From: Acidobacteriota bacterium
Lineage (GTDB): Bacteria; Acidobacteriota; UBA6911; RPQK01; JAJDTT01
Reading direction: 5' to 3'
DNA: 32,926 nucleotides
Assembly (NCBI GenBank): GCA_022827025.1
Contig: JAJDTT010000121.1
Coordinates: forward strand, 1-32,926
Below, piece by piece: positions 1 to 32,926 of this stretch. The notes beneath the pieces are model-generated. The model saw only the letters and a program-made list of their open reading frames with translations, was not told the origin of the DNA and did not search any database. A program made the translations under genes and the position numbers. Every line of letters starts with the position of its first letter. Position 1 is the stretch's first letter.

Positions 1-377
1 TCACCTGTTCGTTTCCGGTCCGGGGCTTCCTGGAGTCGCAGAGCCACCACCTGAAGAATCTGGCCCGATTGAGCGAGATCGAGTTCCTGGACGGACTGAG
101 CAGCGAAGGACTGCGCATCACCGGCGTGGCCGACACGACCCAGTTCGCCCTGCGGCTGGACGAAGCCATCGACCTGGCCGCGGAGAAAGACCGGCTGCAA
201 CGCCAGATCGGACGGCTCGAGGAAGACCGGATCCGGCTCGACCGCAAACTGGACAACGTGAACTTCGTCCGCAGGGCTCCGGCCCACATCGTGGACGGCG
301 CGAGACGGCGCCGCCAGGAGGTCGGGACAAAACTGAAACGGCTTCAGGACATGCTCAATGGACTACCTGAGCCTTGA
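1..377 (+). CDS. valS: Valyl-tRNA synthetase, C-terminal fragment (5' end outside window)
   Basis: The reading frame is open from base 3 and ends at TGA 375-377, so only the last ~124 codons are present. The product is cytoplasmic ValRS, which charges tRNA-Val. The visible part is the C-terminal tail: an LDEAIDLAAEKDRL segment followed by a long charged coiled coil, with the family pattern in which KLDNVNFVRRAP matches the usual 'KL.N..F...AP' before a terminal R/K/E-rich helix. No catalytic motif (HIGH, KMSKS) lies in the window, so the call rests on the tail alone. The gene overlaps nadC by 20 bases, which suggests co-transcription. Other class I synthetases lack this tail pattern, so the assignment is fairly firm. 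Confidence 0.85.
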   Translation, partial: TCSFPVRGFLESQSHHLKNLARLSEIEFLDGLSSEGLRITGVADTTQFALRLDEAIDLAAEKDRLQRQIGRLEEDRIRLDRKLDNVNFVRRAPAHIVDGARRRRQEVGTKLKRLQDMLNGLPEP

Positions 378-1200
378 CCCCCTGCTTCGCCAGGCCCTCC
401 AAGAGGACCTGGGACGAGGAGACGTGACGACCGAGGCCATACTGCGGTCCAACCCTCATGCCGATGCGGTCCGGACGGCTCAGGTCCTGGCCCGCCAGCG
501 AATGATCCTGGCCGGGTGGCCGGTCTTCATCCGGGTTTTTCAGCTCCTGGGACCGGTCAGCGGCCAGGCTCGATACGGCGAAGGGGACCGGGTCGAGCCG
601 GGCTGCCTGGGAACCCTGGAGGGGCCGGTTTCCACTCTCCTGAAAGCCGAGAGAGTCGCCTTGAATTTCCTCCAGCGGCTCTGCGGAATCGCCACCCGGA
701 CCCGCGGCTGCGTGGACCGGGTCGGCTCCAGCCATGTCCGCGTCCTGGACACCCGGAAGACGACGCCGCTCTGGCGCAGCCTGGAGAAATACGCGGTCAG
801 AGCAGGGGGCGGACAGAACCACCGGATGGGGCTGGATGACGGCGTACTCATCAAGGAGAACCACATCGCCGCCGCCGGAGGCGTCCGAGCGGCCGTCGAG
901 GCGTGCCGGGAGCGCTCCGGCCATCTGCAGCAGATCCGGGTGGAGGTCACCAACCAGGAAGAACTCGCAGTGGCCCTGGACGCGGGAGCGGACGTCGTCC
1001 TGCTGGACAACATGACGGTGGAGGAGGTCCGGCGGTCGGTCGCCACCTGCGCCGGCCGGTGCCTGGTGGAGGCCTCGGGGGGCATTACGCCCCGGAACCT
1101 TCAAGCCTACGCCGAGACGGGAGTCGACTTCGTTTCCATGGGTTCCCTGACCCACTCCGTCGCCTCCAGCGACATCAGCCTGATGTTGGATCCGGATTGA
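358..1200 (+). CDS. nadC: Nicotinate-nucleotide pyrophosphorylase (carboxylating)
   Basis: This 280-residue cytoplasmic enzyme converts quinolinate and PRPP to nicotinate mononucleotide, CO2 and PPi in de novo NAD synthesis. The sequence shows the N-terminal EDLGRGDVTTE motif (residues 16-26), the NFLQRLCGIATRT helix (103-115), the substrate-binding block VLDTRKTTPLWR (129-140), EKYAVRAGGGQNHRMGL (143-159), and the barrel-end EASGGIT and GVDFVSMGSLTHS motifs (238-267). Length is normal for the family. The ATG at 358 lies inside the end of valS, so translation is probably coupled. nadA and nadB are not nearby. birA follows after 19 bases, so a valS-nadC-birA-ftsY transcript is likely. Confidence 0.96.
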   Translation: MDYLSLDPLLRQALQEDLGRGDVTTEAILRSNPHADAVRTAQVLARQRMILAGWPVFIRVFQLLGPVSGQARYGEGDRVEPGCLGTLEGPVSTLLKAERVALNFLQRLCGIATRTRGCVDRVGSSHVRVLDTRKTTPLWRSLEKYAVRAGGGQNHRMGLDDGVLIKENHIAAAGGVRAAVEACRERSGHLQQIRVEVTNQEELAVALDAGADVVLLDNMTVEEVRRSVATCAGRCLVEASGGITPRNLQAYAETGVDFVSMGSLTHSVASSDISLMLDPD

Positions 1201-1219
1201 ACGGACTCTGAGTTCGAAG

Positions 1220-1831
1220 ATGCGCTTCAGGCAGTTGGACTACGTGGCCAGAGTCGAATCGACCAGCGACTACCTGAAGGCGTTCATCGAATCGGGGAAG
1301 GCCCGCATGGCCGTCGCCGAAGAGCAGACCGGAGGACGCGGACGCTTCGGACGATCCTGGCATTCCCCCGCGGGCATGGGACTCTACGCATCCTATCTCT
1401 GCTTTCCCGCCTCCGAGGTCGGCCGGGCGGAGGACCTGACCCGGGCCGCGGCCCTGGGTGTCGTTCGAGCCATCGGCGCCTGGAGCGAAACCGGGGCGCC
1501 CCTGCGCATCAAGCTGCCCAACGACGTCCTGATCAGGGACAAGAAGTGCGCCGGCATTCTCATCGAGATGGGGACCCAGTCGGATCGAATCCAGTGGGCC
1601 ATCATCGGCATCGGAGTCAACCTCTTTCATCGGTCGTTCCCCGATGAGTTGGCCTCCACGGCCACCTCCCTGTCTCTGGAGGGAATCCGCGTCCCGAATC
1701 TGATGACATTCTGCCGGGAACTGACGCGCCAACTGGAGCGGACCCTGTCGAGCCTGGAACAGGGTCAACGGCGCCAACTCACGGTGGACTTCCAGGAATA
1801 CGTCCTGGCCGGCGGCGGTAACAAGAGATGA
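1220..1831 (+). CDS. birA: Biotin--[acetyl-CoA-carboxylase] ligase, short form
   Basis: This protein attaches biotin to carrier lysines such as the biotin carboxyl carrier protein, through biotinyl-AMP. The 203 residues cover the catalytic core: STSD (14-17), the biotin/ATP loop EEQTGGRGRFGRSW (34-47), KLPNDV (98-103), the KKCAGILIE segment with the active-site lysine (108-116) and GIGVN (130-134). There is no N-terminal helix-turn-helix, so it should not be a repressor. The protein stops just after the core helix, where the usual C-terminal SH3-like domain (about 50 residues) should begin. The stop overlaps the ftsY start as ATGA (1828-1831). Its function fits the bioFDA genes at the far end of the window. 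Ligase identity is firm; full activity is less certain because of the missing domain. Confidence 0.9.
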   Translation: MRFRQLDYVARVESTSDYLKAFIESGKARMAVAEEQTGGRGRFGRSWHSPAGMGLYASYLCFPASEVGRAEDLTRAAALGVVRAIGAWSETGAPLRIKLPNDVLIRDKKCAGILIEMGTQSDRIQWAIIGIGVNLFHRSFPDELASTATSLSLEGIRVPNLMTFCRELTRQLERTLSSLEQGQRRQLTVDFQEYVLAGGGNKR

Positions 1832-2766
1832 ATCCCTCAAAGCCGAAAGAACGGCCCGGCTATTTCGGACGCTTGAAGAGAGCGCTTCAGTCGACCCGCC
1901 GGGAACTGAGCCGCAGGATGAACGAATTGCTGGGTCCCCGGGAGAGCCCCATCTCACCGGAACAACTGGAGGAGCTGGAGTACCTTCTCATCGGTGCCGA
2001 CCTGGGAGTCGAGACCAGCGAGAGCCTGGTGGCGAAGATCCGTCAGGGTGGCCGGGGAAAACGGCCCATCAGTTCCGGGCAGGCGCGCAAGCTCCTGGCT
2101 TCCGAGCTCCTCGAACTGTTCGAAGCTCCGGGATGGCGGGAAGAATGGGTCGCGAAACCACACGTCGTCCTGGTGGTGGGAGTCAACGGCGTGGGCAAGA
2201 CCACGACCATCGGCAAACTGGCCCATCGTTACGCCCGGGCCGGCAAGAGCGCCATCGTCTCGGCGTCGGACACGTTTCGCGCCGCCGCGGTGGAACAGTT
2301 GAGCGTCTGGTGCCGCCGCAGCCGGGCCGAATTGATCATGCAGCGGGGCGGGACCGATCCCGCGGCGGTCTTGCACGACGCCTTGCAGGCGGCGAAGGCC
2401 CGCAACAAGGATGTCCTCCTCGCCGACACGGCCGGCCGGCTGCACACCAAGCGGAATCTCATGGAAGAGGTCAAGAAAATGGCCCGCGTCGCCGGCAGGC
2501 TGGTCCCCGGCGCGCCTCACGACGTCTACCTGGTGCTGGACGCGACAACGGGACAAAACGGACTCATCCAGGCCCGGGAGTTCCTGACCACCCTTGGCGT
2601 CACCGGAATCGTCGTCACCAAGCTGGACGGCACCGCCAAAGGGGGGATCGTCGCGGCCATCGCCAGTCAACTGAAGATCCCCATCCGTTTCGTCGGCACG
2701 GGAGAAGGGCTGGATGACCTGGCGCCCTTCGATCGTCAGACCTTCGTCGACTCTATCCTGGGCTGA
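1828..2766 (+). CDS. ftsY: Signal recognition particle receptor FtsY
   Basis: This SRP-type GTPase receives SRP-ribosome complexes at the inner membrane for co-translational insertion. The 312 residues contain the helical N domain (about 10-100), then the NG GTPase: P-loop GVNGVGKTT (118-126), [11 protein letters not shown] (148-158), DTAGR (200-204), [10 protein letters not shown] (264-273) and GTGEGLDDL (290-298). The long acidic A domain of E. coli FtsY is absent. A short basic N-terminus with [11 protein letters not shown] can serve as the membrane-binding amphipathic helix. [11 protein letters not shown] and lack of an M domain separate it from Ffh. The start ATG overlaps the birA stop by four bases. 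The 3' end overlaps the convergent aminotransferase gene by 14 bases. Confidence 0.97.
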
Positions 2767-3910
2767 ACACAGGCGTCACGGATTCCTTCATAGCCGCCTT
2801 GATGCCGGCCCCCAGGTCGACCGGCGCGCCCAGTTCCAGAAGACAGATCTCGATGGCCGAAATCACCGCGAAGACATCGACCAAATCGAAGTAGCCCAGG
2901 TGTCCGATACGGATGATCTTCCCCTTCAGTTCGCCCTGGCCGCCCGCCACGACGATTCCGAAGCGCTCCTGAAGATTCCGGATCAGCCTGGCCGCGTCGA
3001 TCCCCGGAGGGGGAAAGCAGGCGGTCAAGGCGTCGGCCGGAGCGGAGGAGAGCTGCCTGAAACCGAGGGCTTCCAATCCTCGCCGCGTGCAGCGCGCCCG
3101 GACCTCCACCTGCTCCAGGATCCGGTCCAGACCCTGCTCGACCATTTCCCGGCTGGTCCGGTTCAGGGCCTGCACCAGGGCCACGGCAGGCGTCAGCCCG
3201 GTTTGCCCCCGGCGTTGCCCCTTCACTTCCTTGAGCAGGTCGAAGTAGAAGCGAGGTCCGGGACAAGCCCGGATCGCGGCCAGCGCCCGGGAACTCAGAG
3301 ACAGGAAGGACAGGCCGGGCGGGATCGCAAACGCCTTCTGGGCACCGCCGATGACCACGTCCAGGCCCCAGGCGTCCGTCTCCACCGGCTGGCTCCCCAG
3401 CGCCGTAATCGCGTCCACCACCACCAGGACATGGGGGAAACGGCTGCGGACCGTCCGGGCGATCGACTCCAGGTCGTGGATCGTGGCCGTGGAACTCTCG
3501 CAACCCTGGATCAACAGGGCACGGATGTCCGGGTTGGCTTCCAGAGCGCGTCGGATCTCCCGGGCCGAGGCCGCTTCACCGTACGGTTTCTCCAGAACGT
3601 CGCACGGAACGTCGAAGGCCCGGCAGATCTGGACCCAGCGGTCACCGAACTTCCCGGCCGAGACGGCCAGGGCCCGGGACTCGGTGGAGAGGAGGTTGCT
3701 CACCGAAGCTTCCATGGCTCCGGTTCCGGACGCAGTGAGGATGACGACGTCGTTCTTGGTCCTGAAGAGAGCCTGGAGGTGGGTTCGGGTCTCGAGGAGC
3801 AATTCCCGGAATTCGTCCTTGCGATGGTGGACCAGGGGGCTGGCCATGGCCAATTGCGCGGAGGGCGCCACCGGAGTCGGTCCGGGCGTGAATATCCGGG
3901 TTCGCCTCAT
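2753..3910 (-). CDS. Class V PLP-dependent aminotransferase (alanine/serine-glyoxylate type)
   Basis: A 385-residue cytoplasmic fold-type I aminotransferase, probably moving an amino group from alanine, serine or a related donor to glyoxylate or pyruvate. It opens with the family signature FTPGPTPV, followed by the cofactor motif ASGTGAME, the VDAITALGS segment with the PLP-ring aspartate, and GGAQKAFAIPPGLSF, whose lysine (K192) is the expected Schiff-base residue. The frame could extend upstream, but the ATG at 3910 overlaps the DUF1501 stop as ATGA (3910-3907), which strongly favours this start and implies translational coupling. The exact donor/acceptor pair cannot be read from sequence. 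The 3' end overlaps ftsY tail to tail. Confidence 0.9.
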   Translation of the reverse strand: MRRTRIFTPGPTPVAPSAQLAMASPLVHHRKDEFRELLLETRTHLQALFRTKNDVVILTASGTGAMEASVSNLLSTESRALAVSAGKFGDRWVQICRAFDVPCDVLEKPYGEAASAREIRRALEANPDIRALLIQGCESSTATIHDLESIARTVRSRFPHVLVVVDAITALGSQPVETDAWGLDVVIGGAQKAFAIPPGLSFLSLSSRALAAIRACPGPRFYFDLLKEVKGQRRGQTGLTPAVALVQALNRTSREMVEQGLDRILEQVEVRARCTRRGLEALGFRQLSSAPADALTACFPPPGIDAARLIRNLQERFGIVVAGGQGELKGKIIRIGHLGYFDLVDVFAVISAIEICLLELGAPVDLGAGIKAAMKESVTPVFSPG

Positions 3911-4896
3911 GCGGCGAATGATATCACGGGGCCGAACCCGGACCCGCGGGTCGAAGCAGGCGGACATGGGACTTGGATTCCCGTCCAACCGGGGAAAATC
4001 CCGGCGTAGACGTGGCGGAAATCCACCGTGTGAACTAGGTCGCCAGAAGGCGTCCGCTCCTCGCGAGACAGGCCCGGATGGCGCCCGTGCAGCCCTGGGA
4101 CCGCACCCTTGCCGATGATGAACATGGGATTGGCAGTTCCGTGGTCGGTGCCGAAGGTCCCGTTCTCCGCCAGACGGCGGCCGAACTCGCTGAAGATCAC
4201 GACGAGGACATGCTCTTCCCGACCTCGACGGGTCAGGTCGCGCAAGAAAGCAGTGACCGCGGCGGAAAGCGCTGAAAGGAGGCGGGCATGGATGCCCCGG
4301 GCCGGATTCTCCGGCACAACCTGGAAGGCATGGGTGTCGAAACCACCCATGGACGTGTGAAACACCCGGACTCCCTTCCGGGCCGCGATGATGCGGGCGA
4401 TGGCCGCCAGATTTTCGGCGAGAGCTCCATCCGTCAACCGCATTCCAAGTTCCGGCAGGCGCTTGCGGTCCGGAAACCCTCCTTCGGCCGAAGCTTCCGG
4501 CCGGGCCGTATGCCAGATCTTCCTGGACCGAAAATGGGAGCGATTCGGATCGGGATACCCCACTCCCTGAACCAGAGCCATCTTTCCGGCGTCGAACAAC
4601 CGCCTGAATCCTTCCAGCGAGGGATGAAATCCGACGGCGTGGTCCAGCTTCACGACGTCCCCGGGAGGAATGGCCAGATTCGGACGCTGCCGGTAGTAGT
4701 CATCCAGGCCATGCGGGACCACCATGTTGAGGCCATCGCAGCCTCCGGCCAACTCGATGAATACTACTGTCCGCCGCGGGTCATCCGGCCCCACCGACGA
4801 GGCCCGGGACGGTTCCAGATCTGGCGAAAGAAAGGCCGTTGCCAAAGAGGTTCCGGAAAACAGGCACGACTTGCGGAGAAACTCCCGGCGCTTCAC
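3907..4896 (-). CDS. DUF1501 family protein with Tat signal, internally short
   Basis: This 329-residue protein belongs to the DUF1501 group (alkaline-phosphatase/sulfatase-like fold, function unproven), common in Planctomycetota and Acidobacteriota. The N-terminus carries a twin-arginine signal (RREFLRK plus a hydrophobic stretch to about residue 24), so it should be exported folded. Family landmarks are FIELAGGCDGLN, RSHFRSRKIWHTA, VRVFHTSMGGFDTH, FSEFGRRLAENGTFGTDHGTA and GDLVHTVDFRHVYA. Between the IWHTA block and GVRVFHTS only about 50 residues remain, where relatives often have well over 100, so part of the middle appears missing in frame. The start is GTG (4896-4894) behind a GGAGG ribosome site six bases away. 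It is coupled by ATGA to the aminotransferase. Confidence 0.9.
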   Translation of the reverse strand: MKRREFLRKSCLFSGTSLATAFLSPDLEPSRASSVGPDDPRRTVVFIELAGGCDGLNMVVPHGLDDYYRQRPNLAIPPGDVVKLDHAVGFHPSLEGFRRLFDAGKMALVQGVGYPDPNRSHFRSRKIWHTARPEASAEGGFPDRKRLPELGMRLTDGALAENLAAIARIIAARKGVRVFHTSMGGFDTHAFQVVPENPARGIHARLLSALSAAVTAFLRDLTRRGREEHVLVVIFSEFGRRLAENGTFGTDHGTANPMFIIGKGAVPGLHGRHPGLSREERTPSGDLVHTVDFRHVYAGIFPGWTGIQVPCPPASTRGSGFGPVISFAA

Positions 4897-4941
4897 CCGG
4901 CCCTCCAGTTTTTTCCAGTCTTCGCAACTCCCTGCATCCCG

Positions 4942-4970
4942 TGGAGACTTTCGGCTCAGATTTCTATACT
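4942..4970 (+). promoter_or_regulatory. Candidate sigma70 promoter for the isomerase/enolase pair
   Basis: TGGAGA (4942-4947) and TATACT (4965-4970) are separated by 17 bases in the 124-base gap between divergent genes. The -35 box matches consensus at four of six positions and the -10 at five of six. It points toward the gene starting at 5021. Confidence 0.4.
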
Positions 4971-5020
4971 ACAGCACAAGCATTTGGCGATTCGGCCGAA
5001 GCGGTGACGGGAGTGGCGTC

Positions 5021-5863
5021 TTGCGACTGAAACATGCGATCTGCAGTGAGATTTTTGGAGACCAGGACCTGGCCCGGACCTGCCGGACCGTCCGCGCACT
5101 GGGCTACCGGGGCCTGGAGGTGGCCCCCTTCATCCTGGCCGACTCGGTGGATGAGATCCCGCTCCGGCGGCGGCGGGAGATTCGCGAGACCATCGAAGGA
5201 GAGGGAATGGTCTGCTCGGGGATCCACTGGCTCCTGGTCAAACCCGAAGGGCTGCATCTGACGACCCGGGACCGGACCCTGCGGGAGAAAAGTTGGTCCT
5301 ATCTCTCACGGCTCATCGACTTCTGCGGGGACCTGGGGGGCCATCTCATGATCCTCGGCTCGCCCCAACAGCGGAGCACCCGGGACGGAATGACGCCCCA
5401 AGAAGCGTTGGGCCGGCTTGCCGAGGGTCTGGCCGAGCTGGCCCCCTCGGCGCGGGACCGGGACGTGACGCTCCTGATGGAGGCCGTTTCGAGCGAGGAG
5501 ACGGATGTGGTCTCCACTCTGGCGGAGGCGGTCGAAGTGGTGGACCGGGTCTCCCACAGTCACGTCCGGACCATGTTCGACTGCCACAACGCCGCCGACG
5601 AGGGGGGCGACTTCCTCCACCTGGCCGAGCGTTACTGGTCCCGAATTCGCCACGTTCACGTGAACGAGATCGACGGCCGCCATCCCGGCACCGGAGGCGT
5701 GGACTTCGAACGCCTCCTTAAATTCCTTCGGGATCGGAACTACGGGGGCTGGGTCTCCTTGGAGGTCTTCGATTTCCAGGCCGGCGGCGAGCGAATCGCG
5801 CGGGAAAGCATCTCCTACCTCCGGGACATTGAATCCCGGCTGGATTCGGCCTCGAACCATTGA
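5021..5863 (+). CDS. Sugar phosphate isomerase/epimerase family TIM-barrel protein
   Basis: This 280-residue protein belongs to the xylose-isomerase-like/AP-endonuclease-2 TIM-barrel family, whose members isomerise or epimerise keto sugars using a divalent metal. The expected metal-site carboxylates and histidines are visible in LLMEAV, MFDCHNA, RHVHVNEIDGRHPGTG and VSLEVFD. Substrate cannot be named. I chose the TTG at 5021 because the protein then begins MRLKHAICSEIF, a typical first strand, and GGAG (5010-5013) sits seven bases upstream. The open frame runs further upstream only as an antisense shadow of the DUF1501 gene. The enolase-superfamily gene begins seven bases downstream, suggesting a two-gene sugar or sugar-acid pathway. 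Confidence 0.85.
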   Translation: MRLKHAICSEIFGDQDLARTCRTVRALGYRGLEVAPFILADSVDEIPLRRRREIRETIEGEGMVCSGIHWLLVKPEGLHLTTRDRTLREKSWSYLSRLIDFCGDLGGHLMILGSPQQRSTRDGMTPQEALGRLAEGLAELAPSARDRDVTLLMEAVSSEETDVVSTLAEAVEVVDRVSHSHVRTMFDCHNAADEGGDFLHLAERYWSRIRHVHVNEIDGRHPGTGGVDFERLLKFLRDRNYGGWVSLEVFDFQAGGERIARESISYLRDIESRLDSASNH

Positions 5864-5870
5864 CACCATT

Positions 5871-7178
5871 ATGTTCCCATTGGACCGCCGTGACTTCCTG
5901 ATCGCCACGGCGGGCATCGGATCGTCGGCCGGCACCCTTTTTGCGTCCACACCGAGGCCACCGGAGCCTCCCAGGCGGAGAAGAACAGGACCCATGAAAA
6001 TCACCGGATTGAAGACCTACATGTTCAACGTTCCGACCGGAAGCCCTCCCCCCGGGAAGAGGGGCCGCAGGAGCATCGCCAGCACCTTCAAGACCTGGCT
6101 GTTCCTCAAGGTCGAGACCGATACCGAGCTCTCGGGCTGGGGCGAAGGGAGCATCGAATGGCTCTCGCCGGTGGTCAAGACGACGCTGGAGGGCTGGCGG
6201 GAACTCCTGGTGGGGCAGGATCCTCTCAACGTGGTCGCCCTGTGCGACGACATCTCGGACCGGCTCCCCTGGAAGGGCGGACCGGTCCTGGGTTCGGCGC
6301 TGGCGGCGGTGAACATGGCCCTCTACGACATCGCCGGCAAAGCCTGGGGAGTCCCCATCTACCAGATCCTCGGCGGCCGGAAGCGGGACCGCATCCGCGT
6401 CTACCATGGCGGCATCAGCTTCGAATCGGTCCAGGAAGCCGTGGCCCGGGCCCGGGCCGCCGTCGCCTCCGGCGTTCGAGGTCTCAAGGGGAACCCACTG
6501 GAGATGCGAACCTGGCCCATGGACCGGGCCGCCTTGGACGAGTGCGTCCGGATCGTGGCGGCGGTTCGAGAGGAGGTGGGGCCGGAGATCGACCTGATGC
6601 TGGACACCCACGGCAGTCCCAATCCGGCCCTGGCCATCGCCTTCGCCGACGCCGTGGCGCCCTACAAGCCTCTCTTCCTGGAGGAGCCTTGCAAAGTGGG
6701 ATCCATCGCGGCGCTCAAGGAGATCTCGGCGCGCAGCCCGGTTCCCATCGCCACCGGTGAGAAACTCTTCTCCTACCGGGAGTTCAAGGAAGTCATCGAC
6801 GCCCGCGCCTGCGCCTTTCTCCAGCCCGACCTGAGCCACAGCTTCGGCATCACCCAGTTCCTGGCGGTCTCGCGCCTGGCCGAAGACGCCCAGATCCTCA
6901 TGGCGCCCCACAACGCGTCAGGCCCCATCCATTTGGCCGCTCTTTTTCAGGCGGACGCCGTCATCTCCAACTTCCTGGTCCAGGAAGCCTGGGGCCTGGA
7001 GCGGATGGACCGGTACGTGGAGCATGACCTCTCCCTGGTCGATGGCCACGTCCGCCTGAGCGACCGGCCCGGCCTCGGGATCCGCGTCAAGGAATCCGAC
7101 ATCGCCAAGCTCCGCTACGACGACTCCATGTCCTACCGCCAATACCGCCACGCCGACGGCAGTTGGAAAGGCTGGTAA
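5871..7178 (+). CDS. Mandelate racemase/muconate lactonizing enzyme family (galactonate-dehydratase-like)
   Basis: This enolase-superfamily protein of 435 residues from ATG 5871 probably dehydrates or epimerises a sugar acid. The three metal-ligand motifs of the barrel are clear: LMLDTHG, FLEEP and IATGEKLF. QPDLSHSFGITQ and LMAPHNASGP, with the catalytic-type histidine, complete the site; the KGN segment at VRGLKGNPL marks the second-strand lysine. Closest by motif are D-galactonate dehydratase relatives. From 5871 the N-terminus reads DRRDFLIATAGIGSSAG, a credible Tat signal. A second ATG at 5994 (MKITGLKTYMFNV) has a better ribosome site (AGGA) and would give a cytoplasmic enzyme of 394 residues. 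Both starts are defensible. Confidence 0.88.
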   Translation: MFPLDRRDFLIATAGIGSSAGTLFASTPRPPEPPRRRRTGPMKITGLKTYMFNVPTGSPPPGKRGRRSIASTFKTWLFLKVETDTELSGWGEGSIEWLSPVVKTTLEGWRELLVGQDPLNVVALCDDISDRLPWKGGPVLGSALAAVNMALYDIAGKAWGVPIYQILGGRKRDRIRVYHGGISFESVQEAVARARAAVASGVRGLKGNPLEMRTWPMDRAALDECVRIVAAVREEVGPEIDLMLDTHGSPNPALAIAFADAVAPYKPLFLEEPCKVGSIAALKEISARSPVPIATGEKLFSYREFKEVIDARACAFLQPDLSHSFGITQFLAVSRLAEDAQILMAPHNASGPIHLAALFQADAVISNFLVQEAWGLERMDRYVEHDLSLVDGHVRLSDRPGLGIRVKESDIAKLRYDDSMSYRQYRHADGSWKGW

Positions 7179-7479
7179 AGGCGAAACCCGCAGGAGCGGC
7201 GACTTTCTAGTCGCCGACTGGGATCGGCGTCCTTCCGGGCGCCGGGAATGGCGCCGAGGAGCGGCGGCGTGGAGCGACGACATCCCTGCCGCCGGGGGCG
7301 GCGACATCCTTGTCGCCGCAGGAGCGGCGGCATCCTTGCCGCCGACCAGGGGGGTAGGGGGGACGGTAGTCCCCACTCTACGCTTTCCGGCCGCCGAATC
7401 GTATGGCAAGAAAGAAGAAGACCGGGCGGCTGGAAACCGCCCTTCCCGTCGGGCGATTAGGAAATCGCCCCTCCGCACG
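7179..7479. repeat. Intergenic cluster of short palindromes with varying arms
   Basis: The 301 bases between two convergent genes hold no credible ORF but at least five perfect hairpins. Three share a plan: CGGCGAC-TTTCTA-GTCGCCG (7197-7216), CGGCGAC-ATCCTT-GTCGCCG (7299-7318) and CGGCGGC-ATCCTT-GCCGCCG (7325-7344). Two carry the same leader GCAGGAG (7190-7196 and 7318-7324). Degenerate copies lie at 7225-7293. Then come GGGGAC-GGTA-GTCCCC (7359-7374), GGGCGG-CTGGAAA-CCGCCC (7424-7442) and GGGCGAT-TAGGAA-ATCGCCC (7451-7470). Arms change in matched pairs, so pairing is conserved over sequence. Some copies may act as bidirectional terminators, though none has a T tract. A REP-like repeat family is the best description. 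Confidence 0.85.
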
Positions 7480-8412
7480 TCAATCGTCGTCCGCCAACTC
7501 CGCGAACTCAACCACGATAGGCCAATGATCGGAGAGCTCCCGGCGGAAGCGCCTCTCCTCGCCCGCCGGCGGCGCAACAATCCGAACCTGGGTGACGCCG
7601 GCGAACTCGTTCTCCCGTTGCGCCCTCGGTATGTAACACCGGTCGAAGGGTAGTTCGGCGATGTGGGTCGATCGATCGGTATAGTTCAGATCGAACAGCC
7701 CGCCCTTCTTCCGATAAACGCGGCCCGCCGGTTCGCTGCGCCGAAGCATGTTGAAGTCGCCGATGAGAATGATGTCCTGATCCTGAAAATGCTCTTGGAT
7801 CTCCGACAATTCCCGGACCAGCGCCTCCGCCTCACTCCGTCTCTGCTTCACCGCCGCGTCATTCCGTCCTGCCTTCATGTGTATGGGAATCACGACGAAG
7901 TCGGTTCGTCCTCTTCCCCGGGTGAACTTCATGGCATGGGGATGCCGGTCCCACTCGAAGAACCGGCGCGAGGTGACGTCGACGACCGGTATCCGGAAAC
8001 GCTTGCCCACGGCTCGAATTCGCAGCCGGTTCCAGGCCAGACCCGTGTGTTGGGAGCTGTAGCGGCGTATCCGCTTGGGGAACAGCCGATAGGTCCAGTC
8101 GTTGCCGGAGCGGCGATTCAGGATCCGAAAAGCCTCATCCAGAACCCGGTTCGTCGCCGGGCCTTCACCTGCATCGGTGTCGTCGATCTCGGAAAGGGCC
8201 AGGACGTCGAGCCGCAGAGCCTGGATCAGATCCGCCAGCTCCGCCGGCTTTCGAGGCACACCGTAACCGTTGGAGGGAGACTTTCGCAGATAGTCCCGGC
8301 TGTCTGGCGATCCCAGGGTCTCGATGTTCCAGGCCCCGACCCGGATTCGGTCCTGACCCAGGACCGGGAAAGCCGAAACGGCCAGCAAGCCGGCCAATAC
8401 CCACAGTTTCAT
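7480..8412 (-). CDS. Secreted endonuclease/exonuclease/phosphatase family protein
   Basis: A 310-residue protein of the EEP (DNase I-like, Mg-dependent phosphoesterase) superfamily. A signal peptide spans about residues 1-19 (hydrophobic stretch, cut near VLG-QD), so it acts in the periplasm or outside. Superfamily motifs appear in order: VGAWNIETLG (metal-side Asn), LALSEIDD (metal-ligand Glu), VIPIHMKAG (catalytic-type His), ILIGDFNM (Asp/Asn pair) and SDHWPIVVEF (terminal Asp-His pair). All catalytic positions look intact. The substrate may be nucleic acid or another phosphodiester; sequence alone does not tell. It is last in a minus-strand run and has an 88-base leader containing a hairpin (8426-8453). 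Confidence 0.88.
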   Translation of the reverse strand: MKLWVLAGLLAVSAFPVLGQDRIRVGAWNIETLGSPDSRDYLRKSPSNGYGVPRKPAELADLIQALRLDVLALSEIDDTDAGEGPATNRVLDEAFRILNRRSGNDWTYRLFPKRIRRYSSQHTGLAWNRLRIRAVGKRFRIPVVDVTSRRFFEWDRHPHAMKFTRGRGRTDFVVIPIHMKAGRNDAAVKQRRSEAEALVRELSEIQEHFQDQDIILIGDFNMLRRSEPAGRVYRKKGGLFDLNYTDRSTHIAELPFDRCYIPRAQRENEFAGVTQVRIVAPPAGEERRFRRELSDHWPIVVEFAELADDD

Positions 8413-8425
8413 GGGGGAATCCTAC

Positions 8426-8453
8426 TCCGCACCTGTGGCGCAAGCCGTGCGGA
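8426..8453 (-). other. Hairpin just upstream of the EEP gene ribosome site
   Basis: Arms TCCGCAC (8426-8432) and GTGCGGA (8447-8453) pair over seven bases. Inside is a GGC/GCC stem (8437-8439 with 8444-8446) closed by a four-base loop, with a four-base bulge on one side. On the minus strand the structure ends 13 bases before the ATG at 8412, directly before the likely GTAGGA ribosome site. It could modulate translation or end read-through from the SDR gene; no T tract follows. Confidence 0.45.
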
Positions 8454-8500
8454 AGTCCGGCAGCGGGTCCGTTCCCCGGATCCCCGCATTGCGCAGACTC

Positions 8501-9334
8501 CTATTCGGGAATCCGGGTCTCCGGGTGCTCCGCCATGTACCGGCCCTGGCGAACCCCGAAGTTCTCCTGAAGCTGAATGGAGAGTCCACCGTCGATGACC
8601 AGGGCGTGGCCGGTAATGAAGGAGGCTTCCTCCGAGCAGAGGAAGACCGTGCCATGGGCGATGTCCTCCGGGGTGCCCAGGCGACGGACGGGATATTGAT
8701 CCTGGAAGTAGGCGTGCCCGGAGGGATTCTCGTCCCACATGGGCTGGAGGCGCTCCGTCACCATGTGACCGGGCAGAATCGAGTTGACGCGAATCCCGTC
8801 GGGGCCATACTCACAGGCCATCTGCCGGGTCATGCCGATGACCGCGGCTTTGGCCGTCTCGTACACCAGAAACCCGGGAGCCATCAGCAATCCGTGGACC
8901 GAAGAGATGTTGACGATGCTCCCGGCGCCGCTCTTGATCATCTCGGGCACCGCAAGCTTGACCGCCCGGTAGATGGCCTTGACCATGACGTTCATTCCGG
9001 CGTCCCAGTCCTCTTCAGAGACCTGAACGGCCCCTCCGGTCCCGGCGGTGGACACGTCAAAGGCGTTGTTGACCAGGATGTCCAGCCTTCCCCATTCCCG
9101 CACCGCCCGCTCCACGGCGGCCTCCAAGTCCTCCCTCCGGCTGACGTCGGTCCTCAGCGCCAGCGCGGAATTGCCGGCCGCCTGAATCTGCTCGACATTC
9201 CTGCGAGCCTCTTCCAGGTCGATGTCGGCGACCAGCACCGAGGCTCCCTGCGCCGCCATGCCGCGGGCGATGGCGCCGCCCAGACCCTGGGCGCCTCCCG
9301 TCACGATGGCCACCTGGCCCTGAAGTCTTCCCAT
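8501..9334 (-). CDS. Short-chain dehydrogenase/reductase (SDR) family oxidoreductase
   Basis: A 277-residue classical SDR that oxidises or reduces an alcohol/ketone using NAD(P). The Rossmann motif TGGAQGLG lies at residues 12-19, the VADID acidic residue after beta-2 (35-39) favours NAD(H), NNA is at 89-91, and the catalytic set is Ser144/145, Tyr158 and Lys162 (YETAK). The C-terminal GTPEDIAHGTVFLCSEEASFITG and the VIDGG ending are typical. Substrate is unknown; sugar or polyol oxidation fits the neighbourhood. The ATG at 9334 has AGGA about seven bases upstream. It lies 30 bases after the unknown gene ending at 9365, suggesting one transcript with the aldo/keto reductase. Confidence 0.93.
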   Translation of the reverse strand: MGRLQGQVAIVTGGAQGLGGAIARGMAAQGASVLVADIDLEEARRNVEQIQAAGNSALALRTDVSRREDLEAAVERAVREWGRLDILVNNAFDVSTAGTGGAVQVSEEDWDAGMNVMVKAIYRAVKLAVPEMIKSGAGSIVNISSVHGLLMAPGFLVYETAKAAVIGMTRQMACEYGPDGIRVNSILPGHMVTERLQPMWDENPSGHAYFQDQYPVRRLGTPEDIAHGTVFLCSEEASFITGHALVIDGGLSIQLQENFGVRQGRYMAEHPETRIPE

Positions 9335-9364
9335 TTCAGTTCCTCGTTTTCCGCTTCCAGCGGC

Positions 9365-9943
9365 TCAGGTGTCGATCCTGATTCCCGTGGCGCGGCGGTA
9401 ACAGAAGTCGAAGAGGAGTTCCCATTCCAGACGCTGGATCCGCCGGCAGAGCGCCTCGCTGTCCGAGCGGCCTGAGACACAGTCCCGGCACAGATCTACG
9501 AAGGCGTAGGGGTCCCAGCACTCTCCGGAGGTCAGCCGTTCGGCATCGGCCCCGCCACCGGCCGTCAGCCGGCCGGCGTTCCGGGCCAGGTCCGGAAACA
9601 CCGGATGCGCCCCGGTGCGGCGAAACCAGTACTTGGCGTTGGGGTAGTCCCCCTCCCGCCGATGCATGATCCCATGCCAGAAGCTTCCGGTGGCCGAGTG
9701 AATTGTCTGACTGACGGCGTGAGAGCGGTCCAGGTGGTCATGGTGCAGCCAGAGACCGGCCAGACAGGCACGGGCCATCTCCCGGTCCGCGAGACTCGTA
9801 TGGACAAAAGCTCCATCCGGCGTCACGGCATCCAGGAGACCCTGAATCTTGGGATCGGACCGGCCCGGCCCCAACTCCGGAAGACGTCCCGGATCCAGGA
9901 ACGGGGCCAGAATCGGTCCGTAGTCGGCAGGGTGGAAGGTCAT
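9365..9943 (-). CDS. Conserved protein of unknown function (HGIMHRREGDYPN motif)
   Basis: A 192-residue cytoplasmic-type protein without signal peptide or membrane helices. I recognise the pattern as a recurring uncharacterised family in Acidobacteriota and Planctomycetota but know no function. Its centre is rich in conserved-looking polar and aromatic residues: LWLHHDHLDRSHAVSQ, then TGSFWHGIMHRREGDYPNAKYWF, later GECWDPYAFVDLC and LEWELLFDFCYR. Clustered His, Asp, Glu and Arg residues hint at a metal or phosphate site, but this is speculation. The start at ATG 9943 lies five bases after the aldo/keto reductase stop; the frame is open further upstream only antisense-like within that gene. 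Position between AKR and SDR suggests a link to sugar metabolism. Confidence 0.7.
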   Translation of the reverse strand: MTFHPADYGPILAPFLDPGRLPELGPGRSDPKIQGLLDAVTPDGAFVHTSLADREMARACLAGLWLHHDHLDRSHAVSQTIHSATGSFWHGIMHRREGDYPNAKYWFRRTGAHPVFPDLARNAGRLTAGGGADAERLTSGECWDPYAFVDLCRDCVSGRSDSEALCRRIQRLEWELLFDFCYRRATGIRIDT

Positions 9944-9948
9944 GAGAT

Positions 9949-10881
9949 TCAGGTCAATCCCGGCCAGTCCTCGCCGGAACGGGACCGGGCGGAGAGAAAG
10001 GCCCGGCGAATTTTTCGGACCACCGGATCGGGCAGCGGACCCTGGCCGGCAGCCCGGATATTGGCCCTGGCGTTGTGAATGCTGGTGGTGCCCGCGATGG
10101 CGCAATGAACTCCCGGCTGAGACAGCGTGAAGCGCAACGCTATGCTGGGCCAGACCCGAGCCGGATCGCCCTCGAATCCCAGGTCGTCCAGCGTGAGGCC
10201 CATAGACTGCAAGCGCGCCATATAGGACCTGGAGTAATGCTGGTAAATGCCTCGCTGGTCCGACACGTTTTTCCACGCGGCGTTGGCCAGCGGCCGTTTG
10301 GCCAACACTCCCTGTCCCTCTTCCCGGGTGCGGGGAAGCACCGAATCGATATTGGACTGGTCGCAGATGTTCACGGAGGTCTGGATCACCGCCACATCGG
10401 GCAGACCGGCAGCATAGGCGGCGGCCTCATTGTCTCCCGAATAGCCCACGAAGCGGATCTTTCCCTGGTCCCGGGCCCGCACCAGGGCCGCCAGCGCGTC
10501 TCCTTTTTGAAGCACCGACAGGGAACAGGAGTGGAGCAGCATCACGTCGATGGTGTCCGTGCGGAGGCGCCTCAGAGCCCGGTCCACCGTGTTGGTCACG
10601 AGCCGGGGCGACCACTCACGGCCGGCGGCCCCGTTCACTTCGTGGCCGCACTTCGTGACCAGGATATATTCGCCGCGCCGATGGCTCACCGCCGAGCCGA
10701 CGAGTTTCTCCGATCCAGGGTAGGTGGCAGCCGTATCGATCAGGTTCACCCCTTCGTCCAACAGCGTGTTGAGGAGCCGGGAGACGTCCTCGAGGTGCTC
10801 TCCCAAGTAGCCGACCGGAGCCCCTCCGAAACCCAGAGGGGAAACCATAAAGCCAGTGTTTCCAAAGGGATGGAGTTGCAT
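9949..10881 (-). CDS. Aldo/keto reductase
   Basis: A 310-residue NADPH-type oxidoreductase with the (beta/alpha)8 AKR fold. The catalytic tetrad is intact: Asp49 in [13 protein letters not shown], Tyr54 in the same motif, Lys77 in LVTKCG and His117 in VMLLHSCS. The late [17 protein letters not shown] segment matches the AKR cofactor-phosphate region. Its substrate is unknown; relatives act on aldoses, glyoxals and similar carbonyls. It heads a minus-strand run (AKR, unknown, SDR, EEP). Its leader holds a palindrome (10909-10929) 28 bases before the start. Confidence 0.92.
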
Positions 10882-11161
10882 GGACGCGCTCCTTCGCCGC
10901 CGGCCCGGAACCCCGGAAACCTTGGGGTTTCAACCGGCGAACGGACTGATTCTATATGGCGCGCCGCGAGGAAGGCAATTGACGCGCCGGGGCAACCCTG
11001 GTGGTTGCCCGTGTTCAATCGACGCAGTTGGAAGAGGAACCCCATCGCCTTCCGGAATGCAGCGCCGGTCCATGGCTGCAATGGCATTCGCCACGGGTGG
11101 CTGCTTTTCCGGACTCCGGTCTACTACAATGCGATGGAATCGCTCAGGAAACATCGGACCC
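10882..11161. promoter_or_regulatory. Divergent control region between aldo/keto reductase and thyA
   Basis: This 280-base gap must hold promoters for both directions. It contains two palindromes: AACCCC (10909-10914) with GGGGTT (10924-10929), and a perfect 8-bp stem GGGCAACC (10990-10997) with GGTTGCCC (11003-11010). TACAAT (11125-11130) could be a -10 box for thyA, but no convincing -35 precedes it. AGGA (11146-11149) is a distant ribosome site for thyA. Confidence 0.45.
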
Positions 11162-11956
11162 ATGCAAGTCTACCTGGATCTGCTCCGCCACATTCTGGAA
11201 GACGGTGTCGAGAAGGGCGACCGCACCGGGACCGGAACCCGGAGCGTCTTCGGGTACCAGATGCGCGTCGACCTGGCCGACGGCTTTCCGCTGCTCACCA
11301 CCAAGAAACTGCATCTCCGGTCGGTGATCCATGAACTCCTCTGGTTTCTGGCGGGCGACACCAACATCGCCTACCTGAACGAAAACGGGGTGAGCATCTG
11401 GGACGAGTGGGCCGACCGGGACGGGGATCTGGGCCCCATCTACGGCTACCAGTGGCGCTCCTGGCCGACTCCCGGCGGCCGCCGGATCGATCAGATCACC
11501 GGCGTCATCGAGGCCATCCGCACGAATCCCGATTCGCGCCGGCATATCGTGAGCGCGTGGAACGTGGCCGACCTGGACCGGATGAAGCTTCCTCCCTGCC
11601 ACACGCTGTTCCAGTTCTACGTAGCCGAGGGGCGCCTCTCCTGCCAGCTCTACCAGCGGAGCGCCGACGTCTTTCTGGGCGTCCCGTTCAACCTGGCCAG
11701 CTACGCCCTCCTGACCCGGATGATGGCCCAGGTCTGCGGACTGGAGCCGGGCGAGTTCGTCCATACCTTCGGGGATGCGCACCTTTATCTGAATCACCTG
11801 GAGCAGGCCCGCCTGCAGCTCTCCCGCCGGCCCCGGCCACTGCCCCGCATTCTCCTGAATCCCCGGATCACGTCGATTTTCGACTTCCGGTACGAAGACT
11901 TCGTGCTGGAAGCCTACGATCCCCACCCCCACATCAGGGCCCCCATATCGGTATGA
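11162..11956 (+). CDS. thyA: Thymidylate synthase
   Basis: The enzyme methylates dUMP to dTMP with methylenetetrahydrofolate, giving dihydrofolate. The 264 residues equal the E. coli length and show every landmark: [13 protein letters not shown] (19-31), FPLLTTKK (42-49), the [11 protein letters not shown] active site with nucleophile Cys146, [13 protein letters not shown] (165-177) and [12 protein letters not shown] (201-212). I set the start at ATG 11162 because it gives the canonical N-terminus; the frame is open upstream without homology. The stop overlaps the folA start as ATGA (11953-11956), coupling the producer of dihydrofolate to the enzyme that recycles it. Confidence 0.98.
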
Positions 11957-12462
11957 GGCTGTCCATCATCGCGGCCCTGGCCCGGAACCGCGTCATCGGC
12001 CGCGACAACAGGTTGCCCTGGCGGCTCCCGGCCGATTGGCGGCGGTTCAAGCAGTTGACCATGGGCCACCATCTGATCATGGGGAGAAGGACCTTCGAGT
12101 CCATCGGCAGGCCGTTGCCGGGCCGGATCTCCATCGTTCTCACCGGACGGCGTTCCTATGCGCCTGCGGGAGTCCAGGTGGCGTCCTCCCTGGAAAAGGC
12201 CCTTCGCCTGGCCCGGGGCGACGACGAGGTCTTCGTCGGAGGCGGCGCCGGAGTCTACCGCCAGACCTTGGCACTGGCCGACCGCATGTACCTGACCCTG
12301 CTTCCCGGCGATTTCGATGGGGACACCTACTTCCCCCGCTATGACGAGTCACGCTGGGAGGTCCGCCGGACGGAAGTCCATGAACCGGAGAAGACGGACC
12401 CCGAACGCTATACCTTCCTCACCTTGGACAGGATCCGAGACCGGAGCTTTCGAAGAACATGA
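11953..12462 (+). CDS. folA: Dihydrofolate reductase
   Basis: NADPH-dependent reduction of dihydrofolate to tetrahydrofolate in the cytoplasm. The 169 residues begin with [13 protein letters not shown] and contain LPWRLPAD (21-28) with the active-site Asp28, the [15 protein letters not shown] cofactor segment (44-58) and the [10 protein letters not shown] motif near residues 95-105. Length and order match bacterial FolA. The start is fixed by the ATGA overlap with thyA. The stop overlaps the methyltransferase start in the same way (12459-12462), so the three genes form a coupled operon. Confidence 0.97.
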
Positions 12463-13124
12463 AGCGAGTCCCCGAGCCGGAGTTGATGGAGGGGCAGGAA
12501 CAGTCCCGGGCCTACGCCCACGCCGACTTCGAGGAACCGCACAGCCGCTTTCTGAGTCTCATGCAGGACACGTTCCCGGTCCGGGAGGCCGGACCCTGGG
12601 TGGCGGACCTTGGCTGTGGCGCCGCCGACATCTGCATTCGCGTGGCCAGGGCCTATCCACACTGCCGGATCCACGGAGTGGACGCCTCCCGGGCCATGCT
12701 CGACTACGGCCGGCAGGCCATTCGGGAGGCTGGACTGGAGGACCGGGTACAGCTCCATTCGGGATATCTGCCGGGAGTCACCCTGCCCCGACGTTCCTAC
12801 GACACCATCGTCAGCAACAGCCTGCTCCACCATCTGCCCGACCCGATGATCCTGTGGCGGGAAGTCCGGCGGCTGTCCCGCCCCGGCAGCGGCGTCTTCG
12901 TCATGGACCTTCTCCGGCCCGGCGACCGCCGCCGCGCGCGAGAGCTGGTGCGAACCTACTGCGGCGACGAACCGGAGATCCTCCGGCGGGACTTCTACCA
13001 TTCGCTGTTGGCAGCCTATCGCCCGAACGAAGTTTCGGATCAACTGCGGAAAGCGGACCTGGCGCACCTGGAGGTGCGGATCGTGAGCGACCGGCACTTG
13101 CTGGTCTGCGGCCGCATCCCGTGA
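12459..13124 (+). CDS. Class I SAM-dependent methyltransferase
   Basis: A 221-residue cytoplasmic methyltransferase with the Rossmann-like SAM fold: motif I VADLGCGAADI (48-58), acidic GVDAS (73-77), motif IV-like SYDTIVSNSLLHHL and the post-motif GVFVMDLLRPGD. Its opening [20 protein letters not shown] resembles a recurring uncharacterised bacterial group. The target (small molecule, RNA or protein) is not evident. Being ATGA-coupled to folA links it by expression to one-carbon metabolism. I do not call it bioC, since it lies far from the biotin genes and shows no specific feature of that family. Confidence 0.88.
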   Translation: MKRVPEPELMEGQEQSRAYAHADFEEPHSRFLSLMQDTFPVREAGPWVADLGCGAADICIRVARAYPHCRIHGVDASRAMLDYGRQAIREAGLEDRVQLHSGYLPGVTLPRRSYDTIVSNSLLHHLPDPMILWREVRRLSRPGSGVFVMDLLRPGDRRRARELVRTYCGDEPEILRRDFYHSLLAAYRPNEVSDQLRKADLAHLEVRIVSDRHLLVCGRIP

Positions 13125-13133
13125 CTGGAACCT

Positions 13134-13163
13134 GTTGCGGCTTGAAATGGCAGACAGCGCAAC
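13134..13163. other. Inverted repeat between convergent genes
   Basis: GTTGCG (13134-13139) and CGCAAC (13158-13163) form a perfect 6-bp stem around an 18-base loop in the 46-base gap between the methyltransferase and sialidase-like genes. It could end transcription in both directions, but there is no T tract. The same arm pair recurs at 20708-20723. Confidence 0.35.
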
Positions 13164-13170
13164 TTCGCCG

Positions 13171-14406
13171 TCAAAAGGCTATTTTCCAAGATGTGATCTG
13201 AATGCACGTCACGTCGTTGTTCTCGTCCCTTCCGTAGTAGGCGGTCAGGAGGGTGCCGTCATCCAACTGTATGGTGGTCGGATATCCCAGATCCCGGTTC
13301 TTGAGGTCATCCCGGAGCACGATCTCACTCTCGATATTCCAGCTCTTGCCGCCATCTGAGCTCAGACAGGCTCGGATCCCAAAGGGCTTTCGCCGGTGGC
13401 CGTAGGTGGCCAGAAGCCTCCCATCCTGGAGCTGACAGAGATGGGCCGGATAGCCCCACATGGGAGTCTTGGCCGGTGTGCTCCAGGTTTGCCCCAGATC
13501 GTTCGAATCGCTCTGGTAGAGCCATCCGGCCGGCCCGGTCCTGAGAAGAGCGATCGTCCGGCCGCTGGACAGGTGAATCAGAGCCGGCTCGTTGTAGCCG
13601 ATGCCATGAACCCCCTGTTCCCCAATCACGGACGGCTCACCCCAACTCCTCCCCCGATCGCGGGATCGGAGGACATAGGCCGTCCAGGTCATCGCCGGCT
13701 CCGAAGTCGACGGCCGATGGAACTCCTCGTAGCAAGGCAGAAGCAGAGTCCCATCCGGCAGTTCGACGATCGCCCGGAGTTGACATCCTGATTTGAAGGG
13801 GGAGACGTCCACGTGGACCGGCTCCAACCAGGTGCGGGCATTGTCCAAGGAGTGGAAAACATAGGTCATGTCGTCACTGTAGCCCGTAGCCCACTGGTAA
13901 GGCTCCAACCGAGCCAGGCGCACATCCGTTCTTCTGTCCACCGAGGCCGCCGGGGCAAAGGAACGGCGGAAGGCGTTGACCAGGATCCTTCCGTCGGACA
14001 GTTGCGTGATGCCCGGATCATCCATTCCGTAGTACTCATAGCCGCCGATGACTTCGGGATGCTCGGACCAGGTTTCCCCCTGATCGCCGGAGCGAATGAT
14101 CATGCCGTACAACGAGGGATCCGCGTGGGTCAATCGGGCGTTCCGGCGCATGGCTTCACAGAACGCAATCAGCATTTCTCCATCCCGGCACTTCAAGATG
14201 GTCGGCCATGCCGAGTATCCGTAAGGGTCCCAAAAGACGACCCTGTGCCTGAGGATCCCCGGGTAGGACTTGACTTCAGGAGGAGCGGGAGGCTTCAAAG
14301 GAGCCGCTTCCGACGCTGCCGACAGGGGACGGACGCTCAATGGCAGCGCTCCAAGGATGGTCAAGCGTTTCGCGAATTGCCGACGGGAAAAATTCTTCCA
14401 GGTCAT
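13171..14406 (-). CDS. Exported sialidase-like (BNR repeat) glycoside hydrolase family protein
   Basis: A 411-residue six-bladed-propeller protein of the sialidase superfamily. Residues 8-30 form a Tat-type signal (SRRQFAKRL plus hydrophobic stretch). Five Asp-box (BNR) motifs are visible: SGDQGETW (106-113), SLDNARTW (186-193), SRDRGRSW (248-255), DLGQTW (303-308) and SSDGGKSW (349-356). The FRIP motif of true neuraminidases, which carries the first catalytic arginine, is not seen; the equivalent place reads YSAWPTI. Sialidase activity is therefore uncertain, and another glycan is possible. GGAGGG lies upstream of the ATG. It is divergent from the SGNH-like gene at 14575. Confidence 0.85.
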   Translation of the reverse strand: MTWKNFSRRQFAKRLTILGALPLSVRPLSAASEAAPLKPPAPPEVKSYPGILRHRVVFWDPYGYSAWPTILKCRDGEMLIAFCEAMRRNARLTHADPSLYGMIIRSGDQGETWSEHPEVIGGYEYYGMDDPGITQLSDGRILVNAFRRSFAPAASVDRRTDVRLARLEPYQWATGYSDDMTYVFHSLDNARTWLEPVHVDVSPFKSGCQLRAIVELPDGTLLLPCYEEFHRPSTSEPAMTWTAYVLRSRDRGRSWGEPSVIGEQGVHGIGYNEPALIHLSSGRTIALLRTGPAGWLYQSDSNDLGQTWSTPAKTPMWGYPAHLCQLQDGRLLATYGHRRKPFGIRACLSSDGGKSWNIESEIVLRDDLKNRDLGYPTTIQLDDGTLLTAYYGRDENNDVTCIQITSWKIAF

Positions 14407-14562
14407 GGGGGCCCTCCGTGTTCGATCGAATCTCAGGCTGGAACTTCAACGCCCAAGATACAGGATTGCCCGGATACTTCCGGAAGACGTAGTAGCATTC
14501 CTTCGGGTGTCCGCAGATGATGAGACGCATGGGTTGATTGCGATTCGACGCGAGATTCGAAC

Positions 14563-14569
14563 AGAGGAG
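14563..14569 (+). promoter_or_regulatory. Ribosome binding site that fixes the SGNH gene start
   Basis: AGAGGAG lies five bases before ATG 14575, a near-ideal Shine-Dalgarno placement that supports this start. No clear -10/-35 pair is visible elsewhere in the 168-base divergent gap. Confidence 0.6.
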
Positions 14570-14574
14570 CGAAT

Positions 14575-15891
14575 ATGCCAAGAACAAGCCTGGTGATTTC
14601 AGGGTTGGCTTGCCTGGTGCTCACCCTGGCGGTGGCAGCGCAAGGGGCACGCCCGGCACAAGAAAGCGAAGCGTGGCAGCGGCAGGCTCGAGACTATTTG
14701 AAAAGTATTCTGTACCCGCGGGAGCAGGTGGAGGACTGGATCCTGGGCCGGGCAACGCTGGGGGAATCCTACGACGGCCAGTTGGGGTGGCTGTTCGCCG
14801 ACCGGCGGGTCAAACACGGGGTCGACGGATCGATATCGACCTATCGGTATGCGGGCGCCCGCCGAACCATCATGTACGGCGACAACCCGTGCCGGATCAA
14901 CACCTACGGAAACAGCTTCACTCACTGTGACCAGGTCAGTGACGGCGAGACCTGGCAGGAAGTGCTGGCCGCCCACCTGTGCGAACCTCTGCGCAACTTC
15001 GGAATCGGGGGGTACTCCGTCTACCAGGCCTACCTGAGGATGGTGCGGGAGGAGACCCGCACCCCCGCCCGCTACATCATCTTCAACATCTACGACGACG
15101 ATCACTATCGAAACCTGCATGGCTGGCGCAACATTCGACTGGGCTATACGACCGGGATGTGGCCGGCCGTGCTCGGCTCCACCATGCCTTATGTCGTTGC
15201 GAATCCTGCGACCAGGCAATTCACCGAATTCAAGAATCCCTGTCCGACTCCCGAATCGGTTCGCAACCTCAGCGACTTCGACTGGGTGTTCGAGCGATTC
15301 AAGGACGACTTCGTGCTGAAGATCGTCCTGGCCCAACGGGACCCGGGGGCGAGTTCCCCCCAGCCGACCTACGACGTGATCGAGGAGCTGGCTCGCGAAC
15401 ACGGCCTCCAGGTCAGCATCGAGACTCCGGAAGAGCTGAAACGAACCGCAGCGGAGCTTTACACCAGAGCCGCGCTGTTCGCCACCATGAGGATCGTCGA
15501 GAAGATCGAGCACTACGCATCGGCTCAAGGGAAACAAGTCCTCTTCGTGCTCTCCTATGGGCAAAGGAACGCAGCAAAAGTGCTGAAGACAGGGGAGCGT
15601 TTCGACCAGAGCCTGCTTGATTTTCTAAATCAGAAGAGGCTGCCCTATGTCGATCTGATGGAGGCGCACGGGAGGGACTATGCCCAGTTCAACCTGACTG
15701 TGGGCGAGTACATCAGGCGTTATTGGATCGGCCACTACAATCCCCTGGGCAACTTTTTTCAGGCCTTTGCCATCAAGGACAAGTTGGTCGAGCTGCTCGA
15801 CCCGAAGCCCGTCAGCTACTCCACCGATCCATCGAAATACATCGAGATGAAGCCCAACCGGCCCCAAGGTTCCAGGCCGCGCCGGCCCTAG
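14575..15891 (+). CDS. Secreted SGNH/GDSL-hydrolase-like protein
   Basis: A 438-residue protein with a signal peptide (residues 1-22, hydrophobic core after MPRTSL, cut near AAQ-GA). The middle shows SGNH hydrolase features: INTYGNSFTHCDQV with the block-I nucleophile serine, NFGIGGYSVYQAY as a block-II glycine region, and near the end GHYNPLGNFFQAFAI with a His suited to the catalytic triad. Relatives remove acyl groups from carbohydrates or lipids. Long regions outside these blocks are not recognised, so it may be a lineage-specific branch. Beside an exported sialidase-like gene, a role as glycan esterase is plausible but unproven. Confidence 0.7.
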   Translation: MPRTSLVISGLACLVLTLAVAAQGARPAQESEAWQRQARDYLKSILYPREQVEDWILGRATLGESYDGQLGWLFADRRVKHGVDGSISTYRYAGARRTIMYGDNPCRINTYGNSFTHCDQVSDGETWQEVLAAHLCEPLRNFGIGGYSVYQAYLRMVREETRTPARYIIFNIYDDDHYRNLHGWRNIRLGYTTGMWPAVLGSTMPYVVANPATRQFTEFKNPCPTPESVRNLSDFDWVFERFKDDFVLKIVLAQRDPGASSPQPTYDVIEELAREHGLQVSIETPEELKRTAAELYTRAALFATMRIVEKIEHYASAQGKQVLFVLSYGQRNAAKVLKTGERFDQSLLDFLNQKRLPYVDLMEAHGRDYAQFNLTVGEYIRRYWIGHYNPLGNFFQAFAIKDKLVELLDPKPVSYSTDPSKYIEMKPNRPQGSRPRRP

Positions 15892-15960
15892 CAGCCCGTG
15901 GCAAAAAGGGGACAGTGCCGTTCTCGGGTCACGCTGTTCACCACCCAAACTAGAAATGGG

Positions 15961-15977
15961 GTATCAGTATGTGATAC
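15961..15977. promoter_or_regulatory. Operator-like inverted repeat before the toxin-antitoxin genes
   Basis: GTATCAGTATGTGATAC is a perfect inverted repeat with 6-bp arms and a 5-base spacer, ending nine bases before ATG 15987. This is where autoregulated toxin-antitoxin modules carry the antitoxin operator, and the downstream winged-helix protein is the likely binder. Confidence 0.6.
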
Positions 15978-15986
15978 TTCTCAAAG

Positions 15987-16361
15987 ATGAGGCCTCCGCC
16001 GCGCGATCCAAGCCTGGATATGCTTTTGGATCTGGACGGCGAGGTTCTCGTGATCGATCCGGCTGGGGAGCACTGGGTGCGCTTTCGTGTCAAGCGTGTC
16101 CCTCCAACCCCGGAGAAGCCGCAAGGGTTCTATTACGCGCTGACGCTGCATGGACCCGGAGGCACGCGACTGGTCGGATTCGATAACGCTCATCCGGTCC
16201 GTTCGGTGGCAGGACCGGCGGGCCGCCGGACGTTGGCCCATGATCACCGACACCGTCATCGGACGATCCGGCCCTATGAGTATCGCGATGCGGCCCAGTT
16301 GCTTGCGGATTTCTGGACGGAAGTCGAGGCGGTGTTGGAAGAGAGGGGGGTGACGCTGTGA
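15987..16361 (+). CDS. TumE-family (DUF6516) toxin of a type II toxin-antitoxin module
   Basis: This 124-residue protein matches my memory of the DUF6516/TumE toxin family. Key segments are VRFRVKRV (31-38), FYYALTLHGPGGTRLVGFDNAH (48-69), the histidine-rich HDHRHRH (85-91) and the C-terminal PYEYRDAAQLLADFWTEVEAVL (97-117). Its biochemical action is not established to my knowledge. The start could be ATG 15987 or the internal ATG at 16020 (MLLDLDGEVLVID); neither has a strong ribosome site. The stop overlaps the next gene as GTGA (16358-16361), so toxin and partner are coupled, with the toxin first. An operator-like palindrome lies just upstream. Confidence 0.78.
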   Translation: MRPPPRDPSLDMLLDLDGEVLVIDPAGEHWVRFRVKRVPPTPEKPQGFYYALTLHGPGGTRLVGFDNAHPVRSVAGPAGRRTLAHDHRHRHRTIRPYEYRDAAQLLADFWTEVEAVLEERGVTL

Positions 16362-16756
16362 AGACATTACGAGTCGGCATTGCCAGTTATGGAGAAATGA
16401 AGGCCCGCACCTTGGCCATTGCGCGCGGCGAGCATCGGCCGGGACGAGGCGAGCCCAAAGTGTGGTTTCCTTCTCTCGAAAGCTTTGCCAAGATCCTGTC
16501 CGATCGCAACCGCGCGCTGCTAAGGATGATTACGGAGGAGAGGCCGGCCTCGATTGCTGAACTGTCCGAGCGTTCAGGGCGCGCCCGGTCCAATCTGTCC
16601 CGAACGCTGCACACGATGGAGCGTTACGGTCTGGTGCGTCTGGAAAAGGGAGACCGGGGCCGGGTGGTCCCGCGTGTACCGTATTCGGAGATTCTTCTGG
16701 ACGTCCCCATCAAGTCTCTCGGTGAGAAAGATCGCGACGCTCGAATTCCCGCTTGA
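16358..16756 (+). CDS. TumA-type antitoxin, winged helix-turn-helix regulator
   Basis: A 132-residue DNA-binding protein of the group NCBI names HVO_A0114 family, the usual partner of DUF6516 toxins. The N-terminus MKTLRVGIASYGEMKARTLAIA and EPKVWFPSLESFA (residues 32-44) are typical. Residues about 50-105 form a winged helix: ASIAELSERSGRARSNLSRTLHTMERYGLVRLEKG, an ArsR/MarR-like recognition helix and wing. It should neutralise the upstream toxin and repress the promoter at the palindrome. The start is GTG 16358 inside the toxin's last codons. Confidence 0.8.
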   Translation: MKTLRVGIASYGEMKARTLAIARGEHRPGRGEPKVWFPSLESFAKILSDRNRALLRMITEERPASIAELSERSGRARSNLSRTLHTMERYGLVRLEKGDRGRVVPRVPYSEILLDVPIKSLGEKDRDARIPA

Positions 16757-16780
16757 TTGCACCCCTTGTGCGAAAACCCG

Positions 16781-16795
16781 GGGGATCTTATCCCC
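16781..16795 (+). terminator. Hairpin after the toxin-antitoxin operon
   Basis: GGGGAT (16781-16786) pairs with ATCCCC (16790-16795) around a CTT loop, 25 bases after the antitoxin stop. The position suits a terminator, but no T tract follows, so it may instead be another member of the local palindrome class. Confidence 0.35.
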
Positions 16796-16920
16796 TCCGG
16801 AAACGCCCTCCGGAACTTACCGCCGACGCGGTGCATTGCTTGAAACGCGACGGCGGGCCACGTTCATGACGGTCACCGTAATCTAGCGCAGCGGCAAGAA
16901 TCCCCGGCTCGACGGCGGGT

Positions 16921-17427
16921 TCAGGCGGTGACCGGAAGCGGAAAGGCGCGGGCGTGCCATGCTTCCCGGTAGGGAAGTTCGAAACGGCCGGCTCTCAACT
17001 GCCCCAGGTTCTGAATCAAGGTATCGAACACCCGGGTGTCGGGCTGGAGCCGTCCCGACTCGGCCACGTCACGGAACTCCAAATGGTCGATGGACCGGAT
17101 CCGGCCGTTTTCATCACGGAAGTAGATGAGATTCCCGGCGGGAGGCGCGGCACCGACAGCCGCATACAATTCCCGCATATTCCTCATCATGCTGTCGATG
17201 GAGCAACCGGACACAGACCCCGGAGTACACGCGGCGATCACCAGAAAGCGATCGTGGACGATCTCGAAAGCGGACTCGACCGGGACTTGGTGTGACGCCC
17301 AGCCGGCTGAGAAACGCTCCATTCCAGCTCGGACCGTCTCCTGCTCGGCCGGATCGAGCGGCCGGTCGAAACCACTGATCCAGACCCGGGATTCGTCGGG
17401 AAGGCGGCGGAAGGTGTCGCAATTCAT
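16921..17427 (-). CDS. Conserved protein of unknown function (SGCSIDS motif)
   Basis: A 168-residue cytoplasmic protein without signal or membrane helix. The pattern VWISGFDRPLDPAEQETV, then FEIVHDRFLVIAAC, then VSGCSIDSMMRNMREL and DTRVFDTLI is one I associate with a widespread uncharacterised family, sometimes mislabelled 'ABC transporter ATPase'. No Walker motifs are present here, so that label is not justified. The conserved Cys in SGCSIDS looks functionally important. The start ATG 17427 faces the Gfo/Idh/MocA gene across a 101-base gap holding an inverted repeat and a TATAAT box (17474-17479, minus strand). Confidence 0.7.
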   Translation of the reverse strand: MNCDTFRRLPDESRVWISGFDRPLDPAEQETVRAGMERFSAGWASHQVPVESAFEIVHDRFLVIAACTPGSVSGCSIDSMMRNMRELYAAVGAAPPAGNLIYFRDENGRIRSIDHLEFRDVAESGRLQPDTRVFDTLIQNLGQLRAGRFELPYREAWHARAFPLPVTA

Positions 17428-17463
17428 AGTGTCAGCCTCGATGTCGGAGTCCCCTGCTCTGTT

Positions 17464-17498
17464 CGATGCCGGAATTATACATTAGAGTTTAGGCATCG
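17464..17498. promoter_or_regulatory. Inverted repeat around a promoter-like AT-rich core
   Basis: CGATGCC (17464-17470) and GGCATCG (17492-17498) are perfect 7-bp inverted arms with a 21-base AT-rich spacer. The spacer contains TATAAT on the minus strand (17479-17474), aimed at the gene starting at 17427, although no good -35 is visible. The layout suits an operator shared by the two divergent genes. Confidence 0.4.
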
Positions 17499-17528
17499 GA
17501 GCGAAGCCCGGCCCAGGAGTCTTGGACA

Positions 17529-18899
17529 ATGAAAATGAACAGGCGCAAGTTCGTCGTATCGGCAGCAGCAGTCGCGGGGGCTCCCGCCCTCCATACCGGG
17601 AAGGGAGGTCCTCTCGGGGCCAATGACCGGGTGATTTGCGGCTTCGTCGGAACCGGCGGAATGGGCCGCAGCAATCTCAGGGACTTCCTCCGGTCGGAGC
17701 AGGTCCGGGCAGCGGCCGTCTGTGACGTCTGGGACCACAACCGGGACCTGACCCTGCAGATGACTGCCGACCAGGAGGGAGGGAAGGCGGCGGGCTACAA
17801 GGACTTCCGCCAGGTTTTGGACCTCAAGGAGGTGGACGTGGTCGTCGTCTCCACGCCCGACCACTGGCATGCACTGCCCACCGTCATGGCCTGCGATGCC
17901 GGAAAGGATGTCTACGTCGAGAAGCCCCTCTCCCTGACCATTTACGAAGGACGAAAAATGGTGGAGGCGGCCCGGCGCAACGGACGCATCGTCCAGATGG
18001 GGACGCAGCAGCGCTCAGGCGAGCACTTCCAGGAAGCCGTCAAGCTGGTCCGGGACGGCGCCATCGGCAAGGTGAGCCGGGTCCACACCTGGAATGTCGG
18101 CAATGAGAGTCCGGCCGGGATGGGACGGCCCCGGGACACGGAACCTCCGCCGGGTCTGGACTGGGATCTCTGGCTGGGTCCGGCGCCCAAGGCCCCCTTC
18201 AACGGCAACCGCTTCATCCACACGTTCCGGTGGTTCTGGGACTATTCGGGAGGGATGCTCACCGATTGGGGAACCCATCATCTGGACATCGTCCAGTGGG
18301 CCATGCAGGTCGACGCCCCCCTGGCCGCAACCGCCGTCGGGGGCAACTTCTGCATCGATGACAACCGGGAGACCCCCGACACGCTGGAGGTCCTCTACGA
18401 GTATCCCGAATTCATCGCTTCCTTCTCCCACCGGGTCGGGAATGCCCACGGCCCGGCGGGACGAGGCTACGGCATCGAGTTCTTCGGCACCGACGGAACC
18501 CTCTATCTCAACCGCGGCGGCTTCGAGGTCCGGCCCGAGACCGGGGGGACAGCAGTCGCCCGGCGGCCCCGCTACCTGAGGATCCTGGATCAGAAAACGC
18601 CCGATCGGCGCCGGCGAGAGTGGAGTTCCCGAGAGGGACGATCCAAGTTCGTGACGGCGCCCGGCTCCGATCAGCACTTTGTCCACGTCCTGAACTTCCT
18701 GGATTGCGTACGGAGCCGAAAGAAGCCCATCTCGGACGTGGAGATCGGCCACCGTTCCACCTCGACTCCGCATCTGGGGAACATCGCGCTTCGCCTGGGA
18801 AGGCGGATCCGGTGGGACGCAAAAAAGGAACAGGTGCCGGGAGACGAAGAGGCGAACCGGCTCGTGCGCGGGCAGTATCGAAAGCCGTGGGTGCTATGA
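17529..18899 (+). CDS. Tat-exported Gfo/Idh/MocA family oxidoreductase
   Basis: A 456-residue NAD(P)-dependent dehydrogenase-like protein. The N-terminus NRRKFVVSAAAVAGAPA is a twin-arginine signal, so it probably folds with its cofactor before export. The Rossmann motif GFVGTGGMGRSN (38-49), the DHWH segment (111-114), EKPLS (131-135) with the family's active-site lysine, and GGMLTDWGTHHLDIVQW with catalytic-type histidines are all present. Members act on sugars, inositols or glycosides; the target here is unknown. AGGAG (17515-17519) precedes the ATG. The last six bases overlap the convergent propeller gene. Confidence 0.92.
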   Translation: MKMNRRKFVVSAAAVAGAPALHTGKGGPLGANDRVICGFVGTGGMGRSNLRDFLRSEQVRAAAVCDVWDHNRDLTLQMTADQEGGKAAGYKDFRQVLDLKEVDVVVVSTPDHWHALPTVMACDAGKDVYVEKPLSLTIYEGRKMVEAARRNGRIVQMGTQQRSGEHFQEAVKLVRDGAIGKVSRVHTWNVGNESPAGMGRPRDTEPPPGLDWDLWLGPAPKAPFNGNRFIHTFRWFWDYSGGMLTDWGTHHLDIVQWAMQVDAPLAATAVGGNFCIDDNRETPDTLEVLYEYPEFIASFSHRVGNAHGPAGRGYGIEFFGTDGTLYLNRGGFEVRPETGGTAVARRPRYLRILDQKTPDRRRREWSSREGRSKFVTAPGSDQHFVHVLNFLDCVRSRKKPISDVEIGHRSTSTPHLGNIALRLGRRIRWDAKKEQVPGDEEANRLVRGQYRKPWVL

Positions 18900-20369
18900 G
18901 GGGTCTGTCGGAATCGGGCTGACGTCGAAGCAGGCCATCTGGGTCTGGTTCCTCACCAGGAGCCGGCCCCCGACGATGACGGGATAGTTCCAGGTCTTTC
19001 CGGTCAGCGCCGAAAACCGCACCAGCTCGCGGTGCTCCTCCGCATTGGCCTCGACCAGAACCAGGTCGCCCCGCTCGGTCAGCACCACGAGATGGCCCGA
19101 GGCCAGAAGGATCTGGCCGTAACCGTAACGGCCCCCCTTCCACGTCCTCTCTCCCGTGGCCGCGTCGACGCAGGCCAGGATGCCCTCATCCAGTCCGTAG
19201 ACATGGCCCTCATGAAGGACCGAGCCGTTGAACTTGTTCTTCATCTCCTTGTTTTTCCAGACGGTCTTCACGGTGTAGCCGTCCTCGCTCCGTCCGATCT
19301 CCAGCACCGCCGCCCCGTGGCCGTAACCGGAGGAGATGAAGAGCCGATCGTTTCCCAGCAGCAGAGGTTCCACCGAATTGACGTCGTAGGAGGTGACCCA
19401 TGGATACTCCCAGAAGAGTTCCCCGCCCTTCGGGTCCAGTCCCACGACTCGCTCGGCCGTCACCACCAGCAACTGCTCCCGTCCGGCCAGTTCGGCCTGC
19501 ACCGGCGCGGCATAGGCCTGTTTGTCGCTGAGCGCTCCCCAGAGGAACTTTCCGGTGAGCCGATGATAGGCGACGACGGACCGGTCCGAAGGACCGCCCG
19601 GGAGGAGAATGACCTGGTCGCCCGTGATCAGGGGTGAGGCGGACATCCCCCATTTCAGGTTCCGGGCTCCGCTCTCCGTGAGGATGTTCAGGCCCCAATG
19701 GACTTTTCCGCTGGCGGCGTCGAAGCAGCGGAACTCGCCCGTGGCCCCCAGGACATACAGCCGTCCATCGTGCCACAAGGGAGTCGCCCTGGGCCCGTCA
19801 CCCCCCATGACCTCCCGGAACTCGGCGTCCCAGCCATGTTTCCAGACTTCGGCGCCCGTGTCCGGATCGTAGGCGGCGACGACCTCCTCGGGTCCCCGTT
19901 GTTCGATGGTGAAGAGGAGCCCCGATCCGGCGACAATGGAAGCGTATCCGCCTCCCACCGAACGCCGCCAGAGCAACGGCGGTCCGTCGCCGGGCCAATC
20001 GGTTCGGATCTCCCCCTCCAGGTAACGGCTGTCCCGCTCCGGCCCCCGAAACCCGTTCCAGCCTCGGACTGCCGGCGAAGGTGAAGGGTGAGCCGCGATG
20101 GAAGCGGACGCCCCCTCGACCGTCGCGTACCGGGACCAGACCGGCGTGATGGATACCAGCGGCCTCCAACCGGTGCCGTCCCGTTCGATGCTCAAGCCCA
20201 GTCCGTGAAACACGTAGACCCACGTCAACGCCAGAAGCGCGAGGCTTGCCAGCAGCCGGTTCCGTGTCTTCCAGCCGGACCCCGCCCAGACCAGTATCAG
20301 GCCCACGGGAGGCAACAGCAGGGAAAGAGCAATACGAATCCAGGAGGTCGGAGCGCGTCCCTTGGACAT
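18894..20369 (-). CDS. Membrane-anchored PQQ-like beta-propeller protein
   Basis: A 491-residue protein with two N-terminal transmembrane helices (about residues 11-30 and 39-58) followed by a periplasmic propeller of PQQ/BamB-like repeats. Repeats show the tryptophan-docking pattern: AYDPDTGAEVWKHGW, CFDAASGKVHWG, AYHRLTGKFLWGA, GLDPKGGELFWEY and CVDAATGERTWKGG. The opening WNGFRGPERDSRY and PPLLWRRSVGGGYAS are typical of 'outer membrane protein assembly/PQQ-binding-like' proteins of Acidobacteriota and Planctomycetota. No catalytic residues of quinoprotein dehydrogenases are evident, so a scaffold or sensor role is as likely as an enzyme. It starts nine bases after infA. Confidence 0.85.
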   Translation of the reverse strand: MSKGRAPTSWIRIALSLLLPPVGLILVWAGSGWKTRNRLLASLALLALTWVYVFHGLGLSIERDGTGWRPLVSITPVWSRYATVEGASASIAAHPSPSPAVRGWNGFRGPERDSRYLEGEIRTDWPGDGPPLLWRRSVGGGYASIVAGSGLLFTIEQRGPEEVVAAYDPDTGAEVWKHGWDAEFREVMGGDGPRATPLWHDGRLYVLGATGEFRCFDAASGKVHWGLNILTESGARNLKWGMSASPLITGDQVILLPGGPSDRSVVAYHRLTGKFLWGALSDKQAYAAPVQAELAGREQLLVVTAERVVGLDPKGGELFWEYPWVTSYDVNSVEPLLLGNDRLFISSGYGHGAAVLEIGRSEDGYTVKTVWKNKEMKNKFNGSVLHEGHVYGLDEGILACVDAATGERTWKGGRYGYGQILLASGHLVVLTERGDLVLVEANAEEHRELVRFSALTGKTWNYPVIVGGRLLVRNQTQMACFDVSPIPTDPS

Positions 20370-20378
20370 GGGGGAGGC

Positions 20379-20681
20379 TTACTTGTACCGGTAGGTGAGA
20401 CGGCCCCGGGTCAGGTCATAGGGCGAAAGCTCGACCATGACACGGTCGCCGCGGAGGATCCGGATGAAATGACGGCGCATCTTCCCGGAAATGTGGGCCA
20501 GAACCACGTGCCCGTTCTCCAACTCGACCCGAAACATGGCGTTGGGAAGCGGCTCCGTTACGGTTCCGGTGACCTCGATGGCGTCCGACTTCTTTTCCTT
20601 GGGCTCGTCCCGTCTCTGGGGAGGCTTCTTCTTCCGCCTCCGCGGTCTACGTCGAAAAGGTCTTGGTCGAAGCCTAGCCAT
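20379..20681 (-). CDS. infA: Translation initiation factor IF-1 with basic N-terminal extension
   Basis: Residues 33-100 are a near-canonical IF-1 OB fold: [59 protein letters not shown] and the terminal YRYK. IF-1 binds the 30S A site during initiation. The usual protein has about 72 residues; this one has 100, because a tail of about 31 residues precedes the domain with 11 Arg and 6 Lys. There is no in-frame ATG, GTG or TTG between the tail and the OB fold apart from the internal Met in PNAMF, and GGAGG lies just before ATG 20681, so the extension appears genuine. It is apart from ribosomal protein genes and co-directional with the propeller gene. Confidence 0.93.
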
Positions 20682-20707
20682 CTCCCTCCAATGGTCGGCG
20701 GATCATA

Positions 20708-20723
20708 GTTGCGATACCGCAAC
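20708..20723. promoter_or_regulatory. Inverted repeat in the infA/tamB divergent region
   Basis: GTTGCG (20708-20713) and CGCAAC (20718-20723) flank ATAC. It lies 27 bases upstream of infA and 83 upstream of tamB, so it is either an operator or a hairpin in the infA leader. Confidence 0.4.
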
Positions 20724-20805
20724 CGAGAGTGGAGGCTAGCACAGCCGCAAATCGGAAAGCAAACAGACTGCTTTTTGATTACCCTCCAATTGAACAGGAC
20801 GCACG

Positions 20806-23800
20806 ATGGTTAGACGGAAACTCCTGCCAGCTTTGCTTCTTACCATCCTGCTGGTGGCGGTCGTGTCAATCCACACGGCCAGCCTGAAGCTGGACGCATG
20901 GGTCGAGGCCTGGATCGTGGAGCGGCTCGAACGACAATTCAGCGTGCTGGTCGAAGTCGGCCAAACGAGGGTCCATCTCCTGGAGACCCGGCTGGAAATT
21001 CACGATCTCCGACTGTTCAATCGAGCCCGGCCCGTCACCGAACCGGCATTCGAAAGTGATCTCATCCTGCTGGACTTCTCGTTCACGCATTTCTTTCTGC
21101 CCGAAATATCACTGGACCACGTGCTTCTTGATTCACCCAGGGTTCGCCTTCTCACGGATCCCAACCAGCAGTCGAATCTTTCGAACCTGTTGCGAATGAA
21201 TGGATCTGATCCGACTCCTCCGCTTTCGCCGGCCCGGTTGGGAATCAAACACCTCACCATCCATCAGGGGCTGTTCCTGGTCGAACAAAATCCTGTGTCC
21301 ATACAGTCTTCGGAGGGAGCAGTGACGGCTGAGCTGAGGTATTTTCCCGAGTCGGGAGAATACCGTGGCCGGACCAGGTTCAATTCACTCGATCTGTCGA
21401 TCAACGGCGTGACCGTCGAGGATATGGGTGTCCTCTTGGACTTCGAATGGGCCGGCGACAGCTTTCGGGTCGTCTCCTTCAAGGTGGATTCGGAAGCATT
21501 CGGGCTGCAGGCCCATGGCGACGTCACTTTGAAGGGCGCCGTAACCTATGGTCTTGAGGGCAGGGCCTCCCTCAACCTGGAAGAACTGGGCGAAGCGGGC
21601 TTCCCCGATCTCCTGCGAAAGGGAATTTTGTCCCTCGATGGGAACCTGTCCGGCCGAGGGAAGGATTTTTCCTTTCGGGGAGAAGCCCGTTCCGACGAGA
21701 TTGTGCTCTCCGATTTCTACTTTCGGCAACTCAGAGCAGCCTTGCGGCTGGACGCCGATTCGGTGAGCTTCGAAAACCTTGAGACCGGATTCGAAGGCGG
21801 CCGGCTGAAAGGGAGCGGGACCCTGAGTTGGAATCCGAAGCGACGCTCGGAGTTTCAGGTGACCGGATCCCGCATCCGTTTTCAGCGCCTGGCGACGCTG
21901 CTCGGGCCGAAGAATGTGCCGGCCCGAGGCACTTTCGACCTGAGCGCCCGGATCCAATGGCCGGCCCTACAGTGGAGACGGATGAATGGGACCGGAAATC
22001 TTGCGTATAGAGGAGACTTTCCAGCAGAGGGTCGACCCGAGCTTCCTGCCGTGACCTTTGAAGGACATTCACGGGTTGCTTTCAAAGAAGGGACCGCAAA
22101 ATTCTCCCGGGGGGTTCTCCGCACGTCCGAGAGTCACACCACTTACCGTGGGTACGTTGGTCTCCGAAGCGGCTATCGGTTTGATCTGGACATCCGGTCC
22201 GAGCAAAGTAATGACTTGCTCAGGTTGGCCGCGCTCCCGGCCCTGCCGGACCGATTCCTGAACCGGGATTTCATCGATATCCAGGGCTCCACCCGAGCCA
22301 GCGTCAGATTGCAGTCCGCCCAACCCCGGCTCGCAGGCTCCTTGCGCATCCAGGATGTTCACATCCGCCAGGAACTTCCGGGTGATCTTCGGACAGACGT
22401 GGAATACGACGGGGAAGTGCTGGAACTCACGGATGTCCGGTTGGCCGGGCCGGGATTCCGCCTCCGGAGCGGATTGAGCGTCACACCTTCCACTGGAGAG
22501 ATCGGTTGGTTGGAGCCTGTGGAACTCCGGTTGGACGACGTCCCCATCGAACGGTTCCTCTCTTTGACGGACCGCGAGATCCCGCTGCGGGGCCGCGCCA
22601 CCGGCCGTTTGCAGCTTGCACAGGCGGATTCCCAGGGACTCACGGGGAGTGGAGACCTCACACTCACTGGGGTGGAGGCTTACGGGGAGCACGTTGACCG
22701 TCTGAGCAGCGAGATTCGGCTCGACGGCCGGAGGCTTTTTTTGAACGGGTTTCGGGCGACGCTCGGAAGGGGAAACCTGTCCGGCCAGATCGAGGTGGAC
22801 CTCGAAAACCAGACCGGAACAGCTTCACTGGCCGGTTCCCGGCTCTCGCTCCACCAGGTTGAAAGGATACGGCAGGCACTTCCCCTGCGGGGGGAGGTCG
22901 ATTTCGACCTTCACGCCCAGGGACACTTGATGAGCCCCGATTTTCAGTTGAATCTGACGGGGGACAGAGTCGTCATTGCGGACCGGGTCCTGGAAAACGT
23001 TCGGCTCCACGCAGAGAGCGACCAGGAAGTGGTCCGATTTCATTTCACCCACGCGTTCCTCGAAAATCTTTTTCGCGTGGAAGGTCGACTTGATCGCCGG
23101 GAGCCCTACACCTTGCAGGCCGGGGCCGGCCTGAAAGACGTGCCTCTGAAACCTTATCTGGACCTGCTGGCGCTGGAGGTTCCGTCCGACGTGGAAGGCA
23201 TCCTGACGGGTCGACTGACGGTGGCCGGTCCTCTCTTCGATCCTGGCCGTCTGGAGGTGCGGGCCGAGCTGTCTGACCTGACACTTTCCCTGTCCGGCTA
23301 TGAACTCAGGAATCGGAGTCCCTTGCAGCTCGTCTACAGCCACCCCGGCTTACAGGTTTCACCGTTTCGTCTCGGAGGCGAACAGACGGAACTGCAAATC
23401 GGTGGACGATGGGATCCGGGTGAAAGCAAGAATCCCGGCATTGAAATCAGTGGCCTGGTGAATCTGACGGCATTCAACACTATTTTGCCGGCTGGAGCCA
23501 TGGCAGGCCAGCTACGCCTGCAGGCACTGGTCGCCGGTTCCCTTGGCAATCCGCAGATTCTCGGCTCTGCCCAATTGGAGGAGGGACTTCTGAACCACCC
23601 CGATCTGCCCACCGCTCTGTTCGATGTGGCGGGACAGCTCCGCTTCACGGCCAATCAGGTTGCTCTGGACAATTTCTCGGCTCAAACCGCCTACGGACCC
23701 GTCAGCTTGGAAGGGGGGATCTTCCTGGAAGGCTTTTTGCCCGCCCGTTGGCAGGTCCATCTGCTCGCCGAAGGACTCCGCGTAGACTACCCTCCGCAGA

Positions 23801-24723
23801 CCGTTTCGATCCTGGACGTCGATGCGGACCTGGTCCGAAGCGAGTTTCAGGATCTGGTTTCGGGCAAGATCCGGGTTGTCTCAGCCGACTACACCGAAAA
23901 TGTCTCGGTCGGCCAGATCCTGTCGCTGTATGCCCGCCGTGAAACCGAAGCGTCCCCACCCGCAGGAGGGCGCGATGTCAAACTGGCGGTAACGGTTGAA
24001 GGACAGCAGAGCTTGCGCGCCCGGAACAATCTGATCGACGCGGTGGGAAGCATCCATCTGAACGTTCGTGGCACGCTACGGGACCCGGTCATGCTGGGCA
24101 CCATCACGGTTGACGAAGGGCGGCTTTATATCGAGCAGAATGAGTACGAAATCACCCGGGGCATGGTTCACTTCAACAATCCCCGACGCACCCAACCCAC
24201 CTGGAATGTGGAGGCACTGACCCAGGCGAGAGATTTTTCGGTCACTGCCCGAATTCAGGGCTCGTTCGACCAGTTGCGTCTCTCTCTCAGTTCCGACCCT
24301 CCTCTGCCCTCCCCATTGATCCTATCCCTCCTGGCCGTGGGGCAGACGCCGGAAGAGATCCTGGGAACCTCCGGGCAACCGCACCCGCAAATCGGACACC
24401 TGGCGGCTATCGGAGCGGGCACTGTCTTGAGCAAGAGCCTGACGGCCCCCCTGGCATCGCGAACCAGCCGCTTCCTTGGACTCGACCAATTCTCCGTGGA
24501 CCCCTTCTTATATGGAAGTGAGCGTGATCCCGGGGCCCGAGTCACGCTGGGCAAGCAATTGGGCAGGGGGCTGTCCTTGAACTACAGCATGGATCTGGGC
24601 AACACCAGCCAGGGCCAGATCGTCGTTTTCGAGTATCGAGTCACGGATTGGCTCACGGCCCTCGGAACCCGTGAACAGGACGGCTCCGTCGCTGTTGACT
24701 TCAAGCTCAAGAAACGATTTTAA
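20806..24723 (+). CDS. tamB: TamB-family translocation and assembly module protein
   Basis: This 1305-residue protein has one N-terminal transmembrane helix (about residues 7-26) and then a very long repetitive beta-rich region of AsmA/TamB type, with recurring short strands such as LDLSINGVTVEDMGVLLDFE, LSGRGKDFSFRG and VDFDLHAQG. The last ~350 residues match the TamB C-terminal domain (DUF490): ILGSAQLEEGLL, LRVDYPPQTVSI, TVDEGRLYIEQNEYEITRG and the closing Phe. Such proteins span the periplasm from the inner membrane to an Omp85 partner and are linked to phospholipid transport or autotransporter assembly. The adjacent Omp85 gene is the expected partner. ATG 20806 has AGGA six bases upstream. 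Length is close to E. coli TamB (1259). Confidence 0.92.
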   Translation: MVRRKLLPALLLTILLVAVVSIHTASLKLDAWVEAWIVERLERQFSVLVEVGQTRVHLLETRLEIHDLRLFNRARPVTEPAFESDLILLDFSFTHFFLPEISLDHVLLDSPRVRLLTDPNQQSNLSNLLRMNGSDPTPPLSPARLGIKHLTIHQGLFLVEQNPVSIQSSEGAVTAELRYFPESGEYRGRTRFNSLDLSINGVTVEDMGVLLDFEWAGDSFRVVSFKVDSEAFGLQAHGDVTLKGAVTYGLEGRASLNLEELGEAGFPDLLRKGILSLDGNLSGRGKDFSFRGEARSDEIVLSDFYFRQLRAALRLDADSVSFENLETGFEGGRLKGSGTLSWNPKRRSEFQVTGSRIRFQRLATLLGPKNVPARGTFDLSARIQWPALQWRRMNGTGNLAYRGDFPAEGRPELPAVTFEGHSRVAFKEGTAKFSRGVLRTSESHTTYRGYVGLRSGYRFDLDIRSEQSNDLLRLAALPALPDRFLNRDFIDIQGSTRASVRLQSAQPRLAGSLRIQDVHIRQELPGDLRTDVEYDGEVLELTDVRLAGPGFRLRSGLSVTPSTGEIGWLEPVELRLDDVPIERFLSLTDREIPLRGRATGRLQLAQADSQGLTGSGDLTLTGVEAYGEHVDRLSSEIRLDGRRLFLNGFRATLGRGNLSGQIEVDLENQTGTASLAGSRLSLHQVERIRQALPLRGEVDFDLHAQGHLMSPDFQLNLTGDRVVIADRVLENVRLHAESDQEVVRFHFTHAFLENLFRVEGRLDRREPYTLQAGAGLKDVPLKPYLDLLALEVPSDVEGILTGRLTVAGPLFDPGRLEVRAELSDLTLSLSGYELRNRSPLQLVYSHPGLQVSPFRLGGEQTELQIGGRWDPGESKNPGIEISGLVNLTAFNTILPAGAMAGQLRLQALVAGSLGNPQILGSAQLEEGLLNHPDLPTALFDVAGQLRFTANQVALDNFSAQTAYGPVSLEGGIFLEGFLPARWQVHLLAEGLRVDYPPQTVSILDVDADLVRSEFQDLVSGKIRVVSADYTENVSVGQILSLYARRETEASPPAGGRDVKLAVTVEGQQSLRARNNLIDAVGSIHLNVRGTLRDPVMLGTITVDEGRLYIEQNEYEITRGMVHFNNPRRTQPTWNVEALTQARDFSVTARIQGSFDQLRLSLSSDPPLPSPLILSLLAVGQTPEEILGTSGQPHPQIGHLAAIGAGTVLSKSLTAPLASRTSRFLGLDQFSVDPFLYGSERDPGARVTLGKQLGRGLSLNYSMDLGNTSQGQIVVFEYRVTDWLTALGTREQDGSVAVDFKLKKRF

Positions 24724-25000
24724 CTGGTTCTCCTCCGGAAGGTCCGGTTTTGGGGATTGGATCGAGTGGGACGAGGTATCGGAACCGGAATCGGACCGGG
24801 GCCGGGAGATGCCCGGTTGCTCCTTTTTTACCAATAACTCACACCTTTCCGGGTGAGAGCCGGACAAGGACGTTCGTACGGCAGTGGATCGCTTCCCCAT
24901 TCGTTGCGGCAAACTAGGAGCCTGCGCGGCAGAAATCAATCTACTGCGAAAGCGTAGAATCGGTCCATATTTCCCCGATTTCTCGGCGAATAGAACAACT
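24724..25000 (+). terminator. Gap between tamB and the Omp85 gene with weak terminator-like hairpins
   Basis: No gene is evident in these 277 bases. CCGGA (24735-24739) pairs with TCCGG (24743-24747) and is followed by TTTT, a weak rho-independent terminator just after tamB. A second hairpin pairs CTCAC (24838-24842) with GTGAG (24853-24857). TAGAAT (24955-24960) might be a -10 box for the Omp85 gene, without a clear -35. A GTG at 24884 extends the downstream frame but gives no signal peptide. Confidence 0.35.
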
Positions 25001-27922
25001 ATGCACCTCCCAATCGGGAAAATCTGGCCTCGATTCTCCACTTTCTCGCTACGATCATTTCTACCGCGCAGACTCCTAGCAGCCATGATCGGCCTGCCTC
25101 TCCTGCTGTTCCTGCCGGTTGAGGTGCGGGCCGATTTGCAATTCGAAGGAAAGATGGTCCGTCGCTTGGAAATTCGAGCGGATGGCCGGCTGACCAGAAT
25201 TTCCGAAGCGGACTTGTTCAAGTTGGCCGCAATTCGTGAAGGGGAACCCTATACCAGTTCCCGGGCTCAAGCCACGCTGCGTCGACTCTACTCCACAGGG
25301 ATCTTTCACGATGTTCAGATCCACGTTCGGGAATCGGCGAACGACGCGGTGTCGGTCACGGTGTTGCTGGTACGAAGATTTCTCATGGATCAGATCCGAT
25401 TCACCGGCCAGGCCGAAATCGACAGGAGACGACTCCGCCGACAGTTGGTCTTGAAATCCGGCGAACCGTACTCTGATGCCCGCCTCGAGGAGACCCTCGC
25501 CAGGTTGAGGAGATTCTACCGGAGGAACGGATTCCACCAGGCGGTCGTCGAGCCCCGATTCGAGATCGATCATGACGAGGCCAGTGTCACGTTGACATTC
25601 CGGATCATCGCCGGCCAGTTGGCACGGATGAAGGAAATCGAGATCGAAGCCCCCGGAGACGTGGACCTGGCGAGCGTACAAGGTTCGCTGGTGATCGCGA
25701 GAGGTTCGGGTTTCTCCAGGAGTCAACTTGACGAAGACATGCGCCGGGTGGAAAGGAACCTGGCCCGGCAGGGTTTCGCGGCAGCAAGCGTCCACGAGAA
25801 CCTGCAATACGACCGGACCGACAATACGGTATCGCTGCGGCTGCGGATTCGACCGGGCAACCGAAACGTGATCGAATTCGAGGGTATCGACCTGGATCAG
25901 GAAACGCTCGCCGCTCTTCCCATCTTCAGCCGGAAGGGACTACTGGAGAACCTCCTGGAAGCCACTACGGCGGAAATTCGGGAAATCCATCAACGCCGCG
26001 GCGACTTCCTGGCCCGAGTTGCGCTGGAGCGGCGAGACGGCGCCGAGTCGAACGCAATCGTGTTCAGGATCGAGAGAGGTGCGCGATTCAGGATCCGCAG
26101 CGTTCTTTTCGAAGGCAATGAATTTGTGGAAGACGGATCCCTGCTCGGAATCGTCCGCGTCAGGAAAAGCGGGATGTTTCGCAGAGGGCGGTTTACCGAC
26201 CGGATGGCCCAGGATGACGTGCGTGCTATTGAAGCCTACTACCGGCAAAGAGGATTCAGGGATGTAGAGGTCAGCTACGAACTGGTGGCAGCGAATCCAC
26301 CCGGCAACAACCTGATGCTGACCTATAAGATCCGGGAGGGCGTAAGGTATTTCATCCGGGACGTTCGGTTTGTCGGCAACGAGGAGCTGAACCGGACGGT
26401 TCTGGAGAACCAGCTCGAAGGCCGGCCGGGGACCCCGTTTGCTTTTGAAGATCTGACCCGGGATCGAGCCAATCTGTTGGCTGCGTACGAAGATCTGGGT
26501 TACCGGCAGGTGAATTGCCGCTTTCAGACCTCGTTTCCGGAGGTTGGCGCGGCCCACATCGTCTATTTCATCGAAGAAGGCCCCCGGCACTCCACTGATG
26601 TGGTCGTGCTCTCCGGGAATCTGAGCACGAAAGAGAGTGTGGTTCGAAAGGAAGTCTCCATTACGCCCGGAGATCCGGCATCACTCACTCAGATTCTGGC
26701 CACCGAAAGCGATCTGTACGACCTGTCCGTGTTCAGCCGCGTGGAGATTCGGGAGGTTCCGTCCTTCGTCGACCCGCTTCGCCGCAACATGGTGATCCAG
26801 GTGGAGGAGGCCAGGAAATATACGCTCTCCTACGGCGGCGGCTATGCCTCGTCCGAGGGACCGCGCGGCACGCTCGGCATCCGTAACGGCAACTTCCTGG
26901 GAAGAGCCGAGACTCTGGCTCTTGGTTTGCGGGCCGGCTCCAAACGGCAACGCGCCAACTTGTCGTACAGCGCGTCCCGGTTCTTCGGACGCAAGCTCCC
27001 GACGGTCACCTCCCTGGCAGCGAACAACGAAAGAGCCCTGACCACGTACACCGAAGGGGACATCCGGGCTCCCCGGGGGAAACCCTTCGACGAATTTCGT
27101 GTCATTTTCTCGACCCAAACGGAACGGCCGTTGAGCCGGCGCGAGTCCATGTTCTTTCGCTACAACTTCGAATCCGTGCAGATCACGCTTCCCGAGGATC
27201 TGGACATCCCCCTGCAGTTCTTCCGCGAGCAGGACCGGCTGCGGCTGTCCAGCTTCGCGCTGTCTTATCTGAACGAGTCGCGGGACGACCCGACCAACGC
27301 CACGCAGGGCTTCTTTCTGACCGGAGACACCAAACTCTCTCTCCAGGCAATCGGTTCGGACGCGAACTTTTTCCGCGCTCTGGTTCAGGGCCAGTACTAC
27401 CAGCCGCTCCTTCCCGATCTGATTCTGGCTTCCTCCCTCCGGCTGGGTTGGATTGGTTCATACGGACTCGCCGGCGCAGATGAAATGTCCAACCCAGTCC
27501 CCTTGAGCGAGCGATTCTTCTCCGGTGGATCGACCACGCTGCGGGGTCTGCCACGGGATCTCGCCGGGCCGCTTCTTCGCCATCCCGAGACGGACGAGAT
27601 CGTGCTCGTGAACCATCGTGGAGAGCCGGATCCGGCGGGCCGGCCCGTGCCGCTGGGCGGCAACGCTCTCTTGATTGGAAACCTGGAGCTCAGGTTTCCA
27701 CTGATGGCCTTCTTCACGGGCGCGCTGTTCTACGACGGCGGCAATGTTGTCCGTACTTTCGGAGATCTTCCGTCCACCCTGACACATGCTGTAGGCCTGG
27801 GAATTCAGGCCAACACGCCTTTGGGACCGATCCGCTTCGATGCGGGATACAATCCCCGGCCACCGGAGGTGGCGGGATTCAAGCACTGGAACTTTCACTT
27901 CATGCTGGGACCGTCGTTTTAA
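25001..27922 (+). CDS. Omp85-family outer membrane assembly protein with seven apparent POTRA domains
   Basis: A 973-residue outer-membrane protein. A signal peptide ends near VRA-DLQF (residues 20-44). By eye I divide residues 45-605 into seven POTRA-like units starting near 45, 127, 207, 289, 362, 449 and 530; units 5 and 6 carry the clearest pattern (RSVLFEGNEFV, RDVRFVGNEEL, then a Y/F-rich helix such as YYRQRGFRDVEV). Residues 606-973 form the 16-strand barrel, with GGSTTLRGLP as the L6 (V/L)RG(F/L) motif, YDGGNV, and a terminal Phe as OMP signal. E. coli BamA has five POTRAs and TamA three. Next to tamB it may serve as TamA-like partner or as BamA itself. The start at ATG 25001 is chosen for the signal peptide; ATG 25085 is an alternative. 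Confidence 0.9.
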   Translation: MHLPIGKIWPRFSTFSLRSFLPRRLLAAMIGLPLLLFLPVEVRADLQFEGKMVRRLEIRADGRLTRISEADLFKLAAIREGEPYTSSRAQATLRRLYSTGIFHDVQIHVRESANDAVSVTVLLVRRFLMDQIRFTGQAEIDRRRLRRQLVLKSGEPYSDARLEETLARLRRFYRRNGFHQAVVEPRFEIDHDEASVTLTFRIIAGQLARMKEIEIEAPGDVDLASVQGSLVIARGSGFSRSQLDEDMRRVERNLARQGFAAASVHENLQYDRTDNTVSLRLRIRPGNRNVIEFEGIDLDQETLAALPIFSRKGLLENLLEATTAEIREIHQRRGDFLARVALERRDGAESNAIVFRIERGARFRIRSVLFEGNEFVEDGSLLGIVRVRKSGMFRRGRFTDRMAQDDVRAIEAYYRQRGFRDVEVSYELVAANPPGNNLMLTYKIREGVRYFIRDVRFVGNEELNRTVLENQLEGRPGTPFAFEDLTRDRANLLAAYEDLGYRQVNCRFQTSFPEVGAAHIVYFIEEGPRHSTDVVVLSGNLSTKESVVRKEVSITPGDPASLTQILATESDLYDLSVFSRVEIREVPSFVDPLRRNMVIQVEEARKYTLSYGGGYASSEGPRGTLGIRNGNFLGRAETLALGLRAGSKRQRANLSYSASRFFGRKLPTVTSLAANNERALTTYTEGDIRAPRGKPFDEFRVIFSTQTERPLSRRESMFFRYNFESVQITLPEDLDIPLQFFREQDRLRLSSFALSYLNESRDDPTNATQGFFLTGDTKLSLQAIGSDANFFRALVQGQYYQPLLPDLILASSLRLGWIGSYGLAGADEMSNPVPLSERFFSGGSTTLRGLPRDLAGPLLRHPETDEIVLVNHRGEPDPAGRPVPLGGNALLIGNLELRFPLMAFFTGALFYDGGNVVRTFGDLPSTLTHAVGLGIQANTPLGPIRFDAGYNPRPPEVAGFKHWNFHFMLGPSF

Positions 27923-27942
27923 CCCGCGTTTCTCAGATCGCC

Positions 27943-28677
27943 ATGCGTCACCGGAGCCGGCATCCAATTCTGACCGTGGCCGGGATGGCTCTCTTTTGCT
28001 CCATCGCCGGACTGAATCCCGCTCATGCGGAGATCACGGACCGAGTGGCTGCTCTGGTGGGTGGCGAGGTCATCACCCTCTCCGACGTACGCTGGCTGAT
28101 TCAGTTCCGGGGACAAACCCTGCCGCCGGACCCCGCCCGGAGAAAGCCGGCCTATTCTGCGGCGTTGAACCAGTTGATCGAGGAAACCCTGATTGCCAGG
28201 GAAGCACAGAACACCCCCGGCGCTGAGATTCTGCAAGCAGAGATTGAAGCTCGCGTGGAGGTCTACAGGCAGCGTTTCCGGTCCGAGGGACTGTTTCAGG
28301 AGAAACTCCGGTCCATGGGGATGAGCGCAGCGAGTCTGCACGCCATGATCCGGCGGCAACTGGCCGTTCAGAAGTTCGTTCGAGTTCGCATCCAGCCGTT
28401 CGCCATCGTTCTGCCCCGGGATATCGAAACCTACTACCGGGAGACATTCCTTCCGACGGTCAGGGGAGGCCCGGCTCCGCCCCTGGAACTGTTGCAGAAT
28501 CAGATTCAGGAGATCGTGGGGCTCCGAAAAACCAACCAGGAACTGGAGCGGTGGGTGACTCGCGCCCGGCAGCGAACCGCGGTCGAGGTCCTGCTGTTCA
28601 GGGAACCCCCTCAGTCGTCCAACCTTCCCAAGAGTTTGTGGAGTCCGCCCCACACCGAGCCGCTCCCGCAACGGTAA
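27943..28677 (+). CDS. SurA N-terminal-domain-like periplasmic chaperone without PPIase domain
   Basis: A 244-residue exported protein: signal peptide residues 1-29, cut after AHA. It continues ITDRVAALVGGEVITLSDVRW, the opening of SurA/PpiD N-domains ('vvavVndevIt.sdv'), followed by an all-helical region with ALNQLIEETLIAREA, LRSMGMSAASLHAMIRRQLAVQKFV and DIETYYRETFLP. The parvulin PPIase domains that normally follow are absent; the chain ends with ELERWVTRARQRTAVEVLLFREP, the usual SurA C-terminal helix and strand. It thus keeps the chaperone module only. Starting 20 bases after the Omp85 gene, it probably escorts outer-membrane proteins. Confidence 0.8.
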   Translation: MRHRSRHPILTVAGMALFCSIAGLNPAHAEITDRVAALVGGEVITLSDVRWLIQFRGQTLPPDPARRKPAYSAALNQLIEETLIAREAQNTPGAEILQAEIEARVEVYRQRFRSEGLFQEKLRSMGMSAASLHAMIRRQLAVQKFVRVRIQPFAIVLPRDIETYYRETFLPTVRGGPAPPLELLQNQIQEIVGLRKTNQELERWVTRARQRTAVEVLLFREPPQSSNLPKSLWSPPHTEPLPQR

Positions 28678-28787
28678 CCCGTATCAGCGCAGGTTTTCGT
28701 TATTGCGGCGCTCCTTTGTCTCGTACGCCGTGGAAGGTCGTTTTCCCGCAGCCTGAACGTTCCGGCGGCGGACGGCACCCGGGATCC

Positions 28788-30110
28788 TCAGACGACGGAG
28801 GCGAGGACCTCCTCAATGACGTCGAAGGCCCGGTGGGCCTCCCCATCCTCGATGACGTAAGGGGGCAGGAAATAGAGGACGTTCCCCAGAGGACGCAGCA
28901 GAAGTCCCTTCTCCAGAAAGGCTTGAATCAATCGGGGAGATCGAGAATCGAGGTAGCCTCCCTCCCGCTCGGGGTGCAGTTCCATCACCGCCAGCGCTCC
29001 GATGCCTCGAACCTCCGCCACAGCCGGCATCCCGGCAATACGCGCCAAGCGTTCCGTGAAGAGTTCCTCCAACCGCGCCACCCGCTCCAGTCGGCGCTCC
29101 TGATCGAACAGGGCCAGGCTTTCCAAGGCGACGGCGCACCCCAGGGGGTTCGCGGTATAGGAGTGTCCGTGCAGGAACCCCCGCCCCCGGTCCTCGCTGA
29201 GGAACGCCTGATAGAGGGGTTCGGTCACCAAGGTGGCGGCGAGGGGAAGATATCCACCGGTGAGCGCCTTGGAGAGGCACATGAGGTCGGGCGTCACCGG
29301 TCCATGCTCGCAGGCGAACATCTTTCCGGTCCGCCCGAAGCCGGTGAAAACCTCGTCGGCGATGAGCAGCGTCCCGTGACGGCGGGTCAGTTCCCGGACC
29401 AGGTTCAGGAACTCCACCGGCCAGATGATCATTCCTCCGGCGCCCTGAACCATGGGCTCCACGATGACCGCCGCCACCCGGTGACCCGATTCCCGCAGGA
29501 GGTCCTCGAGTCGGCCGCTACACTCGATGCGGCACGTGGCGCGGGTCTGTCCCACCGGACAGGTCCGGCAGGTGGGAGAGTGAGTCTGGAGCTGCTGTAC
29601 CAGGAGGTCCGCGAACTGGGCGTGGAAGGCATCCACTCCCCCCACCCCCATGGCCCCCAGGGTGTCGCCATGGTAGGCATGTTTCAGAGAGATGAAGAGG
29701 TCCCGGGTCTCGCCACGGTTCTTCCAGTACTGGTAGGACATCTTCAGAGCCACCTCCACCGAGGTGGATCCGTTGTCGGAGAAGAAGACGCGGGACAGCC
29801 CCGCCGGCGCCCGCCGGACCAGCTCGGAGGCCAACCGTGCCGCCGGTTCGTGAGTGCATCCGGCGAACAGCACGTGCCCCAGCCGCGAAGCCTGTTCCTC
29901 CAACGCGCGGTTGAGACGGGGATGGTTGTGTCCGTGGATGTTGACCCACCAGGAGGAGATGCCGTCGAGCAGGCGCCGGCCGTCATGCGTGTGGAGATAG
30001 ATCCCCCGGGCCCGCTCGATGGGGACCGGAGGCGGCGCCGTCTGCATCTGGGTGAACGGATGCCAGACGTGTTTTCGATCCTGGGACACCCAGCCGCCGA
30101 AATCTCCCAT
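28788..30110 (-). CDS. bioA: Adenosylmethionine--8-amino-7-oxononanoate aminotransferase
   Basis: The enzyme transfers an amino group from SAM to KAPA, giving DAPA in biotin synthesis. The 440 residues are class III aminotransferase type I fold. Landmarks are HVWHPFTQM (14-22, typical for BioA), DGISSWWVNIHGHNHP (49-64), FFSDNGSTSVEVALKMS (109-125), HAYHGDT (144-150), ADEVFTGFGRTG (251-262), and LSKALTGGYLPLAAT with PLP-lysine Lys281. Four cysteines (181, 184, 193, 197) cluster in THSPTCRTCPVG and ATCRIEC, as in several BioA lineages. It is last in the bioF-bioD-bioA run, 16 bases after bioD. Confidence 0.95.
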   Translation of the reverse strand: MGDFGGWVSQDRKHVWHPFTQMQTAPPPVPIERARGIYLHTHDGRRLLDGISSWWVNIHGHNHPRLNRALEEQASRLGHVLFAGCTHEPAARLASELVRRAPAGLSRVFFSDNGSTSVEVALKMSYQYWKNRGETRDLFISLKHAYHGDTLGAMGVGGVDAFHAQFADLLVQQLQTHSPTCRTCPVGQTRATCRIECSGRLEDLLRESGHRVAAVIVEPMVQGAGGMIIWPVEFLNLVRELTRRHGTLLIADEVFTGFGRTGKMFACEHGPVTPDLMCLSKALTGGYLPLAATLVTEPLYQAFLSEDRGRGFLHGHSYTANPLGCAVALESLALFDQERRLERVARLEELFTERLARIAGMPAVAEVRGIGALAVMELHPEREGGYLDSRSPRLIQAFLEKGLLLRPLGNVLYFLPPYVIEDGEAHRAFDVIEEVLASVV

Positions 30111-30126
30111 TGCCGACTACTCTAAC

Positions 30127-30819
30127 CTACCCCATCCCGGCGTCCGGCCGGGACTCCAGGAGATGGCGCTCCAGCACCCCGTCCCGGTCGAATTCGGATG
30201 CCGCACGCGCGACGGTCTCCCGGGAGAGGGGATCGAGGAGTTCCAACTCCGCCACGACACGGGTCCGGCCGAACCGCTCGATGGCCCGCCGGTTCTCCAG
30301 GTTGGAGGGACCGTTCAGGACCACTCCCGCCAGACTCAGGCCCCTGGAACGGAGCGCTTCGAGGGTCAGGAGAGTGTGGTTGATGGTCCCGAGTTGACTG
30401 GACGCCACCACCAGGCAGGGCAGGTCAAGGGCCTTCAGCAGATCGGCCAGGAGATACCCGCGATCGGTCAGGGGCACCAGGAGGCCCCCGATCCCCTCCA
30501 CCACCAGAAGACCGCCGCCCGCGGACTCCCGATGCCGCCGGCAGGCGGAGAGGATGCGTTCCGGTTCGATCTCGACTCCGGCCATGCGGGCCGCCAGGTG
30601 AGGCGAGAGGGGCGGCGCAAACCGGTAACACTCCTTCAGAACCCGAACCTCCGGCCCCGCCAGGGAAGCCACTTCCAGGCTGTCGCTTCCCTCCTCCGCC
30701 CCGGTGGCAACCGGTTTCCAGTAGGTCACGCCCACCCGGCCGGCCCAACGGGCCAGGAGAACGGCGGAAACGACCGTCTTGCCGATCTCGGTCCCCGTTC
30801 CAGTGACCACCACCTCCAT
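30127..30819 (-). CDS. bioD: Dethiobiotin synthetase
   Basis: ATP- and CO2-dependent ring closure of DAPA to dethiobiotin. About 230 residues with the P-loop GTGTEIGKTVVS near the N-terminus, YWKPVATGAEEGSD (DAPA-contact loop), PHLAARMAGVEI, VEGIGGLLVPL and the nucleotide-base segment VVLNGPSN. Start choice: ATG 30819 overlaps the bioF stop as TGATG; GTG 30822 immediately before it would overlap as GTGA and add one residue. Either implies translational coupling to bioF. Confidence 0.95.
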   Translation of the reverse strand: MEVVVTGTGTEIGKTVVSAVLLARWAGRVGVTYWKPVATGAEEGSDSLEVASLAGPEVRVLKECYRFAPPLSPHLAARMAGVEIEPERILSACRRHRESAGGGLLVVEGIGGLLVPLTDRGYLLADLLKALDLPCLVVASSQLGTINHTLLTLEALRSRGLSLAGVVLNGPSNLENRRAIERFGRTRVVAELELLDPLSRETVARAASEFDRDGVLERHLLESRPDAGMG

Positions 30820-31970
30820 CACACGGCCTCCAGAGCCTCAGCCAGAACCCGGCACAGCCGGTCCAACTGCTCGTCGGTATGGTTGGCGTGAACCGAGATC
30901 CGGAGCCGCGCGGTCCCGGACGGCACCGTGGGGGGACGGAGCGCCCTCACGTCCATTCCCTGCTCCCGAAGCCGTCGGGCGACGGCGAGAGCACGGCGGT
31001 TTTCCCCCAGGATGACCGGCACGATGGGACCCGCGCTGTCCAACGTGTCAAGGCCCTGAGCTCTCAGTTGCCGGCGCAGGCGCCGGGAGAGTTCCAGGAG
31101 CCGTTCCCGGCGTTCCGCACCGCTTCGGATGATCTCCAACGCCGCCTCCAACGCATAGAGCAGAAGCGGCGGCGTGGAGGTGGTGAAGATGAAGCTCCGG
31201 CAAACGTTCACCAGGTAGTCGATGACGGTTCGGGGGCCGGCCACGAAAGCGCCGGCCACGCCCAGGCCCTTGCCGCACCCCGAGACGATGGCCGCGGCCC
31301 GCTTCTCGATTCCGAAATGCTCCGTCAGGCCCGACCCCCGACTGTCGCCGAAGAGCCCGGTGGCATGGGAGTCATCCACGATCAGGTCCGCCCCCCACTC
31401 CTCCGCCAGGTCCGCGTACCGGTCCAAGGGGGCGATGTCTCCGTCCATGCTGAAGAGGGACTCGGTGACCAGGAAGGTCCGGCCGCGGGGATGGGGAGTC
31501 GCGAGAGCGGTTCGCACCGCCTCCGGATCCCGGTGAGGATGGATGATCTTCCGCGCCCCGCTCAAGCGAATCCCGTCGATGATGCTGGCATGGTTGAGCC
31601 GGTCCGACACCACCCGGTCCCGGGGGCCCATGAGGGCGGAAAGGAGACCCAAATTGGCCTGGTAGCCGCTGGGGAAGACCAGGGCGGCTTCGGTCCCCTT
31701 GAATCGGGCCAGCTTCCCTTCCAGCAGCCGGTGGTGCGGCGTGTTTCCCCGCAGCAGCCGGGAGGAAGGGGCGGAGACGGGACGGACTGCCGCTTCCTCT
31801 TCCAGGCGTTCGATCAGGAACGCCCGCAGCCGAGGATCGCGGGACAGGTCCAGGTAGTCGTTGGAGCAGAAGTCCACGGCCTCGGGGGACGCGTCCTCAA
31901 GGGACCGGTAGAGCCCGGAAGAGCGGATTCGCTCGAGACGGCGCTCTAATTCCCGCCCGAGAGTTCTCAT
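30819..31970 (-). CDS. bioF: 8-amino-7-oxononanoate synthase
   Basis: PLP enzyme of the alpha-oxoamine synthase family that joins pimeloyl-ACP/CoA and alanine to give KAPA, the first committed step of the biotin ring. The 383 residues show FCSNDYLDLSRDPRL (34-48), SSRLLRGNTPHHRLLEGKLA (69-88), FPSGYQANLGLLSAL (99-113), DRLNHASIIDG (123-133), ESLFSMDGDIAPL (170-182), DDSHATGLFG (199-208) and PLP-lysine Lys234 in GCGKGLGVAGAFV. The sequence around this lysine is slightly unlike the usual T(F/L)GKA(L/F)G. KBL or other paralogues are possible, but operon position with bioD and bioA fixes the call. Confidence 0.95.
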   Translation of the reverse strand: MRTLGRELERRLERIRSSGLYRSLEDASPEAVDFCSNDYLDLSRDPRLRAFLIERLEEEAAVRPVSAPSSRLLRGNTPHHRLLEGKLARFKGTEAALVFPSGYQANLGLLSALMGPRDRVVSDRLNHASIIDGIRLSGARKIIHPHRDPEAVRTALATPHPRGRTFLVTESLFSMDGDIAPLDRYADLAEEWGADLIVDDSHATGLFGDSRGSGLTEHFGIEKRAAAIVSGCGKGLGVAGAFVAGPRTVIDYLVNVCRSFIFTTSTPPLLLYALEAALEIIRSGAERRERLLELSRRLRRQLRAQGLDTLDSAGPIVPVILGENRRALAVARRLREQGMDVRALRPPTVPSGTARLRISVHANHTDEQLDRLCRVLAEALEAV

Positions 31971-32054
31971 GGAATCCCCGCCAGCATGAGCTGCAAGCTA
32001 TTGGAAATGCCGCAACCGGTCAAGAATTGCTTCGGGACACCACAATTCATTCAT

Positions 32055-32084
32055 TTGAGTTCCAATTACGGCGTTTTCTATAAT
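32055..32084 (+). promoter_or_regulatory. Strong sigma70 promoter of tRNA-Cys
   Basis: TTGAGT (32055-32060) and a perfect TATAAT (32079-32084) are separated by 18 bases. Transcription would begin near 32091, a few bases before the mature tRNA. It is the best promoter in the window. Confidence 0.8.
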
Positions 32085-32097
32085 GGGCGGAAACGGT

Positions 32098-32173
32098 GGC
32101 GGCGTACCCAAGTGGCTAAGGGAGAGGTCTGCAAAACCTCCATTCACCGGTTCGAATCCGGTCGCCGCCTCCA
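32098..32173 (+). tRNA. tRNA-Cys (anticodon GCA)
   Basis: A complete cloverleaf is visible. The acceptor stem is GGCGGCG (32098-32104) with CGCCGCC (32163-32169); the D arm is CCC/GGG; the anticodon stem GAGGT/ACCTC encloses CTGCAAA with anticodon GCA at 32131-32133; the T arm is ACCGG-TTCGAAT-CCGGT. Discriminator base is U (32170), the cysteine identity base, and CCA (32171-32173) is encoded. It reads cysteine UGC/UGU codons. The following gene may share its transcript. Confidence 0.97.
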
Positions 32174-32204
32174 ACTCTTCTGAAGCACCGCCCGGAGACG
32201 AGAC

Positions 32205-32926
32205 ATGGGCAAGGTCCTTCGACTCCTCCTGCTTCCACTGGCGCTGATCCTGATCTTCCTGCTCCTTCGTGACGGAGGTCCGGGTCCGGAGCCCGTGTCG
32301 ACTCCCGACTCCCGTTCCCCGGTCCAGGCGCCGCGAGATGAGGACGGGGCGCAACGAAAGCCGCCGGACGGCGGCAGCGAAAACCGACTCAAGGGGTTTC
32401 GTCCTGGCGGGACCGCGAAAAGAGCAGGCCGGTGGACCGATGCCCCAACTCGTCTCGAGATTCTGGTGGTCGACGAAGAAACTCAGGCCCCCTTGCCGGA
32501 CGCCGCGGTTCAGGTCACGCAAGTGTGGTCGCGAACCGAGGAATCGTCAGGGCAGACGGGAGCCGATGGCAAGGCCTCTTTGGAGTTGGACCGCGGTCAA
32601 TACTGGCTCTGGGCAAACCATCCCGAATACGTTCCCAACAGCGTCGGTTTTGCAGCCGAGGGATGGGAGGCACAACGTACGATTGGCCTGATGCCCGGAG
32701 ATCCGCCGGGGTCCCTCGTGACCGGATCGGTCCGAGACAAAGCGGGACGGGGAATTCCGGAAGCTCTTGTTTCCTTGCACATTCCAATCGAGATGAGAAA
32801 TCGTCCTCGCATGGATCCCCTCCAGCCCGCAATTGCCCCTGTCCAGGTCCAGAACTGGTACATGAAAAGAATGGGGATGCCCGGCTATGTCCAGACGGAT
32901 GAGACCGGCGCCTTCTCGCTGGAAGT
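32205..32926 (+). CDS. Surface protein with carboxypeptidase-regulatory-like repeats (3' end outside window)
   Basis: The frame from ATG 32205 stays open to the window edge (240 codons). It encodes an N-terminal hydrophobic segment, MGKVLRLLLLPLALILIFLL, serving as signal peptide or membrane anchor. A Pro/Asp/Arg-rich linker follows (about residues 24-80). Then come two Ig-like folds of the CarboxypepD_reg type: LEILVVDEETQAPLPDAAV...TGADGKASLELDRGQYWLWA (about 84-135) and VTGSVRDKAGRGIPEALVSL...QTDETGAFSLEV (about 168-240). Such repeats are very common in Acidobacteriota surface and TonB-related proteins. Function cannot be set from this fragment. GGAGACGAG lies before the ATG. Confidence 0.75.
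   Translation, partial: MGKVLRLLLLPLALILIFLLLRDGGPGPEPVSTPDSRSPVQAPRDEDGAQRKPPDGGSENRLKGFRPGGTAKRAGRWTDAPTRLEILVVDEETQAPLPDAAVQVTQVWSRTEESSGQTGADGKASLELDRGQYWLWANHPEYVPNSVGFAAEGWEAQRTIGLMPGDPPGSLVTGSVRDKAGRGIPEALVSLHIPIEMRNRPRMDPLQPAIAPVQVQNWYMKRMGMPGYVQTDETGAFSLE

Follow-up and report, generated by a model that had tools for sequence, protein, structure and literature searches.

The palindromes between positions 7179 and 7479 of the window (the whole 32,926-nucleotide stretch analyzed here) very probably form a composite REP of the BIME or REPIN kind, belonging to a GGAG-tagged family. Its probable agents of spread are HUH Y1 transposases of the RAYT type, whose genes lie in other parts of the genome. 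The mobility of these hairpins is inferred by analogy from the literature on group 3 TnpA_REP enzymes. A unit of this family consists of the leader GGAG, a stem of 7–8 bp and a loop TYCY; some copies have pair 8 open and thus a 6-nt loop, and some contain a T-G pair. In the following, G000 denotes the genome of the window and G001, G002 and G003 its genus mates.

A composite element between two convergent genes

The element spans approximately positions 7193–7474. A covariance model (R1) finds seven units in this gap, five on the plus strand and two on the minus strand (7424–7446 weakly), and has two more weak matches in other parts of the window, with E values of 0.07 and 0.8. The features are as follows:

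5829–7178, plus strand: upstream gene for a mandelate racemase/enolase-type enzyme; orthologues in the three genus mates are 93–94% identical
7193–7216, plus strand: head hairpin 1; guide GGAG at 7193–7196, stem 7197–7204/7209–7216, CGGCGACT-TTCT-AGTCGCCG; 39.2 bits with the covariance model
7221–7244, plus strand: head hairpin 2, degenerate; leader GGAT, stem CGGCGTCC/GGGCGCCG with one T-G pair; 25.8 bits
7271–7294, plus strand: head hairpin 3, decayed; 25.0 bits
7295–7319, plus strand: head hairpin 4; leader GGGG, 9-bp stem 7298–7306/7311–7319, GCGGCGACA-TCCT-TGTCGCCGC; 29.3 bits
7321–7344, plus strand: head hairpin 5; GGAG, stem CGGCGGCA/TGCCGCCG at 7325–7344, loop TCCT; 39.0 bits
7348–7374, plus strand: core motif AGGGGGGTAGGGGGGACGGTAGTCCCC, 28 bp past the start of the last head hairpin
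7424–7446, minus strand: weak tail hairpin, GGGCGGTT-TCC-AGCCGCCC, leader GGAA; 16.8 bits, E 0.07
7451–7474, minus strand: tail hairpin; GGAG, stem GGGCGATT/AATCGCCC, loop TCCT; 35.5 bits
7480–8412, minus strand: downstream convergent gene of the endonuclease/exonuclease/phosphatase family

A preliminary description of this DNA had placed three hairpins at 7197–7216, 7298–7319 and 7325–7344. All three are present, and the reported change from A-T to G-C on both arms between the second and the third unit is there in the sequence. The 6-nt loop that had been assigned to them is not, since its outer bases pair and leave each unit with a stem of 8–9 bp and a 4-nt loop. The ATCCTT described as shared occurs in units two and three, while unit one has TTTCTA; similarly, the leader GCAGGAG holds for units one and three, with GGGG in unit two. 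That description lacked the inverted copy at 7451–7474, which carries further paired changes, and the weaker copies at 7221–7244, 7271–7294 and 7424–7446. The module ACTGGGATCGGCGTCCTTCCGGGCGCCG from the 7221–7244 region is also found after several other copies of the family. As DNA, the segment 7185–7480 folds better than its shuffles (z −5.5). Elsewhere in the window a TamB-like gene and an Omp85/POTRA gene adjoin at 20806–27922, and a tRNA gene at 32098–32170 is the sole Rfam match.

The same gap can be compared across the genus mates, as a single locus. G002 contains a composite with other stems, for example GGCGGT/ACCGCC next to the core versus GGCGGC/GCCGCC in G000. G003 retains one damaged head hairpin and a partial core followed by different sequence, and in G001 the composite is absent and a short spacer contains a different hairpin. 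Because the arrays differ in length, individual hairpins can be matched between genomes only with uncertainty.

Paired stem changes, placement and copy number

The covariation set was selected by GGAGSGGSG and the loop TYCY with the right arm unconstrained, and comprises 173 sites, 73 of them distinct. Seven perfect pairs are formed in 121 of these left-selected sites. Among the 73 distinct copies standard pairs fill 89.2% of the cells versus 72.4% in shuffles, and 110 cells are changed on both arms versus 38.9 (0/500 shuffles). The covariation score is 0.451, compared with 0.171 for shuffles and at most 0.164 with the arm slid. Two-sided changes occur at stem pairs 1, 4, 6, 7 and 8; at pairs 2, 3 and 5 the selection pattern fixed the left base. 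Weaker measures lie near the shuffles (5 versus 4.9 pairs with a double change; 17 versus 14.5 further pair types, 22/500). Since the copies are related, all these counts show pairing rather than a number of events.

Quasipalindrome correction, in which imperfect palindromes are mended by template switching, or gene conversion between copies would yield double stem changes in a single event even if the fold itself were unselected. Such processes also agree with the observation that tandem neighbors share the first stem pair in 23 of 26 cases in G001 (14.2 expected) and 12 of 13 in G000 (6.8 expected), but no such excess is seen in G003 (6/7, 5.9 expected) or G002 (5/8, 5.6 expected). These processes explain neither why leader and loop stay constant nor the copy number or the RAYT neighbors. 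We consider them an unlikely cause of the paired stems on their own; they could operate alongside spread by RAYT enzymes.

Two further patterns were considered and dropped. Tandem neighbors do not alternate between stem types, as pair 6 is the same in 9 of 26 cases in G001 (9.1 expected), 7 of 13 in G000 (4.8), 2 of 7 in G003 (3.2) and 2 of 8 in G002 (3.7). An excess of G-T over A-C mismatches is expected if only the GGAG strand folds. A first count of G-T to A-C (55:7 in G000, 31:3 in G001, 42:4 in G003 and 5:2 in G002) looked strong because the choice of register favored G-T; without this choice the count is 15 versus 10, which is not significant.

In the sampled DNA the hairpins lie mostly outside predicted genes: 85 of 105 in G000 (13.6 expected), 64 of 79 in G001 (13.8) and 38 of 64 in G003 (9.3), with genes called crudely by a simple codon score and on contigs chosen from hit lists, so that hairpin densities in these stretches are not those of a random sample. 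Same-strand neighbors 20–45 bp apart fall at a distance of 24–29 bp in 46 of 54 cases. The core AGGGGGG..AGGGGGGAC occurs at 19 places of the sampled genus DNA. A head hairpin precedes 18 of these cores, at a spacing of 27–28 bp in 16, and tail hairpins are found at 10, the first at 71–102 bp. The first stem pair starts with C in 31 of 33 head hairpins and with G in 16 of 17 tail hairpins (Fisher 5e-10, a value that overstates independence since the copies are related). CT at position +2 past the hairpin, tried as a guess for the cut site, was abandoned: it occurs in 48 of 105 copies in G000 and in 8 of 75 in G001, 2 of 21 in G002, 4 of 61 in G003 and 0 of 7 in Chthoniobacter.

The position of the window hairpins between convergent genes would also suit RNA elements, such as terminators or 3′ stabilizers, with the pairing kept for the fold of the transcript. 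In G000, convergent gaps hold 26 of the 66 intergenic hairpins for which both neighbors were seen and make up 21% of the gap length, but this excess is absent from G001 (10/48, 34% of gap length) and G003 (3/30, 16%). A terminator-like scan match exists at 7442–7424 on the minus strand, on the tail side; against this, the scan gives one site where shuffles give 0.6, and the head hairpins are not followed by the T run of an intrinsic terminator. The only Rfam match in the window is the tRNA, and RNA elements leave the fixed GGAG leader, the tandem arrays and the RAYT neighbors unexplained. This makes a function in RNA an improbable explanation of the hairpins and their pairing.

The palindrome GGCGRCN6GYCGCC occurs at 229 sites in the 5.33-Mb genome of the window, compared with 22 for the reversed pattern. 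The GGAG-tagged pattern GGAGSGGSGNNNNYCYNNNCSCCS occurs at 586 sites, its reversed control at 2. A first composition control, a single Markov-3 sequence, showed a hairpin excess at most loop sizes and could not single out the GGAG family, so we used leader tests instead. GGAG stands before 57 of 208 perfect hairpins with 7-bp stems and 6-nt loops on both strands of 417 kb of G000, where 1.8 are expected. The corresponding numbers are 43 of 212 in G001, 20 of 58 in G002, 26 of 192 in G003 (GGGG precedes 24 more there) and 3 of 62 in a sample of Chthoniobacter (0.3 expected). Seven perfect pairs follow in 136 of 542 GGAG-N8-TYCY-N8 sites of the genus sample, with 16 different 7-bp stems. With other leaders the counts are 0/303 for GAGG, 0/252 for CCTC, 0/96 for GTAG, 0/270 for GGTG, 0/176 for GCAG, 0/137 for AGAG and 9/359 for GGGG; six of the seven alternatives together give 0/1,234.

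The genus mates contain 263 (G001), 293 (G002) and 237 (G003) sites of the GGAGSGGSGNNNNYCYNNNCSCCS pattern (controls 0–1). Each of the other 392 of 396 phylum genomes has at most 3, the level of the controls (0–4). The family is restricted to one genus within this phylum sample. The preliminary description had proposed a covariance-model search, which we carried out with R1, a model built from 73 variants and not from the three units alone. It matches at least 162 sites in G000, 163 in G001, 183 in G002, 141 in G003 and 100 in Chthoniobacter flavus; these are lower bounds from 150 first-look candidates scored per genome, and matches in the sampled stretches that supplied the training variants are not independent. 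At the same depth of 150 candidates per genome, R1 has no match in seven order or class relatives or in G374. Chance palindromes, which the G+C content of the window (63%) and its 28 perfect hairpins of at least 7 bp (loops 3–10) might suggest, are refuted by the 586-versus-2 control and the leader comparison, contradicted by the other copy numbers and reversed controls, the covariation and the empty model searches in the seven relatives, and left with a negligible probability. Few copies or chance-level pairing had been named as findings that would speak against the proposed element; the 586 sites versus 2 and the 110 double-change cells versus 38.9 are neither.

Outside the phylum, Chthoniobacter flavus (Verrucomicrobiota) has 72 pattern sites (control 0). 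A sample of 188 genomes from its class, in which this species is counted, adds nine genomes with 8 to 84 sites (controls 0–2). Five genomes of this class (G409, G427, G436, G516 and G526) contain 14 to 84 GGAG hairpins each; inverted doublets with starts 34–112 bp apart are frequent among the copies listed there, a simpler, REPIN-like form. In G409, G436, G427 and G100, 22 of 25 inverted doublets counted by eye among the places listed combine a C-type hairpin with a G-type one. No such pairing is seen among the places listed in G526 and G516 (0/16) or in G401 and G414 (0/2), and the head/tail rule is therefore not general. Viral contigs gave no exact match to one hairpin variant. Some hairpin copies lie less than 100 bases from the starts of G000 contigs (e.g., C9:5, C66:3, C11:57 and C64:96), so this repeat may break the assembly of MAGs of the genus.

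RAYT-like genes and their proposed guides

The preliminary description had noted no transposase nearby. This holds as far as the searches reach: a whole-genome Y1 search has no match on the contig of the window, and none of 14 Pfam-scanned open reading frames in the window is a transposase. The cognate RAYT that it had asked for may be found elsewhere, as G000 contains two RAYT-like genes, at C110 (RAYT-a) and C22, with hairpins of the GGAG kind on both sides. Copy number, model search and these genes with their flanking hairpins thus support its guess of a REP/RAYT system. For both proteins the best NCBIfam model is the REP-associated tyrosine transposase (NF047646; 65.8 and 72.7 bits, cut-off 80), and the Pfam Y1_Tnp scores exceed the Pfam cut-off. 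PDB matches are weak (E. coli TnpA_REP chain 4er8, E 0.05). The HUH motif and the tyrosine with its NP motif that characterize RAYTs appear as [KN]HVH and YIR[LEG]NP in six of the seven rows from the genus; the remaining row is a fragment that stops short of them. The catalytic role of these motifs is taken from the literature. Each genus genome has two PF01797 (Y1_Tnp) matches. One of those in G001 is broken, and in G003 one is close to RAYT-a. The second match in G003 (C11, 24.3 bits) was rejected as a close RAYT, since a protein search gives G003 one match.

RAYT-a is preceded and followed by the inverted doublet GGGGGGACTTTYAGTCCCCCC...GGGGGTAGGAAAACCCCC, and its reading frame terminates within the downstream hairpin. 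The sample has 15 more places where this doublet recurs over at least 50 bp; the contig of RAYT-a accounts for eight, the one at its 3′ end among them. At G000:C83:8200–10300, GGAG hairpins flank a RAYT-a remnant of about 42 codons that contains a stop and is seemingly intergenic by eye. This remnant looks like a miniature form of the RAYT unit derived by deletion.

The hairpins nearest to the genes differ by RAYT subclade, GGGGGAC being found with G000a and G002a and CGGCGT[CG] with G000b and G001a. The stem class of the window, SGGCG[AG][CT], is nearest to G002b and to G001b, which is broken and has it on one side only. Neighbors are also mixed: G000b has GGGGGAC at 413–491 bp, G000a has GGGCGAT and AGGCGGT at 555–679 bp, and G003a has one poor hairpin only. 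This link between RAYT and stem comes from six genes and is not clean. A third, intact RAYT type matching the stem class of the window was not found in G000.

RAYT-a has matches at E 1e-10 or better in 74 of 396 phylum genomes, the genus included. Copies with at least 64% identity over most of the length were seen in the genus only; G374 has a broken one at 55–61%. A Y1_Tnp gene is present in 66 of 100 relatives, and all 62 carriers among the 96 outside the genus are without GGAG hairpins, as expected, though not proven, if each RAYT has its own REP. Beside RAYT relatives we read, by eye, the leaders GTAG, GTGG, GTAA, GTGC, GAGC and GAAC, with GGAG in G374 and in G152/G189. The guide itself thus seems to vary among the RAYT relatives of Acidobacteriota.

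We built a tree of 31 rows from the best tblastn piece per locus. It comprises 26 of 30 fetched loci (all but L154, L165, L166 and L167; the other RAYT-a matches had no locus), to which three more loci from the genus and two of the eight Y1 genes of Chthoniobacter were added. Leaders were labelled by hand: genus rows by genus, Chthoniobacter C54 and G374 from one hairpin each, and G064 as AGGA, though a one-base shift reads GGAG; seven rows are unlabelled. The genus, G374 and Chthoniobacter cluster with weak support (81/60). In the neighboring cluster (98/91), five rows are GTAG/GTGG and two are unlabelled. GGAG occurs a second time, separately, in G152, and the GTAG row G267 lies elsewhere. 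Chthoniobacter C46 is flanked by inverted hairpin pairs on each side; C54 has a single hairpin, 165 bp upstream of it. In the motif W[QE]xxYxD[RH]xxR, the residue after D is arginine in all ten GGAG rows that cover it (11 in total) and histidine in five of six GT[AG]G rows; arginine also occupies this site in all six GAAC/GTGC/GAGC rows and one GTAG row. By its spacing from W94-Q95 this residue maps to the guide-contacting position 101 (E. coli numbering), and the comparison is confounded by ancestry. We tentatively suggest that a RAYT clade in two phyla (the genus, one more Acidobacteriota genome and Chthoniobacter) switched its guide from GT[AG]G to GGAG, with guide and loop fixed, stems drifting in pairs and the ends of the composite distinguished by one swapped foot pair; at present this reading is somewhat doubtful. 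From the alignment, the switch may accompany a change from histidine to arginine at position 101.

Comparison with known REP systems

Group 3 TnpA_REP enzymes, according to passages of PMC8266576, cut short REPs with perfect stems: a mismatch is hardly tolerated and abolishes cutting, swapped stem blocks are tolerated with moderate loss, the loop is read and the tetranucleotide serves as guide. The E. coli group 2 enzyme needs a bulge instead (PMC8266576). The group 3 example REP_Sm of Stenotrophomonas maltophilia is described there as an 8-bp perfect palindrome with a 3-nt loop. Like group 3 REPs, the GGAG hairpins combine a short perfect stem and loop with a tetranucleotide at the foot, are intergenic and of high copy number, and lie beside RAYT genes. 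Unlike REP_Sm, they have GGAG and not GTAG as guide, many stem types per genome, and hosts in another phylum.

The composite resembles the BIMEs of E. coli (Y, Z1 and Z2) and the REPINs of Pseudomonas fluorescens SBW25, which passages of PMC3116915 describe as inverted pairs with two-sided types and dispersed doublets; it too alternates in orientation and is dispersed as a unit. Compensatory changes are reported in these passages for the REPIN spacer hairpin. Unlike BIMEs and REPINs, the GGAG composites carry as many as four hairpins in tandem on either side of the fixed core, and the first stem pair (C-G or G-C) distinguishes their head from their tail types. The proteins share HVH, W[QE] and YIRxNP with the RAYT/TIRYT proteins of Acidobacteria, a phylum known as host (parts of PMC3733652), and with TnpA_Y1 subclasses 2.4 and 2.7 (parts of PMC6006769). 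As far as these parts go, both papers tie such genes to GT[AG]G REPs or terminal inverted repeats.

In published descriptions, the foot of a REP hairpin carries the tetranucleotide GT[AG]G (sections of PMC6006769 and PMC3733652). The family departs from this description, with GGAG as leader and GTAG at 0/96, and we therefore class it as REP-like, a variant distinct from the GTAG REPs. It agrees with the canonical REP in its fully paired stem of at least 7 bp with a loop of 2–5 nt and in its mainly extragenic copies in excess of 100 per genome (586 sites; 85/105 outside genes). RAYT genes of the same genome are flanked at C110 and C22; it is only among genus mates that the closest hairpins to a RAYT are of the window's stem class. 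A search for the string GGAG in the main texts of PMC3733652, PMC2817692, PMC6006769 and PMC8266576 gave nothing, and none of the titles and abstracts listed from the open-licence literature on RAYT, REP/REPIN, or Acidobacteria or Chthoniobacter palindromes deals with a GGAG hairpin family.

By analogy to group 3 enzymes, we propose that an exposed single strand folds into the hairpin, and that the RAYT would read the GGAG guide, the loop and the intact stem and cut nearby. Cutting would let hairpin doublets be copied to new sites. Since the stem would be read for pairing more than for its letters, a changed pair would survive only if both arms change, and each surviving stem variant could found a subfamily. 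The preliminary description offered two alternatives, that the hairpin is under selection or that it replicates as a structured element. These need not exclude each other, because recognition of the folded strand by a RAYT would yield both together. The copy in the window is probably an old, composite and partly decayed member. No RAYT of the type that adjoins its stem class in the other genomes of the genus was found in G000, and this copy would therefore now be immobile or be moved in trans.

Bench work on RAYT–REP pairs has mostly dealt with Proteobacteria and their GTAG guides. This genus has another guide, hundreds of hairpins of many stem types and only a few RAYT genes, and so is a natural mutation series, showing which parts are kept by letter (guide and loop) and which by shape (stem). 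It offers guide–transposase pairs for testing the guide model. The proposed system would also explain otherwise puzzling intergenic palindromes in a little-known genus of Acidobacteriota.
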